The translations under genes were made by a program, and so were the position numbers. This document shows positions 1-64,000 of a stretch of DNA of 64,000 nt, piece after piece; within the stretch, counting starts at the first letter, position 1, and each line of letters starts with the position of its first letter. The notes under the pieces were generated by a model. It did not search any database and had not been told where the DNA came from. It saw nothing but the letters and a program-made list of their open reading frames with translations. The DNA is from Bacillota bacterium (lineage in GTDB: Bacteria > Bacillota > Negativicutes > Sporomusales > Sporomusaceae): positions 1-64,000 of the forward strand of contig JAGGAB010000004.1 in the NCBI GenBank assembly GCA_017889705.1, read 5' to 3'.

Positions 1-237
1 CTATTCAGCTGAACTAGAAGGTTAGGGATTAGTCTAGCATCTTTATTTTTGATCTTTTAAAAGCGGGAGATTTCACACAGTCTGCTGTCCCCTTGTCCCG
101 CCTTGTCCCGTGTTTATCTAGGGACTTAAGCGCGTCTGACCAACGGGGGCTACCTACTATTTGTAGAAACAAGAGTACAAAGATGAGTTTACGGTTAGAA
201 TGGACAGATAAAAAATAATTTTCCCTGAAAAAACCTA
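1..237. other. Upstream intergenic stretch, no gene recognised
   Basis: I see no convincing gene here. A 71-codon minus-strand frame exists, but it would begin at a TTG inside the ilv promoter, has no ribosome binding site and resembles nothing I know. Around positions 82-112 there are three near-direct copies of a TTGTCCC motif. This could be a remnant of a small interspersed repeat, but that is only a guess. Confidence 0.4.
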
Positions 238-266
238 TTGACAAAAGACATTAGTCCTGGCATAAT
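238..266 (+). promoter_or_regulatory. Sigma-A promoter of the ilv-leu operon
   Basis: The -35 box is TTGACA (238-243), the spacer is 17 nt and the -10 box is CATAAT (261-266). A transcript would start near 273, just before the ykkC-class aptamer. About 500 nt of structured leader RNA then precede ilvN. Confidence 0.85.
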
Positions 267-284
267 GTATACAAAATTACATGT

Positions 285-440
285 TGCGTAAGGAAGTGCG
301 TCTAGGGTTCCGCTGCTTGACAGGTCTGGGCCGAGCGACGCAGAGCGTAGGAGAAGGCTCCTATGTTACACCGTGGGTATAAAAAACTCTGCGGAAAGTT
401 TCTTACTTTATCTGAGAAACCTTCTGTCGGGGTATTTTTG
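285..440 (+). ncRNA. ykkC-class riboswitch, probably ppGpp-sensing (subtype 2a)
   Basis: The conserved ykkC core blocks are visible: TCTAGGGTTCCG at 301-312, CCGAGCGACGC at 331-341 and TTACACCGTGGG at 366-377. GCGTC (298-302) can pair with GACGC (337-341). A second domain is closed by CGCAGAG (339-345) with CTCTGCG (387-393), with TAGGAG/CTCCTA (348-353/358-363) inside it. Nucleotides 381-403 can alternatively pair with 415-437 and run into a U stretch at 435-439, forming a terminator that uses the same 387-393 strand. Ligand binding should therefore favour read-through (an ON switch). Within the ykkC superfamily, subtype 1 senses guanidine, 2a ppGpp and 2b PRPP. The ppGpp type is the one known before branched-chain amino acid genes, so the ligand is inferred from context. 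Confidence 0.8.
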
Positions 441-454
441 TAACCTTTTAGCAA

Positions 455-735
455 CATACTAATCAAAAGCAATGATTGGGAGCAAGGCTTAACATCCTGC
501 CCAGAGAACCGGTGGTTGGTGCGAACCGGTGCAGGGATAAGCTCTACTCGCCCAGGAGCTCATTGTTCAACTGCTTGCTACGCTTGCGTAATAAGCACTA
601 GGCAATAGCGGTGCCGGCCGTTATCCGGTAAGTCATGAGCAAACTCATGCTATAATGAGCCCAAAGTAGGGTGGTACCGCGCATACAAAGCGCCCCTATG
701 GTCAGATACTAATCTGCCATAGGGGCTTTTTATAT
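455..735 (+). ncRNA. T-box leader, leucine-specific (CUC specifier)
   Basis: The T-box core AGGGTGGTACCGCG lies at 668-681. Stem I carries AGAGA followed by an ACCGGT/ACCGGT hairpin. Aligned with the two serine T-boxes in this window, the specifier triplet is CTC at 547-549 (leucine). The antiterminator bulge UGGU matches an ACCA tRNA end, as expected for tRNA-Leu (A73). The terminator stem is 692-726 (GCCCCTATGG...CCATAGGGGC) followed by TTTTT. Uncharged tRNA-Leu should allow transcription into ilvN and the rest of the operon. It lies directly downstream of the riboswitch, so both decisions act in series. Confidence 0.93.
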
Positions 736-778
736 TATTTGCGTGCGGGTACTGAAGTAACGAAAAAGGAGAGGTAAT

Positions 779-2294
<1,516 letters not shown>

Positions 2295-2327
2295 GCAGTA
2301 AAAATTTAATGAAAGCGAGGTAATGAC

Positions 2328-3872
2328 ATGGAAGCTCGAAAAATTCAGATATTCGACACTACCCTCCGCGATGGCGAGCAAACGCCCGGAGTAAGTCTGC
2401 AAACAGAAGAAAAGGTGGAAATTGCTCTAGCACTCGCCAAACTGCAGGTTGACGTCATTGAAGCCGGGTTTCCGGTTGCCTCGCCTGGTGATTTTGAAGC
2501 TGTGAGCCAAATTGCCGCCAGAGTAAAAGGCCCAATTATCGCGGCTTTGGCCAGAGCTAATGAAAAAGATATAGAAACCGCTTATAAGGCTGTCAGAAAA
2601 GCGGAAAGACCCCGGATACACACCTTTATTGCAACAAGTGACATCCATCTTGAGCATAAGCTTAAACTCACTCGTGAGCAATTGTTAGACCGGGCAGAAT
2701 CGGCTGTGCGCTATGCCAAGAGTTTAGTAAATGATGTTGAGTTTTCGGCGGAGGATGCCTCACGCTCAGACTGGGATTTCTTATGCCAGGTTTATGAACG
2801 GGCAATTGCCGCCGGTGCCAATGTTATCAATGTGCCTGACACGGTTGGTTATACCACGCCTCAGGAATTTGGCGCACTTATCACCTATATTCGTGAACAT
2901 GTGCCCAATATTAATGATGCCGTTATCAGTGTGCATTGTCATGATGATTTAGGTATGGCGGTGGCTAATACCCTGGCAGCCATCGCTGCCGGTGCCGGCC
3001 AAGCCGAGTGTACTATTAATGGGTTAGGAGAACGGGCCGGTAATGCTGCAATGGAAGAACTGGTTATGGCGCTGCAAACCCGCCATGAATATTACCATGC
3101 CATTACCAATATTAATACCAAACAAATTTACCGGACTTCGCGTCTTATCAGTACGTTGACCGGAATTGCCGTACCGCCAAATAAAGCGGTGGTAGGCGAT
3201 AATGCATTTGCCCATGAATCAGGTATTCATCAACATGGCGTGTTGAATAACCCGCTGACCTATGAAATTATGAGCCCTGAGTCGGTCGGGATCAGCCGCA
3301 ATGCTATTGTGCTTGGTAAACATTCCGGGCGGCATGCTTTCGAAGAACGCCTCAAGCATTTGGGCTATGAGCTTGATTCTGACACCATTAATAATCTGTT
3401 TGTCAAGTTTAAAGACTTGGCTGACAGAAAGAAGATGGTATTTGACCGTGATATTGAAGCGTTGATTGTGGAAAAAGCGACAGTGCGGCCGGAATGGTAT
3501 ACGCTTACTTACCATCATGTGGCCAGTGGCAACAACATTCTGGCAACAGCCTCGGTGCAGCTGAGAACAAGCGCCGGAGTAGCTGAAGCCGCCGGCTGCG
3601 GCACTGGCCCGGTCGATGCCGTGTTTAAGGCCATCGAGCAGGCAGTCGGTTTCCCAATTGGTCTTAAAGATTATCAACTGAAAGCAGTCACTGCCGGCGA
3701 AGATGCGCTGGGTGAAGCCACTACCTGGATTGAACGGGACGGCAGAGTCTTTAGCGGGCGGGGACTGGCTATTGATGTGATTGAAGCAAGTGCCAAAGCT
3801 TATGTCAATGCAATTAACAAAATGCTGGCTGTCTGCGGGTTTCCCGCAGTGGAAGAATCAGCAGGGAGGTAA
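2328..3872 (+). CDS. leuA: 2-isopropylmalate synthase
   Basis: Condenses acetyl-CoA with 2-ketoisovalerate, the committed step to leucine. The catalytic TIM barrel begins with [13 protein letters not shown] (about residues 9-21), HCHDDLG (near 203) supplies metal ligands and HESGIHQHG (near 295) follows. The C-terminal part from about residue 360 fits the LeuA allosteric dimer domain that binds leucine, so feedback inhibition is likely. At 514 residues it is full length for the bacterial LeuA type; the dimer domain argues against homocitrate or citramalate synthase but does not exclude it formally. It follows ilvC by 33 nt with a GCGAGG ribosome site, and leuC starts 6 nt after its stop. Confidence 0.96.
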
Positions 3873-3878
3873 TTCATC

Positions 3879-5147
3879 ATGGCTAGACCTATGACTATGA
3901 CCGAAAAAATCTTTGCCGCGCATGCCGGGTTGGCGGAAGTTCAACCTGGACAGCTCATCAAAGCCAAGCTGGATCTGGTGCTGGGGAATGATATCACGGC
4001 ACCGCCGGCTATCCAGGAGTTTGAACAAATCAGCGACAAGGTTTTTGACAAAGATAAAATTGTATTGGTACCAGACCATTTTGCCCCCAATAAAGATATA
4101 AAATCGGCCGAGATGGCCAAAACTATGCGGGAGTTTGCCAGAAAGCAGAATATAACCCACTATTTCGAAGTCGGACGCATGGGCATTGAGCATGTGCTGT
4201 TGCCGGAACAGGGGCTGGTAGCTCCCGGGGAAGTCATTATTGGCGCCGATTCACATACCTGTACTTATGGTGCTGTTGGGGCCTTTGCCACCGGTGTCGG
4301 TTCAACTGATATGGCTTGTGCCATGGCAACAGGCGAAACCTGGTTTAAGGTGCCTGCCAGCATAAAGGTGGAATTGACGGGCAAGCTCTCTAAATGGGTG
4401 TGCGGTAAGGATGTAATCCTAAAGTTGATCGGCATGATCGGGGTGGATGGAGCGCGGTACCAGTCCCTTGAATTTGCCGGGCCGGGTGTAGCCGAGCTTA
4501 CCATGACCGACAGGCTAACTATTTCCAATATGGCCATTGAAGCCGGTGCCAAAAACGGCATTTTCCCGGTAGACAGCATTACCGAAAAATACCTGGCCGG
4601 ACGGGTAAAAAAGGCTTATACAGCAGTGGCTGCCGATCAGGATGCCGAGTATGCAAGAACAGTTACCATCAACTTGTCAGAACTGACACCGGTTGTGGCG
4701 CTGCCACACTTGCCGGAAAATGTCAAGCCTGTCAGTGAAATTGCGCCTACACCCATTAACCAGGTGGTTATTGGTTCTTGTACCAATGGCCGTATTGAGG
4801 ATTTGGCGCAAGCTGCTGCTATTTTTAAAGGCAAACAGGTCCATCAGGATGTCAGAGCCATTATTATTCCTGGCAGTCAGGCCGTATATCTGGAAGCTAT
4901 GAAACTCGGCTATATCGAGACTTTTGTCAACGCCGGAGCTGTTGTTAGCACCCCGACCTGCGGCCCTTGTCTGGGTGGTCATATGGGCATACTGGCAAAC
5001 GGTGAACGGGCGGTGGCTACCACCAACCGAAATTTCCGCGGACGCATGGGGCATGTTGATAGCGAAGTATATCTGGCCGGTCCGGCAGTAGCGGCAGCAA
5101 GTGCGGTTCTCGGACGAATTGCCGGTCCTGAGGAGGTAGTAGCATGA
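3879..5147 (+). CDS. leuC: 3-isopropylmalate dehydratase large subunit
   Basis: This is the large subunit of isopropylmalate isomerase, an aconitase-family 4Fe-4S enzyme that interconverts 2- and 3-isopropylmalate together with LeuD. Visible motifs are [11 protein letters not shown] (about residue 124), the cysteine of VIGSCTNGR (near 300) and the [11 protein letters not shown] pair (near 359-365), which together supply the three cluster cysteines. At 422 residues it belongs to the shorter archaeal/clostridial-type LeuC that works with a separate small LeuD. Its ATG follows AGGGAGG. Its stop overlaps the leuD start by 4 nt (ATGA), so the two subunits are translationally coupled. Confidence 0.96.
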
Positions 5148-5644
5148 GGTTTACCGGAAAAGTATGGCGTTATGGCGATAATGTAGATACTGATGTTATT
5201 ATTCCTGCCAGGTACTTAAATACCGCCAATATGAAAGAACTGGCGGCACATGCAATGGAAGATATTGATCCTACTTTTGCCGGACAGGTTCAGACTGGCG
5301 ATATTATTGTTGCCGGTAAGAACTTTGGCTGTGGCTCGTCACGGGAACACGCGCCCGGCGCACTCAAAGCGGCCGGTGTAGCCTGTGTGGTTGCCGAAAG
5401 CTTTGCCCGGATATTTTACCGCAATGCCATTAACATTGGCCTGCCGCTGATTGAACTAGGCGAAGGCGAAATTAATATCAAGGCCGGTGATACGCTGGCA
5501 GTGGATTTGGCAGCCGGTCAGGCTGAGAATTTGGCTACAGGCGAAACATTTGCGATACCGGCATTGCCTGGATTTATTCAGGATATTGCCCAGGCTGGCG
5601 GCTTGGTTACTTACACACAAGCGCTGCTGGCCAAAAAGAAATAA
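5144..5644 (+). CDS. leuD: 3-isopropylmalate dehydratase small subunit
   Basis: This is the swivelling small subunit of isopropylmalate isomerase and partners LeuC. The family motif [14 protein letters not shown] lies near residues 57-70, and the N-terminal [12 protein letters not shown] motif is clear. The length of 166 residues matches the short LeuD class that pairs with a 420-residue LeuC. It starts with the ATGA overlap at the end of leuC. Downstream, an 88-nt gap with a terminator-like hairpin separates it from leuB, the largest gap inside this operon. Confidence 0.96.
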
Positions 5645-5659
5645 TCTATATTACAGGCG

Positions 5660-5704
5660 GAGATTGCTTCATAAGGCTTCAAAATAATGGAGCAATCTCT
5701 TTTT
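5660..5704 (+). terminator. Terminator-like hairpin inside the leu operon
   Basis: GAGATTGCTT (5660-5669) pairs with GAGCAATCTC (5690-5699), followed by TTTTT (5700-5704). It lies between leuD and leuB, which are otherwise one co-directional operon, so it probably gives partial termination or protects the 3' end of the upstream message. Confidence 0.6.
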
Positions 5705-5732
5705 CCCAGTATGGGGTAGGAGGTAGCAAGCA

Positions 5733-6809
5733 ATGAGTAAACATATTGTAGTTATTCCCGGTGACGGCATTGGTGCCGAAATTACGGCAGAAGCCTTGCG
5801 GGTATCGCAGGCGGCAGCCGAGAAATGTGGTTTTAGTTTTACTTATGAAAGCAAGCAGGCAGGGGGAGCCGCCATTGATGCTTATGGTGTACCGCTGCCT
5901 GAAGATACAATAGAAGCTTGCCGTAAGGCTGACGGCGTGCTCTTAGGAGCGGTCGGCGGTCCGAAGTGGGATAATGTTGCGCCTGAATTGAGAGCAGAAA
6001 AAGCTATTTTGGGTCTGCGCAAGACGCTAGGGTTATATGCCAATCTGCGCCCAATTAAAGTTTTCCCGGCGCTGGCTGCTCAGTCGCCGCTCAAACCGGA
6101 GCTTGTCAGAGATGTCGATATTTTAATTGTCCGCGAACTCAATGGCGGCATTTATTATGGCGACCGCCAGGAGGCTGTCACTGTTAAAGGTATTGAACAG
6201 GCCTGGGACAAAGAAGGGTATAGCCGTCCTGAAATCGAACGCATTGTACGTCTGGCCTGCCGCAGCGCGATTGGCCGTAAAGGCCGGGTAACCTCGGTTG
6301 ATAAAGCGAATGTGTTGGCAACTTCCCGGTTATGGCGCAAGGTGGCGGCAGAAGTGGCTGTTGATTTTGCCCAAGTGGAAATGAGTCACATGTATGTTGA
6401 TAACTGTGCGATGCAGCTTGTGCTCAATCCCGGCAGTTTTGACGTACTTGTTACCGGCAATCTGTTTGGCGATATTTTAAGTGACGAAGCTGCGGTATTA
6501 TCTGGTTCGATCGGCCTGTTGCCATCAGCCAGCCTGGGGGATGGCACCGGACTGTATGAACCAATTCACGGTTCGGCACCTGATATTGCCGGACAAGGGC
6601 TGGCAAATCCTTTAGGAACCATTTTATCGGCGGCTATGATGTTTAGATTCTCGTTAGGCAATGAAAAAGTCGCCGCTATGATTGAAGCGGCAGTTGATCA
6701 GGTACTATCTGACGGCTATCGTACAGCCGATATTTATCAACAAGGACAAGGCTTAACCAAAGTTTCTACGGAAGAAATGGGGCAGCAAGTTATTAATCGG
6801 TTGAAGTGA
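5733..6809 (+). CDS. leuB: 3-isopropylmalate dehydrogenase
   Basis: Oxidatively decarboxylates 3-isopropylmalate with NAD+ to 2-ketoisocaproate, the last specific step of leucine synthesis before transamination. It opens with the isocitrate/isopropylmalate dehydrogenase signature VIPGDGIGAEI (residues 6-16). It contains LRKTLGLYANLRP and RELNGGIYYG in substrate-binding positions, and the signature around NLFGDILSDEAAVLSGSIG near residues 243-261. At 358 residues it is full length. The ATG at 5733 follows TAGGAGG. The gene sits after the intra-operon hairpin, and ilvB starts 10 nt after its stop. Confidence 0.97.
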   Translation: MSKHIVVIPGDGIGAEITAEALRVSQAAAEKCGFSFTYESKQAGGAAIDAYGVPLPEDTIEACRKADGVLLGAVGGPKWDNVAPELRAEKAILGLRKTLGLYANLRPIKVFPALAAQSPLKPELVRDVDILIVRELNGGIYYGDRQEAVTVKGIEQAWDKEGYSRPEIERIVRLACRSAIGRKGRVTSVDKANVLATSRLWRKVAAEVAVDFAQVEMSHMYVDNCAMQLVLNPGSFDVLVTGNLFGDILSDEAAVLSGSIGLLPSASLGDGTGLYEPIHGSAPDIAGQGLANPLGTILSAAMMFRFSLGNEKVAAMIEAAVDQVLSDGYRTADIYQQGQGLTKVSTEEMGQQVINRLK

Positions 6810-6819
6810 GGTGTAAGCT

Positions 6820-8490
6820 ATGCTCATGACAGGAGCACAAGCTATTGTTGCTTCTCTTGTTAAAGAGGGTGTAGACACGGTATTTGGGTACCCGGGTGGA
6901 ACAATCCTGCCATTGTTTGACGCGCTATGCGGTTCACCTGTGCGCCATGTGCTGACCGTGCATGAGCAGGGGGCCGCGCATGCTGCCGATGGTTATGCCA
7001 GAGCAAGCGGACGGGTAGGAGTGTGTATTGCCACCTCAGGTCCGGGAGCAACTAACCTGGTTACCGGGCTGGCTGCTGCCTTTATGGATTCTGTTCCCGT
7101 TGTGGCCATTACCGGTCAGGTGCAGACAACCTTAATTGGTCGCGATGCCTTTCAGGAGATCGATATTACCGGCATAACCATGCCGATTACCAAGCATAAT
7201 TTTTTGGTTAAGGATATCAGCAAATTGCCGGAAACTCTTTGGCGGGCCTTCAATATTGCCCGGTCAGGACGGCCTGGGCCGGTGCTTGTTGATATACCGC
7301 GCGATGTGCAATCCCAAAAACATGATTTTACCGATATTGAGGCTGTGTATTCGCGTTCTACGCTTGTCAGGCAGTCACCAGATCTCCCCGATTTAATCAA
7401 AAAGGCGGCTGAGGCCATCAGTGCCGCCAAACGGCCGGCCATTATCGCCGGTGGCGGCTGTATCAGCGCCAATGCCGGTGCGGCGCTAACCAGATTTGTT
7501 GAACAATGCAATTTGCCGGTGGTAACCACTTTGATGGGAATTGGGGCATTTCCCGGTGGCCATGATAAGCTTCTGGGCATGACCGGCCTGCATGGTCTTA
7601 AAGCAGCCAATCGTGCGGTATATGAAGCCGATGTGCTTATTGTAACCGGCAGTCGGTTTAATGACCGGGTGACAGGTGACCGTACCAGCTATGCCGCCGG
7701 TAAAACCATTATCCATATTGATATTGATCCGGCTGAGGTGCACAAGAATGTAGATGCCGCAGTGCCGCTAGTTGGTGAGATGAATATGATTCTGCAGGAA
7801 TTGACCGAGGCAGTTAACCCGGGAGATTTGTCTTCCTGGTGGTCTACCATCTGGCAGTGGCAGCAGGAATATGATGCTCCAATTGCTGATGATATGCTGA
7901 CTGCGCCGCTGGTTATGCAGGAATTAAACCGGCAAATTGGCGATCAAGACGTAATCTATGTTACCGATGTCGGTCAGCACCAGATGTGGGCGGCACAGCA
8001 TTTATCAGTAAAAACCCCGCGCGGCTTTTTATCATCCGGCGGTCTTGGCGCCATGGGATTTGGCTTGCCGGCAGCTTTAGGTGCGCAGCTTGCCAGGCCG
8101 GATAAGCGGGTAATTCATATTGTCGGTGACGGTGGACTCAAAATGACAGGCTGTGAGCTGTATACCATTTCAGCCGAACAGTTGCCGGTTATCTCGATTG
8201 TCATCAATAATAAAAGTTTGGGTATGGTCAGACAATTGCAGCATTGCTTTTTTGAAAAGCGGTATGCCAATTCGCTGCTGCCTATGCCGATGGATTTTTC
8301 TGCTTTTGCTGCCGCTTTTGGCATTCCGGCGGCTGTGACCAATACTCCTGCTGAGTTTGCCGAGGCATTAACTGCCGCCTGGCAGCGGCAAGGGCCGGGA
8401 CTTATTGTTGCCAATATTGCTACTGATGATTTGGTGACACCCATGATTGCTCCTGGCGGAGCCATGGATGAGTATGTGGTTATCGACTAA
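6820..8490 (+). CDS. ilvB: Acetolactate synthase large (catalytic) subunit
   Basis: This ThDP- and FAD-dependent enzyme forms acetolactate from two pyruvates or acetohydroxybutyrate from pyruvate and 2-ketobutyrate. The N-terminal ThDP domain carries FGYPGGTILPLFDAL and the catalytic glutamate E49 in VHEQGAAHAADGYAR. A central FAD-binding domain follows, and the C-terminal ThDP motif starts at GDGGLKMTG (near residue 437) and ends at NNKSLGM. At 556 residues it is typical. It closes the operon, 5.5 kb from its small subunit ilvN; in most operons ilvB and ilvN are adjacent. A catabolic AlsS is less likely given the BCAA context and the presence of ilvN. A strong terminator follows. Confidence 0.93.
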   Translation: MLMTGAQAIVASLVKEGVDTVFGYPGGTILPLFDALCGSPVRHVLTVHEQGAAHAADGYARASGRVGVCIATSGPGATNLVTGLAAAFMDSVPVVAITGQVQTTLIGRDAFQEIDITGITMPITKHNFLVKDISKLPETLWRAFNIARSGRPGPVLVDIPRDVQSQKHDFTDIEAVYSRSTLVRQSPDLPDLIKKAAEAISAAKRPAIIAGGGCISANAGAALTRFVEQCNLPVVTTLMGIGAFPGGHDKLLGMTGLHGLKAANRAVYEADVLIVTGSRFNDRVTGDRTSYAAGKTIIHIDIDPAEVHKNVDAAVPLVGEMNMILQELTEAVNPGDLSSWWSTIWQWQQEYDAPIADDMLTAPLVMQELNRQIGDQDVIYVTDVGQHQMWAAQHLSVKTPRGFLSSGGLGAMGFGLPAALGAQLARPDKRVIHIVGDGGLKMTGCELYTISAEQLPVISIVINNKSLGMVRQLQHCFFEKRYANSLLPMPMDFSAFAAAFGIPAAVTNTPAEFAEALTAAWQRQGPGLIVANIATDDLVTPMIAPGGAMDEYVVID

Positions 8491-8507
8491 TTGGAGATGA
8501 ATTTTTT

Positions 8508-8553
8508 AAAGAGTAGTGGTATTATAACTAATATAATACCATTACTCTTTTTT
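8508..8553 (+). terminator. Intrinsic terminator of the ilv-leu operon
   Basis: A 19-bp stem with a single G-T wobble, starting AAAGAGTAG at 8508 and closing at 8548, has a 5-nt loop (ACTAA) and is followed by a T run to 8553. It ends the operon cleanly before the ABC transporter genes. Confidence 0.93.
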
Positions 8554-8601
8554 CCATATAATTAGTGTGGGTAACAGAGTGGTGATGAAGGGAAATAAGT
8601 T

Positions 8602-9531
8602 ATGAGTGATATTGTTGTCAGGGCAGAAAGCCTTGGTAAAACATATGGTGACTTTCGGGCGCTTAAAGGCATTTCTTTTAGCATCAAAGCCGGACAATGC
8701 TTTGGCTTTTTGGGACATAATGGTGCAGGCAAGACTACGACCATGCGTATGATGTATGGCATGTCTACTGTTGATGAGGGCAAGTTATGGCTGTTTGACC
8801 AGTCTTTCCGCTTAACCCCGCCGGCTGTAAAGGCTCGGCTGGGGGTGGTGCCGCAGGAAGATAATCTTGATGATGACTTAACCGTTATTGAGAATCTGGA
8901 AGTGTATGGCCTGATTTATGGCTTGCCAAGGGGTGAGTCACAGCAGCGGGGTAAAGAATTGCTGGCGTTTATGGGGCTGGAGGATAAAGAACATAATTCG
9001 ATTGAGAGCTTGTCAGGCGGACTCAAACGACGGCTGGTGATTGCCAGAGCGCTGATGAATGCGCCCGATATTGTTATTTTGGATGAACCTACTACCGGTC
9101 TTGATCCGCAAGCAAGGCATTTGGTCTGGCAAAAGCTGCGCAGTCTCAAAGCAGAAGGGGTAACGCTGGTATTAACCACCCATTACATGGAAGAGGCTGT
9201 ACAGCTATGTGACAGTCTGGTAGTTATGCATGAAGGCAATATTTTGGCTGAGGGCAGCCCGCAGCACTTAATCGAGACATATGTGCGTCCTTATGTTGTT
9301 GAAGTGCATTTGCCATTATCGCAAGTACCGGAGAATCTGACAGATAAGGTAGCAAATTGGGGCGGCGAAGTAACTCAGGTGCTTGACAGCGTATTTCTTT
9401 ATGCAGATGATGGCGAGAAACTATGGGATAATCTTGATTGTTGGGGACTGCCCAAACAGGCTTGCTTACTGCGGGCAGCCAATCTGGAAGATGTGTTTTT
9501 AAAACTTACCGGCATGGGGGAAGAAGCGTAA
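8602..9531 (+). CDS. ABC-2 type exporter, ATP-binding subunit (NodI-like)
   Basis: This is the nucleotide-binding subunit of an ABC exporter. Walker A GHNGAGKTT lies near residues 38-46, the signature LSGGLKRRL near 136-144 and Walker B VILDEPTTGLDP follows near 155-166, with the switch histidine in LTTHYMEEA. After the ATPase core comes a 90-residue C-terminal extension like that of NodI/CcmA/DrrA proteins. The next gene starts directly after its stop (0 nt apart) and encodes a NodJ-like permease, so the two form one transporter. The substrate is unknown; NodI/NodJ homologues outside rhizobia are usually uncharacterised efflux systems. Confidence 0.9.
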   Translation: MSDIVVRAESLGKTYGDFRALKGISFSIKAGQCFGFLGHNGAGKTTTMRMMYGMSTVDEGKLWLFDQSFRLTPPAVKARLGVVPQEDNLDDDLTVIENLEVYGLIYGLPRGESQQRGKELLAFMGLEDKEHNSIESLSGGLKRRLVIARALMNAPDIVILDEPTTGLDPQARHLVWQKLRSLKAEGVTLVLTTHYMEEAVQLCDSLVVMHEGNILAEGSPQHLIETYVRPYVVEVHLPLSQVPENLTDKVANWGGEVTQVLDSVFLYADDGEKLWDNLDCWGLPKQACLLRAANLEDVFLKLTGMGEEA

Positions 9532-10281
9532 ATGGAAGCTATGCGTATTTTTGCCCGCCATATGGCGGTATTTCGTAAGATTTGGTTTACTAATATTATG
9601 TTTAACTTTATTGAACCGCTGCTGTACTTAACAGCTATGGGTTACGGCCTGGGAACCTTTGTGCAGGATATGGAGGGCATGACCTATCTTCAGTATATTG
9701 CGCCAGGAATGGTGGCTTCCTCAGCTATGTTTGCTGCCTCTTTTGAGTGTACGTATGGCAGCTTTCTCAGGCTGCATTATCAAAAGACCTACCAGGCCAT
9801 GCTGGCCGGTCCGGTTACCGTTCGCGATATTGTAGCAGGCGATATTCTGTATGCCACTTTTAAAAGCATGCTGTTTGGGCTGGTCATATTAGTGGTAATC
9901 AGTGTCCTGGGGCAGGTACAGTCCTGGTGGGCAGTTGCCATTCCGCTGTTTCTGGTTATTCCTGGGCTGGCGTTTTCGCTGTTGGCCATTTGTTATACAG
10001 GAATGGTCGCCAATATCGATAATTTTAATTATTATATTACCTTGTTCTTAACGCCGGCCTACCTTTTCTCCGGCGTGTTTTTCCCGATTAATTCCATGCC
10101 TGGCTGGGCGCAGGCGGTCGTCTGGATTAATCCTATTTTCCACAGTGTGGAAATCTGCCGGGCTTTGGCACTAGGAAATATAAATCCCGGCCTGCTGGTG
10201 CATGCCGGGGTGCTTATGGTACTTGCTGCTCTATTAATGCCGGTAGCTGTGCGACTCTTGACTAAACGGCTTATTGTATAA
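9532..10281 (+). CDS. ABC-2 type exporter, permease subunit (NodJ-like)
   Basis: This 249-residue integral membrane protein has about six hydrophobic segments and fits the ABC-2 transporter family, specifically the NodJ branch. Family-like stretches are FNFIEPLLYLTAMGYGLG near the N-terminus and LTPAYLFSGVFFPINSMP near residues 170-187. Its start codon follows the stop of the ATPase gene with no gap, so the two are co-translated. The cargo cannot be read from sequence. A GC-rich hairpin (CCCCGG/CCGGGG, 10299-10314) follows its stop. Confidence 0.9.
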   Translation: MEAMRIFARHMAVFRKIWFTNIMFNFIEPLLYLTAMGYGLGTFVQDMEGMTYLQYIAPGMVASSAMFAASFECTYGSFLRLHYQKTYQAMLAGPVTVRDIVAGDILYATFKSMLFGLVILVVISVLGQVQSWWAVAIPLFLVIPGLAFSLLAICYTGMVANIDNFNYYITLFLTPAYLFSGVFFPINSMPGWAQAVVWINPIFHSVEICRALALGNINPGLLVHAGVLMVLAALLMPVAVRLLTKRLIV

Positions 10282-10298
10282 TGCTAAAGTATGTATAG

Positions 10299-10314
10299 CC
10301 CCGGAACTCCGGGG
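10299..10314. repeat. GC-rich hairpin between convergent genes
   Basis: CCCCGG-AACT-CCGGGG forms a tight 6-bp stem. It lies between the permease gene (plus) and the small zinc-ribbon gene (minus), so it may serve both strands. There is no U run on either side, so it is not a standard intrinsic terminator. Confidence 0.5.
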
Positions 10315-10316
10315 GA

Positions 10317-10490
10317 TTAACGGCAGTTAAGGCGGTTAGGGACTTTAAGCCGGGTAATTTTTGGGAGTGTGTCTGAGACAAACGTAACCCGTCCACAGGT
10401 ACGGCAATGGGTAGTGCCATACATGGTGTGGTCTAATTTGCTCTCAGGACAGCCGGTAATTGTATGCCATAACCAGTGTATAATTGACAT
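10317..10490 (-). CDS. Small zinc-ribbon-like protein, 57 residues
   Basis: I do not recognise this gene, but the frame has good signals. The minus-strand ATG (10488-10490) is preceded by AAGGAG with 8-9 nt spacing, and the frame runs 57 codons to TAA. The protein starts MSIIHWLWHTITGC, with Cys14, then HCRTCGR (Cys29, Cys32) and Cys56. The CxxCG knuckle, His residues and aromatic N-terminus resemble the short zinc-binding proteins found in Firmicutes and phages (DUF1660-like, tentative). It is convergent with the ABC permease and divergent from the DUF445 pair. A 7-bp inverted repeat lies just upstream. Alternative: a chance frame, but the ribosome site and paired cysteines argue against that. 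Confidence 0.62.
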   Translation of the reverse strand: MSIIHWLWHTITGCPESKLDHTMYGTTHCRTCGRVTFVSDTLPKITRLKVPNRLNCR

Positions 10491-10507
10491 TGTCTCAACT
10501 CCTTCAC

Positions 10508-10524
10508 ATTAGATTGTATCTAAT
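10508..10524. promoter_or_regulatory. Operator-like inverted repeat
   Basis: ATTAGAT-TGT-ATCTAAT is a perfect 7-bp inverted repeat. It lies 18 nt upstream of the small minus-strand gene's start codon, next to its ribosome site. Its position and symmetry suggest a dimeric repressor site, but no regulator can be named. The remainder of the gap to 10727 holds no further gene that I can support. Confidence 0.4.
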
Positions 10525-10727
10525 TTTACCCTGCATCGGCGGTGATTCGCAACAAGCGATGCAGGCAGCAGAACATAGTGGCGGCAGTTAGCCGGCAATA
10601 GCAGGCAAACATATCGCTGATGCTCACAATTTGGGCCAATCAGCGGCTGCTTTCAATAATTGACAATAAAGCTGGTTATAATGCCCATATCCCAGGCAGA
10701 TACTAGCCAGGAACAAGAGGTGTTAGC

Positions 10728-11969
10728 TTGACAGTCAAGAATGTCTATAAAGCAAGTATAACATTAGCCGGCGCGGCAGTCGGTTTTGCCGTAAGCTATC
10801 CTATGCAGCACAGCTTCTGGGGCGGTTTGCTGCATAGCGGTTTCGGGGCAGCCATGGTAGGCGGTCTGGCGGACTGGTATGCGGTGACGGCGTTATTCCG
10901 CAAACCATTGTCAATTCCTTACCGGACGGCGGTTATTCCCCGTAACCGGGAACGAATTTTTAAAGCCATAGTCACCATGGTGGAAGAAGAGATTGTAACC
11001 GCGACCAATATCAAAGAAACTTTGGAACAAGCTGGAATAGCTGGGCTTGTCCTCAGTTATGTCAGCAGACCGGAAGCTAAAGCCCAGCTGTATTCGCTGG
11101 CCGCCGATGTGGCTAAGGAAGCCGTGTATGAGATGAAGGCTGCTAACCTAGCGGCGGCATTTGAACAACTGCTCATAGAGCATCAGGACAAAATAAAACT
11201 TGCGCCGCTTACCGGACAAGCCTTGGAATGGTCGATTGATAACGGTTTTGCCGACAAAATCCTTACCCTTGCCTTTGCTGAACTCAGGCGTCTCTTAGGT
11301 GAGCCATATCTGAAAGAACTGATTGCCCAGATCTACAGTCAGGCACTTAATTCCTATGCTGCCCGGAAAAATCAGCGCAAGCTGGTCGGTTGGCTGATCG
11401 AGAATCTCCTTGATCTTGACAATATGGCAGTAGCCGGTCTGATTCAGGCCAAATTAGTAAGTCTACTGGAAGAAACAGAAGATGAGCAGGAACAACCGCT
11501 GCGGCAACAACTAAAGAACTGGTTGGCAGAGCTGGCAACAGGCATGCAGCAGGATTCGGAGTTGGCGGCGCAGGCTGAAGATATCTTACGCCCCTTTATG
11601 GTAAAATTAGTAGAACATGCGGCGGCCTTACCGGCCTCTCAGCCGGAAATTACCGTGAGTGGGGTTACCTGGGCGGTGAAGCAGTTGACTCGGTTGGCTC
11701 AGGAATTGGCTGCCGACAGGGAAAAAGCAGCCTGGCTTGACCGTTATCTGGCGGTTTGGTTGGCGCGTTGGGTGAGCCAAAATCATGGACAGATTGGGCG
11801 GATTGTCAGCGACTATTTAGAAAGCTTCAGCAATGACAAACTGGTAGCCTATATTGAAGATAAGGTGCTTGATGATTTGCAAATGATCCGGATTAACGGT
11901 TCACTTGTCGGCGGTCTTGTCGGTATGCTGCTGTTTCTGATTAGTTATGCGGCAGGGGTGAGAACATGA
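10728..11969 (+). CDS. DUF445 family membrane protein (first copy)
   Basis: A DUF445 protein of 413 residues; function unknown. An N-terminal membrane segment (about residues 8-24) is followed by the family motif GGLADWYAVTALFRKPL (near 45-61) and IPRNRERI. Then comes a long charged, helical middle region, and a C-terminal membrane segment (LVGGLVGMLLFLISYAAG) closes the protein, so it looks like a membrane-anchored helical protein. It starts with TTG at 10728 behind AGAGGTG. Its stop overlaps the next gene by 4 nt (ATGA). The two proteins share layout and motifs, so they look like a tandem duplication and may form a hetero-oligomer. Confidence 0.9.
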   Translation: MTVKNVYKASITLAGAAVGFAVSYPMQHSFWGGLLHSGFGAAMVGGLADWYAVTALFRKPLSIPYRTAVIPRNRERIFKAIVTMVEEEIVTATNIKETLEQAGIAGLVLSYVSRPEAKAQLYSLAADVAKEAVYEMKAANLAAAFEQLLIEHQDKIKLAPLTGQALEWSIDNGFADKILTLAFAELRRLLGEPYLKELIAQIYSQALNSYAARKNQRKLVGWLIENLLDLDNMAVAGLIQAKLVSLLEETEDEQEQPLRQQLKNWLAELATGMQQDSELAAQAEDILRPFMVKLVEHAAALPASQPEITVSGVTWAVKQLTRLAQELAADREKAAWLDRYLAVWLARWVSQNHGQIGRIVSDYLESFSNDKLVAYIEDKVLDDLQMIRINGSLVGGLVGMLLFLISYAAGVRT

Positions 11970-13222
11970 GAAGTGTGAAACGGCGGGCTAATGCGGTGTT
12001 GGCTGCTGCTGCCGGTTTATTTGGTGTTGCCTTGACGCTAAAAGTAAATTATCCTCACAGCGCGCTGGCAACAGCCTTTTTGACAATAACGGAGGCTAGT
12101 CTGGCCGGCGGGGTTGCCGACTGGTTTGCAGTAACAGCCTTGTTTAGAAAGCCGCTTGGTTTTCCCTATCATACGGCACTCATTCCCCGCAACCGGGAAC
12201 GGGTAATCAGCGCCCTAGTCAGGGCGGTTGAACAGGAGTTTCTCAGTAAGCAAGCCATCAAAGCGCGGATTGATCAAGTACATTTGCTGGAGAAAATCAT
12301 TAGTTACAGCCGGAGTGCGCCACTGCGTTCCCTAGCCAGGCCGCTTATTGAAAAAGCCGTTGTTGGACTTGTCGAAAGCCTTGACCCCAACACGATTGGC
12401 AAGCTGGGTGAGCGTGTGGTTAAGCTCATAATAAAACGCCAATCGTTTGTGCCCTATGCCGCCGCCGGTATCGCGCGGGTATTGGAGCAGGGAAAAGGCG
12501 TGGAAATTTATCTGGCAATTATCGATAAAATAGCAGTCTTAATTGAGCGGCCTGAGACCAGAGCGGCTATTTACCGCTATCTGGAAGATGTCAAAGAGAA
12601 GACTGCTGATCAGAACTGGCTGTCAAGCCTGATTACCGGTTTTATGGAGCTGACTGACGGGATTAATCTGGAAGATGCCGCAGACGCGCTGCAGCAGGAG
12701 CTTATTAATACGGTGGCTGAACTGCGGCAGGAGGAGCATCCGGTGCAGCTATGGTTTCAGGGGGAACTTGCCACCATTGCCGTTAAGTTGGAAACACCGG
12801 AATGGCAGGAGGCAATCGATGACTGGAAGGATGACTTGATTGGCCGCCTGGAACTTGCCCAGCCAATGGGGGTTTTGGCCGATACGGTGCTGACTGTGTG
12901 CAAACAGCCTACTGTTTACCGGGAGCAGGTAGTAGACTGGCTTACCGAGCAGGCTGCCAGCTACTGGCAGCAGTTTAAAGAAAATCAAGTCTTGCAAAGC
13001 CGGGCGGAAGACTACCTGAAAATGCTCATCCTGCTGGTTGTTGAGCAGGAACATGCGCTGATTGGCAAGATTGCCAGACGGTCGTTAAGCAAGCTTTCTG
13101 ATGAGGATCTTAACCAATTTATTGAAGATAAAGCAGGTGAGGACCTTGACTGGATTCGGATTAACGGGGTCATAATCGGCGGCTTGGTGGGAGCAGGTTT
13201 GGCTCTTGTCATGCTGCTGTGA
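11966..13222 (+). CDS. DUF445 family membrane protein (second copy)
   Basis: Paralogue of the preceding gene, 418 residues, same architecture: N-terminal membrane segment, GGVADWFAVTALFRKPLGF near residues 44-62, IPRNRERV, a long helical body, then DLDWIRINGVIIGGLVGAGLA leading into the C-terminal membrane segment. The two C-termini share an (L)xWIRINGxxxGGLVG-type motif. Translation is coupled through an ATGA overlap. No enzymatic motif is visible, and the family function (YjiN-like) is not established. NhaC follows 33 nt downstream and may be co-transcribed. Confidence 0.9.
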   Translation: MRSVKRRANAVLAAAAGLFGVALTLKVNYPHSALATAFLTITEASLAGGVADWFAVTALFRKPLGFPYHTALIPRNRERVISALVRAVEQEFLSKQAIKARIDQVHLLEKIISYSRSAPLRSLARPLIEKAVVGLVESLDPNTIGKLGERVVKLIIKRQSFVPYAAAGIARVLEQGKGVEIYLAIIDKIAVLIERPETRAAIYRYLEDVKEKTADQNWLSSLITGFMELTDGINLEDAADALQQELINTVAELRQEEHPVQLWFQGELATIAVKLETPEWQEAIDDWKDDLIGRLELAQPMGVLADTVLTVCKQPTVYREQVVDWLTEQAASYWQQFKENQVLQSRAEDYLKMLILLVVEQEHALIGKIARRSLSKLSDEDLNQFIEDKAGEDLDWIRINGVIIGGLVGAGLALVMLL

Positions 13223-13255
13223 GATAGTGATAGTTGTTGGGAAAGGGATGACTTT

Positions 13256-14572
13256 TTGGAAACAATAGCGGTTTTTGTTTTGTTTTTTACATCTTTGCTG
13301 ATTAGCCTGTATCATAAAGTGCCGATTCTCTACCCGCTACTGTTCGGGCTAGGCTGCTTTTCGGTGGTGGCACTTCGCCGTGGTCATACGTTGCCGGCGC
13401 TACTTTCCCTGATGGCCGGCAGTGCCCGAAAATCGCTGATTGTTATTAAAATTTTTGTGCTGATTGGCATCATAACCGCAGTGTGGCGGGCTTGTGGCAC
13501 CATTTCTTTTATTGTATATTATGGCATCTTATTTATGAGTGCCAAGTACTTTATTCTTTCGGCATTTCTGCTGTCCTGTCTGGTGTCTTTTTTGCTGGGG
13601 ACTTCTTTTGGCACAGTTGGTACCATCGGGGTAGTGCTCATGGTTTTGGCCAAGAGCGGCGGCGTGGATATCAATATGGCGGCCGGTGCCATTATTGCCG
13701 GGGCTTATTTTGGCGATAGATGTTCACCTATGTCCTCAAGTGCCAATTTGATAGCATCCCTAACCAACACCAAGCTGTATATCAATATAAATAACATGAC
13801 CAAAACAGCTGTGATTCCCTTTGCGCTATCAGTAATTGCTTACCTCTATCTTTCATTCTCTCAGCCGCTGGCCTTTTATAATGACCAGATTATCCAGGAG
13901 ATACTGACTTCTTTTGATATCAGCCCTGTTGTACTGACGCCGGCTATACTGATTTTGCTGTTGGCCGCTTTGCGGGTGGATGTGAAGCTGTCTATGGGGC
14001 TAAGTATTGTCACAGGCATTGTGATTGCACTGGTTGTTCAGCAGGTTAACGTAGGCGCGCTGGCAAAGTACATTGTAATCGGGTACAGTATGGATACCGA
14101 TGGCTTTTTTGCCGGCATCATTAAGGGTGGCGGCCTCTATTCCATGCTTAATGTAGCGCTGATTGTCCTGATTTCTTCGGCCTTTGCCGGCATCTTTCAG
14201 GGAGCAGGCTTGTTGCGCGAAATTGAAGGCTTTTTTGCAAAACTCAGTGACAAAACTAGTGTATATGGCACAACCTTGGCATCAAGTATTGCCACAGCCG
14301 GTTTTGCCTGTAACCAGACATTGGCTGTTATGCTTAGTCACCAAATTATGAATAAGCTTTATGAGAAAAAACAGCTAAGTAACTACCGGCTGGCAGTTGA
14401 TCTGGAGAACACGGTAATTTTGATATCGGCCCTCATCCCTTGGAATATTGCCGGGGCCGTGCCGGCAGTTATGCTTTCGGCTGATGCCGGGTTTATTATG
14501 TATGCTTTTTATCTCTTCTTAGTGCCGTTGACTAATTTGTTTATACAGAGTGCGATAACCGAGAAGCAATGA
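13256..14572 (+). CDS. NhaC-family Na+/H+ antiporter
   Basis: This 438-residue polytopic membrane protein has about 11-12 hydrophobic segments. It fits the NhaC ion-transporter superfamily, with GTSFGTVGTIGVV (near residues 116-128) and AGAYFGDRCSPMSSSANLIA (near 150-169), the latter being the polar unwound-helix region typical of the family. Members exchange Na+ for H+, or amino acids such as malate/lactate or Tyr in some branches, so the exact substrates are uncertain. The start is TTG 13256 behind GGGAAAGGGATG. It lies 33 nt after the DUF445 pair and 45 nt before an AEC carrier gene. Confidence 0.85.
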   Translation: METIAVFVLFFTSLLISLYHKVPILYPLLFGLGCFSVVALRRGHTLPALLSLMAGSARKSLIVIKIFVLIGIITAVWRACGTISFIVYYGILFMSAKYFILSAFLLSCLVSFLLGTSFGTVGTIGVVLMVLAKSGGVDINMAAGAIIAGAYFGDRCSPMSSSANLIASLTNTKLYININNMTKTAVIPFALSVIAYLYLSFSQPLAFYNDQIIQEILTSFDISPVVLTPAILILLLAALRVDVKLSMGLSIVTGIVIALVVQQVNVGALAKYIVIGYSMDTDGFFAGIIKGGGLYSMLNVALIVLISSAFAGIFQGAGLLREIEGFFAKLSDKTSVYGTTLASSIATAGFACNQTLAVMLSHQIMNKLYEKKQLSNYRLAVDLENTVILISALIPWNIAGAVPAVMLSADAGFIMYAFYLFLVPLTNLFIQSAITEKQ

Positions 14573-14617
14573 ATCAGTATGGGATAATAGGAAGCCTACG
14601 GGAGAGAGGATGGTAGC

Positions 14618-15568
14618 ATGGTTTTTATACAATCGCTCGAAAGCATTTTAAGCATTATTCTCATGATTTTTCTGGGATATATATTAACCCGTAAAGGGAT
14701 TTTTACTGATAATACGGCCAAGGCGTTTACCACCATGGTTATGGAGGTATCGTTGCCTGCCTATATGATCTGGAATCTTACCAATACTTTTAACAAGGAA
14801 AAACTTGTTGAGTTGGTTGGCGGTATAACCATTCCGTACTTGTCTATGCTGGCCTGCTATGTTGCGGGGGAACTTGTTGCCAGGATTATCGACATTGATA
14901 CCAGGCGCCGGGGAATCTTTAGTTGTATGTTTTTTATTTCCAATTCTATTTTTGTCGGGTTGCCCATCAACCTGGCCTTATTTGGTGATCAAAGCATACC
15001 TTATGTATTGCTATATTATGTGGCTAATACGACCTTGTTCTGGACACTCGGCATCTACTTAATCAGCCGGGACGGCAGCGGCGAAACGCCGGACATTTTT
15101 AGCTGGCAAACACTGAAAAATATCATGTCGCCGCCGCTGAGCGGCTTTATTGTCGGGGTGGTGTTGGTGCTGGCTGAGATTAAACTGCCACCGTTCCTTT
15201 CCGACACCTGTAAATACCTGGGCAATACCACAACAGCATTGTCTATGCTGTTTATCGGCATGTCAATCCATAGTGTTAAACTTAGTGAAATAAGCTTAAG
15301 TAAAGATGTTGCTGCTCTGGTTATCGGCAGATTTGTTGTTTCGCCGTTGCTGGTGTTTTTGCTTGCTTTGCTAATCCCGACACCGCTTCTTATGGAAGAA
15401 GTTTTTATTGTGCAGTCAGCCATGCCGATTGTCGCCAGCGCCGCCATTATCGCCAAGGCCTATAATGCTGATTACGGATATGCAGCGGTTATGACAACAC
15501 TTACGACAATTATTGCGATGGTTATGATTCCGGTATATATGGTGTTATTTACTTATTTGACGATATAA
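14618..15568 (+). CDS. AEC-family (auxin efflux carrier-like) transporter
   Basis: A 316-residue protein with about ten membrane segments in two five-helix halves, as in the AEC/Mem_trans family. Recognisable stretches are FISNSIFVGLPINLALFG (near residues 109-126), where the conserved N-x-x-x-x-G-P pattern sits, and MPIVASAAIIAKAYNADYGYAA near the C-terminus. Bacterial members carry malate, malonate or other organic acids; the substrate here is open. The ATG follows GGAGAGAGGATGG. It ends the co-directional run that began with the DUF445 genes, and a bidirectional terminator follows. Confidence 0.87.
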   Translation: MVFIQSLESILSIILMIFLGYILTRKGIFTDNTAKAFTTMVMEVSLPAYMIWNLTNTFNKEKLVELVGGITIPYLSMLACYVAGELVARIIDIDTRRRGIFSCMFFISNSIFVGLPINLALFGDQSIPYVLLYYVANTTLFWTLGIYLISRDGSGETPDIFSWQTLKNIMSPPLSGFIVGVVLVLAEIKLPPFLSDTCKYLGNTTTALSMLFIGMSIHSVKLSEISLSKDVAALVIGRFVVSPLLVFLLALLIPTPLLMEEVFIVQSAMPIVASAAIIAKAYNADYGYAAVMTTLTTIIAMVMIPVYMVLFTYLTI

Positions 15569-15579
15569 GCGCGCAAACA

Positions 15580-15622
15580 AAAAAATAGCAGGTTCACTTT
15601 ATACAGTGAACCTGCTATTTTT
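15580..15622. terminator. Bidirectional terminator
   Basis: An A-rich flank and AAAATAGCAGGTTCACT (15582-15598) pair with the complementary arm at 15605-15620, which is followed by TTTTT. The A run on one side and T run on the other let it serve both the AEC gene (plus) and the converging PhoH gene (minus). Confidence 0.9.
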
Positions 15623-15628
15623 CTTAAA

Positions 15629-17014
15629 TCACAGCCTTAGCGAAGCCTCTGCGGCAAGTGGTGAGCGCTCGCATTCGTCATGCTGCAAGGTTACCTGGTA
15701 GCAAAGCTTGCTGCCTTTCATTTTTTCAGCGGCATAGACAAGGCCGTTGGTGCGGCTGTCGAGGAAGGGGTGGTCAATTTGTTCGGGGTCGCCAAGGAGA
15801 ATAATCTTAGTACCTAGGCCGGGGCGGGTAATGACGCCTTTGGCTTGACGCGGGGTGGAGTTTTGCATTTCATCAAGGATGATCCAGTATTTTTGAAGTG
15901 AACGACCGCGCTGGTAGGCCAGAGCTTCGGTTTGTACGATGCGTTTATCAAACAGCATTTGCACAGTATCTTCGGCTTGCTCGATTTCTTTGGGTTCAGT
16001 CAGGTTGTGGCTGGACATCAGGGTAAACAAATTGTCGCGGATGGCCCGCATATAAGGATCAATTTTATCTTGTTCAGAGCCTGGCAGGTAGCCAAGGTCT
16101 TCATCCATCGGAACATTGGGGCGGCAGATTAACATATGATGGTAAGCCCGGGGGCGGCAGTCCATATGGTTGTGGAGGCCTACTGTCAGGGAATAGAAGG
16201 TTTTGGCTGTACCGGCCGGCCCTTTAATAATGACAAGTGGCGCTTCCTCCGCGCTGAGCATAAGGCATTCTTGCATGAATACCTGCCCGACATTACGCGG
16301 CGAAACGCCAAAAGGATTGCGACTGCGATATTTTAATTGCACGACTTTTTGGCCGTCAAAACGCCCAAGCGCGGTATGGCGGTCGTTGTCAGTAGAGCGA
16401 ATTAACAGAAACTGGTTAGTGACAAGCTCAATTGGTACCATACGGTGGCTGGCTTCGTCAAAGGTGCGGAGCTTGTCAGGATCGAGGATATTGCGATCAT
16501 CTTGATAAAAGGTGTCGATAAGTTCTGAGGAGGTATACACGGTGGCGCGGCCAGTGTATTGTTCTTCCACACTGGCTACTTTTTCGTTGCGGAAGTCTTC
16601 GGCATGAATGCCTAAGATGGCGGCTTTAACGCGCATGTTGGTGTCGCGGCTGACCAAGATGGTATGCAGGTTGTCTTCTGACAGGCCTTTGCATACTTGC
16701 AGGATACGGTTGTCGTGTTTGGTTTTGTCCCAATATGGCGGCATTGGCGTGTCAAGATGGTTGGATTCAATGCGCATCTGGCCGCCATGCTCATTGAGGG
16801 CAACGCCGGTTAAGAGATTGCCTTGGGTGCGAAATTGGTCAATCATCCGGCTGACCAGACGGCTGTTGGTGCCGCGTTCACTGGTTTCGGATTTGAAGCG
16901 GTCAAGTTCTTCCAGCACTACCTCAGGAATGATTACTGTGTGTTCGTTAAAAGCATTCATCGCGTAGGGAGAGTGTAATAACACATTGGTGTCTAACACA
17001 TAGTACTTAATCAA
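15629..17014 (-). CDS. PhoH2-type protein: PIN nuclease plus PhoH ATPase
   Basis: A 461-residue fusion. The N-terminal PIN domain begins YYVLDTNVLLHSP, with conserved acidic residues in DTN, EELDRF and SRDTNMR. From about residue 240 follows a PhoH-type P-loop ATPase with Walker A GPAGTAKT, Walker B IILDEMQN and GDPEQID. PhoH2 proteins (Bacillus YlaK type) are described as sequence-specific RNA helicase/RNases. The start is TTG (minus, 17012-17014) behind a GGGGGAT stretch on the minus strand. It is monocistronic: terminator on one side and a 220-nt divergent gap on the other. The symbol phoH is often given but would confuse it with the single-domain PhoH. Confidence 0.9.
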   Translation of the reverse strand: MIKYYVLDTNVLLHSPYAMNAFNEHTVIIPEVVLEELDRFKSETSERGTNSRLVSRMIDQFRTQGNLLTGVALNEHGGQMRIESNHLDTPMPPYWDKTKHDNRILQVCKGLSEDNLHTILVSRDTNMRVKAAILGIHAEDFRNEKVASVEEQYTGRATVYTSSELIDTFYQDDRNILDPDKLRTFDEASHRMVPIELVTNQFLLIRSTDNDRHTALGRFDGQKVVQLKYRSRNPFGVSPRNVGQVFMQECLMLSAEEAPLVIIKGPAGTAKTFYSLTVGLHNHMDCRPRAYHHMLICRPNVPMDEDLGYLPGSEQDKIDPYMRAIRDNLFTLMSSHNLTEPKEIEQAEDTVQMLFDKRIVQTEALAYQRGRSLQKYWIILDEMQNSTPRQAKGVITRPGLGTKIILLGDPEQIDHPFLDSRTNGLVYAAEKMKGSKLCYQVTLQHDECERSPLAAEASLRL

Positions 17015-17258
17015 AAAGCCATCCCCCTTCTTATCTACATAACTGAGTGAAAAACAGCAGATGGTGCAATATTTTTTTATTGTATATTGTAATTGTACGG
17101 CCGGAGGCGTCTGAGTATGTTAGCATTTTGTAAATTTAGTATTAAAACTTAAACCAGGCTCACACCACCTGCCAGAGACCTGCATATATTACAGAGGCTA
17201 CTGTATTGTATGCTCACAAGACAGGGATGGTAACCTAGTGGATGAGGTGGCTGAAAGG

Positions 17259-17945
17259 ATGAAACGTATTGGGTTAATCGGTGTTGGGCGAATGGGCCGG
17301 GTATTGGCCGGCAAATTAGCCGGACATGTCGATCTCAAATTATATGACCGGGAAGATAACCAGCTGCAGACAGTTGCTGCCGAACTGGGAGTTGCGGTTG
17401 CTGACAGCCTGGAGGAACTGGCTGGACTGGGAATTGTTATTCTGGCGGTGCCTGACCGCGAGGTCATCAGTCTGATTAAGGATTTTAATCAACTTCACCA
17501 GCCCATGATTATCATTAATGTTGCGACAAATGTTGCCCAGCATGTGCTGGAAGCAGCCGCCGGCAAACAGGTGAGTTGTATTGGCGCAAAATTTGTTGCT
17601 CAGGCAAAAGAAATGGCGCTGGGGGCTGAGCCGGTTATTATTGTAAATGAGCGGCCGGCCGAGCTGGTGCCACTGGTGCAGGAGATTTTTTCTCCGGTTG
17701 GCAAAATTATTATTGGTAATGCAGATATTGTGACCTATATTAACACCCAGGCCGCCGAGAAAGCGTTGACGGCAGCTGTACTGATCGAAGAAACCTTGCG
17801 GTGTCAGCCGTATGCCAACGCCGATGTGATAAAAAGTGCAATTCGTCAGGTGGCAGCCGGTATTATGAAGGCATACGCCGATGATGACTTAGGGCCGTTT
17901 GCTCGCGAAATTGTTAGGGCAATCAGAGCCAAACTGCGCATGTGA
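17259..17945 (+). CDS. Small NAD(P)-binding Rossmann protein (ProC/F420-oxidoreductase-like)
   Basis: It begins MKRIGLIGVGRMGRVLAGKL, a clear dinucleotide-binding fold with GVGRMG, and continues as a 228-residue protein with an IVILAVPDREV strand. The fold resembles pyrroline-5-carboxylate reductase or NADP-dependent F420 oxidoreductase N-terminal domains, followed by a short helical domain. I cannot name the substrate; there are no clear catalytic residues of a known member. I prefer ATG 17259 over an in-frame GTG at 17238, because GAGGTGG (17244-17250) then sits 8 nt upstream. It is divergent from the PhoH2 gene and followed by a large inverted repeat. Confidence 0.75.
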   Translation: MKRIGLIGVGRMGRVLAGKLAGHVDLKLYDREDNQLQTVAAELGVAVADSLEELAGLGIVILAVPDREVISLIKDFNQLHQPMIIINVATNVAQHVLEAAAGKQVSCIGAKFVAQAKEMALGAEPVIIVNERPAELVPLVQEIFSPVGKIIIGNADIVTYINTQAAEKALTAAVLIEETLRCQPYANADVIKSAIRQVAAGIMKAYADDDLGPFAREIVRAIRAKLRM

Positions 17946-17973
17946 AGGTAGCTTGGAAGTTTAGGTATACCAC

Positions 17974-18018
17974 TTTTGCAGTTGAGCGCTACCGGAGTGA
18001 GGTCGCTCAACTGCAAAA
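17974..18018. repeat. 15-bp perfect inverted repeat
   Basis: TTTTGCAGTTGAGCG (17974-17988) is repeated as its exact complement at 18004-18018, with a 15-nt loop. It follows the Rossmann protein gene. T's precede and A's follow the stem on both strands, so it is not a standard intrinsic terminator. It could be a transcript-end structure or a protein site. Confidence 0.6.
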
Positions 18019-18051
18019 AAGTAATGGCAGACAGACGAGAGAATATAATCC

Positions 18052-18113
18052 AAAAAAAAACACAAAATATTATAAAAAAAGTGTTGTACCACTACTAACA
18101 GTTAACCTATACA
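18052..18113 (+). promoter_or_regulatory. A-tract motif and candidate promoter upstream of uxaB
   Basis: An A-rich block with the core ACACAAAATA flanked by A runs (18052-18080) sits directly before a candidate promoter, TTGTAC (18084-18089), 18 nt, TATACA (18108-18113). A very similar block occurs at 21171-21198 before the TRAP genes. It could be a regulator site or an UP element. Confidence 0.45.
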
Positions 18114-18198
18114 ATGAAATAAGATAGGGAAAACATGTAATGCCTATGGTTTAAATTAACACTATATTCGTACAAATATAAAAACCGGAGGTTGGAAA

Positions 18199-19680
18199 AT
18201 GGACAAACTTACAAATAAACTTCATCAGGCGGCAGCATTGCCGGAAAAGGTAATTCAATTTGGTGAAGGTAATTTTTTGCGGGCGTTTGCGGACTGGATG
18301 CTGCATCAGATGAACAAACAAGGGTTGTTTGAGGGGCGGGCTGTGCTGGTACAACCGATTGCAGAAGGACTGAGCCGACAAATTAATGATCAGGATGGTT
18401 TGTACACCTTGTTTTTGCGCGGTTTAAAAAATGGACAGCCTCATGAGGAACAGGAGATTATCAGCTCTGTCAGCCGCTGTCTTAATCCGTATGGCGAGTG
18501 GGAAGAATGTCTTCGCTGTGCTGAAAATCCTGATATTGAATTTGTTATCAGTAATACCACAGAAGCCGGTATCACCTTTGATGTCGCGGACAAACTAAAT
18601 AATGAGCCGCCGGTGTCCTTTCCGGGGAAATTAACTGCTTATTTATATCATCGCTTCAATCACTTTGAGGGCGATGCCGGCAAAGGCATGGTAATTTTGC
18701 CTTGCGAACTTATTGACCGCAATGGCGACAACTTAAAGAAAGTGGTGCTTGAGCTGGCGGCGTTGTGGAAATTGCCTGCAGCATTTAGCGAGTGGATTGA
18801 ACAACATAACTATTTTCTCAACACCTTAGTTGACCGGGTGGTTACCGGTTATCCCCGTGACGAAATTAAAGAACTGGAAGCAAGGCTGGGGTATCAGGAT
18901 GCCATCATTGATACCGGCGAACTCTTTCACTTGTGGGTTATTGAGGGGCCGGAACATTTGGCAGAGCGTCTTCCCTTTACCGAAGCCGGTCTTAATGTAA
19001 TCTGGACTAATGACATGACTCCGTATCGCACCCGTAAAGTGCGGATACTAAACGGTGCCCATACTTCCTCGGTGCCGGCTGCATTCCTGTATGGACTGGA
19101 TACGGTTGGCGAAATGATGGATCATGAAGTGCTGGGTAAATATGTGCAGCAAATTGTGTTTGACGAAATTGTGCCGTCTATTAACCTGGAAAAAGATATG
19201 TTGACTGATTTTGCCGCAAGTGTAATGGATAGGTTCCGCAACCCCTTTATCAAGCACTATCTGTTAAGCATATTATTAAACTCTTCTTCTAAATTTAAGG
19301 CCAGAGTGCTGCCCTCTATTTTGGAATATCAGAGTATGCATGGTAAACTGCCGGAGAAACTAACCTTCTCAATGGCCGCACTGATTGCCGTCTACAAGGA
19401 CGGTAAAGTTGACGGCACAGGTATGCAGGCCCGCCGTGAACAAGGTGAATTTGTCATGAAGGACGATGTGCCGGTACTGGAGTTCTTTGAACAGGTGTGG
19501 AGCGGTTTTGACGGTTCCAAGGCGGCGGCTAATCAGGTTGCCAGCAAGGTCCTTGCTAATACCACTATTTGGGGACAGGATCTTAACCGGGTAACTGGTC
19601 TTACTGACAAAGTCGGTAACTATCTTTACAGCATTGCTACTGACGGTATGCATTCTACCATGCGGAATTTAGTGGGCTAG
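18199..19680 (+). CDS. uxaB: Tagaturonate reductase (altronate oxidoreductase)
   Basis: Interconverts D-tagaturonate and D-altronate with NADH, part of galacturonate breakdown. It belongs to the mannitol dehydrogenase superfamily: the N-terminal Rossmann domain reads VIQFGEGNFLRAFADWM (about residues 18-34), and the C-terminal domain carries KVRILNGAHTSSVPAAFL (near 279-296), the usual catalytic lysine region. At 493 residues it matches UxaB rather than the mannonate enzyme UxuB. The adjacent altronate dehydratase supports this. The ATG at 18199 follows CCGGAGG. uxaA starts 14 nt downstream. No glucuronate isomerase (uxaC) or KDG kinase/aldolase gene is in the window. Confidence 0.93.
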   Translation: MDKLTNKLHQAAALPEKVIQFGEGNFLRAFADWMLHQMNKQGLFEGRAVLVQPIAEGLSRQINDQDGLYTLFLRGLKNGQPHEEQEIISSVSRCLNPYGEWEECLRCAENPDIEFVISNTTEAGITFDVADKLNNEPPVSFPGKLTAYLYHRFNHFEGDAGKGMVILPCELIDRNGDNLKKVVLELAALWKLPAAFSEWIEQHNYFLNTLVDRVVTGYPRDEIKELEARLGYQDAIIDTGELFHLWVIEGPEHLAERLPFTEAGLNVIWTNDMTPYRTRKVRILNGAHTSSVPAAFLYGLDTVGEMMDHEVLGKYVQQIVFDEIVPSINLEKDMLTDFAASVMDRFRNPFIKHYLLSILLNSSSKFKARVLPSILEYQSMHGKLPEKLTFSMAALIAVYKDGKVDGTGMQARREQGEFVMKDDVPVLEFFEQVWSGFDGSKAAANQVASKVLANTTIWGQDLNRVTGLTDKVGNYLYSIATDGMHSTMRNLVG

Positions 19681-19694
19681 AGGAGGGGACAACC

Positions 19695-21143
19695 TTGTCA
19701 CAATTACAAATTCACGCCAATGATAATGTGGCTGTTGTACTTGAGCCGGCGCAGGGTTCTGAAGCCGGGCGCGGCCACAAAATAGCACTGACTGATATCA
19801 GAATCGGGGAACATATCATAAAATACGGTTTTCCCATCGGCCATGCCACTGTTGATGTTAAAGCCGGCCAATGGGTTCATACCCATAACATCAAAACCAA
19901 TCTGGGCGATATTCTGGATTATCAGTATCAGCCTGCACAAACCGTGGCTGCTGCTGCGAATAAGTCATGCCCTACGTTTCAGGGCTATCGTCGCCCTGAC
20001 GGACAGGTAGGTGTGCGTAACGAGGTCTGGGTGATTCCGACAGTAAGCTGTGTCAATCAGAATATCAGGCTGATTGCTGAACAGGCAGCTTCGCTGTGCA
20101 AAGACCTGCCCAACCTTGATGGCATTTTTGCCATTACGCATCCTTATGGCTGTTCTCAGCTGGGTGATGATCATAACACTACCCAGCGGTTATTAGCCAG
20201 TCTGGTAAACCATCCCAATGCCGGGGCAGTGCTGGTGGTTGGTTTAGGCTGCGAGAATAATCATATTGCCGAATTTAAGAAAGTATTGGGTGATTATGAT
20301 CCTGAGCGGGTTAAGTTTTTGGTGGCCCAGGAAGTCGAAGATGAAATAAGCGTCGGTATAGAGCTTGCCCAAGAACTTGCCCGCTATGCTTCGAATACTA
20401 AACGTGAGGCCTGTCCGGCATCAGAACTTGTTATTGGCCTTAAATGCGGCGGTTCTGACGGCTTTTCCGGCATTACGGCCAATCCCCTTGTCGGTTCGTT
20501 TTCCGACCGGCTGCTAGTCTGCGGGGGAAGTACGGTGCTTACCGAAGTGCCGGAAATGTTTGGTGCGGAGACGATCTTGATGAACCGGGCGATTGATCGC
20601 ACTGTTTTTGACAAGACCGTGCAGCTTATTAATGATTTTAAAGATTACTTTGTTAGCCATAAACAGCCTATTTACGAAAATCCTTCGCCAGGCAACAAGG
20701 CTGGCGGCATCAGCACTCTTGAAGAAAAGTCGCTGGGCTGTACGCAAAAGGGCGGCACCGGCCAGGTCACTGATGTCATCAGTTATGCCGGACGTGTGAA
20801 CAAAAAAGGTTTAACTCTCTTAAGCGCGCCAGGAAATGATATGGTTGCGGCTACCGCGCTGGCGGCAGCAGGCTGCCATATCGTCCTGTTTACTACCGGA
20901 CGGGGAACGCCGTTGGGGACGGTTGTGCCAACAATTAAAGTGGCAACCAACAGTGAATTATTCAACCGGAAAACAGGCTGGATGGATTTTGATGCCGGCA
21001 GGCTGTTAACTGGAGCGTCTATGGAACAACTTACCGAGGAATTCTTGCAGCACATTATTGAAGTGGCTTCCGGCCAGGCAACCAAAGCTGAGAACATGGG
21101 TTTTAGAGAAATTGCCATATTCAAAAATGGTGTAACTTTATAA
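19695..21143 (+). CDS. uxaA: Altronate dehydratase
   Basis: Dehydrates D-altronate to 2-keto-3-deoxygluconate. The small N-terminal SAF-type domain (residues 1-90, IHANDNVAVVLEPAQGSEAG) is followed by the large catalytic domain, with GYRRPDGQVGVRNEVWV (near 96-112), THPYGCSQLGDDH and GLKCGGSDGFSGITANPLVG, the family's conserved cysteine and metal-binding region. The length of 482 residues is typical for UxaA; galactarate dehydratase GarD is a close relative but the pairing with uxaB favours altronate. The start is TTG 19695 behind GAGGAGGGG. It is co-transcribed with uxaB, and the TRAP transporter genes follow after 139 nt. Confidence 0.93.
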   Translation: MSQLQIHANDNVAVVLEPAQGSEAGRGHKIALTDIRIGEHIIKYGFPIGHATVDVKAGQWVHTHNIKTNLGDILDYQYQPAQTVAAAANKSCPTFQGYRRPDGQVGVRNEVWVIPTVSCVNQNIRLIAEQAASLCKDLPNLDGIFAITHPYGCSQLGDDHNTTQRLLASLVNHPNAGAVLVVGLGCENNHIAEFKKVLGDYDPERVKFLVAQEVEDEISVGIELAQELARYASNTKREACPASELVIGLKCGGSDGFSGITANPLVGSFSDRLLVCGGSTVLTEVPEMFGAETILMNRAIDRTVFDKTVQLINDFKDYFVSHKQPIYENPSPGNKAGGISTLEEKSLGCTQKGGTGQVTDVISYAGRVNKKGLTLLSAPGNDMVAATALAAAGCHIVLFTTGRGTPLGTVVPTIKVATNSELFNRKTGWMDFDAGRLLTGASMEQLTEEFLQHIIEVASGQATKAENMGFREIAIFKNGVTL

Positions 21144-21170
21144 TCACAACCTCGCAGCAAGTAATGTGCT

Positions 21171-21198
21171 AAAAAAAACACAAAATAATCTAAAAAAA
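21171..21198 (+). promoter_or_regulatory. Second copy of the A-tract motif, upstream of the TRAP genes
   Basis: This stretch repeats the block at 18052-18080 with only a few differences: A run, ACACAAAATA, then TAAAAAAA. Both copies lie 85-120 nt upstream of a start codon in the same functional module, which suggests a shared control site. The AraC-type response regulator at 26087 is the obvious candidate, by inference only. Confidence 0.45.
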
Positions 21199-21282
21199 CT
21201 ATTATACTAAATATTTAGAAAGAACAGTAAAATGGACAAGGAAGTATTTCATACTATTATTTAAATTTACAGGAGGTATGGT

Positions 21283-21804
21283 GTGGACACGCTAAAAAAG
21301 ATTGCTCTGGCGATAGATACCGTGTTTGAAAGTGTTGCGCTCACTGGTCTTGCCAGCATGATTCTTATTGTTATCATGCAGGTTATGACTCGTAAACTTT
21401 TCAATTTTGTATTTTTTTGGTCAGAAGAAATTACGCTGTTGCTCTTGGTTTGGTTTGCTTTTATGGGTATGGCCATTGGTTTCAGAGAAGGCCTTCATAT
21501 GGGAGTAGATTCCTTCACTGAATTTTTGCCTGCCAAAGTGAACTTTGTGCTTGATAAAATAATTGGACTGTCAATTTTTGCTTTTGGTGTGTACATGATT
21601 TATTACGGTTGGGACTTTACCGTAATGATGCATGAATCGACACTGGCAGCCACCAAGCTGCCTAATAGTATTTTATATGTTGTTATGCCTGTTACCGGAA
21701 TTATGACCTGTGCTTACGCTGCTTTACAGGTAGCTGGTTTTGATACCAAACGTCATAAAGGTTCAGAAGTCGAAATGGGCAATGCCTTCGGAGGTGGGGA
21801 ATAG
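21283..21804 (+). CDS. dctQ: TRAP transporter small permease (DctQ)
   Basis: This is the 4-helix membrane subunit of a tripartite ATP-independent periplasmic transporter, which uses an ion gradient to take up organic acids. It is 173 residues long with hydrophobic segments near residues 20-40, 50-70, 90-110 and 130-150; the LLLVWFAFMGMAIGFREGLHMG stretch (split here across the second and third helices) is typical of the family. The start is GTG 21283 behind AGGAGG. Its stop overlaps the large permease start (21804), so the two subunits are coupled. The position right after uxaBA suggests a hexuronate or altronate-type acid as substrate. Confidence 0.9.
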   Translation: MDTLKKIALAIDTVFESVALTGLASMILIVIMQVMTRKLFNFVFFWSEEITLLLLVWFAFMGMAIGFREGLHMGVDSFTEFLPAKVNFVLDKIIGLSIFAFGVYMIYYGWDFTVMMHESTLAATKLPNSILYVVMPVTGIMTCAYAALQVAGFDTKRHKGSEVEMGNAFGGGE

Positions 21805-23096
21805 TGGATCAGCAGTTAGTTGCAGTAACACTTTTATGTTCAACATTTATTGGCTTTATGGTCTTACGCTTCCCAGTAGCCTTAGTATTGGCTTTCTCCA
21901 CCATATCGACCATGATTTACATGGAGATTCCGCTTGCCGTTATGGGTCAGCAAATGATTCAGGGCATCAGCAGCTTTTCACTCCTCGCTATTCCGTTCTT
22001 TATCCTTACCGGACAAATTATGGGTGAGGGCGGTCTGGCATTGCGTATGGTAAACTTCGCCTATCTGTTAGTTGGCCGTATTCGTGGTGGTTTGGCGCTG
22101 GTTAACAGTGTAGCCTGTATGTTCTTTGGCAATATCTCAGGTTCGGCAGTTGCCGATGCTTCGTCCATCGGTTCAGTTATGATTCCGATGATGAAGAAAA
22201 AGGGTTATGATGCCGACTATGCAGTAGGCTTAACAATTTCTTCAGCAATCCAAGGCGTGGTTGTTCCGCCAAGCCATAATCTGGTATTATTCTCTATTGT
22301 TGCCGGCGGCATCTCCATTAAGAGTTTGTTTCTGGCAGGTATTGTTCCTGGTTTCATTTTACTTTTCACACTGATGACAGTGGCTTATATTATGGCCCGC
22401 AAACGCGGTTATCAAAAAGGTGATCCGATTCCCAAAGAGAAAGTTCCCGGAATTTTGTTCCATGGGATTTTATCCTTGTCACCAGCCGTCGTTATCCTTG
22501 GCGGTATAATCTCCGGTTGGTTTACTGCCACAGAATCCGGTGCTATGGCTGCGCTGTACTCGTTTATTCTGGCCTTCGGCTTCTACCGTGAAGCTCCATT
22601 ATCAGCTATGATTCCTGTATTAAAACGTACTTTCCGTATTGTGCTTATGGTATATTTCCTGATTGCGGCCTCGGCAGCATTTGGCTGGATACTGGCTTAT
22701 CTTAAAATACCACTGCTTGTTACCGAGTTCTTCCTGAGTGTTTCGGATAGTCCGATTGTTATTATGATGCTTATCAATATCTTGCTGCTGCTGCTTGGCG
22801 GACCGATGGATATGGCGCCGATGATTCTCATAATGACCCCGATCTTATTGCCTGTGGCTACCGCCATTGGTATTGATCCGGTGCACTTTGGCCTGATCTT
22901 GATCTTCAACGCCGGCATGGGACTTTTAACACCGCCGGTAGGTACGGTACTATTTGTTGGCTGCGCTATCGGCGGCGTATCGCTCTCGCAGGGTACCAAG
23001 GCCATGATGCCGTTCTTCTATGCTATGATTGGTGTATTGCTTCTGATTACCTATGTTCCGCAAGTGGTTATGTGGTTGCCGACCATGTTTAAATAA
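21804..23096 (+). CDS. dctM: TRAP transporter large permease (DctM)
   Basis: This is the 430-residue main transport subunit, with about 12 membrane segments. Family landmarks include LRFPVALVLAFS near the N-terminus, FGNISGSAVADASSIGSVMIP (split by family convention into the GSAVAD ion-binding loop), QGVVVPPSHNLVLFS, and GLLTPPVGTVLFVGCAIGG near residue 374. It lies between DctQ (1-nt overlap) and DctP. Together the three genes form a complete TRAP system. Confidence 0.93.
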   Translation: MDQQLVAVTLLCSTFIGFMVLRFPVALVLAFSTISTMIYMEIPLAVMGQQMIQGISSFSLLAIPFFILTGQIMGEGGLALRMVNFAYLLVGRIRGGLALVNSVACMFFGNISGSAVADASSIGSVMIPMMKKKGYDADYAVGLTISSAIQGVVVPPSHNLVLFSIVAGGISIKSLFLAGIVPGFILLFTLMTVAYIMARKRGYQKGDPIPKEKVPGILFHGILSLSPAVVILGGIISGWFTATESGAMAALYSFILAFGFYREAPLSAMIPVLKRTFRIVLMVYFLIAASAAFGWILAYLKIPLLVTEFFLSVSDSPIVIMMLINILLLLLGGPMDMAPMILIMTPILLPVATAIGIDPVHFGLILIFNAGMGLLTPPVGTVLFVGCAIGGVSLSQGTKAMMPFFYAMIGVLLLITYVPQVVMWLPTMFK

Positions 23097-23154
23097 CAAG
23101 TATTATTTGTTTCGGGGATTCATCCCAACATTATTTAGAGGGGGATATTAGATA

Positions 23155-24168
23155 ATGAACACCAAAAAACTAGTTGCTGGTGCCCTGTCCCTAATGCTGG
23201 CCGGTTCGCTTATGGCTGGCTGCGGCGGATCTAAAGAGGGTGACAAAAAAGCGGCTGAAGGCGCCAAATATACCTTCCGCCTGGCAGAAACACATCCTGC
23301 CGATTATCCGACTACCATGGGTGACAAAAAGTTTGCCGAGCTTGTTAACGAACGTACCAAAGGCCGTATTAAAATTGAAGTGTTCCCATCTTCGCAGCTT
23401 GGCGAGGAAAAAGCCGTTATTGAACAAGTACAACTGGGTGCTATTGAGTTTACCCGTGTAAGTTCTTCACCGCTGGCTGAATTCAACAAAGCATTTGGCG
23501 TATTCTCGCTGCCCTATATCTTTGATAATGATGCACATATGTGGAAATTCTTAAATGGTGATGCCGGCACAAAAATGCTGGATGGTTTGGAAAAGTCCAA
23601 AATGAAAGGTCTGGCTTACTACACCTCCGGTTCCCGTAACTTCTACACCAAAAATCCTGTAACTAAAGTAGAAGATCTTAAAGGCATGAAAATCCGTGTT
23701 CAACAGAACAAAATCAACATGGATCTGATCAGCTCTCTGGGAGCCAGCGCCACTCCGATGCCTTATGGTGAAGTTTACAGCGGTCTGCAAACCGGTGTAA
23801 TTGACGGTGCTGAAAACAATCCGCCGAGCTATCTGACTGCCAACCACTATCAAGCAGTTAAAAACTTCATTCTTGACGGTCACCAGCGTGTGCCGGAAGT
23901 ACTGTTAATCAGCAAAGTAACCTGGGATAAACTGTCTGAAGAAGACCGCAAGATCATTAAACAAGCTGCCATTGATTCTGTTGCAACCCAACGTGAACTG
24001 TGGGAGAAATTCGAAAAAGAATCTATGGACAAACTCAAAGCCAATGGCGTAGTTGTTACCGAAGTAAAAGATGTTAAACCTTGGCAGGCTGCTGTTAAAC
24101 CTGTTATTGACAAACATGGTGCCGACTATAAAGACGAATTGACCGCTATTGACGCTGCCCGTAAGTAA
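23155..24168 (+). CDS. dctP: TRAP transporter substrate-binding lipoprotein (DctP)
   Basis: This is the extracytoplasmic solute receptor of the TRAP system. The lipoprotein signal peptide ends in LAGSLMAGC with the acylated cysteine at position 23, so the protein is membrane-anchored outside the cell membrane. The mature part fits the DctP family, with VFPSSQLGEEKAVIEQVQLG and MKIRVQQNKINMDLISSLGA. The latter includes the arginine (R183 region) that binds the carboxylate in characterised members, and PYGEVYSGLQTGVIDGAENN follows. The length is 337 residues. Substrate inferred from uxaB/uxaA: a uronate or aldonate. A GC-rich hairpin follows the stop. Confidence 0.92.
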   Translation: MNTKKLVAGALSLMLAGSLMAGCGGSKEGDKKAAEGAKYTFRLAETHPADYPTTMGDKKFAELVNERTKGRIKIEVFPSSQLGEEKAVIEQVQLGAIEFTRVSSSPLAEFNKAFGVFSLPYIFDNDAHMWKFLNGDAGTKMLDGLEKSKMKGLAYYTSGSRNFYTKNPVTKVEDLKGMKIRVQQNKINMDLISSLGASATPMPYGEVYSGLQTGVIDGAENNPPSYLTANHYQAVKNFILDGHQRVPEVLLISKVTWDKLSEEDRKIIKQAAIDSVATQRELWEKFEKESMDKLKANGVVVTEVKDVKPWQAAVKPVIDKHGADYKDELTAIDAARK

Positions 24169-24186
24169 GAGTAAAATTACCAGCAA

Positions 24187-24213
24187 GGGGAGATGCCGCA
24201 AGGCATCTCCCCA
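24187..24213 (+). terminator. Hairpin after dctP
   Basis: GGGGAGATGCC-GCAA-GGCATCTCCCC is a perfect 11-bp stem with a GNRA-type loop. The sequence after it (ATTTACTG) is only weakly U-rich, so it may terminate partly or stabilise the abundant binding-protein message, as is common after solute-receptor genes. Confidence 0.65.
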
Positions 24214-24264
24214 TTTACTGTTTGCAGGAGGATAAAAACAATTGATCACGAATAATTACAGATT

Positions 24265-26112
24265 ATGAGAAAATCATTACTTAAATTTATCAGTGAAACC
24301 ATATGGCTGAAAGACCAACTGCTTACCGCTAAGCTGCTGACTTTTTCAGCGGTGCTGGTTATTATTCCGATGATTATTGTCGGCGTGATTTCCTATTACC
24401 GCTCCTCGACTATTCTTGAGAGCGAGGCTAAAAATTACAGTCGCCAAATTAATGAGCAGGTAAAAACACAAATTGAATATTATTTGCGTGATGTGGAAAT
24501 AAATTCGCTCAAAATTATTAATGACCATGATATGATTACCTTTTTAAAAACAGTTGAGCTTAGTGGTGCTGCGCAGCCACAATTGATAGTTTCAGTTCGT
24601 GAATTATTGGAAAATACCGCCTATTCCCGACCTGATATTTCCGGTGTGGTCCTAGTCATTGATGGCAGTAATGTTATTGACAGCCTGGGCTACCGGAGCC
24701 CATATCCGGTTAGTGAATTGGCGAAAGAATACTGGTATTCATCGGTTCCGGCAAACGGCAACTCCATGCTGGTCAGCCGGATGATTAAGCTGGGTGATAA
24801 ACAGGAACCGGTTATTACCATTGCCAGGCGGATTTACAGCCCGTACACCCTGAAACCAATTGGTATGCTGCTTATTGATGTTAACTTCCGGCGCATACAG
24901 GATATCGCCGATAAAGTAAATACAATTGGCAAAAGCTCGTTTTATATTTTAGATGCCGAAGGCCATTATGTATACCATCCGGACAGTTCACGCATTGGGC
25001 GCAGATCAGATATTCTTAATTTGGAGAGCATTCTGTCCTTGCAGGATAATTCATATATCTCAGAACAGGATCAGGTAGTAATTTTGAATCACTCCTCGTC
25101 TTTGGGGTGGCGTTTTGTTACCGCCATACCCAGGGAAGAACTGTTTAGGGGCAGTGCGCACATTGGGTTTACGATCTTCTGGACGGTAGCCATAACCTTG
25201 TGCATTGCCTATGTTCTAGGTGTAAGTTTTGCGAGTACCATCATCAGACCTATCCGCCGCCTGCAGCGGTTTATGAAAAATGTGCAGGTAGGTGATTTTT
25301 CCCGGCGGGTACCGGTAGAGTCCAGTGATGAAATCGGGCAGCTCACCAATGGTTTCAATAATATGGTGGAAAAGCTGTCTGAGCTTATGGAAGAAGTCTA
25401 TTTTTCCAAATTGCGGGAAACAGAAATGATTTTAGGCCAAAAAGAGATGGAACTTAAAGTGCTGCAGTCTCAAATTAACCCTCACTTTCTCTGCAATTCA
25501 CTGGAAACCATCAGAGGTATGGCGCTTGAACAAAATATGGGAGATATTGCGGCAATGTCTGCCTCGCTGGGTACGTTATTGCGGTATAATCTAAAGACGG
25601 TATCGCCAACCGTAACGCTGCAGGAAGAAATTAATTTCTGTACCGTTTATTTGAAAATTCAACAATACCGGTTTGATAAAAATGTAAAGTATTGTTTTGA
25701 CATTCCTAAGTGGGCCTTGACAGCCATGATTGTTAAATTCTCTTTGCAGCCATTGGTTGAGAATTGTTTTGTCCATAGTGTCGGCGCTGGTCCTGAACCA
25801 ACCCGAATTACTATTTCTGCGTATTGTGAGAGCGATAACCTGATTATCAGGGTCGCCGATACCGGAGTAGGTATGGCAGAGTGTGTATTGGAGCAAATTA
25901 AGCAAAACCTGAGCAGCAGTGATAGTACCAATGACGGGACGCACATCGGCATTATTAATGTTCATCGCCGCATCATTAATTTGTTTGGCGGCGAATATGG
26001 GGTAACGGTTGACAGTATTCCCGGCCAAGGGACAACTGTGCTGGTTAAACTGCCGCTCATACAAAAAGAAGAAGGGGGGGATCAGCATGTGCAATATTCT
26101 TATCGTGGATGA
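24265..26112 (+). CDS. Sensor histidine kinase, YesM/LytS-like
   Basis: A 615-residue membrane sensor kinase. One membrane helix near residues 28-48, an extracytoplasmic sensory domain to about 290 (Cache-like), a second helix near 297-317, HAMP near 318-370 (IIRPIRRLQRF), then a His_kinase domain with LQSQINPHFLCNSLETI (phospho-acceptor His near 407) and an HATPase domain with PLVENCFVHSV and ADTGVGM. It overlaps the response regulator gene by 26 nt. Kinases of this type usually detect sugars or sugar acids and control nearby transporter genes. Given the position after uxaBA-TRAP, it probably senses the TRAP substrate, perhaps via DctP. Confidence 0.9.
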   Translation: MRKSLLKFISETIWLKDQLLTAKLLTFSAVLVIIPMIIVGVISYYRSSTILESEAKNYSRQINEQVKTQIEYYLRDVEINSLKIINDHDMITFLKTVELSGAAQPQLIVSVRELLENTAYSRPDISGVVLVIDGSNVIDSLGYRSPYPVSELAKEYWYSSVPANGNSMLVSRMIKLGDKQEPVITIARRIYSPYTLKPIGMLLIDVNFRRIQDIADKVNTIGKSSFYILDAEGHYVYHPDSSRIGRRSDILNLESILSLQDNSYISEQDQVVILNHSSSLGWRFVTAIPREELFRGSAHIGFTIFWTVAITLCIAYVLGVSFASTIIRPIRRLQRFMKNVQVGDFSRRVPVESSDEIGQLTNGFNNMVEKLSELMEEVYFSKLRETEMILGQKEMELKVLQSQINPHFLCNSLETIRGMALEQNMGDIAAMSASLGTLLRYNLKTVSPTVTLQEEINFCTVYLKIQQYRFDKNVKYCFDIPKWALTAMIVKFSLQPLVENCFVHSVGAGPEPTRITISAYCESDNLIIRVADTGVGMAECVLEQIKQNLSSSDSTNDGTHIGIINVHRRIINLFGGEYGVTVDSIPGQGTTVLVKLPLIQKEEGGDQHVQYSYRG

Positions 26113-26836
26113 TGAGAAATGGGTCAGGTCAGCACTAAAATGGACAGTGGAACAGACTGGAATGCAGGTAACTGTAATCGGTGAATGCAGTAACGGCCTG
26201 GAGGCGCTTGACTGGCTAAGAGAACATCAGGTTGACTTGGTACTGGCCGATATTACCATGCCGGTTATGACCGGGCTGACCTTCCTGGAACAACTCAGGC
26301 AGGCAGGAAATGAGCAAGATGTTATTTTTATTACAGTTAATGAAGATTTTTCGCTTGTGCAGCAGGCGCTGCGGGCAGGTGCTTTTGATTACTTACTAAA
26401 GCCGGTGGAGACCGAGCAGCTGACAACCTGCTTTACAAAATGGCTAAATCGCCAGAATAAAGCCCGAAATCTCCCCCAAGAGGATGAGACTGGCATACCG
26501 CCAGAGCTGTTATCACCTGTTGAGCAGGTGCTAAAATATATTGAGTCACTGCCGCCCGGTCAGGTGACACTTGCCGAAGCGGCAAAGCATGTTCATATGA
26601 ATCCCAGTTATTTAAGTCAGTTGTTCAAACAGCAAAAAGGAACTAATTTCATTGACTATGTTACCAAAATTAGGTTGACAGAAGCCAAACGCCTGTTAAC
26701 CTCCACCACCCTTAGAATTTCGGAAATCGCTGAGCGGTTAGGCTATTCGGACTTGGCTTATTTCACCAACATATTTAAGAAAACCTGCCATACTACGCCG
26801 TCTGAATATCGAAAAACCCACGCTCGTCAACAGTAA
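26087..26836 (+). CDS. Response regulator with AraC-type DNA-binding domain (YesN-like)
   Basis: A receiver domain begins MCNILIVDDE with phospho-acceptor Asp55 in LVLADITMPVM and the conserved lysine in YLLKPVE. The C-terminal AraC-type double helix-turn-helix follows from about residue 150, ending IAERLGYSDLAYFTNIFKKT. I start it at ATG 26087 (249 residues), since GAAGGGGGG lies just upstream and the receiver fold begins there, rather than at an in-frame codon at 26009. It overlaps the kinase gene. Likely targets are the TRAP and uxa promoters, both of which carry the A-tract motif. Confidence 0.92.
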   Translation: MCNILIVDDEKWVRSALKWTVEQTGMQVTVIGECSNGLEALDWLREHQVDLVLADITMPVMTGLTFLEQLRQAGNEQDVIFITVNEDFSLVQQALRAGAFDYLLKPVETEQLTTCFTKWLNRQNKARNLPQEDETGIPPELLSPVEQVLKYIESLPPGQVTLAEAAKHVHMNPSYLSQLFKQQKGTNFIDYVTKIRLTEAKRLLTSTTLRISEIAERLGYSDLAYFTNIFKKTCHTTPSEYRKTHARQQ

Positions 26837-26849
26837 AGAGGATTACACT

Positions 26850-28094
26850 ATGAGAGAAACTTTCCGGGCATTTAGGCATCGCAATTATCGGTTGTTTTAT
26901 TTTGGACAAGGTCTGTCACTGATTGGCACCTGGATGCAGCGGACAGCAATTGTATGGCTGGTATACCGTCTGACTCAGTCGCCGGAAGTGTTGGGTACTG
27001 TTGATTTTGCCGGTCAAATTGTGGGTGTTGTGCTCATCCCGCTTGCCGGGGTATTTCTGGACCGCTGGAACCGGTATCGGGTAATACTTTGGACACAGGC
27101 CTTTAGTATGGTGCAGGCACTGGCGCTGGCGGCGCTGGTATACAGCAATAGCATTGAGGTATGGCATATTGTACTCTTAAGTATGCTGCTTGGCACTATT
27201 AATTCGTTTGATATGCCTGCCAGGCAGGCTTTTGTATCGCAGATTGTCGATGACAAAGCAGATTTGCCAAATGCGATTGCTCTGAATTCAGCTCTGTTTA
27301 ACGGCGCCCGGATTATCGGTCCTTCTGTTGCAGGCTTGGCAATTGCTGTCTTTGGTGAAGGCTTATGCTTTTTATTTAATGGTTTGAGCTATTTTGCTGT
27401 TTTAGGAGCCTTGCTGGTCATAAAGCTAACTAGGCCGCAGACGCCGTCACCTGACTCAGAAAATATTTTGCAGGGTTTAAAAGAAGGCTTTGTTTACACC
27501 TATCAGTCGTTGCCGATCAGAATGGTGTTACTATTGTTGATGTTGGTTAGTTTAGTCGGTTTCCCCATTTTGCCGCTCATGCCGTTGTTTGCCGGGCAGG
27601 TGCTGCACGGCAGTTCAGCGACGCTGGGGTGGTTGATGGCGGCCTTTGGTTCAGGCGCGCTCATGGGTACGGTATTTTTGGCCTCGCGGAAAAGCGTAGT
27701 GGGGCTTGAAAAGTCTATAACGATAGCGGTAATCATGTTTGCGTTAGGCTTGATTGCGTTTTCGCTGTCAACCACACTGTGGGTTTCGCTGGGGCTTGCT
27801 TTTGTTATGGGAGTTGGCATGATAGCCCAGATGGCTTCGACCAATACCATTGTACAGACACTTGTTGAGGAAGATAAACGCGGCCGGGTTATGAGTTTGT
27901 ATGTGTTGTCTTTTGGCGGCATTGGACCAATTGGCAGTTTGTTTGCCGGTCATATGGCAGGTCTTATAGGAACAACTTCTACTTTTGTTCTGAGCGGCGT
28001 GCTGGTGCTGGTCGGTGCGGCTGTTTTTGCCTGGTATCTGCCGGCCTGGCGTGTTGAGGCCCATATGGCACTTGAAGAAAAAGGATTATTATGA
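26850..28094 (+). CDS. MFS transporter, EntS/multidrug exporter-like
   Basis: A 414-residue, roughly 12-helix major facilitator protein of the MFS_3/EntS-like group. It opens FRAFRHRNYRLFYFGQGLSLIGTWMQ, and the motif-A loop region reads GVFLDRWNRYRVI (near residues 66-78); FDMPARQAFVSQIV is also typical of this group. Members export siderophores or drugs, and the substrate here is not predictable. It follows the response regulator gene by 13 nt, so it may be co-transcribed, though a role in uronate metabolism is not evident. Confidence 0.87.
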   Translation: MRETFRAFRHRNYRLFYFGQGLSLIGTWMQRTAIVWLVYRLTQSPEVLGTVDFAGQIVGVVLIPLAGVFLDRWNRYRVILWTQAFSMVQALALAALVYSNSIEVWHIVLLSMLLGTINSFDMPARQAFVSQIVDDKADLPNAIALNSALFNGARIIGPSVAGLAIAVFGEGLCFLFNGLSYFAVLGALLVIKLTRPQTPSPDSENILQGLKEGFVYTYQSLPIRMVLLLLMLVSLVGFPILPLMPLFAGQVLHGSSATLGWLMAAFGSGALMGTVFLASRKSVVGLEKSITIAVIMFALGLIAFSLSTTLWVSLGLAFVMGVGMIAQMASTNTIVQTLVEEDKRGRVMSLYVLSFGGIGPIGSLFAGHMAGLIGTTSTFVLSGVLVLVGAAVFAWYLPAWRVEAHMALEEKGLL

Positions 28095-28106
28095 GATTGC
28101 AATAGT

Positions 28107-28158
28107 AAGTCAGGATATTTCTCCATTTATGAAGGCGGAGTATCCTGGCTTATTGTGT
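28107..28158 (+). terminator. Probable terminator after the MFS gene
   Basis: AGTCAGGATA...TATCCTGGCT with an inner CTCC/GGAG pairing forms an imperfect stem, followed by a mixed T-rich tail (TATTGTGTTTTACC). Reasonable but not perfect. Confidence 0.55.
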
Positions 28159-28327
28159 TTTACCCTAATAGAAAGTATAACTTTCTTAAGAACAGGATAA
28201 GGGCAACATCGGCTTGCGCTTTCGCTAAAGCTCGGTGCTAGCCGTGTTTGCTTTACCGGCTTACTAGTAACATCAGCACAGATGTCTGCATATTATGTAA
28301 CAAACAGAAAAGAAAGGAGGAAATTGG

Positions 28328-28573
28328 ATGGCCGGCAAAAGACGTCCGTATTGGGAAGAACCTGAAATTGAAGATTGGGAAGACGAGGAGTGGGACGAGG
28401 AGTCGCAAACAAGAGAAAACCGGCAGGTATTGCCCTTTGTAGTAGGTTTAGGATTAGGCTTGGGCTTTGGCTGTTATCCACGGCGCTACTGCTACCCGCG
28501 CCGGTATTGCTATCCGCGTCAATTCTGTTATCCACGCCAGGGTTGTTATCCGCGGCCGTGTTATCCGTTGTAA
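28328..28573 (+). CDS. Small acidic protein with C-terminal CYPR repeats
   Basis: An 81-residue protein behind an excellent ribosome site (AAAGGAGGAAA). Three zones: an acidic, tryptophan-containing head (residues 1-38, WEEPEIEDWEDEEWDEE), a short hydrophobic Gly/Leu stretch (VLPFVVGLGLGLGFG), and a tail made of five to six near-identical units, each CYPR followed by two or three residues (R-Y, R-Y, Q-F, Q-G, P). The units are visible in the DNA as TGYTAYCCRCG-like repeats. I do not know this family. Cys/Tyr/Pro/Arg repeats recall spore coat or surface-layer proteins, or metal-binding tails; this is only a guess. It has its own terminator and stands alone. Confidence 0.8.
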   Translation: MAGKRRPYWEEPEIEDWEDEEWDEESQTRENRQVLPFVVGLGLGLGFGCYPRRYCYPRRYCYPRQFCYPRQGCYPRPCYPL

Positions 28574-28584
28574 TAAATTTACGT

Positions 28585-28617
28585 GAAATAGCTTCCGAAT
28601 GGAGGCTGTTTCTTTTT
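28585..28617 (+). terminator. Terminator after the CYPR-repeat gene
   Basis: GAAATAGCTTCC-GAAT-GGAGGCTGTTTC forms a 12-bp stem with two G-T wobbles and is followed by TTTTTG. It isolates the CYPR-repeat gene as a single-gene unit. Confidence 0.82.
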
Positions 28618-28755
28618 GTGGTAATACTAGGTGATGTATGTCATGTTTTTAGTGTTAGTTCCCAAAGAACGAACTTTTGGGAAGAATAGCAATAGGCAGG
28701 ATTTTATCTCTTTACTGTTGAAAAAAATACAAATTACATAGTTGAAGAGGTTCTT

Positions 28756-29595
28756 ATGATACATATTGAAGGTTTAGTGAAAAAATATGGGGAACGAATT
28801 GCCGTAAACGATTTGAATCTTACAATTGAAAAAGGAGAAACCTTTGGGCTGCTTGGTCCGAATGGGGCAGGCAAGACCACAACCATACGGGTGCTGACCA
28901 TGCTTACTCGTCCCACTGCCGGCGTAGTTACCATTCATGGATATCGTCTGCCGCAGGAAGAATTGGCGATCAAAGCGGTTATTGGTGTTGTGCCCCAGCA
29001 TTTTAACCTTGATGTCGATTTGACAGCACGGGAAAATCTTAATTTACATGGGCGTCTGCACCATATGCCACGCCGCGAGCGGGAAGAGCGGGTGGAGGAA
29101 TTGCTTGACTATATTGAGCTTAAAGAGCGTGGGAATGACATGGTCAATACCTTTTCCGGCGGAATGAAACGGCGACTGATGATCGCCCGGGCACTCCTGC
29201 ATCGGCCTAAAGTATTATTTCTAGATGAGCCTACTGTCGGATTGGATCCACAGGTAAGAAGGCGGTTGTGGGATTTGATCCGGCGCTTAAATGCCGACGG
29301 GCTGACCGTGCTATTAACTACCCATTATATTGAAGAAGCCGAGAGTCTGTGCCGGCAGGTTGCCATTATGGAAAAAGGCCGCCTAATTGCACTTAACAGT
29401 CCGGCAGCATTGTGTGAGCGGCTGGGGAGTTATGTTGTGGAGTGGAATCAAAGTGAAGGCACTCAATACAAGTTTTTTGCTAGCAGGCCCGAGGCGGCGG
29501 CTTTTGCCGGGACACTGGCGGTAAACACCGTATTGCGTCACACTAATCTTGAGGATGTTTTTGTTGAATTAACCGGCCGCCGGGTGAGCGGCTAA
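28756..29595 (+). CDS. ABC transporter ATP-binding protein, DrrA-like, without an adjacent permease
   Basis: A 279-residue ABC ATPase of the drug/ABC-2 exporter type. Walker A GPNGAGKTTT (near residues 35-44), signature FSGGMKRRL (near 133-141), Walker B VLFLDEPTVGLDP and the LTTHYIEEA switch are all intact. A DrrA-like C-terminal region follows. Unlike the pair at 8602-10281, no permease gene lies next to it; cca starts 13 nt downstream. It probably works with a permease encoded elsewhere or has a non-transport role. The ATG at 28756 has a GAAGAGG ribosome site. Confidence 0.85.
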   Translation: MIHIEGLVKKYGERIAVNDLNLTIEKGETFGLLGPNGAGKTTTIRVLTMLTRPTAGVVTIHGYRLPQEELAIKAVIGVVPQHFNLDVDLTARENLNLHGRLHHMPRREREERVEELLDYIELKERGNDMVNTFSGGMKRRLMIARALLHRPKVLFLDEPTVGLDPQVRRRLWDLIRRLNADGLTVLLTTHYIEEAESLCRQVAIMEKGRLIALNSPAALCERLGSYVVEWNQSEGTQYKFFASRPEAAAFAGTLAVNTVLRHTNLEDVFVELTGRRVSG

Positions 29596-29608
29596 AGGAG
29601 CAGCCGCA

Positions 29609-31012
29609 ATGGAAACTGCCAAAAAGATAATGGAAAAGCTGGAGGCCGCAGGGTATAGAGCCTATATTGTCGGCGGCGTTGTGCGTGATATCGTGTGTGG
29701 CGTTACGCCGGAAGACATTGATATTGCTACTGAGGCAGAGCCTGAACAAATTATTGCGATTGCCGAGAACCAGGGTTGGAAGGCTATTCCAATAGGCATA
29801 GCCTTTGGTGTAGTGGCTGTGGTGGCAGAGGGCCACAATTATGAGATTGCAACACTACGCAGCGAGTGCTATGGCTCTGACAGCCACCGGCCTGAGACGG
29901 TGACGTTAGGAGTAAGTCTTGAGCAGGATTTGGGCAGACGGGATTTCACCATAAACGCGATGGCAATAGATGTGTCAGGTCAGATTATTGACTTATTTGG
30001 CGGACGGGGAGATTTGGCGGCTGGTGTTATCCGGGCGGTTGGCAATCCACAGCAGCGGTTTACTGAAGATGGGCTGAGGATGTTTCGGGCTGCGCGGTTT
30101 GCCGCCCGGTTTGGTTTTGTATTGGAGGAGCAGACGCTGCAGGCTATCCCGGCTGCGTTGCCACGGGTAAACGGACTGTCGGTCGAACGCGTTCGCAATG
30201 AAATAGAAAAAACACTGCTGGCTGAATATGCGGTGCAGGGGCTGACCGTTTTACAGAAAACCGGGTTACTGGCAGCTAGCTGCCAGACGCGGGAACAGGG
30301 CAAAACCTGTCAGGTGCCGATACTGCCGGAACTTGTCCGTTTGGTGAATTTGCCGCAAAATCCCCGGCACCATCTGCATGATGTTTGGCAGCATACCCTT
30401 GAAGTTGTTGCATTAGCGCCATGCACGCCAATACTGCGCTGGGCAGCGCTCTTGCATGACGTCGCCAAAGGTTGGCCGGAAGTGCGCTGCTTAAACAAGG
30501 AAGGGCAGCCTTCTGATCCCGGACATGATAAAATCGGGGCGCAGGCGGCGGTTTCAATATTAAGCCGTTTAAAAGTAGAGCCCCAGATTGTCGCCAGGGT
30601 GGCCTGGCTTATCAGGCACCATCTGTTTTTTCCGGAGGCTGAGGAAAAGGCAGTTATGAAATGGCTTAAACGCCTGCTTGATAAAAGATTTAAAACGGCG
30701 GGTGATTTTGCCGAAGCCATATCGCAGTTATTGGCGTTGCATGAAGCTGATCGCTTGGGCGGTCATACTCATCCTGATATAACAGGACTGGAAGCGGTGC
30801 GTTTGTTGGTACAGGGCATTTTGCGGGATATTCCGTTCTTTCCTGCTCAGCTTGCAGTCAGCGGCCGCGAAATTGCGGCTAAGCTGGGCGCGGGTTTGCA
30901 GGTAGGGGATTTCCAACAGAACTTATTGAATAGAATTCAGGCCGGCCAGCTAACCAATACGCCGGCTGCGCTGCAGGCGGCACTTGAGGCTCGTACCCGG
31001 CGCTTGGTGTAA
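29609..31012 (+). CDS. cca: CCA tRNA nucleotidyltransferase with HD domain
   Basis: Adds or repairs the 3'-CCA of tRNAs. The class II nucleotidyltransferase signature GGVVRDIVCGVTPEDIDIAT (near residues 22-41) supplies the DxD carboxylates, RRDFTINAMA follows (near 113), and FTEDGLRMFRAARFAARF (near 150) is the neck region. From about residue 255 an HD domain is present (LRWAALLHDVAKG; metal-binding His-Asp). The length of 467 residues agrees with Firmicute enzymes carrying the HD module. It starts 13 nt after the ABC gene, behind AAAGGAG. With many tRNA-dependent T-boxes in the window, tRNA end quality would matter for their sensing, but no direct link is implied. Confidence 0.93.
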   Translation: METAKKIMEKLEAAGYRAYIVGGVVRDIVCGVTPEDIDIATEAEPEQIIAIAENQGWKAIPIGIAFGVVAVVAEGHNYEIATLRSECYGSDSHRPETVTLGVSLEQDLGRRDFTINAMAIDVSGQIIDLFGGRGDLAAGVIRAVGNPQQRFTEDGLRMFRAARFAARFGFVLEEQTLQAIPAALPRVNGLSVERVRNEIEKTLLAEYAVQGLTVLQKTGLLAASCQTREQGKTCQVPILPELVRLVNLPQNPRHHLHDVWQHTLEVVALAPCTPILRWAALLHDVAKGWPEVRCLNKEGQPSDPGHDKIGAQAAVSILSRLKVEPQIVARVAWLIRHHLFFPEAEEKAVMKWLKRLLDKRFKTAGDFAEAISQLLALHEADRLGGHTHPDITGLEAVRLLVQGILRDIPFFPAQLAVSGREIAAKLGAGLQVGDFQQNLLNRIQAGQLTNTPAALQAALEARTRRLV

Positions 31013-31085
31013 ACAAAAAAATCCCAATGCGTACAAAGAGAGTTTATTTTGGTACAGGCGCAACCCGTGTATTCTAAAAACACAC

Positions 31086-31114
31086 TTGACTGCGGGCGAC
31101 GCATATTGTATAAT
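31086..31114 (+). promoter_or_regulatory. Sigma-A promoter of serC
   Basis: TTGACT (31086-31091), 17-nt spacer, TATAAT (31109-31114). Transcription would start near 31121, directly before the serine T-box. Confidence 0.88.
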
Positions 31115-31144
31115 CGAAAACAAGTTAAATAGCTTTGCACGATG

Positions 31145-31345
31145 AACAGGAAGTTAATTGTTGTAAACTTCAGAGAGCCGGCGGTTGGTGTAAGCCGGTG
31201 TGAATGACAATGGATTCCGCCTGGGAGTGGCTGATGATGAATCTGACGGGTCCGCCCGGTATAGCGGCAAAAGTTGGCTGAAAAGTAACATGGGTGGCAC
31301 CGCGGGAGAAGACTCTCGTCCCTGTAGAGGGATGGAGTTTTTTTG
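31145..31345 (+). ncRNA. T-box leader, serine-specific (UCC specifier)
   Basis: Stem I carries AGAGAG and the GCCGGCGG...AGCCGGT hairpin. The specifier TCC at 31216-31218 is in the same position as TCC in the serS leader. The T-box core GGGTGGCACCGCGGGAG is at 31292-31308. The bulge UGGC matches a GCCA tRNA end, as expected for tRNA-Ser (G73). A terminator stem (ACTCTCGTCCCT...AGGGATGGAGT, from 31312) ends in a T run at 31339-31345. Uncharged tRNA-Ser should turn on serC. The expression platform is repeated immediately downstream. Confidence 0.93.
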
Positions 31346-31381
31346 TATATATACGCTGCGTCTGTGTACTATAAGCTTGAA

Positions 31382-31443
31382 ACTGGGTGGCACCGCGGGA
31401 GTTTGTCTCGCCCCAATCTATCGTTATTGGGGCGGGTTTTTTA
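31382..31443 (+). ncRNA. Duplicated T-box expression platform without stem I
   Basis: GGGTGGCACCGCGGGAG recurs exactly at 31385-31401, followed by a second terminator (TCGCCCCAAT...ATTGGGGCGGG, then TTTTTT to 31443). The 38 nt between the first terminator and this core are too short to hold a stem I or specifier loop. The leader thus has one tRNA-reading domain and two antiterminator/terminator switches in series. Confidence 0.88.
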
Positions 31444-31475
31444 TTTTTACTTACTTTAACTTATGAGGTGATTTT

Positions 31476-32576
31476 GTGAGCAACAGTGTCAAACGAGCCC
31501 ATAATTTTAACGCCGGTCCGGCAGCATTGCCGCTGGCAGTTCTGGAAAAGGCGCAAGCCGAATTGCTTGATTTTAATAATACCGGCATGTCTATTATGGA
31601 ACACAGCCATCGGGGGAATGCCTATGATGCTGTTCATAATGAAGCCATTAGCCTCTTAAAAGAACTAATGGGAATACCTGAGGGGTATGAGGTCTTATTT
31701 TTGCAAGGGGGAGCCAGTCTCCAGTTCAGCATGATTCCTATGAATTTCTTACCTGCAGGCAAAAAGGCAGGGTATGTAATGACTGGTAGCTGGTCGGAAA
31801 AAGCTTATGCTGAGGCCGAGAAACTGGGCGAAGTATTTGTGGCTGCATCAGCCAAAGAAGGTAATTATCGCCGGATACCGGAATTTGCCGAACTTAAATA
31901 TGATACTGATACCGCTTACTTGCATATTACCAGTAACAATACAATTTTTGGCACCGAGTGGCGACAGGGTTTCCCGGATACAGGTGCAGTGCCGCTGGTT
32001 GCCGATATGTCGAGTGATATTATGTCTTGCCCGATTGATGTCAGCAAATTTGCTCTAATTTATGCTGGCGCACAGAAGAATCTGGGGCCATCAGGAGTAA
32101 CTGTTGTTATTGTCCGCAGCGATTTTTTGGAAAAGGCTGTAACGGTCGGACCAACTATGCTTCGGTACGCAACTTATGCCAAGGACAATTCCTTGTATAA
32201 TACGCCGCCGACATTTGGCATTTATATGATTAAGCTGATGATGGAATGGATAAAAGAGCAAGGCGGCCTGACTGGCATCTACAAGCACAATCAGGAAAAA
32301 GCGGCTTTGATTTATGACGCTATTGACGCCAGTAATGGCTTTTATGTCGGGCATGCCCAAAAAGAAGCCCGTTCGCTGATGAATATTACTTTCCGCTTGG
32401 CTGATGAGGCATTAGAGAAGAAGTTTTTGGATGAGGCTAAACAAGCCGGTTTTGTTGGGCTTAACGGGCATCGTTCTGTTGGTGGTTGCCGAGCTTCTGC
32501 CTATAATGCCGTTCCGCACGAAGTCTGTCAGGCGCTGCGTGATTTTATGCTAACTTTCCAGAAAGAAAACAGCTAG
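31476..32576 (+). CDS. serC: Phosphoserine aminotransferase
   Basis: Transaminates 3-phosphohydroxypyruvate to phosphoserine with glutamate, step two of serine synthesis; PLP enzyme of fold type I. It opens NFNAGPAALPLAVLEKAQAE, with FNAGP as the family hallmark. GMSIMEHSHRG (near residues 37-47) follows, and the PLP lysine sits in YAGAQKNLGPSGV (near 192-204). The length of 366 residues is normal. The start is GTG 31476 behind TGAGGTG. The serine T-box leader confirms its role, and a histidine phosphatase that may be phosphoserine phosphatase follows 21 nt later. serA is not in the window. Confidence 0.95.
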   Translation: MSNSVKRAHNFNAGPAALPLAVLEKAQAELLDFNNTGMSIMEHSHRGNAYDAVHNEAISLLKELMGIPEGYEVLFLQGGASLQFSMIPMNFLPAGKKAGYVMTGSWSEKAYAEAEKLGEVFVAASAKEGNYRRIPEFAELKYDTDTAYLHITSNNTIFGTEWRQGFPDTGAVPLVADMSSDIMSCPIDVSKFALIYAGAQKNLGPSGVTVVIVRSDFLEKAVTVGPTMLRYATYAKDNSLYNTPPTFGIYMIKLMMEWIKEQGGLTGIYKHNQEKAALIYDAIDASNGFYVGHAQKEARSLMNITFRLADEALEKKFLDEAKQAGFVGLNGHRSVGGCRASAYNAVPHEVCQALRDFMLTFQKENS

Positions 32577-32597
32577 AAGTAAATAAAGGAGGATAAT

Positions 32598-33248
32598 ATG
32601 GCAATTACCCGTTTTATATTAGTTCGTCATGGAGAAACTACTTGGAATAAAGAGGGACGTTATCAGGGGCAGATCGATACACCACTTACCCCTTTCGGGC
32701 GGGAGCAGGGGCAACTGGCTGCCAAAGCTCTTGCCAAGGTGCCTATTGACGTCTGTTACGCTAGTCCCCTCAGCCGGGCTGTTGATACAGCCATGATGTG
32801 TGTGGCTGCTCATGGATTGCCGGTAAATACCGACAGCCGTCTGCTTGAAATTAACCATGGCGAGTGGGAAGGTCTCCTGAGTGATGAGGTTGGTAAAACG
32901 TATCCGGAACTCTTGGCCCAGTGGCGATCAACAGTAGTGGGCGTTACTATGCCGGGCGAGGGCGGCGAAGATATTGTTGCTGTGAGAGACAGATCTATGG
33001 CTGTTTTTCGCGAATTGGCGCAAAAGCATCAAGGACAGACTGTGCTGGTGGTAGCACACGACGCTGTCAATAAAGCCGTACTATGTGACATGTTAGACAT
33101 TGATTTGTCGCATTTCTGGCAGATCAAGCAGGATAATACCTGCATCAATGTTGTTGAGTATCAGGATGGCAAATGGCGAATGGTGCTGATGAATTCCACC
33201 ACTCATCTTGGTTTCTTATATAGCGGTATTGAACAAAAAGGATTATAA
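32598..33248 (+). CDS. Histidine phosphatase; likely phosphoserine phosphatase (PspA-type)
   Basis: A 216-residue member of the phosphoglycerate mutase-like histidine phosphatase family. The phospho-acceptor motif is LVRHGETTWN (His10 region), YASPLSRAVDT and the second catalytic histidine in VLVVAHDAVNK are present. In this family the same fold covers phosphoglycerate mutase, alpha-ribazole phosphatase (CobC) and metal-independent phosphoserine phosphatase (PspA). The position directly behind serC under a serine T-box favours phosphoserine phosphatase, the final step of serine synthesis, but that is inference from context. The ATG follows AAAGGAGG. A terminator follows the stop. Confidence 0.82.
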   Translation: MAITRFILVRHGETTWNKEGRYQGQIDTPLTPFGREQGQLAAKALAKVPIDVCYASPLSRAVDTAMMCVAAHGLPVNTDSRLLEINHGEWEGLLSDEVGKTYPELLAQWRSTVVGVTMPGEGGEDIVAVRDRSMAVFRELAQKHQGQTVLVVAHDAVNKAVLCDMLDIDLSHFWQIKQDNTCINVVEYQDGKWRMVLMNSTTHLGFLYSGIEQKGL

Positions 33249-33255
33249 CAACAAT

Positions 33256-33298
33256 AAAAGCGAAATTGTCTGAGGCTTACGGCAATTTCGCTTTTTAA
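33256..33298 (+). terminator. Terminator of the serC operon
   Basis: AAAGCGAAATTG...CAATTTCGCTTT forms a perfect 12-bp stem with a 14-nt loop, followed by a short T-rich tail. Confidence 0.85.
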
Positions 33299-33414
33299 AT
33301 TGTCATATTGTTTTTCGGATAATTTTGGTAATAATAGCAGGGAATGCAGAAAAAGACGCGAACATATGAGTAGTAGTTAATAATGATTCTGAACTCAGTG
33401 AAGGAGTTGTTGCT

Positions 33415-34491
33415 ATGCAGCAAGATCATGGTTGTAATCCATCAGGTTGCGGGTCATCCTGCGACTGCGGTTGTTCCGGCTGCGGCCCGGCGACTGAAGA
33501 AAGCCAATTTAGTAAAGACATGCAAGCACTGTATGACGCAGGCAATATGGCAGATATTATGGCAGAGTCCACTAAGCAGCTGGCTGCAGATCCAGACAAC
33601 AGCGATGCGTTTTTTTGGCAGGGGGTAGTGGCTGCTGTTGACGGTAACTTTGAACAGGCACTTGCCAATTATACCAAGGCGATTGAACGTAATTCCCGCA
33701 AAGCTGCCTATTATTCGTACCGTGGCAGTGCGCATGCCATGCTGGACGATATAAAGAATGCCGTGCTGGATTATTCGCAGGCTATGCTTTATGAGCCAGA
33801 TAACTGGATGAACTATGCCAACCGGGGTGTGCTATATCTAAATAATGGCATGTACGAGCATGCTGTTGATGATTTTACCAAAGCCATTGAATTAGAACCC
33901 GGGGACTACGGCTCTTATTTAAACAGGGGCGATGCCTTTACCGGCCGCAATCTGTATTCGGTAGCCATTGCCGATTATAATAAGGTAATAGAACGGTATC
34001 CAGAGGAGACTACAGCATTGCTTAAAAGAGGGCAGGCCTACTTTGAAATTGGCCTGGCGGCTGAAGCGCTGGCAGATTTTAATAAGGTTATTGAACTCGA
34101 ACCTGATAATATTCAGGCTATTGCCATCAGAGCTTCGGTATATATGGGACAAAAGAAGCCTGATGCAGCTATTGCCGATTTTACCCGGGTGATTGAAGCC
34201 GATCCTGAGGATGGCAGGCCGTACTTTTTTCGGGGCATAGCTTATGCGGCTAAAGCCGATTATGATGCCGCCATTGCTGATTTCGCCACTTCCGCGGCAC
34301 TGAATCCCGATAATGCCCTGGCATATCATAATAAAGCATTATGCTGTGAAATTCAAAAGCGCACCGAGGAAGCCGTTGTGGCCTACAAAGCGTTTTTAGA
34401 TATCGCCAATCCTGATACACAAGAAGCAAAACATGCCAGTGAACGGCTGCAGGCATTAGGGCAGGAGCCAGGCGGAGCTCAGTTGCAGTAG
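33415..34491 (+). CDS. TPR protein with cysteine-rich N-terminus
   Basis: A 358-residue soluble protein. The first 24 residues hold a compact cysteine cluster (CNPSGCGSSCDCGCSGCG, seven cysteines), then tetratricopeptide repeats fill residues 45-345, about nine units of 34 residues such as ALANYTKAIERN and AVDDFTKAIELEPGDYGSY. TPR arrays bind other proteins. The cysteine head could carry a metal or Fe-S centre or be a redox switch, but no known family with this layout comes to mind. There is no signal peptide. The ATG follows GAAGGAG. It is 12 nt upstream of the aldo/keto reductase gene and so probably sits in an operon with two redox enzymes. Confidence 0.85.
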   Translation: MQQDHGCNPSGCGSSCDCGCSGCGPATEESQFSKDMQALYDAGNMADIMAESTKQLAADPDNSDAFFWQGVVAAVDGNFEQALANYTKAIERNSRKAAYYSYRGSAHAMLDDIKNAVLDYSQAMLYEPDNWMNYANRGVLYLNNGMYEHAVDDFTKAIELEPGDYGSYLNRGDAFTGRNLYSVAIADYNKVIERYPEETTALLKRGQAYFEIGLAAEALADFNKVIELEPDNIQAIAIRASVYMGQKKPDAAIADFTRVIEADPEDGRPYFFRGIAYAAKADYDAAIADFATSAALNPDNALAYHNKALCCEIQKRTEEAVVAYKAFLDIANPDTQEAKHASERLQALGQEPGGAQLQ

Positions 34492-34503
34492 GAGGACCTA
34501 ATT

Positions 34504-35511
34504 ATGGAAAAAAGACGGTTAGGCCGGACAGGCCTAATGGTGACACCGATTAGTTTTGGCGCACTGCCAATGCAGCGCTGCACGATGGAAGAAGCCGGTG
34601 AAGTTCTTGTAGCGGCTTTAGATGCCGGCATAAACTTTTTTGATTCAGCTAGAGCCTATACTGACAGTGAGGGCAAGATTGGCAGGTATATTTCAAGCCG
34701 GCGCAGCGAATATGCCTTGGCAACTAAAAGCATGGCCAGAACCCAAGAGGGCATGGCCAAGGATGTTGACACCAGTCTGGCTACCATGAAAACCAGTTAT
34801 ATTGATATTTATCAAATGCATAATGTTAAGAACGAACAGGAATGGCAAACTGTTATGGGACCTGACGGCGCACTTGCTGCTCTGAAAGAAGCCAAAGCCG
34901 CAGGGAAAATTCATCATATCGGCATAACCAGCCATAATGTGGACATGCTGATAAGAGCGGTCAAAAGCGGTGAATTCAGTACTGTCCAGGTGCCTTTCAA
35001 CTGTGTGGAGCAGCGGGCAATGAAAGACCTGTTCCCGCTGGCGAGAACCCAGGATGTCGGAATGATTGTTATGAAACCGCTGGGTGGTGGGCTTATTGAT
35101 CAGGTAGATTTGGCACTGCGCTTTGTTTTGCAGGAAGACGGAGTAGTTGCTATTCCGGGGATGGATCGGGTAGAGCATGTCAGTGAAAATCTGGCTGCTT
35201 CCCGCAACTTTAAACTGCTTACTCCTGAAGAAAATGACAAGCTGGCGGCCCTTGCGGCCGAACTGGGTTCGAATTTTTGCCGCCGCTGCGGTTACTGTAT
35301 GCCGTGTGCTGCCGGAATCGATATTCCGCAAATGTTTATTTTTTATCTGCAATACACAAGATATGGCTTAAAAACCGCTATTCCCGAGCGATATAAGGGG
35401 CAGGCAGTCAAAGCTTCAGCGTGTATTGAATGCGGGGAATGTGAGGAGCGCTGTCCTTACAGTCTTCCTATTCGCGAGCGTATGAAGCAGGTGGCCAACG
35501 ACCTCGGGTAG
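34504..35511 (+). CDS. Aldo/keto reductase with C-terminal 4Fe-4S domain
   Basis: An aldo/keto reductase barrel (residues 1-250) starts MEKRRLGRTGLMVTPISFG. The catalytic Asp and Tyr are in FFDSARAYTDSE, with Lys in ALATKS and His in IYQMHNV. The C-terminal 85 residues carry CRRCGYCMPCAAGIDIP and CIECGECEERCPY, a bacterial ferredoxin-like pattern. The second set matches CxxCxxCxxxCP and should bind one 4Fe-4S cluster; the first set may bind another or zinc. This fusion is common in anaerobes (YccK/MJ-type AKRs), and substrates are unknown. It starts 12 nt after the TPR gene and ends 17 nt before the flavoprotein gene, suggesting a ferredoxin-linked redox operon. Confidence 0.88.
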   Translation: MEKRRLGRTGLMVTPISFGALPMQRCTMEEAGEVLVAALDAGINFFDSARAYTDSEGKIGRYISSRRSEYALATKSMARTQEGMAKDVDTSLATMKTSYIDIYQMHNVKNEQEWQTVMGPDGALAALKEAKAAGKIHHIGITSHNVDMLIRAVKSGEFSTVQVPFNCVEQRAMKDLFPLARTQDVGMIVMKPLGGGLIDQVDLALRFVLQEDGVVAIPGMDRVEHVSENLAASRNFKLLTPEENDKLAALAAELGSNFCRRCGYCMPCAAGIDIPQMFIFYLQYTRYGLKTAIPERYKGQAVKASACIECGECEERCPYSLPIRERMKQVANDLG

Positions 35512-35528
35512 CAATCAAGGAGGAAAAT

Positions 35529-36395
35529 ATGGCCGGAGACAACAAAATTGATATTGCCATTATCGGCGGTGGGCCGGCAGGCCTGTCGGCCGCGCTGACA
35601 GGCCGCATCCGCAATAAGAATATTGCTGTTTTTGAACATCTGGATTTTAGTCAGAAGCTGCAAAAAGCTCATAAGGTGGATAATTATCTAGGCTTGCCGG
35701 AGGTTAGCGGCAAAGGCCTGATGCAGCATTTTTCCGGGCATGCGTTGGCGCATGGGCCGCAGCTTATTAAAGAAAAGGTAATGAATGTGTTTCCCGGAGA
35801 TAACATGTTTACCCTGCTTACACCGCAAAATACCTATGAAGCCAAAGCTATTATTCTTGCCACCGGGGTTGTCAGCACCCTCTTGTTCCAGGGCGAACGC
35901 GAACTATTGGGGCGAGGCGTCAGCTACTGCGCCACTTGCGACGGCCGTATGTTTGAAGGTAAGGATGTTGCTGTTATTTCCTACACCGAAGAAGGCGAGA
36001 ACGAAATAGAATTCTTAGGTGAACTTTGCCGTACTGTCTATTTCCTGCCACAGTATAAAGGCGATTTTTCTTCTATGCGCGCGCCGGTTGAGGTGCTTAC
36101 CGCCAAGCCTAAGGCGATTGCCGGTGACGGGCAAGTGGAAAAACTGGTAACTGATCAGGACGAGATTAAGGTACATGGTGTCTTTATTCTGCGCCAGTCT
36201 GATCCAGTGGAAAATTTGCTGCCTGGTTTGGAACTTGACGGTGAAGTAATTAAGGTCAACAGGGATATGTCGACAAGTATTCCGGGCGTATTTGCCGCCG
36301 GCGATTGTACCGGCAAACCTTGGCAAATTGCCAAGGCCACCGGTGAGGGTCTTGTGGCTGTGCTGAGCGCGATAACCTATATTGACAAATTGTAA
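35529..36395 (+). CDS. Thioredoxin reductase-like flavoprotein lacking NADPH motifs (FFTR candidate)
   Basis: A 288-residue flavoprotein with the TrxR layout. FAD motif IAIIGGGPAGLSAAL at the N-terminus, redox pair CATC (Cys134/Cys137 in YCATCDG), and the second FAD motif GVFAAGDCTGKPWQIAKATGEG near the end. The pyridine-nucleotide domain is odd: the expected GxGxxA is replaced by VISYTEEGENEIEFL, and no HRRxxFR-type motif is visible. This is what is known for the ferredoxin-dependent flavin thioredoxin reductases (FFTR) of clostridia. The neighbouring Fe-S aldo/keto reductase fits such a scheme. A plain NADPH TrxR seems less likely. The ATG follows CAAGGAGG. Confidence 0.85.
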   Translation: MAGDNKIDIAIIGGGPAGLSAALTGRIRNKNIAVFEHLDFSQKLQKAHKVDNYLGLPEVSGKGLMQHFSGHALAHGPQLIKEKVMNVFPGDNMFTLLTPQNTYEAKAIILATGVVSTLLFQGERELLGRGVSYCATCDGRMFEGKDVAVISYTEEGENEIEFLGELCRTVYFLPQYKGDFSSMRAPVEVLTAKPKAIAGDGQVEKLVTDQDEIKVHGVFILRQSDPVENLLPGLELDGEVIKVNRDMSTSIPGVFAAGDCTGKPWQIAKATGEGLVAVLSAITYIDKL

Positions 36396-36399
36396 AAAA

Positions 36400-36488
36400 T
36401 AAAGCGAGGTTGCTTTACGGTGTCCGCAATGACTGGATGGGAAAATTCCCATAATATTGCGGGTCGGTGTGAAGCAATCTCGCTTTTG
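36400..36488. repeat. Composite palindromic element, also likely terminator
   Basis: Outer arms AAAGCGAGGTTGCTT (36400-36414) and GAAGCAATCTCGCTTT (36470-36485) pair over 15 bp. Inside are CCGCAAT/ATTGCGG and TGGGAA/TTCCCA arms. The element ends in TTTT. The outer arm resembles the short GAGATTGCTTCG...CGCAATGAC palindromes scattered in many bacterial genomes. GAGATTGCTTC also occurs in the leuD-leuB hairpin. Confidence 0.6.
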
Positions 36489-36554
36489 GTTTCAGTGTTT
36501 TTGCCACAATAGAAAGCTAAACTGAGTCAGTGATATTGGCGCAACCCGGAATGG

Positions 36555-37223
36555 TTACTGCTTAGGGGTTTGCCGCTGCTGCCGCCGCTGACTGTACAGT
36601 GCCAGTAAGTCAGGGGGCTCTGGAGATTTGAGCAGATAATCGGGGGCTAACTCCTGACATTTTTCTATGGCTGAGCGAAGGTCATAGAATACTTCCCATT
36701 TGGCCTTAACTAAATCCTTGCCTGTCAGGCGCAGCAGGTAAGCCGGATGGTAGGTAGCAATTGCCTGGATGCCATGTTTGGTGGTAAACCAGCGCCCCCG
36801 GTCTTTGGTAATGCGGGCAGTTGGTCCCATAAGATATTTCAGCGCTACACTGCCTAGGGCAATGATAACCTTGGGCTTAACTAATGATAGTTCCTGATCG
36901 AGCCAGGCGGCAGCGCAAAACTGTCCTTCTTCGATGGTAGGTGTACGATTGTTTTTAGGGCGGCATTTAATTACATTAGTGGTATAGGCGCGATCACGGG
37001 TAACACCAACACTTGCCAGTGCCTTATCAAGTAACTGGCCGGACGGCCCGACCAGTGGCACGCCGTATTCATCCTCGACTCCGCCGGGCCCTTCACCGAC
37101 AATGGTTAGCGGACTTAGCGGCGAACCGTTATAGGAGGTGGGGCCGATAGCGTCGCGGCAGAGCGGACAGGCGTCACAGGCAAGTAGTGATTGTTCAAGC
37201 TGTTCATGGGTAGAATAAGTCAT
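36555..37223 (-). CDS. Uracil-DNA glycosylase, family 4 (Fe-S)
   Basis: Removes uracil from DNA to start base excision repair. The family 4/UdgA motif GEGPGGVEDEYGVPLVGPSG (near residues 43-62) and HPAYLLR (near 158-164) are clear. Four cysteines (CDACPLC plus those in NVIKCRPKN and FCAAAW) are placed to bind a 4Fe-4S cluster. The length of 222 residues is normal. It is a single gene on the minus strand, convergent with the flavoprotein gene across the palindromic element, and divergent from the HD protein. Family 5 is a less likely alternative, because the first motif is closer to family 4. Confidence 0.92.
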   Translation of the reverse strand: MTYSTHEQLEQSLLACDACPLCRDAIGPTSYNGSPLSPLTIVGEGPGGVEDEYGVPLVGPSGQLLDKALASVGVTRDRAYTTNVIKCRPKNNRTPTIEEGQFCAAAWLDQELSLVKPKVIIALGSVALKYLMGPTARITKDRGRWFTTKHGIQAIATYHPAYLLRLTGKDLVKAKWEVFYDLRSAIEKCQELAPDYLLKSPEPPDLLALYSQRRQQRQTPKQ

Positions 37224-37353
37224 GATTTCACCTCACTCCTTACTTCGCGCCACTTGTGAAAAAATCCTGTTAGCGGCTAAGAACAACAATATATGTATAT
37301 TAATTAATAATTTGTTAATTTATATAAATTATTATAATATTATAACAACACAC

Positions 37354-37382
37354 TTGACGGCCTATAGAGTCTTAATTAAAAT
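37354..37382 (+). promoter_or_regulatory. Promoter upstream of the HD-GYP gene
   Basis: TTGACG (37354-37359), 17-nt spacer, TAAAAT (37377-37382). The preceding 130 nt are very AT-rich and hold no gene. Confidence 0.7.
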
Positions 37383-37479
37383 AGAAATGTATAGGTATTA
37401 CAAATATCGGTATTGATTCTGGGCGCATTTACACATGGCAAAAAACGTTGATATTATACTCAGGAAAAGGAGCAAGTCT

Positions 37480-38064
37480 ATGCACGAAATCCAGACGTTC
37501 TGCCAGGCAATTGGCGAACGGGATAGCTATACTATGAAACATAGCATGAAAGTCGCCGGTCTTATGGCTGGTTTTGCGGAATATGTCGAACTTCCTGGTG
37601 ATGATGTGACGCTGGCTTATCTGATAGGCATAGTTCATGATATCGGCAAAGTTGGTGTGCCCAGCCATATTCTAAATAAAGCCGGCCGACTGACTGCAGA
37701 GGAGTTTTCCGTAATCAAGCAGCACCCGGATATTGGGGCCAGACTTTTGGCAAAGATGGACGGACTGGAAAAGGTGGCTGAGGTCGTGCGGCATCACCAT
37801 GAGCGCTATGATGGAACTGGATATGGACAAGGTCTTGCAGGCGAGGAGATACCCTTTTTCAGCAGAATGTTGTCGCTCTGCGATGCTTTTGATGCTATGA
37901 CAAGTTCGCGCTGTTATCGGTGGAAACCGCTGAGCACGAATTCCGCTTTGGAGGAAATCGCCAGTTGTGCGGGTACCCAATTTGATCCAGAACTCTCCCG
38001 AGATTTTGCTGATTTTATTAAAGCGCAGTCAGCACTTGGTAAGCTGGCGTCAAGCGGAGTCTGA
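37480..38064 (+). CDS. Stand-alone HD-GYP-like phosphohydrolase
   Basis: A 194-residue HD domain protein. The metal-binding dyad is in IVHDIGKVGVPSHIL, followed by KAGRLTAEEFSVIKQHPDIGARLL, HHHERYDGTGYGQG and SLCDAFDAMTSSRCYR. These are the HD-GYP hallmarks, except that the GYP triplet reads GYG. HD-GYP proteins hydrolyse c-di-GMP or related dinucleotides; the changed proline may alter activity or partner binding. There is no sensory domain, which is unusual but known. I start it at ATG 37480 behind AGGAAAAGGAG; the upstream in-frame ATG at 37435 has no ribosome site. It is monocistronic. Confidence 0.85.
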   Translation: MHEIQTFCQAIGERDSYTMKHSMKVAGLMAGFAEYVELPGDDVTLAYLIGIVHDIGKVGVPSHILNKAGRLTAEEFSVIKQHPDIGARLLAKMDGLEKVAEVVRHHHERYDGTGYGQGLAGEEIPFFSRMLSLCDAFDAMTSSRCYRWKPLSTNSALEEIASCAGTQFDPELSRDFADFIKAQSALGKLASSGV

Positions 38065-38102
38065 TAGTAAGACTACCGGTAAGACTGCCGGTGCTTTACA
38101 TT

Positions 38103-38131
38103 TTGTGTTGAATAATGTATAATTTTATAAT
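38103..38131 (+). promoter_or_regulatory. Promoter of the serS leader
   Basis: TTGTGT (38103-38108), 17-nt spacer, TATAAT (38126-38131), located about 40 nt upstream of the T-box. Confidence 0.7.
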
Positions 38132-38167
38132 ACATAATAATGCTATCTTGATATCGTTAGATGCAAT

Positions 38168-38374
38168 GACAGGGCAGCGCATAATGGCAAGTGTACAGAG
38201 AACTGGCGGGAGGTGCGAGCCAGTGACGACATTATGCAATCCACCCGATGAGCATGCGGTGACGAGCCGCACGGTCCACGGCCGTTATCCGTGCCGAGTG
38301 GACTGTCAAAGGTCAAGCAGGGTGGCAACGCGGGAGTTAATTCCCGTCCCTATTATCAGGGACGGGAATTTTTT
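38168..38374 (+). ncRNA. T-box leader of serS, serine-specific (UCC specifier)
   Basis: AGAGAACTGGCGGGAGG begins stem I; the specifier TCC is at 38240-38242 before ACCC. The core GGGTGGCAACGCGGGAG is at 38320-38336, with bulge UGGC complementary to a GCCA tRNA end (tRNA-Ser). The terminator TTCCCGTCCC...GGGACGGGAA followed by TTTTTT occupies 38341-38374. Confidence 0.95.
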
Positions 38375-38395
38375 ACGTTAAGGAGGAAGATTCAC

Positions 38396-39664
38396 ATGCT
38401 AGATATCAAATTTGTACGAAGTAATCCTGAAGTTGTAGAAGAAGCTTTGAAAAACCGGGGAGCGGCTATCAGCTTGACAGAGTTTATCGAGCGTGAAAAA
38501 GAGCGGCGGGAACTACTGGCTGAGGTTGAGACACTCAAAAATAAACGTAATACTGTTTCCCAGGAGATCAGCCAAAAGAAAAAAGCCGGCGAAAATGCCG
38601 ATGATATGATTGTTGAAATGCGGCAAGTTGGTGACCGCATTGCTGAGATTGACGCCAAGGTGAAAGATGTAGAGACAGCACTTAACGATATTATTTTGAG
38701 CATTCCCAATGTGCCTCACGCCTCTGTACCGGTAGGCAAAAATGAAGAAGCCAACCAGGAAATGCGCCGTTGGGGTATACCACGGGAATTCTCCTTTGAA
38801 CCGAAAGCCCACTGGGAGATTGGCGAAAAACTGGGGATTCTTGATTTTGAACGGGGCGGCAAGGTGACCGGCGCCAGATTTACCTTTTATAAAGGTATGG
38901 GCTCGCGGTTAGAGCGTTCACTTATCAATTTCATGCTTGACTTGCATACTAAAGAGCATGGGTATACCGAGTTTTTCCCGCCCTTTATCGTCAATGATGC
39001 CAGTATGGTGGGCACCGGACAATTACCTAAGTTTGCCGAAGATATGTTTAAACTGGAAGGTCTCAACTATTATCTTATTCCGACAGCCGAGGTGCCAATT
39101 ACTAATTACCATCGGCAGGAAATTTTGGATGCCAAAGACCTGCCGCTGTATTACACTGCCTACAGTGCCTGTTTCCGGGCTGAGGCCGGCGCTGCCGGCC
39201 GCGATACCCGCGGTCTTATCCGCCAGCATCAGTTTAATAAAGTGGAAATGGTTAAGTTTAGTCTGCCGGAAGAGTCCTATAACGAATTGGAAAAACTTAC
39301 GCTTAATGCCGAGAAAGTTCTGCAGCTCTTAGGGCTGCCGCATCGTACCATGCTATTATGCACCGGTGATATGGGCTTTTCGTCTGCCAAGACCTATGAC
39401 CTTGAGGTGTGGCTGCCAAGTTTCAATACCTATCGGGAAATTTCATCCTGTTCGAACTTTGAAGATTTCCAGGCACGCCGCGCTGAAATCAAGTTCCGCC
39501 GCGAACCTAAGGCCAAGCCGGAATTTGTGCATACTCTGAACGGATCAGGGGTAGCTATTGGCCGGACAGTGGCGGCAATCCTTGAAAACTACCAGCAGGA
39601 AGACGGCTCTGTTATTATTCCTGAATTGTTGCGCCCCTATATGGGCGTTGATGTAATTAAGTAA
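38396..39664 (+). CDS. serS: Seryl-tRNA synthetase
   Basis: Charges tRNA-Ser (and tRNA-Sec, for which a gene lies at 57403) with serine. Class II synthetase: the N-terminal coiled-coil arm (residues 1-105, rich in K/E, e.g. [16 protein letters not shown]) that reads the tRNA's long variable arm, motif 2 around [21 protein letters not shown] (split about residues 259-278) and motif 3 [16 protein letters not shown] near 382-397. The start is ATG 38396 ([10 protein letters not shown], 422 residues) behind TAAGGAGG; an apparent extension upstream to 38291 would read through the T-box terminator. Regulated by the serine T-box. Confidence 0.96.
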
Positions 39665-39675
39665 AAATTTTACTA

Positions 39676-39705
39676 TTGACACAAAACCTTGTCCTTTGAT
39701 AGAAT
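39676..39705 (+). promoter_or_regulatory. Promoter of the gcv operon
   Basis: TTGACA (39676-39681), 18-nt spacer, TAGAAT (39700-39705). The transcript begins just before the glycine riboswitch. Confidence 0.83.
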
Positions 39706-39729
39706 TAAGTAAATAATCAAATAATTTAG

Positions 39730-39905
39730 AATGATGGTTATAGGAGAGACCGCTTGCCGGCGGCGCCGAAGGAGTAAGTTCTTTGTCAAACTCTCAGGCA
39801 AAAGGACTATAACCGGACTATACTCTGGAGAGCACATCCGCTTGCGGGTGTCACCGATGGGGAGCTCTTGTTAGGGCAAATCTCTCAGGTACAACGGACA
39901 GAGGC
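39730..39905 (+). ncRNA. Tandem glycine riboswitch
   Basis: Two aptamers in series. The first runs GGTTATAGGAGAGACCGC to GGACTATAACC (about 39734-39813), with GCGCCGAAGGAGTAA and AAACTCTCAGGCAAAAGGAC. The second runs GGACTATACTCTGGAGAGC to CAACGGACAGAGG (39814-39904), with TCACCGATGGGG and AAATCTCTCAGGTACAACGGAC. The conserved GGAGAG, CACCGA/GCCGAAGG and CTCTCAGGxA blocks are unmistakable. Glycine binding should favour read-through into gcvT by preventing the following terminator. Confidence 0.97.
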
Positions 39906-39937
39906 AAAGGAAGTATTCCTTTGCCTCTGTTTTTTTA
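39898..39937 (+). terminator. Riboswitch-controlled terminator before gcvT
   Basis: ACAGAGGCAAAGG (39898-39910) pairs with CCTTTGCCTCTGT (39918-39930), followed by a T run. Its 5' arm overlaps the end of the second glycine aptamer. Confidence 0.93.
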
Positions 39938-40015
39938 TGTCCAATACATGGTGTGAATTGGGCAGGGAATAGTATTGTACAGTGGCACTTAAAAAAGAAG
40001 AGGGGGAAGAAGAGT

Positions 40016-41113
40016 ATGGCAGCACGGCAAACGCCGCTTTATGAGACCCATGTCAAATATGGCGGCAAAATTGTGGAGTTCGGCGGTTGGTTGCTTCCTG
40101 TCCAGTATGCGGGCATTCTGGACGAACACAAAAGCGTGAGAGAAAAAGCCGGCTTATTTGATGTATCCCATATGGGGGAAGTACTGGTTAAAGGTCCTGA
40201 TGCCTTGGCATTTTTGCAAAAACTAGTGACAAATGATGTTGCCAGGATAGCAGACACACAGGTGCAATATACACCTATGTGTTATCCCGATGGCGGCACA
40301 GTCGATGACTTACTCATTTATAAACGTGCCCAAGATGAGTACTTTCTGGTTATTAACGCGGCCAATATTGAAAAAGACTGGCAGTGGATACAAGATAACA
40401 GCAAAGGATATCAGGTTGAGCTTACCAATCTGTCGGCAGAAACCGCCGAGGTAGCATTGCAGGGGCCGCTGGCCGAAAGCATCTTAAGCAAACTGACAAC
40501 AGCTGCGCTTGCAGAATTAAAATACTACTGGTTTATTCCTGAAGCTGAGGTTGCCGGCAAAAAAGTCATGATTTCCCGAACCGGTTATACCGGAGAAGAT
40601 GGTTTTGAGATCTATTGCCAACCAGATGATGCCGCAGCCTTGTGGGAAGCTATTATGGAGGCCGGTAAACCTTATGGTCTGGTTCCTGCTGGTCTCGGTT
40701 GCCGGGATACATTGCGGTTCGAAGCAACTCTGCCGCTCTACGGGCATGAATTATCAGCTGAGATTACGCCCCTGGAAGCTGGTCTTGGTAAATTTGTATC
40801 CCTGGACAAAGGCGAGTTTAATGGGTGCGAGATTTTGGCACAGCAACAGCAAACAGGTGTTGAACGGAAACTAGCCGGCTTTGTCTTGACAGGGCGTGGT
40901 GTTCCTCGAGCCGAATACCCGGTTGTCCATGAGGGGCGTCAGATTGGTATGGTAACTACTGGTTCGTATGCGCCGACCTTGGGAAAAAATATGGGTTTAG
41001 CTTTAGTGGAAGCTGAGTTTGCTCAAATTGGCCAGCAGTTTTCCGTCGAAATACGTGGGAAAGAAGTTTCGGCAGAAGTAGTTTCAAAACCATTTTATAA
41101 AAGGGGGAAATAG
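40016..41113 (+). CDS. gcvT: Glycine cleavage system T-protein (aminomethyltransferase)
   Basis: Takes the aminomethyl group from the lipoyl arm of GcvH, releasing ammonia and forming 5,10-methylene-THF. The fold is recognised from [20 protein letters not shown] and [28 protein letters not shown]-type sequence (about residues 6-52), [10 protein letters not shown] near 185 and [11 protein letters not shown] in the C-terminal barrel. I use ATG 40016 ([11 protein letters not shown], 365 residues) behind AGAGGGGGAAG; the open frame extends upstream to 39953 but without homology. It is the first gene of the glycine-induced operon, with gcvH starting 2 nt after its stop. Confidence 0.96.
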
Positions 41114-41115
41114 GC

Positions 41116-41505
41116 ATGAATATTCCTAAAGAGCTTAAGTATTCCAAGGATCATGAGTGGGTAAGGGTTGAGGGAAATATCGCTGTCATCGGGATTAGTG
41201 ATTATGCCCAATCACAGCTGGGTGATGTGGTTTTCGTAGAAGTGCCGGCAGTTGGTGTTGAGTTATCGGCCGGGTCAGGGCTGGCAGTAGTTGAATCGGT
41301 TAAGGCGGTTTCTGATGTATATGCCCCTGTTTCGGGGAAAGTAATCGAAAGCAATGAGGCATTGGCTGATGCGCCTGAGCTTATTAATCAGCAGCCATAT
41401 GGTGATGGTTGGATTGCCAAAATCGAAATTGCCGATAAAGCAGAATTGGAAAGACTTTTAGACAGCCAGGCATATGAGCAATTGGCAGCTGAAGGAGGGC
41501 ATTAA
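41116..41505 (+). CDS. gcvH: Glycine cleavage system H-protein (lipoyl carrier)
   Basis: This lipoylated shuttle protein moves the aminomethyl group between P, T and L proteins. It begins with [15 protein letters not shown] and carries the lipoylation lysine in [17 protein letters not shown] (near residue 62). At 129 residues it is standard. It may also be the platform on which octanoate is loaded and sulphur inserted by the downstream LipM and radical SAM genes. It starts 2 nt after gcvT, and the gcvPA start follows 1 nt after its stop. Confidence 0.97.
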
Positions 41506-41506
41506 T

Positions 41507-42853
41507 ATGCCATGGAGCTATCTGCCGCATACGCCGCAGGACCGCCAGGCTATGCTCACGGCAATTGGCGTAAAGGCGGTGGAAGATCTGTTTGTAGATA
41601 TTCCGGCTGACTTACGGCTGGCGCGGTCATTGGCGCTGCCGGCAGCAATGTCTGAACCTGAGCTGGCCGTACATATGACGGCCTTGGCCGATAAAAATGT
41701 AAGTGCTGGGGAATATGCCTGCTTTTTGGGTGGCGGCTGTTATGACCACTACATACCCAGTGTTGTCGATCATGTGCTTAGACGGTCCGAATTTTATACA
41801 GCCTATACCCAATATCAGCCTGAGATTTCACAAGGGTATCTTCAGGCTCTATGGGAATACCAAAGTCTTATTTGCGAATTGACAGGCATGGCTGTGGCTA
41901 ATGCGTCGCTGTATGACGGCGGCACGGCATTGGCTGAGGCCGCGATGCTGGCGGCCGGTGCCACCGGGCGTGGTGAATTGCTGGTAGCCAGCACCATTCA
42001 TCCCCATTATCGTACTTTGCTGAATACCTATGCCATTGACCGGGGTTATACGATCAGCGGAATTGGCTATCAGGATGGCCAAATTGACAGCAGTGCGCTG
42101 TCGACGAAAGTAAGTAAGGCAACTGCCGCCATTTTGCTGCAGACACCGAACTTTTTTGGCTGTATCGAAGAGGTTGAAGCTATTGCTGACATAGCCCATG
42201 CCCAGGGGGCGCTGGTAATTGTGGCTGTTGATCCTATCTCCCTTGGGATTTTGGAGGCACCCGGCAAGCTTGGTGCTGATATTGTCGTGGGCGAAGGTCA
42301 AAGTTTGGGGATTCCGTTGTCTTTTGGTGGTCCGTATCTAGGTTTTTTTGCCGCAACCGAAAAATTTATGCGCAAGATGCCAGGCCGGATTGTCGGGCAG
42401 ACAACCGATCAGGAAGGCAAGCGGGGGTTTGTGCTAACCTTGCAGGCGCGTGAACAACATATCAGACGGGAGAAGGCAACCTCGAATATTTGCTCCAATG
42501 AAGCGCTGTGCGCTTTGGCAGCAGCTGTATACCTGAATACTGTCGGCAAAGAAGGGTTTAAGCAGGTAGCGGCGTTGTCGCTGCAAAAGGCTCACTATGC
42601 CTATAAAAAACTGACAAGTGCCAAGGGCTGTGATGCAGTATTTGCAGCACCGTTTTTCAAAGAATTTGTTGTGCGTTTACCTAAGTCTGTTGCTGAATGT
42701 AACAAGCATCTCTTGGCAGACAACATAATTGGCGGCCTTGATCTCGGCAGCTACTATCCTGAACTTAGCGGCTGTATGCTGATTGCGGTAACCGAAAAAC
42801 GTTCGTGCGCAGAAATTGACCGGCTTGTTGCCAGATTGGAGGCAATGTCATGA
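41507..42853 (+). CDS. gcvPA: Glycine dehydrogenase (decarboxylating) subunit 1
   Basis: N-terminal half of the two-subunit PLP-dependent P-protein, which decarboxylates glycine and hands the aminomethyl group to GcvH. The start [17 protein letters not shown] is the typical GcvPA N-terminus. Further stretches are [18 protein letters not shown] (near 59-76), [18 protein letters not shown] and [19 protein letters not shown]. At 448 residues it is normal. The ATG at 41507 sits behind GGAGGG, one base after the gcvH stop. It overlaps gcvPB by 4 nt (ATGA), as expected for subunits made in equal amounts. The split P-protein is common in Firmicutes and archaea. Confidence 0.96.
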
Positions 42854-44307
42854 AAAGTGAAAATGGCAAAGCACTGATTTTTGAATTAAGCAAACCCGGA
42901 AGGCGGGCAATTGATTTGCCAGCTTGTGATGTGCCGGAAGAGGCTGCCGAGGTCTTGCTTCCTGCGCGCTTTATCAGGCAACAGCCGGCAGAATTGCCAG
43001 AGGTCAGCCAGCTAGATTTGATGCGTCATTATAACGGTTTATCTGAGCGGAACTTTGGTGTTGACTCAGGTTTTTATCCACTGGGATCGTGCACTATGAA
43101 ATATAATCCTAAAATTAACGAAGATGTCTGCCGCTTGCCAGGGTTTGCCCAGCTTCATCCGCTGCAAGCTGATGAGACTGTGCAGGGGGCGCTAGAACTC
43201 TTGTATAACATGGAACAGTATTTGGCAGAGATTGCCGGGATGGATGCTGTTACTATGCAACCGGTAGCCGGGGCTCATGGCGAACTGACCGGAATTAAAG
43301 TTATTAGAGCTTATCATCGTCACCGGGGACAAAAGCGTACCAAAGTAATTGTGCCTGATTCGGCTCATGGTACCAACCCGGCCACCGCGGCAGTCTGCGG
43401 ACTCGACATTGTCGAGATAAAATCCCATGCTGACGGTGCGGTTGACCTTGACGCGCTTAAAGCGGCTGTTGGCGAGGATACGGCAGCACTTATGCTGACA
43501 AATCCCAGCACCTTAGGCTTGTTTGAAAAAAACATCAAAGAGATTGCTCAAATCGTCCATGATGCCGGCGGCCTCTTGTACTATGACGGTGCCAATGCCA
43601 ATGCCATCATGGGTCTGACTCGCCCGGGTGATATGGGCTTTGATGTTGTGCACTTCAACCTGCATAAAACCTTCAGTACACCACATGGTGGCGGTGGGCC
43701 CGGTTCAGGGCCTATTGGCGTAAAAAAAGAGCTAATGCCTTTTTTGCCAACACCGGTTATTGTCAAGCAAGACGACAAATTCCGTTTGCAGGAAGACTTG
43801 CCGCTGTCAATTGGCAAAGTACATTCGTTCTATGGAAATTTTGGGGTCATTGTCAGGGCATATGCCTATATCCGGGCTATGGGGCCTGACGGCCTGACCA
43901 TCTCCAGTCAGGATGCTGTGCTGAATGCCAACTACTGCCTGAGCCAGCTTAAAACTGATTTTTATGCGCCCTTTGATCGGTTCTGCATGCACGAATGTAT
44001 TATTACTCCCAAATACCAGAAAGACTATGGCGTTCATACTCTTGATATTGCCAAACGTTTGCTGGATTATGGGTATCATCCGCCGACAATCTATTTTCCG
44101 CTGATTGTGGAAGAAGCCATGATGATTGAGCCCACTGAGACCGAAAGCAAGGAAACGCTGGATGGTTTTATTGCTGTCATGAAGCAAATTGCGCGGGAAG
44201 CAGAGAAAGATGCTGCCTTAATTACGACGGCGCCGCGCAACACGGTAGTAAGACGTCTTGATGAAACTGCTGCTGCCCGTAAACCGGTGGTGAAATGGCA
44301 AAAGTAA
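42850..44307 (+). CDS. gcvPB: Glycine dehydrogenase (decarboxylating) subunit 2
   Basis: C-terminal half of the P-protein, carrying the PLP lysine in [20 protein letters not shown] (near residues 268-287). Upstream family motifs are [16 protein letters not shown] and [14 protein letters not shown]. The length of 485 residues is normal. It starts in an ATGA overlap with gcvPA, and its 3' end overlaps the start of a radical SAM gene by 13 nt. That overlap means the lipoyl-assembly genes are part of the same transcript. Confidence 0.97.
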
Positions 44308-45128
44308 CTACTCTGCCATTGCCTGACAGCATCCGATTTGCCTATCCGGAAAAGACCAAACCTATCAGTGTGACAGGCACATACTGTGAACTTGACTGCG
44401 CCCATTGCGGCGGGCATTACCTAAAACATATGGAGTTGCTTGATACTGTAAGCCCAGCTGGCACTGAATCCGGTGCCAGCTGGCTGATAAGCGGCGGCTG
44501 TCTGGCTGATGGAGCAGTACCTGTTGGGCCGTATCTTGACAGGCTGCGTGAAGGCAAACAACACAGGCGGATCAATATGCACGCCGGACTTGTCAGTAAC
44601 ACTGTTATTGAACATCTATCAGGCGTGGCCGATTGTGTGTCCTTTGACTTTGTAGTTGACAATGAAACAATTAAAGAAGTCTTTGGTACCAGCCGCACGG
44701 CAGACGATTATGTGGCTTGCTACCAGGCATTAAAAGATAAAGTCAAGGTTGTGCCGCATATCTGCATCGGTCTCAAAGGCGGTGAAATAAGCGGCGAGTA
44801 CCAGGCTTTGCAGCAATTGCGTGAGCTTGGTGCAGAGGCGTTAACTTTTATCATCTTTATGCCAACACGAGGAACGCGCTATGCCGACAAACAGCCACCT
44901 GATCTGGCTGCCACCGCAAGTTTGTTAAGTTATGCGCGGTTAACCTTTCCTGATATTCCACTGCATCTGGGTTGTATGCGACCTGGTGGGCGCTACCGGG
45001 AAGAAATTGATAAATGGGCTGTTCGCATTGGCTTTGATGTTATTGTCAATCCGGCACCGGCTGCTGTCAAATTGGCTGAACGTCTGGGACTTTGCTTGTC
45101 ACGGGGAGAGGAGTGCTGTGTACTGTGA
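44295..45128 (+). CDS. Radical SAM protein, component of LipS1/LipS2-type lipoyl synthase
   Basis: A 277-residue radical SAM protein with the cluster motif Cys31-x3-Cys35-x2-Cys38 ([13 protein letters not shown]) and a compact barrel; a C-terminal CC pair (EECCVL) is notable. It overlaps gcvPB by 13 nt, and the next gene starts in a GTGA overlap at its stop. Two adjacent BioB-like radical SAM genes next to a lipoate/octanoate transferase are the signature of the split lipoyl synthase LipS1/LipS2, first shown in archaea, which inserts the two sulphurs into octanoyl-protein in place of LipA. I cannot tell which of the pair is LipS1. Function by context plus family; not by catalytic residues alone. 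Confidence 0.8.
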
Positions 45129-46126
45129 CTGTGTGGAAATTGTCGGCGGGAACGGCCTGCGCACTTGGCAAAAAGCAAATCAAAACCGATGTGCTCCCAA
45201 CCACCGCTTATATTATGCTGGGAGAAAAATGCCGGAATAACTGCCGGTTTTGCGCCCAAGCCCGCGATAGTTCCGCGCGCGCCAATATGTTATCACGGGT
45301 GACCTGGCTGGAAGTTATCGGCCAGGAAGCTGCGCAGGCTATTGGAGAAGCATTTCAGGCTGGAAGATTAAGGCGGGCCTGTCTGCAGATTGTCCGGCAA
45401 GATCAGATCTGGGAAGAGGGTCTTGACGCACTGGCAGCCTTAACACAGACTAGTGCGGTGCCTGTTTGTATTTCTGCCGATATCGAGAGCGTAGCGCAGG
45501 CTAAGGAACTGATTGAACGAGGAACTGACCGTATTTCCCTTGCGCTGGACGCCGCTACCCCTCTGTTATACCGGGAGATCAAAGGCGGTGACTGGAATAA
45601 ACGCTGGCAGTTGTTAACCGACTGCGCCGCCAAATTACCTGGCCGGGTAAGTACCCATCTGATTGTCGGTTTGGGTGAAACCGAGGAGGAAATGGTTACA
45701 ACAATTGCCGATTGTTATAATCACAGCATTAGTGTGGGTTTATTTGCGTTTACGCCATTGCGGGGTACAGCTTGGGGAGATAAGGTTCCGCCGCCTATTG
45801 ATTCATATCGGCGTATCCAGATTGCGCATTTTTTACTATCGCAAGGTTATACTCACAAGGCGTTTTCTTTCGGTGGTGGCAGACTGGTCGGAATAAATCT
45901 GCCTCCAGAAAAATTAGCGGTAGTATTAGCAACAGGCAAGGCGTTTGAAACCAGTGGCTGTGAGGGGTGTAATCGCCCCTATTACAATGAACGGCCAGGC
46001 GGGATTATGTATAATTATCCCCGGTCGTTAACTTTGACCGAAATTGATCAGGCGCTGGAAGAAAGCGGCCTTACAGACGGCGGAAATGTTGACAATGATA
46101 GAGCTGTAATTTCTGTTGCTAGGTAA
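45125..46126 (+). CDS. Radical SAM protein, second component of LipS1/LipS2-type lipoyl synthase
   Basis: A BioB/ThiH-like radical SAM enzyme of 333 residues. The cluster motif is Cys36-x3-Cys40-x2-Cys43 (EKCRNNCRFCAQAR), very close to biotin synthase. THLIVGLGETEEEM follows mid-barrel, and a C-terminal CxxC (TSGCEGCNRPYYNE, near 279-282) may bind an auxiliary cluster. I place the start at GTG 45125 in a 4-nt GTGA overlap with the upstream gene, behind GGGGAGAGGAG; an in-frame TTG at 45092 is also possible. Biotin synthase is unlikely: no bio genes are near, and the partner gene and LipM indicate lipoyl assembly on GcvH. Confidence 0.8.
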   Translation: MTVWKLSAGTACALGKKQIKTDVLPTTAYIMLGEKCRNNCRFCAQARDSSARANMLSRVTWLEVIGQEAAQAIGEAFQAGRLRRACLQIVRQDQIWEEGLDALAALTQTSAVPVCISADIESVAQAKELIERGTDRISLALDAATPLLYREIKGGDWNKRWQLLTDCAAKLPGRVSTHLIVGLGETEEEMVTTIADCYNHSISVGLFAFTPLRGTAWGDKVPPPIDSYRRIQIAHFLLSQGYTHKAFSFGGGRLVGINLPPEKLAVVLATGKAFETSGCEGCNRPYYNERPGGIMYNYPRSLTLTEIDQALEESGLTDGGNVDNDRAVISVAR

Positions 46127-46141
46127 AAGGAGGAGTAGTTT

Positions 46142-46966
46142 ATGAAGTGGCGGGTGATTACCAGTGGTATAGGACGGGCGGCTGATAATATGGCTATCGA
46201 TGAAGCCATAGTGAAAGCCCATGCCGCCGGGCAGGTTCCGCCTACTATCCGTTTTTATGGGTGGCAGCCGGCGGCGGTTAGTTTAGGCTATTTTCAAAAA
46301 GCTGCGGTCGAGGTAGATTTGGCAGAATGCCGCCGCCTGGGGATCGATGTTGTCAGACGCCTGACAGGTGGCCGGGCTGTGCTGCACGACACCGAACTTA
46401 CCTACAGCATAATTGTCAGCGAAAAACATCCGCTGGTGCCAGCTACTATCACGGCCTCTTATCGGTTTTTTAGTCAAGGGTTAATGGCCGGACTTAACTT
46501 GTTGGGCATTGAGGCGCAAATGACCATGCCGCGGTCGGCTTACGGGCAGACAAAGCGGCAGCCGGTATCGGCAGCTTGTTTTGATGCACCTTCTCACTAT
46601 GAAGTTACCTTTGACGGACGCAAACTGATCGGCAGTGCCCAGGTGCGCAAAGAGGGAGTGGTGTTACAGCATGGCTCGCTTTTGCTCGGGTTTGATCCCG
46701 TAAAGGTTGCTGCCGTGCTTAACCTGCCAACCCCGGAGGCTAAGGATAAGCTTGCGGCCATGCTGGGTAAACGGGCGATCTCATTAGCGCAAGCAGCTAA
46801 GCGGGAGATTGGCTGGGAAGAGGCCTATCAGGCACTTCAGTCTGCTTTTGGTCCGGCTTTAGGCATAGAACTGGTGGCTGACAGCCTGACGCAGGCTGAA
46901 CAGGCAATGGCCCGGGAACTGGCCTCTAATAAATATGGGCAGGATGCCTGGAATTTGCTGCGGTAA
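46142..46966 (+). CDS. lipM: Octanoyltransferase LipM-type (lipoate-protein ligase family)
   Basis: A 274-residue BPL/LplA/LipB-family protein. Motifs: DVVRRLTGGRAVLHDTELTYS (binding loop, split about residues 69-89), Cys146 in ACFDAPSHYEV and Lys161 in GRKLIGSAQVR. A conserved cysteine at this place is the acyl-thioester residue of LipM octanoyltransferases, which move octanoate from ACP to GcvH; LplA ligases lack it. With the two radical SAM genes just upstream it completes an octanoyl-transfer plus sulphur-insertion route. A lipoate ligase remains possible. The ATG follows AAAGGAGGAG, 15 nt after the previous gene. Confidence 0.85.
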   Translation: MKWRVITSGIGRAADNMAIDEAIVKAHAAGQVPPTIRFYGWQPAAVSLGYFQKAAVEVDLAECRRLGIDVVRRLTGGRAVLHDTELTYSIIVSEKHPLVPATITASYRFFSQGLMAGLNLLGIEAQMTMPRSAYGQTKRQPVSAACFDAPSHYEVTFDGRKLIGSAQVRKEGVVLQHGSLLLGFDPVKVAAVLNLPTPEAKDKLAAMLGKRAISLAQAAKREIGWEEAYQALQSAFGPALGIELVADSLTQAEQAMARELASNKYGQDAWNLLR

Positions 46967-47034
46967 ACGAGGCTGGCGCAATAGCAATATAATCATTTTA
47001 TGAAAAATCCAATGTGTGGATTAATAAAATCTAC

Positions 47035-47265
47035 AAGGAGATGAGATTTACTTTTGTCATCGCCACAAAAGTAACAAAAGGTCTAGGCCCGAAGCCTCCA
47101 AAAGCTGAAAAGCCGGGCGATATTCCTAAAATCCGTAAACTCGCTGCGCTCAAACAGTACGGATTTCTTAACGGAATACCACCCGGCTTTTCTCCTGCGG
47201 AACGCTTTTTCCGGCAAAGGCCGGGAGGGGTTACGGTGGCTCGGCGTAATTTTCATCAACTGTAG
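47035..47265. repeat. Interspersed palindromic repeat between lipM and lpd
   Basis: Nested perfect arms: AAAAGCCGGG (47108-47117) with CCCGGCTTTT (47182-47191); ATTCC (47122-47126) with GGAAT (47173-47177); AAATCCGTA (47129-47137) with TACGGATTT (47158-47166). It is flanked by CGCCACAAAAGTAACAAAAGG and GGCGTAATTTTCATCAACTG. An 83-codon frame runs through it, but such frames are typical of repeat families. It looks like a non-coding mobile repeat that has inserted in the gcv-lip-lpd cluster. Confidence 0.65.
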
Positions 47266-47300
47266 TCAAAAACATTTTATTTCAGCAGGGAGGGCAATAC

Positions 47301-48704
47301 ATGGATTTTGATGTTGCGGTTATTGGCGGCGGGCCGGGGGGGTATGTTGCGGCTATTCGTGCTGCGCAACTGGGCGGCAAGGTAGTTTTGGTGGAAAAAG
47401 AAAATCTGGGCGGAGTGTGTTTGAATCGGGGGTGTATTCCTACCAAAACCTTGCTTAGGAGTGCGGAAAAATGGGAGGAACTGAGCCGGTGTGCCGAATT
47501 TGGGCTAAAGGCCGACAATATCGGGTTTGATTACGCTGTTATTTTCGAGCGCAAGACTAATATAGTTGCTGGGCTTAGGTCTGGTATAGAGCAGCTTGTT
47601 AAAAGTAATGACATTACGGTAATGAACGGAACTGCTGTGTTAACAGGTTCGCGGCAACTGGAGGTTAGTACTGCGGCAGAGCAAGTTACCATATCGGCCA
47701 GCGGCATCATTATTGCTACCGGATCAGTGCCGAGCACTATTCCTGTTGCTGGTCATGATCTGTCTGAAGTAATAACCAGCGACCAACTGCTGGAATTGAC
47801 TGAGGTGCCGAAAAGACTGGTGGTTATAGGCGCCGGCGTGGTAGGAATCGAATTTAGCGCGATCATGAGAGCTTTTGGCTGTGAGGTTACGGTGGTGGAA
47901 ATGCTGCCAACAATTTTGCCGATGCTTGACAGTGAACTGGTTAAACGCATGGGCTTGTTACTGCGCAAACAAGGAATTAAGATGCTGACAGGCGCCAAAG
48001 TAACAGACATTGAAGCTGCTGCTGACGGTGTAATGGTAAAAGTCGATACCGGTAAAGACGTGCAGGATATTCCAGCAGATAAGGTGCTGATTGCCACCGG
48101 CCGTCGTCCGGTTACCGAAGGATTAGGGTTAGGAACGGCAGGGGTAATCTTTGATAATTCAGGAATCCAGGTGAATACGCGCATGGAGACCAATATCGCT
48201 GGGATCTATGCGATTGGTGATGTTACCGGACAAAGCATGCTGGCACACACGGCATCTACGGCCGGTATGGTAGCTGCCGAAAATGTTATGGGATTGCATG
48301 CGGAGATGGATTATAGCGCCATTCCTAGCTGCATCTTTACCCACCCGGAAATCGCCAGTGTCGGGTTAACCGAAGAACAAGCTAAGGCGCAAAATATTGA
48401 TTATAAGTCAAGTAAATTTAATTTTGCGGCTAATGGCAAAGCTGTGACTATGGGCGAAACCGACGGTTTGGTAAAAATCATTGCCGAGGTGGCAAGTGGC
48501 AAGGTGCTGGGTATGCATATCCTCGGGCCGCATGCCAGCGATCTTGTTATGGAGGGGGCACTGGCGATCCGCAATGGGTTAACCGCCAGGGATATTGCCC
48601 ACACCGTTCACCCGCATCCTACGCTATCCGAGACTGTGATGGAAAGTGCGCATGGTATTTATGGGGATATCATTCATCAGGTAAAGCCAAAAACAAGGAA
48701 GTAA
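47301..48704 (+). CDS. lpdA: Dihydrolipoyl dehydrogenase (L-protein)
   Basis: Reoxidises the dihydrolipoyl arm of GcvH with NAD+, closing the glycine cleavage cycle. FAD motif AVIGGGPGGYVAAIRAAQLG, redox disulphide CLNRGC (in GGVCLNRGCIPTKTLL, near residues 38-53), NAD motif VVIGAGVVGIEFS, second FAD motif GIYAIGDVTGQSMLAH, and the C-terminal catalytic HTVHPHPTLSE. At 467 residues it is full length. It lies 334 nt after lipM, separated by the palindromic repeat, and no terminator is evident, so it may still be co-transcribed. It could also serve 2-oxoacid dehydrogenases elsewhere. Confidence 0.96.
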   Translation: MDFDVAVIGGGPGGYVAAIRAAQLGGKVVLVEKENLGGVCLNRGCIPTKTLLRSAEKWEELSRCAEFGLKADNIGFDYAVIFERKTNIVAGLRSGIEQLVKSNDITVMNGTAVLTGSRQLEVSTAAEQVTISASGIIIATGSVPSTIPVAGHDLSEVITSDQLLELTEVPKRLVVIGAGVVGIEFSAIMRAFGCEVTVVEMLPTILPMLDSELVKRMGLLLRKQGIKMLTGAKVTDIEAAADGVMVKVDTGKDVQDIPADKVLIATGRRPVTEGLGLGTAGVIFDNSGIQVNTRMETNIAGIYAIGDVTGQSMLAHTASTAGMVAAENVMGLHAEMDYSAIPSCIFTHPEIASVGLTEEQAKAQNIDYKSSKFNFAANGKAVTMGETDGLVKIIAEVASGKVLGMHILGPHASDLVMEGALAIRNGLTARDIAHTVHPHPTLSETVMESAHGIYGDIIHQVKPKTRK

Positions 48705-48712
48705 CAATCTAC

Positions 48713-48741
48713 TTGACTTTTTGTATGTTTAATCATACAAT
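48713..48741 (+). promoter_or_regulatory. Promoter of the cobalamin-regulated operon
   Basis: TTGACT (48713-48718), 17-nt spacer, TACAAT (48736-48741), immediately upstream of the riboswitch and only 9 nt after the lpd stop codon. Confidence 0.82.
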
Positions 48742-48754
48742 TTAACTAATTACA

Positions 48755-48920
48755 TAGGAACAGGTGCCCGTTTGGGCTTAATAGGGAAGCCGGTTGAAAG
48801 CCGGCACGGTCCCGCCGCTGTGATGGGGAGCAACCTGCAGGAAGCCACTGAAATAGCACTATTTTGGGAAGGCGCAGGTAAGCAATGAACCTAAGTCAGA
48901 AGAACTGCCTGTTTGACAAT
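48755..48920 (+). ncRNA. Cobalamin riboswitch
   Basis: Characteristic blocks in order: GGAACAGGTGCC, GGGAAGCCGGTTGAAAGCCGGC, ACGGTCCCGCCGCTGTGATGGGG, GGAAGCCACTG, GGGAAGGCGCAGGTAAG and AAGTCAGAAGAACTGCCTG. It should bind adenosyl- or other cobalamins and switch off the downstream cbiL-btuCDF operon when the cofactor is plentiful. Confidence 0.97.
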
Positions 48921-48980
48921 CACCGTTTAACCTACGAGCGATGGGGAGGGGATTTGCGTGTCAGTTTTTTTGACAAACAG

Positions 48981-49019
48981 TCTCTGTCATCCCTATTGTG
49001 TGGTGACAGAGATTTTATT
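48981..49019 (+). terminator. Expression-platform terminator before cbiL
   Basis: TCTCTGTCA (48981-48989) pairs perfectly with TGACAGAGA (49004-49012), followed by TTTTATTATTT. It lies between the riboswitch and the cbiL ribosome site, so it is the likely OFF structure. Confidence 0.88.
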
Positions 49020-49039
49020 ATTTAAGGAGTTGTTTAGTT

Positions 49040-49762
49040 ATGTCAGGGATTTTTTATGGTGTCGGCGTTGGGCCCGGCGACCCCGAATTACTTACTTTGA
49101 AAGCCATTAATGCGATTAAAACCGCAGATGTTGTTATTGCGCCGAGGACTGAGAAAAAAGATGAAAGCACGGCGCTATCAATTGCCCGCCCATATATTCA
49201 GGCAGGCTGCGAAATTCTGGAATTGGTATTTCCTATGAACTATAATGCACAGGCGCTGTCTGAGGCCTGGGTAAATAATAAAAAAATCATTCTGGAGTTA
49301 TTGGATGCCGATAAAAAAGTGGCTTTCCTGACTTTGGGCGATCCTATGCTGTACAGTACTTATATGTATGTATACCGTCTATTGGAAAACTCCGGTCATG
49401 AAATTATCAATATTCCGGGCGTTAATTCCTTCTCGGCTATTGGTAACCGTCTGGGGATGCCGCTGGCAGAAGGCGGCGATATTTTAAGTATTGTGCCGGC
49501 AACAATTGATGAGGAACGGCTGGAAAAAGTACTGGCTGTATCTGATAATGTTGTCCTAATGAAAGTCTATAAAAACTTTACCGATATTGTTGAAAAACTG
49601 GACAAACACGGTATGGTCGAAAATGCGGTTATGGTTTCCAAATGTGGTTTGGAAGGCGAAGAGATTATCCATGATCTGGTTGCTTCCGGAAGCAAAAAGG
49701 TTAATTATCTGTCCACCATCTTAACCAAACGTTCTAAAGTGAGTAAACACGCATTGGCATGA
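49040..49762 (+). CDS. cbiL: Precorrin-2/cobalt-factor II C20-methyltransferase
   Basis: SAM-dependent methylation at C20 in corrin ring synthesis; in anaerobes the substrate is cobalt-factor II. The tetrapyrrole methylase fold is shown by FYGVGVGPGDPELLTLKA (residues 5-22), the acidic TLGDPMLYSTY (near 97-107) and IPGVNSFSAIGNRLGMPL (near 125-142). The 240-residue length fits CbiL/CobI. It is the only corrin-ring gene in the window, placed as the first gene of a corrinoid uptake operon under the B12 riboswitch; a 4-nt overlap links it to the permease gene. The rest of the cbi pathway must be elsewhere or absent. Confidence 0.92.
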   Translation: MSGIFYGVGVGPGDPELLTLKAINAIKTADVVIAPRTEKKDESTALSIARPYIQAGCEILELVFPMNYNAQALSEAWVNNKKIILELLDADKKVAFLTLGDPMLYSTYMYVYRLLENSGHEIINIPGVNSFSAIGNRLGMPLAEGGDILSIVPATIDEERLEKVLAVSDNVVLMKVYKNFTDIVEKLDKHGMVENAVMVSKCGLEGEEIIHDLVASGSKKVNYLSTILTKRSKVSKHALA

Positions 49763-50817
49763 GTACCAGCCCGTTAACAGCACTGCTTGACCGGAAGCAG
49801 GCCAAGGTGCGGGTAGCCAGTATGGTTTTGCTGGCGGCAATCGTGGTGCTTACTCTGGCCGCTATTGGTTTTGGCCGGGCAGATATCAGTATGGGTGATG
49901 CCGCTGCTGTAATCTATGGCCAGGCAACTGGCAATCCAGAGGTGTATGCGCATATTAATGCCGCTAAGACGGCGATTATCTGGGATATTCGCTTACCGCG
50001 TATTCTGGCTGCCGTTATTGTCGGTGGGGGCCTTGCAGTTGCCGGGGTTGTTTTTCAGGCTTTGCTCATGAATCCGCTGGCCGACTCCTACACCATGGGC
50101 GTATCAACAGGTGCGGCCTTTGGGGCTAGTGTGGCCATTTATCTTAATATCTTTTCCGGGAGTGGCGTGCCGGTAACTCTGTTTGCTTTTGGCGGGGCGC
50201 TGGCAACCTTGCTGGTTGTCATGTCTATGGCTCGGGTAGGCGGCTACGTATCTTCTGCCAATCTGATTATTGCCGGGATTATTGTCAGCAGTATTTTAGC
50301 GGCGGCCATAAGTATGGTCAAAAGTCTGGCCGGTGAGCAGGTATCTGCTATTGTCGCCTGGCTCATTGGCAGCCTGGCGGCAAAAAACTGGGAGCATGTG
50401 TTATATGGCTGGCCGTTGATACTGGCGGCCTGTTTTCTATGTTATTATTATGCCGAAGACTTGAATATAGTTTCGCTGGGAGACCGGGAAGCCCGCAGCT
50501 TAGGGATAAATGCTTCACGTCTCAGAATTGTGCTGCTGGCTGCCGGTGCGTTGATTACGGCAGTGTGTGTGGCCATCGGCGGCATTATCGGTTTTGTCGG
50601 TCTTATTGTTCCCCATATGGTCAGAATGCTGACTGGCTCGGATAACAAGGCGCTTATTCCGTTATGCGGCCTGACTGGAGGGATACTGCTCTTAACTGCC
50701 GATACCTTTGGCCGATCTGTCGGCAATGTTGAAATCCCTGTCGGGGTATTGACTACTTTGCTTGGCGGTCCTTTTTTTGTTTATATTTTTAGGATGCGGA
50801 ACAAGACGCTTGGCTAG
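49759..50817 (+). CDS. btuC: Vitamin B12/iron-chelate ABC transporter permease (BtuC/FecCD family)
   Basis: A 352-residue FecCD-family permease with about ten membrane helices. Motifs: LPRILAAVIVGGGLAVAGVVFQ (split about residues 79-99), NPLADSYTMGVSTGAAFGAS and IGFVGLIVPHMVRML near 280-294, typical of BtuC, FhuB and HemU. The cobalamin riboswitch and cbiL upstream point to corrinoids rather than iron-siderophores. It overlaps cbiL by 4 nt and is followed by the ATPase after 11 nt. Confidence 0.9.
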   Translation: MSTSPLTALLDRKQAKVRVASMVLLAAIVVLTLAAIGFGRADISMGDAAAVIYGQATGNPEVYAHINAAKTAIIWDIRLPRILAAVIVGGGLAVAGVVFQALLMNPLADSYTMGVSTGAAFGASVAIYLNIFSGSGVPVTLFAFGGALATLLVVMSMARVGGYVSSANLIIAGIIVSSILAAAISMVKSLAGEQVSAIVAWLIGSLAAKNWEHVLYGWPLILAACFLCYYYAEDLNIVSLGDREARSLGINASRLRIVLLAAGALITAVCVAIGGIIGFVGLIVPHMVRMLTGSDNKALIPLCGLTGGILLLTADTFGRSVGNVEIPVGVLTTLLGGPFFVYIFRMRNKTLG

Positions 50818-50828
50818 GGAGCGCTATT

Positions 50829-51587
50829 ATGATAAATGTTGAAAATCTGCAATTTGGTTATGCGGCCAAACCTGTGCTTGAGGATATCAGCCTGACGGTT
50901 GGTGCGGGCAGTTTTTGCGGTATTGTCGGTCCTAACGGTTCAGGTAAGACAACACTGCTCAATCTTATTACCGGCCAGCTTCCAGCGGCCTCTGGTCATA
51001 TCAGTCTCAAAGGGCGGGATATCAGTTCGTACCCCATTGGCGAACTGGCCCGCCATATTGCTATTGTGCCGCAAAACATGGATATTAAATTCCCTTATAC
51101 CTGTCTGGAGATTGTGAGTATGGGACGTACTCCCTACAAAGCCCGTCTGCAGGGTTTGACTGACCAGGATGTAGCCATTGTGGAAGAAGCTATGCGTCTT
51201 ACTGATACCCTGGATTTCGCCGGACGGCTTATTACCGAGCTGAGCGGCGGTGAACGGCAGCGGGTATTGTTTGCCAAGGCTTTGGCGCAGCAGCCGGAAG
51301 TGTTGTTTTTGGATGAATCTTTTTCCAATATGGATATTTACTATAGCATCAAGTGTTTGAGCTTGCTGCGGAAGCTGTGTGGACAAGGCCTGACAGTAGT
51401 GGCGATTATCCATGATCTTAATCTTGTCAGTACATTTTGCTCGGAGGCTGTTGTCCTTAAAAGCGGCCGGCTTATCCAAAGAGGCTCAGCCCCGGAAGTG
51501 CTCAGCCCTGAACTTATTGCCGAAGTATTTCACATTAATGTGGTGCGGGCTGGTGAAACTGGCTTGGCTGTCCTCTCTAATCTGTAA
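50829..51587 (+). CDS. btuD: Corrinoid ABC transporter ATP-binding protein (BtuD/FepC-like)
   Basis: A 252-residue ATPase. Walker A GPNGSGKTTL (near residues 35-44), the Q-loop VPQNMDIKFPYT, the signature LSGGERQRV (near 137-145), Walker B VLFLDESFSNMD (the usual EP is ES here, but the catalytic Glu is kept) and the switch histidine in IIHDLN. Substitution of the proline after the catalytic glutamate is unusual but conservative. Neighbouring permease and binding-protein genes show that it energises the same importer. Confidence 0.9.
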   Translation: MINVENLQFGYAAKPVLEDISLTVGAGSFCGIVGPNGSGKTTLLNLITGQLPAASGHISLKGRDISSYPIGELARHIAIVPQNMDIKFPYTCLEIVSMGRTPYKARLQGLTDQDVAIVEEAMRLTDTLDFAGRLITELSGGERQRVLFAKALAQQPEVLFLDESFSNMDIYYSIKCLSLLRKLCGQGLTVVAIIHDLNLVSTFCSEAVVLKSGRLIQRGSAPEVLSPELIAEVFHINVVRAGETGLAVLSNL

Positions 51588-51610
51588 AGAAGTTCCTGGA
51601 GGGAAATCGT

Positions 51611-52552
51611 ATGAAAAATAAAGTCGTCTGCTGCATTAGTTGCTTACTGCTGCTGATAGCGGCAGCTGGTTGTGGCACAGCCAAACCGCCGGCTCCAACC
51701 GAACAGGGAGCAATAAAAATTACCGATGACTTAAATAAAACCATAGTGCTAAAACAGCCTGCCAAACGCATTATCTCGCTGTACTCTGCCCATACCGAGA
51801 ACCTACTGGCGTTGGGGCTTGAGGCCGAAATCATCGGTGTCAGCACAACTGAGACCGACCCGGCGGTAAAAAACAAGCCGGTGTTTGATTACCGGGCAGA
51901 TCCCGAGAAAGTACTGGCAGCTCAGCCTGATCTGGTTATTATCCGGCCGTTTATCAAGCAAAGTCATCCTGATTTTGTTAAGATACTGGAGCAGGCTAAC
52001 ATAAAAGTGGTTTGCCTCTATCCCGAGAAATTCGAGGAGTTTGACAGCTACATACAAAAGCTTGCTGTATTGACTGGACGCGAGCAACAGGCTAACGATA
52101 ACCTGGCTGCTTTTCACACCAAACTCAGCCAGGTTGCTGAGCATACCGCTAAGGTGACAACGAAAAAACAGGTATATTTTGAAGCTACCGCCACCGAATA
52201 CCGGACTATTACGCCTGACAGCATGCCAGGAACAGTGCTTAAACTGGCTGGCGGCCTAAATGCTGCCAGTGATGCGCAGGCTTTGAAAGCTGCCAGCAGC
52301 ATTGCCGCCTATGGCAGTGAACGCTTGCTGATGAAGGCTGATACCATCGACGTATTTTTGGCACAGCGTGGGTCGATGAACCCGGGCGTTACACCGGAGA
52401 ATATTAAACAGCGGCCAGGCTTTGATAAAATCAAGGCTGTGCGTGAAAATAAAGTCTACATTGTTGATGAAAAATTGGTTTCCAGCCCCACCTTCCGGCT
52501 TGCTGAAGGTGTGGAGCAATTGGCCAAACTTATTTACCCGGAAGCGTATTAA
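51611..52552 (+). CDS. btuF: Corrinoid ABC transporter substrate-binding lipoprotein (BtuF-like)
   Basis: A 313-residue periplasmic-binding-type lipoprotein; the signal peptide ends LLLIAAAGC, with the lipid cysteine near position 21. The mature part fits the helical-backbone BtuF/FepB family: ITDDLNKTIVLKQPAKRIISL (near 37-56), then EAEIIGVSTTE and the C-terminal FDKIKAVRENKVYIVD. It is the last gene of the riboswitch-controlled operon, which therefore encodes a full importer (C, D, F) plus CbiL. Cobalamin or its precursors such as cobinamide are the likely ligands. Confidence 0.9.
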   Translation: MKNKVVCCISCLLLLIAAAGCGTAKPPAPTEQGAIKITDDLNKTIVLKQPAKRIISLYSAHTENLLALGLEAEIIGVSTTETDPAVKNKPVFDYRADPEKVLAAQPDLVIIRPFIKQSHPDFVKILEQANIKVVCLYPEKFEEFDSYIQKLAVLTGREQQANDNLAAFHTKLSQVAEHTAKVTTKKQVYFEATATEYRTITPDSMPGTVLKLAGGLNAASDAQALKAASSIAAYGSERLLMKADTIDVFLAQRGSMNPGVTPENIKQRPGFDKIKAVRENKVYIVDEKLVSSPTFRLAEGVEQLAKLIYPEAY

Positions 52553-52577
52553 GGTCAATAGAAAAATTAATTCCTAC

Positions 52578-52606
52578 TTGACAACTCATAATTAACTTTT
52601 TATAAT
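52578..52606 (+). promoter_or_regulatory. Promoter of feoAB
   Basis: TTGACA (52578-52583), 17-nt spacer, TATAAT (52601-52606): consensus boxes. Confidence 0.88.
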
Positions 52607-52611
52607 GAAAT

Positions 52612-52626
52612 TGATAATAGATATCA
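52612..52626. promoter_or_regulatory. Fur box, upstream copy (imperfect)
   Basis: TGATAATAGATATCA matches the 7-1-7 Fur consensus TGATAATNATTATCA at 13 of 15 positions, and overlaps the predicted transcription start. Confidence 0.7.
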
Positions 52627-52668
52627 GTTGCGCGTCACGAATATGGCGCCAATTTTTTAAGTTTGCAG

Positions 52669-52683
52669 TGATAATGATTATCA
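52669..52683. promoter_or_regulatory. Fur box, downstream copy (perfect)
   Basis: TGATAATGATTATCA is a perfect 7-1-7 Fur site, 20 nt before the feoA start. Repression by iron-loaded Fur is expected. Confidence 0.92.
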
Positions 52684-52703
52684 TTTTTGGGAGGGGACTT
52701 ATC

Positions 52704-52925
52704 ATGACACTTTCACAGGCAAAACGTGGCCAGCGTCTCTTAATTGCGGCCATTCCTAATCCAACGATCAGAGCACAGGCCATCCGTTTTGGTATAGCTG
52801 AAGGCTCTGAAGTTGAATGTTTTGAAAAATTGCCTGCAGGACCTGTTGTTATTGGCAAAGGCAAGCAGGAAATTGCGATCGGCCGCCGGTTAGCCGAAAA
52901 CATTGAGGTCCAGTTGGCGGGATAA
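52704..52925 (+). CDS. feoA: Ferrous iron transport protein A
   Basis: This small SH3-like cytosolic protein supports FeoB in Fe2+ uptake. I start it at ATG 52704 (MTLSQAKRGQRLLIAAIP, 73 residues) behind GGGAGGGG, downstream of the Fur box; the open frame extends upstream but through the operator. Family features are the N-terminal TLSQAKRGQ, the central IRFGIAEGSEVECFEKLPAGP and the C-terminal IAIGRRLAENIEV. feoB follows 66 nt downstream. Confidence 0.93.
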   Translation: MTLSQAKRGQRLLIAAIPNPTIRAQAIRFGIAEGSEVECFEKLPAGPVVIGKGKQEIAIGRRLAENIEVQLAG

Positions 52926-52991
52926 TGAAACACTATCAGGGAAAAAGCTGCCTGCATTCACTGCGTGGATGGGCAAGCCGTGGAGGAAAAT

Positions 52992-54839
52992 ATGGGGCAT
53001 TGTCATAATAGTTTAGGTCATATAGATATCCCTGAGGGAGCTAAAAAAATTGTTTTAGTGGGTAATCCCAATGTGGGAAAGTCGGTATTCTTTAATGCCT
53101 TAACCGGCATGTATGTGGATGTTTCCAACTTCCCGGGGACTACCGTTGATATATCGCATGGTCGTTATGGTAAGGATGTAGTTATTGATACGCCTGGTGT
53201 ATACGGTATATCTTCCTTTAATGATGAAGAAACTGTTGCACGAGATGTTATTTTATCAGCCGATTTGATTTTAAATGTAGTGGATGCTGTGCATCTGGAA
53301 CGGGATTTATTTTTGACTCTCCAGGTAATTGACACCGGTATTCCCACCATTGTTGCCATAAATATGATGGATGAGGCGGCCGGACAGGGTCTCAAAGTAG
53401 ACAGTGAACTCTTAGAGCACTTGCTGGGTGTGCCGGTTATTGAGACGACGGCGATAAAAGGACGAGGTCTGGAGGACGTTAAAAAACGGCTGTTTGAAGC
53501 CCGTGCCGGGATTATACCGCTGGAACTTAGAAATAAGCTGCAAAGCATGATGAACCGGATTGGTTCCTGGGGAGAAGCGCTGCTGGTGCTAGAGGGTGAT
53601 CCTCATGTGGCTGAGCGTCACGGGGTGCCTGCCGGTGAATTGCGCGAAGAAATTTATAATGAACGCCGTTGCCGGGTCAATGACATTGTAAAACATGTTG
53701 TGACTGAAACCCAAGAGGGGACAACCTTTGGCACCAAATTAGGACGATGTATGCTCAGGCCGCTGACTGGAATCCCGATTTTTGCGTTAGTACTATATGC
53801 CATGTACTATTTAATCGGTGTGTTGGTGGCACAGGATATTGTCGGATTTACTGAAGAAACCATCATGCAGGGCATGTATGAGCCTATAGTGAGGGACTTT
53901 ATCGGGCGCTTTATCAGCGAGGAATCGATGATTGGCACCGTTCTTATTGGCGAATTCGGACTATTGACCATGACGGTAACTTATATATTGGGCCTATTAC
54001 TGCCTTTGGTTGTCGGTTTTTACTTAGCGCTGTCCATTATGGAGGACTCTGGTTATCTGCCGCGTTTGGCAACACTTGTTGACCGGGTTATGACCGGCAT
54101 TGGCTTAAATGGCCGGGCGATTATTCCGTTGATTTTAGGTTTTGGCTGTGTAACTATGGCAACCATTACCACCCGGATTTTGGGCACCAAGCGAGAGCGA
54201 ACCATTGCTACCGCTGTGCTGGGACTGGCAATACCGTGTTCAGCGCAGCTTGGCGTAATTGCCGGTATGCTGGCAGGCATTGGCACTAAGTATATTGCCA
54301 TTTATATCTTCGTTATTTTACTGGTGTTAGGGATAACTGGCAAGATTCTTCACAAAGTATTACCGGGTGAGTCTTCCGATTTGTTGATTGATTTGCCGCC
54401 CATCCGTTTGCCGCGCGGCGAAAATGTCTTAAAAAAGACAGTAACCAAGTCATATGCTTTTCTGTTAGAGGCTACCCCGCTGTTTATGCTGGGTGCGCTA
54501 ATTATTTCGGTATTGCAGCTTAGCGGCTTGTTGGAAGGAATTCAGATTGCCTTAGCTCCACTTACAGAAGGGCTGCTGAAGCTGCCTAAAGAAACGGCAA
54601 CAGCTTTTATTATGGGTCTTATTCGCCGCGACTTCGGGGCAGCCGGCCTGTCAGACATGGAACTTACCGCGGCGCAGACCTTAGTAGCATTGGTTACCAT
54701 TACCCTGTTTGTACCCTGCGTTGCCTCCGTCATTGTGATGTTTAAGGAACGAGGCACGAAGGAAGGCGGGTTAATCTGGCTTAGTTCCTGGGTATTTGCA
54801 TTCCTCATCGGTGCCATTGTGGCCGCATTTGTCATTTAA
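52992..54839 (+). CDS. feoB: Ferrous iron transporter FeoB
   Basis: A GTPase-coupled Fe2+ uptake membrane protein. G-domain motifs: G1 GNPNVGKS, G2/G3 region FPGTTVDISHG and DTPGVYG, and G4 NMMDEA (consensus NxxD). The second half has about 8-10 membrane helices with two Gate motifs. The protein is 615 residues when started at ATG 52992, which has GGAGG at 5 nt; a GTG at 52965 without a ribosome site would add nine residues. It is shorter than the E. coli protein (about 770), as is usual in Firmicutes. Its neighbours are feoA upstream and a tiny cysteine-rich gene 20 nt downstream. Confidence 0.95.
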   Translation: MGHCHNSLGHIDIPEGAKKIVLVGNPNVGKSVFFNALTGMYVDVSNFPGTTVDISHGRYGKDVVIDTPGVYGISSFNDEETVARDVILSADLILNVVDAVHLERDLFLTLQVIDTGIPTIVAINMMDEAAGQGLKVDSELLEHLLGVPVIETTAIKGRGLEDVKKRLFEARAGIIPLELRNKLQSMMNRIGSWGEALLVLEGDPHVAERHGVPAGELREEIYNERRCRVNDIVKHVVTETQEGTTFGTKLGRCMLRPLTGIPIFALVLYAMYYLIGVLVAQDIVGFTEETIMQGMYEPIVRDFIGRFISEESMIGTVLIGEFGLLTMTVTYILGLLLPLVVGFYLALSIMEDSGYLPRLATLVDRVMTGIGLNGRAIIPLILGFGCVTMATITTRILGTKRERTIATAVLGLAIPCSAQLGVIAGMLAGIGTKYIAIYIFVILLVLGITGKILHKVLPGESSDLLIDLPPIRLPRGENVLKKTVTKSYAFLLEATPLFMLGALIISVLQLSGLLEGIQIALAPLTEGLLKLPKETATAFIMGLIRRDFGAAGLSDMELTAAQTLVALVTITLFVPCVASVIVMFKERGTKEGGLIWLSSWVFAFLIGAIVAAFVI

Positions 54840-54859
54840 TTTGATCTGAGGTGACTGAT

Positions 54860-55000
54860 ATGAAGCAGCAAACTTGTCCGCAGTGTAAAATGAATTGTGA
54901 TTTGGGAGAGATACGTTGTCCCCGCTGCTATAAACTGCTGTTAACTCAGTGCAACGGGAATTGCAGTAAATGCAAGGAAAAGAATAAATGCTCTGCTTAA
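54860..55000 (+). CDS. Small cysteine-rich protein downstream of feoB, 46 residues
   Basis: A short frame not reaching usual length cut-offs: ATG 54860, GAGGTGA ribosome site at 54848-54854, stop at 54998. It has nine cysteines (positions 6, 9, 13, 20, 23, 31, 35, 38, 44), arranged CPQC, C, CPRC, CNGNCSKC and C, in a basic background with no membrane helix. The CPxC pairs look like zinc-ribbon or iron-binding knuckles. Known FeoB-associated Cys-rich proteins (FeoC-like or the membrane-anchored type) have an N-terminal helix, which this lacks. It sits 20 nt after feoB before the terminator, so it is part of the Fur-controlled operon and may bind iron or the FeoB G-domain. Confidence 0.78.
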   Translation: MKQQTCPQCKMNCDLGEIRCPRCYKLLLTQCNGNCSKCKEKNKCSA

Positions 55001-55013
55001 CTCTATAGAGAAA

Positions 55014-55056
55014 ATACACCCCAGAGTTTATGAAAACTCTGGGGTGTACTTTTGTT
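55014..55056. terminator. Terminator at the end of the feo operon
   Basis: TACACCCCAGAGTTT (55014-55028) pairs with AAACTCTGGGGTGTA (55033-55047), followed by CTTTTGTTTG. It is symmetrical enough to act for glnK on the other strand as well. Confidence 0.88.
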
Positions 55057-55081
55057 TGCTTGTATTGCTGATAACTAGAAT

Positions 55082-55459
55082 CTATAAATCCTTCGGCATA
55101 TCGGCCGGATCCATGATGGCGATATCGCCTTCCTCGCCAGTACGAATGCGGACTGCATTGGCGACCGGGTAGACGAAGATTTTGCCATCACCGATCTTGC
55201 CGGTTCTGCAGGCGGCTTTGGCGGCTTCCAGCACCCGTTCCACAGGCACTTCGCAGATGACAATTTCGACCTTTACTTTAGGGACTAAATTAATGCTGTA
55301 TTCTTGACCACGATATACTTCGGTGTGGCCTTTTGTCAGGCCGCAGCCATAAACCTGGGTTACCGTCATGCCGGTAACACCAATCTTTTTCATGGCTGCC
55401 TTTAATTCTTCAAGCTTTTCCGGTCGAGTAATAATATCAATTTTGGTAATAGGTCTCAT
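55082..55459 (-). CDS. glnK: PII nitrogen regulatory protein (GlnK type)
   Basis: This trimeric PII signal protein blocks the ammonium channel or other targets in response to 2-oxoglutarate and ATP/ADP. The T-loop is KGHTEVYRGQEY (residues 43-54), with Tyr54 in the place of the uridylylated Tyr51 of enteric PII; KVKVEIVICEV and the C-terminal signature TGKIGDGKIFVYPV follow. It is 125 residues long, a little over the usual 112 because of an acidic tail (GDIAIMDPADMPKDL). It is downstream of amt on the same strand, the classical glnK-amt pair though in amt-glnK order. ATG with GGAGGG upstream on the minus strand. Confidence 0.94.
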   Translation of the reverse strand: MRPITKIDIITRPEKLEELKAAMKKIGVTGMTVTQVYGCGLTKGHTEVYRGQEYSINLVPKVKVEIVICEVPVERVLEAAKAACRTGKIGDGKIFVYPVANAVRIRTGEEGDIAIMDPADMPKDL

Positions 55460-55497
55460 AATGACGCCCTCCTTATCTCGGTATCAGTAGTTACAGT

Positions 55498-56913
55498 TTA
55501 CGCGAGTGTTGATTTTTTTGCAACTAATTCCTGCGGCATAGCATGTGCCGAAGAACCCATACCAATAGGCGAACCTGTCATAAAGTCCTGGTAAGCATAA
55601 CCGCGTTCACCATGTTCGGTAATATCAAGTCCTTGGACTTCTTGCTCGGTGGTGGCGCGGACGTCCATAAATGTTCCAATGGCTTTAATAATCAGGAATG
55701 TCATTACAGCGGCGAATACCCAACTGATACCGACACCGATAAGCTGTGTTGTTAACTGGCCGGCATTGCCATAGAATAGGCCGTCGGCACCTGCGGGATT
55801 AACGTCTTTGGAAGCAAACAGGCCGGTGGCGATAGCACCCCAGGTGCCGCCAATACCATGTACGCCAAAAGCGTCAAGTGAATCATCATATCCAAGCTTG
55901 GGCTTCAAGACAGCTACTGCCAGAAAGCAGATAATGCCAGCTGAGAGACCGATGATAACCGCTGGAACAGTACTAACAAAGCCGGCAGCCGGTGTAATAG
56001 CAACAAGACCGGCAACACAACCTGAGGCTGCGCCAAGAATGGTAGGTTTGCCATGATGCAGCCATTCGGTTAATACCCAGGAAACTGTAGCTGCTGCTGC
56101 TGCTACATGAGTAACGACAAAGGCACTGGCAGCAAGACCGTTGGCAGATAAAGCGCTGCCGGCATTAAAACCAAACCAGCCAAACCAGAGTAGCGCGGCA
56201 CCTAACACAGTCATCGGCAGATGATGGGGCATCATGACTTCAGAGCCGTAGCCTTTACGTTTGCCAATCATCAGCGCGATGGTAAGACCGGAAACACCGG
56301 AGATAATATGAACAACAGTACCGCCGGCAAAGTCCAGCACTCCAAGTTCGCGAATCCAGCCGCCTACACCCCATACCCAGTGAGCCATAGGATCATAGAC
56401 CAGCGTAGTCCACAGCAAGGTAAAAACAACGAAGGCGCCAAATTTCATACGTTCGGCAAAAGCGCCGGTGATCAGGCCGGCAGTAATAATGGCAAACATA
56501 GCTTGAAAAATCATGAAAGCCTGATGAGGAATGGTTGCTGCGTAATCAGCATTAGGTTCCTGGCCGACACCGCTCAGCCCAATCCAGTCGAGAGAGCCAA
56601 TCAGGTGGTTAATATCTGGTCCGAAAGATAAAGAGTAACCGAATAATACCCATTGCACACTGACTAGACCGATAATGAAGAAACTTTGCATGATAGTGCT
56701 TAAAGCGTTTTTGGTTCTGACCATACCGGCATAGAATAGAGCTAAACCGGGGGTCATAATCATAACCAGAGCAGCACTGATTAGTACGAAGGCTGTGTCG
56801 CCGGTGTCAATTTTGGCTGCTTCAGCCGGTGTTTCGCCGTCAGCAAAGGCGGCTGGTACGAATAATAGCATTAACAATAACGATACGGTAAAAATTGTCC
56901 AGAGCTTTTTCAT
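55498..56913 (-). CDS. amt: Ammonium transporter (Amt family)
   Basis: This ammonium channel/transporter has an N-terminal signal peptide (LLLMLLFVPAAFADG) and 11 membrane helices. Conserved positions: DTAFVLISAALVMIMTPGLALFYAGMV at the first helices (split about residues 38-65), HIISGVSGLTIAL with the first pore histidine region (near 200) and FGVHGIGGTWGAIATG with the second (near 350). It is 471 residues including the signal. GlnK follows 38 nt downstream. The gene is preceded by a structured leader and a good promoter (57116-57145), so it is likely nitrogen-regulated. Confidence 0.95.
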   Translation of the reverse strand: MKKLWTIFTVSLLLMLLFVPAAFADGETPAEAAKIDTGDTAFVLISAALVMIMTPGLALFYAGMVRTKNALSTIMQSFFIIGLVSVQWVLFGYSLSFGPDINHLIGSLDWIGLSGVGQEPNADYAATIPHQAFMIFQAMFAIITAGLITGAFAERMKFGAFVVFTLLWTTLVYDPMAHWVWGVGGWIRELGVLDFAGGTVVHIISGVSGLTIALMIGKRKGYGSEVMMPHHLPMTVLGAALLWFGWFGFNAGSALSANGLAASAFVVTHVAAAAATVSWVLTEWLHHGKPTILGAASGCVAGLVAITPAAGFVSTVPAVIIGLSAGIICFLAVAVLKPKLGYDDSLDAFGVHGIGGTWGAIATGLFASKDVNPAGADGLFYGNAGQLTTQLIGVGISWVFAAVMTFLIIKAIGTFMDVRATTEQEVQGLDITEHGERGYAYQDFMTGSPIGMGSSAHAMPQELVAKKSTLA

Positions 56914-56998
56914 TTTACATCCCTTCCTTTTCTTATTAATATTGTTAGGTTAAAAGTATCCTGGTGAATAGCGGCATTCCCCCTTGGCTTTCCGGGAA

Positions 56999-57085
56999 CA
57001 AAAAAACGCCTGAAGGGCTAAACCTCCAGGACGTCATTGTCCGGAAAAAAGACACAAAAGCCTTCGCAAATAAATGCGAAGGCTT
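56999..57085 (-). ncRNA. Structured leader of amt: two 6-nt-loop hairpins with U runs
   Basis: Read on the minus strand, hairpin 1 is GCCTTCGCA-TTTATT-TGCGAAGGC (57083-57060), followed by a U-rich stretch (TTTTGTGTCTTTTTT). Hairpin 2 is CTGGAGG-TTTAGC-CCTTCAG (57029-57010) with flanking G-C pairs, followed by seven U's (57006-57000). Both loops are six nucleotides and start TTTA. The arrangement of two hexaloop hairpins, the second being a terminator, resembles ANTAR-controlled leaders, but the loop does not match the usual A-x-x-G pattern. Alternatively it is simple attenuation. Confidence 0.55.
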
Positions 57086-57115
57086 CGTTGCCTAAGTGAT
57101 TAACTTATTGTCATT

Positions 57116-57145
57116 ACTATAGCAAATACGAGGAGGCACTGTCAA
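57116..57145 (-). promoter_or_regulatory. Promoter of amt-glnK
   Basis: Minus strand TTGACA (57145-57140), 18-nt spacer, TATAGT (57121-57116). The transcript would begin near 57109, giving a 5' leader of about 195 nt that contains the two hairpins. Confidence 0.85.
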
Positions 57146-57402
57146 GCAAATTTTTAAAAAACATATTAAAAATTTAAGATTGGTAACTTGTGTGTATGTC
57201 CAGAGTGTAACTTGTATAATATAGTTTACCGTGATATATTATAAACGGAGAGAAAATTCAGACGTCGTTTTGACGCCGCTTGAAGTCTAGTCGAAGTTAT
57301 CCTAACGTCTAGTTACTCGCTTGTGCCCGTAGGGGTATAACTCCAGATTTGGAAGCGGGAGTATTAGCGCGGGTTAGCTATCAGTTAGACGTAAGCGTAT
57401 AT
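57146..57402. other. Gap between the amt promoter and tRNA-Sec
   Basis: No gene seen. It carries a TATAAT at 57215-57220 that may belong to the tRNA promoter. The inverted pair AACGTCTAG (57303-57311) and TTAGACGT (57385-57392) could fold 5' of the tRNA in the primary transcript. Confidence 0.4.
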
Positions 57403-57499
57403 GGGAGCGGATGGGGCCTGGTGGCTCCTGCAGTCTTCAAAACTGTTCGTTGGGCGCTAACCCGTCCATGGTGGGTTCGATTCCTACACGCTCCCGCCA
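57403..57499 (+). tRNA. selC: tRNA-Sec (anticodon UCA)
   Basis: A 97-nt tRNA with an 8-nt acceptor strand (GGGAGCGG), a D arm GGGCC...GGCTCC, anticodon loop CTTCAAA giving UCA, a long variable arm and a T arm with GGTTCGATTCC, ending in encoded GCCA (57496-57499). These are the hallmarks of bacterial selenocysteine tRNA. In the straightforward folding the eighth acceptor position is a G-A mismatch, which is unusual. The cell presumably makes selenoproteins; selA, selB and selD are not in this window. A terminator follows. Confidence 0.95.
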
Positions 57500-57517
57500 G
57501 TAGTAAGATTAATGGCC

Positions 57518-57557
57518 ACCTGCGGCATGAGATGCGAGCAGGTGGCATTTATTTTAA
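57518..57557 (+). terminator. Terminator of tRNA-Sec
   Basis: GCCACCTGC pairs with GCAGGTGGC over 9 bp, followed by ATTTATTTT. Confidence 0.83.
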
Positions 57558-57753
57558 CGTGGAACCTGAGATGCGGTGCAATGAGGATGAAGCTCGCATA
57601 AGCGGACAATATATGAATTCATGAGTTCCGTTTAATAAAAAGGAAGCAAAGACTGAGTTTTTGTAAAAAAATAGCTTGTTTAAGCCACTTTTTTGTTGTA
57701 ACATATTACCAAGTGAATAGCATGAGACGGGTAATACTCACTTGAGATTATAC

Positions 57754-57762
57754 TGTTATAAT
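57754..57762 (+). promoter_or_regulatory. Extended -10 promoter element upstream of panC
   Basis: TGTTATAAT (TGn followed by TATAAT) at 57754-57762. The -35 region is weak (ATACTC). A transcript would start near 57769, in front of the attenuator-like leader. Confidence 0.55.
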
Positions 57763-57799
57763 GCTGCTTGCTTTTTAACGGCTAACTTAATAAACTTTT

Positions 57800-57898
57800 C
57801 GATACCGCTTGGATCCGACAGGACTTAGACGGATGACACTTAACGGGTGTAGTATGCCTTCTTGTCCTTTCATGCGGATAAGAAGGTTTTTTATTTTA
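57800..57898 (+). ncRNA. Attenuator-like leader of panCD (possible pan RNA motif)
   Basis: ATCCG (57813-57817) pairs with CGGAT (57830-57834) around an ACAGGACTTAGA loop. ACAC (57836-57839) pairs with GTGT (57847-57850). A terminator CCTTCTTGTCC...GGATAAGAAGG (57857-57886) follows, with a T run to 57898. AGGAC in the first loop can pair with GTCCT in the terminator arm, a possible antiterminator. The known pan RNA motif occurs upstream of pantothenate genes in Firmicutes, but I cannot confirm a match to its consensus. Confidence 0.55.
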
Positions 57899-57926
57899 GC
57901 TCCATTAATTTTGGAGGAGATGCGAA

Positions 57927-58793
57927 ATGCCAAAAGTAGTTGAATGTATTACGGAAATGCGAAAAGTGGTCGCCGAAGCCAGGTTGGCAGGAAAGACAAT
58001 AGGGTTTGTTCCAACTATGGGAGCGCTTCACGAAGGCCATATGACACTTGTGAGGGAAGCGAAAAAGGTATGTGACGTTGTTGTTGTCAGTATATTTATT
58101 AATCCGACTCAGTTTGGCCCAAATGAAGATTTTGATGCCTATCCCAGAACATGGGCAGAAGACTTGAATGCTTGTCGTTCAGCCGGAGTTGATGTCGTAT
58201 TTCATCCACATGTTCACGAAATGTACCCGGATAATTGGGGGACTTGGGTAACGGTAGAGGATGTAACTGACAAGCTTTGCGGCAAATCGCGACCTATTCA
58301 CTTTCGCGGTGTCGCGACAGTTGTAACTAAGCTGCTTAATATAGTTCAACCTGATAAAGCATTTTTTGGGCAAAAGGATGCTCAACAAGTAGTTGTACTT
58401 AAAAAGATGGTGCGTGATCTCAATATGCCATATGAAATTGTTATGGTGCCGATTGTTCGGGATGTTGATGGTTTAGCTAAAAGTTCACGTAACGTATATT
58501 TAAACTCAGAGCAGCGTCAGGCTGCATTAGTGCTATATAAAAGTTTATGTAAAGCCCAGGAATTGTGTCGTTCAGGAGAACCTGATAGTAGGAAAATAAG
58601 AGAAGCTGTCATTGCATGTATCGAGTCGGTATCCTTAGCCAAGATTGACTATGTTGAAATTTACTCCTTCCCCGACCTGGCTGATATTGATACATTAGAT
58701 CAGGACGCACTTCTAGCGGTAGCTGTCAAGTTTGGAACTACCAGGCTGATTGATAATACGATATTAAAATCTAATCATATTTGCGGAGGATGA
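57927..58793 (+). CDS. panC: Pantothenate synthetase
   Basis: Joins pantoate and beta-alanine using ATP via pantoyl-AMP. Nucleotidyl-transferase HIGH-type motif in [17 protein letters not shown] (residues 29-45), [13 protein letters not shown] (near 70), [16 protein letters not shown] (near 146-161) and [11 protein letters not shown], the KMSKS-like loop near 181-191. At 288 residues it is normal. The ATG at 57927 follows TTGGAGGAG. panD starts just after its stop, giving two pantothenate genes in one operon; the ketopantoate hydroxymethyltransferase gene panB and panE are not here. Confidence 0.96.
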
Positions 58794-58795
58794 AC

Positions 58796-59179
58796 ATGTT
58801 TCTTGCGATGATGAAATCAAAAATTCACCGGGCAACTGTTACTGAAGCTAACTTAAACTATGTAGGAAGTATCACCATTGATGCAGCTCTTATGCAAGCA
58901 GCTCATATCCTTCCGGGAGAGAAAGTACAAGTTGTGAATAACAACAACGGAGAACGATTAGAGACTTATACTATAGAGGGTGAAGCAGGCTCAGGGATCA
59001 TTTGTCTCAATGGAGCCGCCGCAAGGCTGGTTCAACCCGGAGATACAGTGATAATTATTACGTATGCTTTGGTAGATGCCAAAGAAGCACAAGAACTTAA
59101 ACCTGTAGTTGTGATGGTTAATCAACAAAATCAAATAGTAGACTTTAAGGACCGCGAATTGCATGGCCAGGTTAGCTAA
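58796..59179 (+). CDS. panD: Aspartate 1-decarboxylase proenzyme
   Basis: Makes beta-alanine from aspartate; a pyruvoyl enzyme matured by self-cleavage at Gly24-Ser25 (YVGSITID). The N-terminus [20 protein letters not shown] is typical, and [13 protein letters not shown] and [10 protein letters not shown] follow. I start it at ATG 58796 behind GGAGGA (127 residues); an in-frame ATG at 58781 lies inside the end of panC. It overlaps the following BASS carrier gene by 17 nt. With PanC it supplies both the beta-alanine half and the condensation step of pantothenate. Confidence 0.95.
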
Positions 59180-60089
59180 ATATATAACAGAGTACGTCTC
59201 GCTGTGGGTATTATTAGGTTCATCAATAGCGTTTTTATATCCAAGTGCATTTAAACCGTTCAGCAAAGAAATTCCTCTGCTGCTTTCAGTAATTATGCTG
59301 GGAATGGGTCTAACTATGACACCCGATGATTTCAAATTAGTAATGAAGAGACCGAAGGATATATTTTATGGTGTTGCGCTGCGGTATTTGATTATGCCGA
59401 TTGCCGGCTGGTGTGTTGCTAAAGCTTTCGTATTGCCACCTGAACTCGCTGCTGGCCTTATTCTTGTCGGCTGTAGCCCAAGTGGTACGGCATCTAATGT
59501 TTTAACCTTTATTGCTAAAGGTGACACGGCTCTTTCGGTATCTGTTTCCAGTATAAATACGCTACTTGCGCCGATCCTAACCCCTGCTATTTTTCTTATA
59601 CTGGGTGGTACGATTCTTCCACTAAACTCCTCTGCGCTATTTCTTGATATTTTAAAAATAGTTGTTATACCTATTGTATTAGGTGTATCGCTACGGGTGG
59701 TAGCGTCTAGGTATGTAACGTATATTCAGCCAATAATTCCGGCTGTTTCGGTTGTTATGATTGTAATAACCATTGGGATAGTGGTTGCTTTAAATGCAGC
59801 GAAATTAGCAACTGTAGCGTTTATTGCATTACTAGCAGTTATGGCTCATAACGCTCTTGGTCTAAGCTTGGGGTATGGTGCTGCACGAGCTTTGGGATTG
59901 ACTGAGCCGAGAGCCAGAGCGATAGCTTTTGAAATTGGAGTTGAGAACTCCGGCCTTGCGGCAGCACTTGCATTAGCGCATTTGGATCCCTTAGCCGCAA
60001 TCCCAGGGGCAATTTTTAGTGTATGGCATAATCTAAGTGGTAGTATGATTGCTGCGTATTGGGCTAAAAAAGATCTAAAGAATAGATGA
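59163..60089 (+). CDS. BASS-family carrier, possible pantoate transporter (PanS-like)
   Basis: A 308-residue bile acid:sodium symporter family protein with about nine or ten membrane helices. Markers: [20 protein letters not shown] (near residues 45-64), [21 protein letters not shown] (near 105-125, the sodium-binding crossover) and [19 protein letters not shown] (near 260-278, the EN motif). The family carries bile acids, pyruvate or, in the case of Salmonella PanS, ketopantoate/pantoate. Overlap with panD and absence of panB suggest that it brings in pantoate for PanC; this rests on context. Its start has no strong ribosome site, so translation is probably coupled to panD. Confidence 0.82.
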
Positions 60090-60106
60090 TTTTTGCGAAG
60101 GAAATA

Positions 60107-60154
60107 AAACCTCCAAGTTCGGTGTTTCTATTTTACACCAACTTGGAGGTTTGC
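60107..60154. terminator. Terminator of the pan operon
   Basis: AAACCTCCAAGTT (60110-60122) pairs with AACTTGGAGGTTT (60141-60153), with an inner GGTGT/ACACC extension. It has A's on the left and T's on the right and may act in both directions. Confidence 0.85.
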
Positions 60155-60279
60155 GCAGTTTTCGGGGGCGGCTTGTACGATTATCGCACTACAACCAAAA
60201 AAATTCCTGATTATTTTTAAGAACTTCTCGATAACCTGCGGGTTGTCGTAGGTTGTTCTAAAGCCAAAATCATAAATGT

Positions 60280-61131
60280 TTATTCATAGTGGTAATTAAG
60301 CAGTTTCATCAGTTCTTCGGTATCAGCTAACCTTTTAGTTGTCTTCGATTTTGCCGTTTGCGCTAATTCTGTCACCAAAAGATCGGCAATATATAGCGGT
60401 GCCGCCATTGAATTATGATAAGATAAGCTATCATATTCGCAAGGTAATATAATATCCGAGTATGATACTAATGGTGCAGCAAACCCATCGGTAATAGTTA
60501 TTATTGATGGGTTTCTTAAATTTCGAATCGCTTTTACCATTTCTATTGTGGATTTGGCGTAGCGTGGTAAGCTAACTACGATCATCAAATCATCTGCATT
60601 AATATTTAATATTCGATCAATGTCGTGTCCCACTGGGGAAAGTAATTCGCAATTGTTCAACTGTTGGGTCAAAGACTGATACAAAAAGTATGAAATTGTA
60701 AATGAGGTTCTTGCGCCTAGTAGATAAATTGTTTTTGCTTTTTTAATAAATCGTATTGATTCTCGGATTGCTTCTTCAGATAGCATCATTTGGGTATTAT
60801 TAATGTTATTTATCTGCTTTTCGGCACATTTCAATATAATCGAAGCTTCATTAACTGTTTCTAAATTCTTTTCTAGTCTGGTTTCAGGGGTTAATTTGCT
60901 GCGTATATAGTTTTGAAGTTCTTTTTGTAGTTCGGAATATCCGGTATATCCTAAATTAAAAGCAAAACGCATGACAGTAGTAGTGCTGGTGCCTATACTT
61001 GCGGCTATTTGATCGAGAGTCTGAAAAGAAGCTTCAACAAGATTATCTTGAATATATTCAGAGACTTGAAGTTGCGCTTTTGTTAAATCATTAGCTTTAC
61101 TTTGAATTTTTTGCAATATGTTTAGATCCAT
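60280..61131 (-). CDS. RpiR/MurR-family transcriptional regulator
   Basis: A 283-residue regulator. The N-terminal HTH_6 domain has TLDQIAASIGTSTTTVMRFA (near residues 37-56), the classic recognition-helix region. The SIS sugar-isomerase domain from about 125 to 260 has KTIYLLGARTSFTISYFLYQ and IVVSLPRYAKSTIEMVKAIR. Family members sense sugar phosphates or amino sugars, though some bind amino or organic acids. It is transcribed divergently from the symporter at 61589, with its own promoter (61170-61199). GTAGTAwwTAA sites lie by both promoters, so it probably controls itself and the symporter/aminotransferase genes. Confidence 0.9.
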   Translation of the reverse strand: MDLNILQKIQSKANDLTKAQLQVSEYIQDNLVEASFQTLDQIAASIGTSTTTVMRFAFNLGYTGYSELQKELQNYIRSKLTPETRLEKNLETVNEASIILKCAEKQINNINNTQMMLSEEAIRESIRFIKKAKTIYLLGARTSFTISYFLYQSLTQQLNNCELLSPVGHDIDRILNINADDLMIVVSLPRYAKSTIEMVKAIRNLRNPSIITITDGFAAPLVSYSDIILPCEYDSLSYHNSMAAPLYIADLLVTELAQTAKSKTTKRLADTEELMKLLNYHYE

Positions 61132-61169
61132 TTGATATCATCCTAACTAACTCAATATTATTTACTACT

Positions 61170-61199
61170 ATTATAGTATCTTATTTTATAAATTGGCAA
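61170..61199 (-). promoter_or_regulatory. Promoter of the RpiR gene
   Basis: Minus strand TTGCCA (61199-61194), 18-nt spacer, TATAAT (61175-61170). A GTAGTAAATAA site immediately follows the -10 box. Confidence 0.78.
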
Positions 61200-61223
61200 T
61201 GTTGCGAACTGCAAATTATATTC

Positions 61224-61310
61224 TTGACATTTATTGAAAAGGGGTGTTATTCTATAACTGTAATTGTAGTATTTAATACATTATTAAATAATTATAGTAG
61301 TATTTAAAAC
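61224..61310 (+). promoter_or_regulatory. Promoter and operator-like repeats for the symporter
   Basis: TTGACA (61224-61229), 18-nt spacer, TATTCT (61248-61253). Two GTAGTATTTAA repeats follow at 61266-61276 and 61297-61307. A third, GTAGTAAATAA, lies at the divergent promoter (minus strand, about 61158-61168). They look like binding sites for the divergent RpiR regulator. From 61311 to 61588 I see no gene. Confidence 0.6.
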
Positions 61311-61588
61311 GAAAATTATAAACTGAAGTTTGAGAAGAAATGGATCCAATAAACACAAAATGTGCGGCAGTCATGCCATGTCTAATCTGAGTTTTGAGAA
61401 GTTTGTCCTTGTGGTTATGTTCACTATCTAAATCATCCGGGCTGCGAAGACTACCTGAAGCATATTTAAACGAGTTTTTTGCCTTGGCTGATTATTGTAA
61501 TTTATATGGAGGTGAATATTGGCGGATAATAGCATTTAGTTTTCTTTGACGCACCAGCAGAAGTGGAATTTAGAAAGGGGTTTTATTC

Positions 61589-62827
61589 ATGAAGGTAGCC
61601 TTGACGGGGAAAAAAGGGATTCCTGCACAGATACTAATAGCTTTTGTTCTCAGTATTGCAGTTGGATTTCTGTATCCCAATTTTGCGAAGTCGATTAAGC
61701 CACTGGGAGATATTTTTATTACACTAATCAGAATGATTATTGTACCGGTAATTTTTTGTACGATTACTACCGGCATTGCCGGTATGGGTGATATGCAGAA
61801 ATTAAAACGGGTAGGCACTAAGATGTTGATCGTTTATGTTGGTATGACGTTTGTGGCATGTGCCATTGGACTAGGCGTGGGCTATTTGGTTCGTCCGGGA
61901 ATGGGTATTACTATGCCGGAAGCTCAGGTATTTAAAGAAATAGTTAAAACACCATCTATTGGGGATTTTTTATTGATGATGATACCCTCGAATTTTGTGG
62001 GAGCACTGGCTAAAGGCGATATTGTACAAGTTTTAGTATTAGGTATTTTTGTAGGGGTTGCCCTTGTAGGCCTTGGCAACAGAGCTTCAGCGGTTAAAGA
62101 ACTATTGGAGCAAGGGGCAAGTGTTAGCTTCTATATTATAGATATTATTATGCTGTACTCGCCAATTGGTGTATTTGCACTAATGGCTAATGCAGTTGCT
62201 GTTTATGGAGTTTCGATTTTTGGCGCGATGATGAAATATATTTTGGCGGATTATCTTGCCGCGCTGATCATAGCGGTTCTGGTTTTTATATTGCCGCTAA
62301 TGTTGTATGCGAAGATCAATATAGGTAAAGCTTTTAAAGATATAGGCGCAGTTTTCATTATGGCCATTTCGACTTGCAGTAGTGCTGCTACCCTTCCTTT
62401 GGCGATGGAAACGTCTACGAATAAATTCAAGCTGCCCCAATGGCTTGTTGACTTTTGCCTGCCGCTGGGTGGTACTGTCAATTCGACTGGAGCCGCTATG
62501 TATAAATCGATTCTTATTGTTTTCGCGGCCGATTTTTATGGGCTTACGCTATCTATTGAACAAATGGTCATAACCGTACTAATCTCGACCATGCTTTCTG
62601 TTGCTGCGCCGGGAATCCCGGGTGGCGGGATTGTTATGAGCGCTATTATGTTGAACCTGATGGGACTACCGTATGAAATTGCCGGTATGCTTGCCGGTAT
62701 ATATCGGATGATTGATATGGCTCATACTCCATTGAATGTAATTGGCGATATTGCAGGGGCAATCCTAATAGGCAAAAGTGAAGACGTTTGGTCTAATGAG
62801 GAATATGTAAAGGAAAGTGAAGCTTGA
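61589..62827 (+). CDS. Dicarboxylate/amino acid:cation symporter (DAACS family)
   Basis: A sodium- or proton-coupled symporter of 412 residues with eight helices and two hairpins. Motifs: IRMIIVPVIFCTITTGIAGMG (split, near 48-68), the serine-rich hairpin AISTCSSAATLPLAMET (near 258-274) and LPLGGTVNSTGAAMYKS (near 293-309). Typical glutamate/aspartate carriers have NMDGT at the last place; here it reads NSTGA, so the substrate or ion preference may differ. The ATG follows AGAAAGGGG. An aminotransferase gene follows 162 nt downstream, suggesting uptake of an amino acid that is then transaminated. Confidence 0.88.
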   Translation: MKVALTGKKGIPAQILIAFVLSIAVGFLYPNFAKSIKPLGDIFITLIRMIIVPVIFCTITTGIAGMGDMQKLKRVGTKMLIVYVGMTFVACAIGLGVGYLVRPGMGITMPEAQVFKEIVKTPSIGDFLLMMIPSNFVGALAKGDIVQVLVLGIFVGVALVGLGNRASAVKELLEQGASVSFYIIDIIMLYSPIGVFALMANAVAVYGVSIFGAMMKYILADYLAALIIAVLVFILPLMLYAKINIGKAFKDIGAVFIMAISTCSSAATLPLAMETSTNKFKLPQWLVDFCLPLGGTVNSTGAAMYKSILIVFAADFYGLTLSIEQMVITVLISTMLSVAAPGIPGGGIVMSAIMLNLMGLPYEIAGMLAGIYRMIDMAHTPLNVIGDIAGAILIGKSEDVWSNEEYVKESEA

Positions 62828-62989
62828 ATCCAAGAAGCCGGAAGCAGGGAAGCTGTTAATTATACTCAAAAACGTTGAACTCGAATTTACCAATGGCTAC
62901 TCACGAAAAGAGCAGATGGTTTGCTATGTCGGGTGTCGGCAAGTGAAGAGTAGCGTCATACAATAACACAATTAACGGAGGGATTTTAA

Positions 62990-64000
62990 ATGATTTCCAA
63001 GCGAGCCCGCGAGGTTGAAATTTCACCTACGGTGGCGCTGACCGGCAAGATAGCTGAACTCAGGCGTCAAGGAAAAGATATCATCTCGTTTAATATTGGC
63101 GAACCGGATTTTCCAACACCAGATTATGTAAAAAAAGCGGCTTTTGACGCGATTAACAAGAACTTTACCAAATATCCTCCTGCTAGCGGCTTTTTAGATC
63201 TGAAAGAGGCCGTGGCTAATAAACTGCGGATTGATAATGGGTTATCCTATGATCCCAAACAGATTTGTGTAAGCAATGGGGCAAAGCAGGCGGTGCTTAA
63301 TGCATTATACGCGTTGTGCGGCGAGGAGGACGAGGTAATTATCCCTGTTCCTTGCTGGGTGAGTTATACGGAGATGGTTAAGCTGACCGGGGCTACTTCG
63401 GTACTAGTCAAGGTCGACGAAAAAAATGGCTTTGTGCTTGATTTGGCGGCAATCAAGTCGGCGATAACGCCGCGCACCAAGGCGATCATTATCAATACGC
63501 CGAATAATCCGTCTGGAGCAGTATATAGTGAGGACAGCTTACGGCAGCTTGCTGCCATGGCAGTGGAACACGATTTTTATATCATCTCAGATGAAATCTA
63601 TGAGAAACTGACTTTCGACGGAGAAAAGCATTTCTGTATTGCGTCGATTTCGCCTGAGGTGCAAGAGCGGTGTGTGATTATCAACGGGGTGTCCAAAGCA
63701 TACGCTATGCCTGGCTGGCGGATTGGTTATTCCGCCGCTGCCAAACCGATTGCCAAGGCAATTGAAGCATTTCAAAGTCAAATGACCTCGGGAGCCTGTT
63801 CGATTTCTCAAAAAGCTGCGCTTGCGGCGATAACCGGACCGCAGGACGACCTAAATAAAATGCGGGATGAATATGACAAACGGCGGCACTTTATGCAAAA
63901 ACGGCTTAGCGAGATCGACGGTTTTGTATGTGGCCCAGTTAAAGGAGCATTTTATTTACTTCCGGATATTTCAGGATTGCTGGGGCGGACATACGCAGGG
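62990..64000 (+). CDS. Class I/II aminotransferase (aspartate aminotransferase-like), partial
   Basis: The gene runs off the window edge after 337 codons without a stop; usual length is about 390-400. It opens MISKRAREVEISPTVALTGK, then ISFNIGEPDFPTP, PNNPSG in NTPNNPSGAVYS, the PLP Asp/Tyr region ISDEIYEKL and the PLP lysine in NGVSKAYAMPGWRIGY. Family Ib of fold type I, close to aspartate/aromatic aminotransferases of Firmicutes. The ATG at 62990 follows CGGAGGG. It lies behind the DAACS symporter and is likely in the same RpiR-controlled unit. The exact substrate is open. Confidence 0.9.
   Translation, partial: MISKRAREVEISPTVALTGKIAELRRQGKDIISFNIGEPDFPTPDYVKKAAFDAINKNFTKYPPASGFLDLKEAVANKLRIDNGLSYDPKQICVSNGAKQAVLNALYALCGEEDEVIIPVPCWVSYTEMVKLTGATSVLVKVDEKNGFVLDLAAIKSAITPRTKAIIINTPNNPSGAVYSEDSLRQLAAMAVEHDFYIISDEIYEKLTFDGEKHFCIASISPEVQERCVIINGVSKAYAMPGWRIGYSAAAKPIAKAIEAFQSQMTSGACSISQKAALAAITGPQDDLNKMRDEYDKRRHFMQKRLSEIDGFVCGPVKGAFYLLPDISGLLGRTYAG

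Follow-up and report, generated by a model that had tools for sequence, protein, structure and literature searches.

The ilv-leu operon at the beginning of the window, as we call the 64,000-nucleotide stretch of DNA analysed here, very probably stands under the control of two RNA attenuators in series, a ppGpp-type ykkC aptamer and a leucine T-box, which would together approximate an AND gate. In the leader at 238-778 a promoter comes first, then a ykkC-type aptamer, complete and overlapped by a terminator, then a complete T-box; behind it lies ilvN-ilvC-leuACDB-ilvB. Both of the serial RNA elements that a preliminary description had placed before the operon are present, each with a terminator of its own, and on the single transcript that we predict from the sequence these two terminators are separate and lie one behind the other. 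The window covers the opening 64 kb of one contig in a genome of 5.0 Mb in 154 contigs, and we take the genus to be Sporomusa because the IlvN relatives at 94-95% identity (6 loci) are those of Sporomusa acidovorans, S. ovata, S. malonica, S. silvacetica and Sporomusa sp. KB1, together with that of a Bacillota-labelled MAG.

The leader features and the operon genes all lie on the + strand. A family scan gives the gene order ilvN-ilvC-leuA-leuC-leuD-leuB-ilvB, with some of the names taken from context. The first gene, ilvN, encodes the acetolactate synthase small subunit (779-1321; PF22629, PF10369) and is followed by ilvC for ketol-acid reductoisomerase (1302-2294; PF07991, PF01450; the ATG at 1302 was picked as the start by eye, and 1299-2291 was scanned) and leuA for 2-isopropylmalate synthase (2328-3872; PF00682, PF08502). 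Named from context are leuC, an aconitase-family large subunit (3879-5147; PF00330), leuD of the aconitase C-terminal family (5144-5644; PF00694), leuB of the isocitrate/isopropylmalate dehydrogenase family (5733-6809; PF00180), and ilvB, the acetolactate synthase large subunit, a TPP enzyme (6820-8490; PF02775, PF00205, PF02776). Two frames after ilvB on the same strand (8602-10281) look like the ATPase and the permease of an ABC transporter, and natA-type transporters are included among the published subtype 2a genes (PMC5912903). Elsewhere in the window there is a tRNA-Sec gene at 57403-57499.

Upstream of the two switches, a sigma-70-type promoter at 238-266 combines TTGACA (238-243), a 17-nt spacer and CATAAT (261-266) with a TG before the -10 element, an 11/12 match, which would put the transcription start near 272-274. 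It is the sole + strand promoter-like site that the promoter scan reported in 1-1400. The number of promoter-like sites on both strands is at the level of chance (2 found, 2.0 in shuffles), so that support for the promoter comes from the 11/12 match and from conservation. When the window leader was aligned with those of the six relatives, the tandem was present in each; counting the window, 6/7 leaders have a clear promoter, and that of the MAG is weaker.

What does the first element sense? It occupies 286-414, and its fold (283-412) is a four-way junction that includes the add-on helix P0 (288-295/399-406); this ligand-free fold beats shuffled sequences by a modest margin (z -1.58, 13/200 as good). 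The only Rfam match is to guanidine-I (RF00442) at 291-396, and with 46.1 bits (E 1.5e-6, 2 kb searched) it falls short of that family's gathering score of 63. Since Rfam returned guanidine-I alone, three subtype models were built, all without Sporomusa sequences: R1 from BCAA-linked tandem aptamers (20 loci of other genera), R2 from purine-permease-linked, PRPP-like aptamers (16 loci), and R3 from guanidine-I aptamers (19 loci). The window aptamer scores 113.7 bits with R1, 61.0 with R2 and 35.1 with R3; because R1 was trained on BCAA-linked leaders, the R1 score speaks for kinship to such leaders and not for a ligand. The four other ykkC elements found in the genome served as controls, L001 scoring best with R3 (104.6 bits), L003 with R2 (134.1), and L002 and L004 with R1 (89.0 and 82.2). 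The guanidine-type L001 precedes two genes apparently encoding exporters of the small multidrug-resistance type. The gene behind L002 is "amidotransferase-like" in our own reading, and no Pfam or NCBIfam model matched the 330-residue fragment of its protein.

The marker bases point the same way. The published markers include a pyrimidine at position 49, which is A in guanidine-I, and a C whose partner is the guanine of the ligand (C75/C69); PRPP RNAs carry G at 96, and in ppGpp RNAs position 96 is absent or not G (PMC6031431, PMC10687018). Located by motif, position 49 of the window aptamer is C336, and the C that would pair with the ligand guanine is C369 in ACAC 368-371. There is no G96: the 3' strand of the pocket helix, CUCUGCGG (387-394), which is common to the aptamer and terminator 1, has only UG (390-391) between CUC and CGG, one nucleotide shorter than in purine-permease-linked aptamers and without the extra G of PRPP-like RNAs. 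Among 117 loci chosen from the matches listed, a selection that leaves out most guanidine-type and some subtype-2 rows, the CYC-CGG segment is UG in 31/31 IlvN-, LeuA- or LivK-linked aptamers and three nucleotides with a middle G in 25/25 purine-permease-linked ones. The exceptions are UGG in 4/28 amidotransferase-like-linked aptamers, which makes the segment-length rule imperfect outside the BCAA group, and UAG in 8/10 PaaK-linked aptamers. The aptamer structure is also conserved as a structure. In the 20 relatives used to train R1, 96.9% of cells are paired (32-44% in slid versions), and 15/34 pairs have changed on both sides, vs 7.5 in shuffles, including 4/7 P0 pairs; the structure used for this count was predicted from the same 20-sequence alignment.

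Could the element nevertheless belong to one of the other two subtypes? A PRPP sensor (subtype 2b) is very improbable here. The 2b-like model does match the aptamer, but its score lies 52.7 bits below that of the BCAA-linked model, the conserved extra G is missing and is replaced by the UG of the BCAA-linked aptamers, and the operon is not a purine one; PRPP is itself the presumed ligand of the permease-linked set. Subtype 2b is thus rejected by score and by the absence of G96. A guanidine-I riboswitch is scarcely credible: this is the only Rfam riboswitch family that matches, but it does so below its gathering score, the local guanidine-I model gives the aptamer about a third of the bits that it gives the genome's own L001, position 49 is C and not A, and P0, a helix absent from the guanidine model, is present. 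This subtype, too, is rejected by score and marker bases. The preliminary description had named the element as ykkC-class and likely ppGpp-responsive, had held that the guanidine and PRPP types would not fit, and had proposed a search with subtype models, in which the best score in fact falls to neither of those two types. The assignment to subtype 2a, predicted to bind ppGpp, is supported by the model scores, the marker bases, P0, the overlapping terminator and the gene context, all of which fit the published subtype.

Terminator 1 (386-440) is built from the aptamer itself. Its stem (386-433) is followed by a U-rich tail (434-440), has a predicted energy of -20.0 kcal/mol and a z of -4.5, and none of 200 shuffles is equally stable, in keeping with the proposal that the ykkC core has a switching terminator of its own. 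That the terminator reuses an aptamer strand had also been noticed, at 387-393; we find 387-394 taken up, plus the 3' strand of P0 (399-406), so that terminator 1 excludes both P0 and the pocket helix. The two forms of 283-441 are mutually exclusive, with the terminator form at -54.1 and the aptamer form at -47.3. A consensus terminator scan reported neither terminator 1 nor terminator 2. By automatic calls, 25/29 tandem loci have overlapping terminators with z -3.9 or lower. The four poor calls are L112, where none was called though the fold shows a long hairpin and a short U tract; L047 and L135 (z -1.0 and +2.0, respectively), in both of which the rule took an early T run and 75-nt folds do show a hairpin; and L050 (z -3.0), which has an insertion in the terminator loop and a 75-nt fold without such a hairpin. 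For L050, Rfam at gathering score reported the T-box and nothing else. One pocket-helix pair alternates between A-U (12), G-C (7) and, once, G-U in 20 sequences, and the same shared-strand base pairs in the terminator as U-A in 13, C-G in 7 and U-G in 7 of the 28 loci called, being unpaired in 1. In the MAG leader the terminator 1 loop carries an insertion, and both stem arms are preserved. A repeat of about 59 bp was seen in one relative in the terminator 1 loop (L050 and L137), where it leaves the stem arms intact, and in another, S. silvacetica, behind terminator 2 (L142). Matches to it number 1 to 56 per genome of the genus, at least, as scored candidates were capped in some, and 14 in the genome of the window; some are arrayed head to tail at a spacing of about 91 bp, and the window itself has a 13-bp match alone.

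The second element is a T-box leader from Stem I to the antiterminator (463-700; RF00230, 97.1 bits, above the gathering score of 93). Rfam alignment columns place the specifier codon at 547-549, CUC (Leu), followed by G550 and CCC. The genome has a tRNA-Leu(GAG), at L212, that fits both the CUC specifier and the content of the operon, and its 3' end, ACCA as read by eye, is complementary to the UGGU bulge within the T-box sequence AGGGUGGUACCGCG (668-681). The antiterminator at 666-699, taken alone, is unexceptional (-11.5 kcal/mol, z -1.21, 20/200 shuffles as stable). Terminator 2 (691-731; stem about 691-726, U tract to 731) gives the fold of 664-735 an energy of -32.4 kcal/mol and a z of -4.9, with 0/200 shuffles as stable. 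Across 455-735, the terminator form (-107.5) and the antiterminator form (-97.5) are again mutually exclusive. The full leucine T-box with a second terminator, as first described, is supported by the Rfam match, the specifier, the tRNA and this fold. A CUC specifier before an ilv-leu operon is also what the B. subtilis ilv-leu T-box has; unlike the window, the B. subtilis leader is not known to have an upstream ppGpp riboswitch.

How might the two elements work together? A single transcript from near 273 would pass two independent attenuators before reaching ilvN. Binding of ppGpp would hold P0 and the pocket helix together and make strand 386-405 unavailable to terminator 1; in the absence of the ligand that terminator would form and transcription would stop near 435-440. 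At the second switch, uncharged tRNA-Leu(GAG) would pair with the CUC specifier and, through ACCA, with the UGGU bulge, and so hold the antiterminator, and with charged tRNA terminator 2 would form instead. The sequence analysis itself establishes the elements, their mutually exclusive pairings, the conservation, the subtype kinship, the specifier with its tRNA, and a single + strand promoter-like site; which ligands are bound, that both switches turn expression ON, and how the gate behaves we infer from the published families. Because both would be ON switches in series, full ilv-leu expression should need ppGpp as well as uncharged tRNA-Leu. It is rather unlikely that there is no such gate, either because one of the terminators is leaky or because an unseen start between the elements leaves the T-box to work by itself. 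In the literature, too, the gate logic is predicted, and a ppGpp-type aptamer without a detected T-box occurs at 10/41 top-scoring loci, both of which leave room for such an outcome; against it, the promoter scan reported no + strand promoter-like site between aptamer and T-box, and terminator 1 is strong and conserved, with its stem arms kept around the loop insertion of the MAG.

The tandem stands before ilvN in 9/9 genomes of the genus, judged by the T-box signature. Beyond the genus, the R1 search of the class found a match of any subtype in 59/200 genomes. Among the matches listed, all those of at least 104 bits (41 loci; the next scores 99.7) were followed up, and a T-box signature lies within 900 nt behind 31 of the 41 aptamers. 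The 10 without a T-box signature within that distance comprise five ilv leaders that all come from family f3, two from different families (L174, L175) and three loci elsewhere (L086, L087, L118), of which the L086 locus ends at 449 bases. For six of the ten (L079, L086, L087, L105, L111, L118) the Rfam T-box model at gathering score found none; at L147, L150, L174 and L175 absence was judged by the sequence signature alone. With no T-box found at 10/41 loci, the design does not depend on the second switch. At the five f3 loci (L079, L105, L111, L147, L150) the ppGpp-type aptamer stands before ilvN and no T-box was detected behind it, which makes the two switches separable in evolution. Of the 29 tandem loci, 26 were tested with the T-box model, window included, and all 26 matched, 13 of them at gathering score and the rest with E 1.8e-13 or lower. 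In a search for the reverse order, T-box then ppGpp, the 117 loci gave one upstream T-box-signature match, at the guanidine-type L001, with a reach of 800 nt or to the locus end (about 600 nt for most of 80 stretches).

The amino acid read by the second switch is not always leucine. The specifiers of the 31 tandems are CUC in 20, GUC (Val) in 8 (L034, L070, L081, L090, L095, L102, L113, L135), AUC (Ile) in 2 (L112, L117) and UUC in 1, and the CUC, GUC and AUC specifiers of different loci share the same columns of the Rfam model. All seven leuA leaders have CUC; the 18 ilvN leaders divide into 10 with CUC, 9 of them from the window's genus, and 8 with GUC from seven families, one of which (L070) is the window's own. 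Where a third gene is seen, Leu-type ilv operons continue with leuA (L057, L060, L064, L072), as in the window, and Val-type operons with ilvB (L090, L095, L113, L135), with the exception of L081, which has leuA; L070 has neither within about 2.6 kb, and the sequences of L034 and L102 end too early to show it. The single UUC belongs to L082, a tandem before a LivK-like gene, where this apparent specifier is either Phe or a shifted Leu codon. In this class of bacteria the ppGpp switch has likely stayed constant as a module, and the T-box paired with it has been retuned among Leu, Val and Ile, broadly in line with what the operon encodes; the outcome would be a family of gates for starvation plus an amino acid, with one gate for each branched-chain amino acid. 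The main table of a 2022 compilation (PMC9481103), taken without its supplements, pairs ppGpp with T-box-Leu alone, and the Val and Ile pairs may thus be unreported.

Other ykkC elements were noted as well. A second subtype-2 aptamer precedes an AMP-binding, PaaK-like gene (L004; L051, L058, L061, L062, L063, L065, L066), and in seven genomes of the genus this PaaK-linked aptamer is found 2-3 kb upstream of the ilv aptamer. L067, L068 and L069 are divergent ykkC elements, with a HAD-type-hydrolase-like gene behind L067 and L069 and no such match behind L068; the former two are perhaps the published hydrolase-linked subtype 2c.

The preliminary description had stated that ppGpp-type ykkC RNAs occur near BCAA genes and with T-boxes, and the literature agrees. 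Table 2 of PMC9481103 has 15 cases of ppGpp then T-box-Leu and 16 of the reversed order, all AND gates by prediction; a ppGpp/T-box-Leu tandem is drawn in Fig. 6C of PMC5912903 and a ppGpp/T-box tandem is mentioned in PMC7583486; and according to PMC6031431 each element of a tandem keeps its own expression platform, with in vivo studies still needed. As presented in PMC9481103 and PMC5912903, the published ppGpp/T-box-Leu tandems share with the window the elements, their order, the separate terminators and the predicted AND gate, with no essential difference. The tandem design being already published, the window is a further case and not new in kind. The main text of PMC9481103 makes no mention of Sporomusa, and our literature search found no paper naming both "ppGpp riboswitch" and "Sporomusa". 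The fold of the first element is reminiscent of the ppGpp riboswitch of Clostridiales bacterium oral taxon 876, in which the end helix competes with the terminator and a purine tract pairs with the U tract, although the account of that construct mentions no T-box (PMC10687018). The PRPP riboswitch (ykkC 2b) shares the fold and the add-on P0 with the window but has the extra conserved G (PMC6031431, PMC5912903). In the guanine-PRPP tandem, unlike the window with its two terminators, one terminator is common to both aptamers and the logic is IMPLY (PMC5912903).

The RNA gate may also act beneath a protein layer, since the window's genome has both a RelA/SpoT match (the only one, a 745-aa frame) and a CodY match. 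CodY is a protein repressor that requires GTP and isoleucine (PMC5912903). Our initial expectation that the genus is without CodY was rejected, as 9/9 genomes have a match. The window offers a natural system well suited to measurements on the ppGpp/T-box AND gate, which in the published accounts is still a prediction. Its relatives provide a ready series before homologous ilv genes, the ppGpp-type switch alone, with a Leu T-box, and with a Val T-box, and with this series the contribution of the second sensor can be examined in genomes that have CodY as well.
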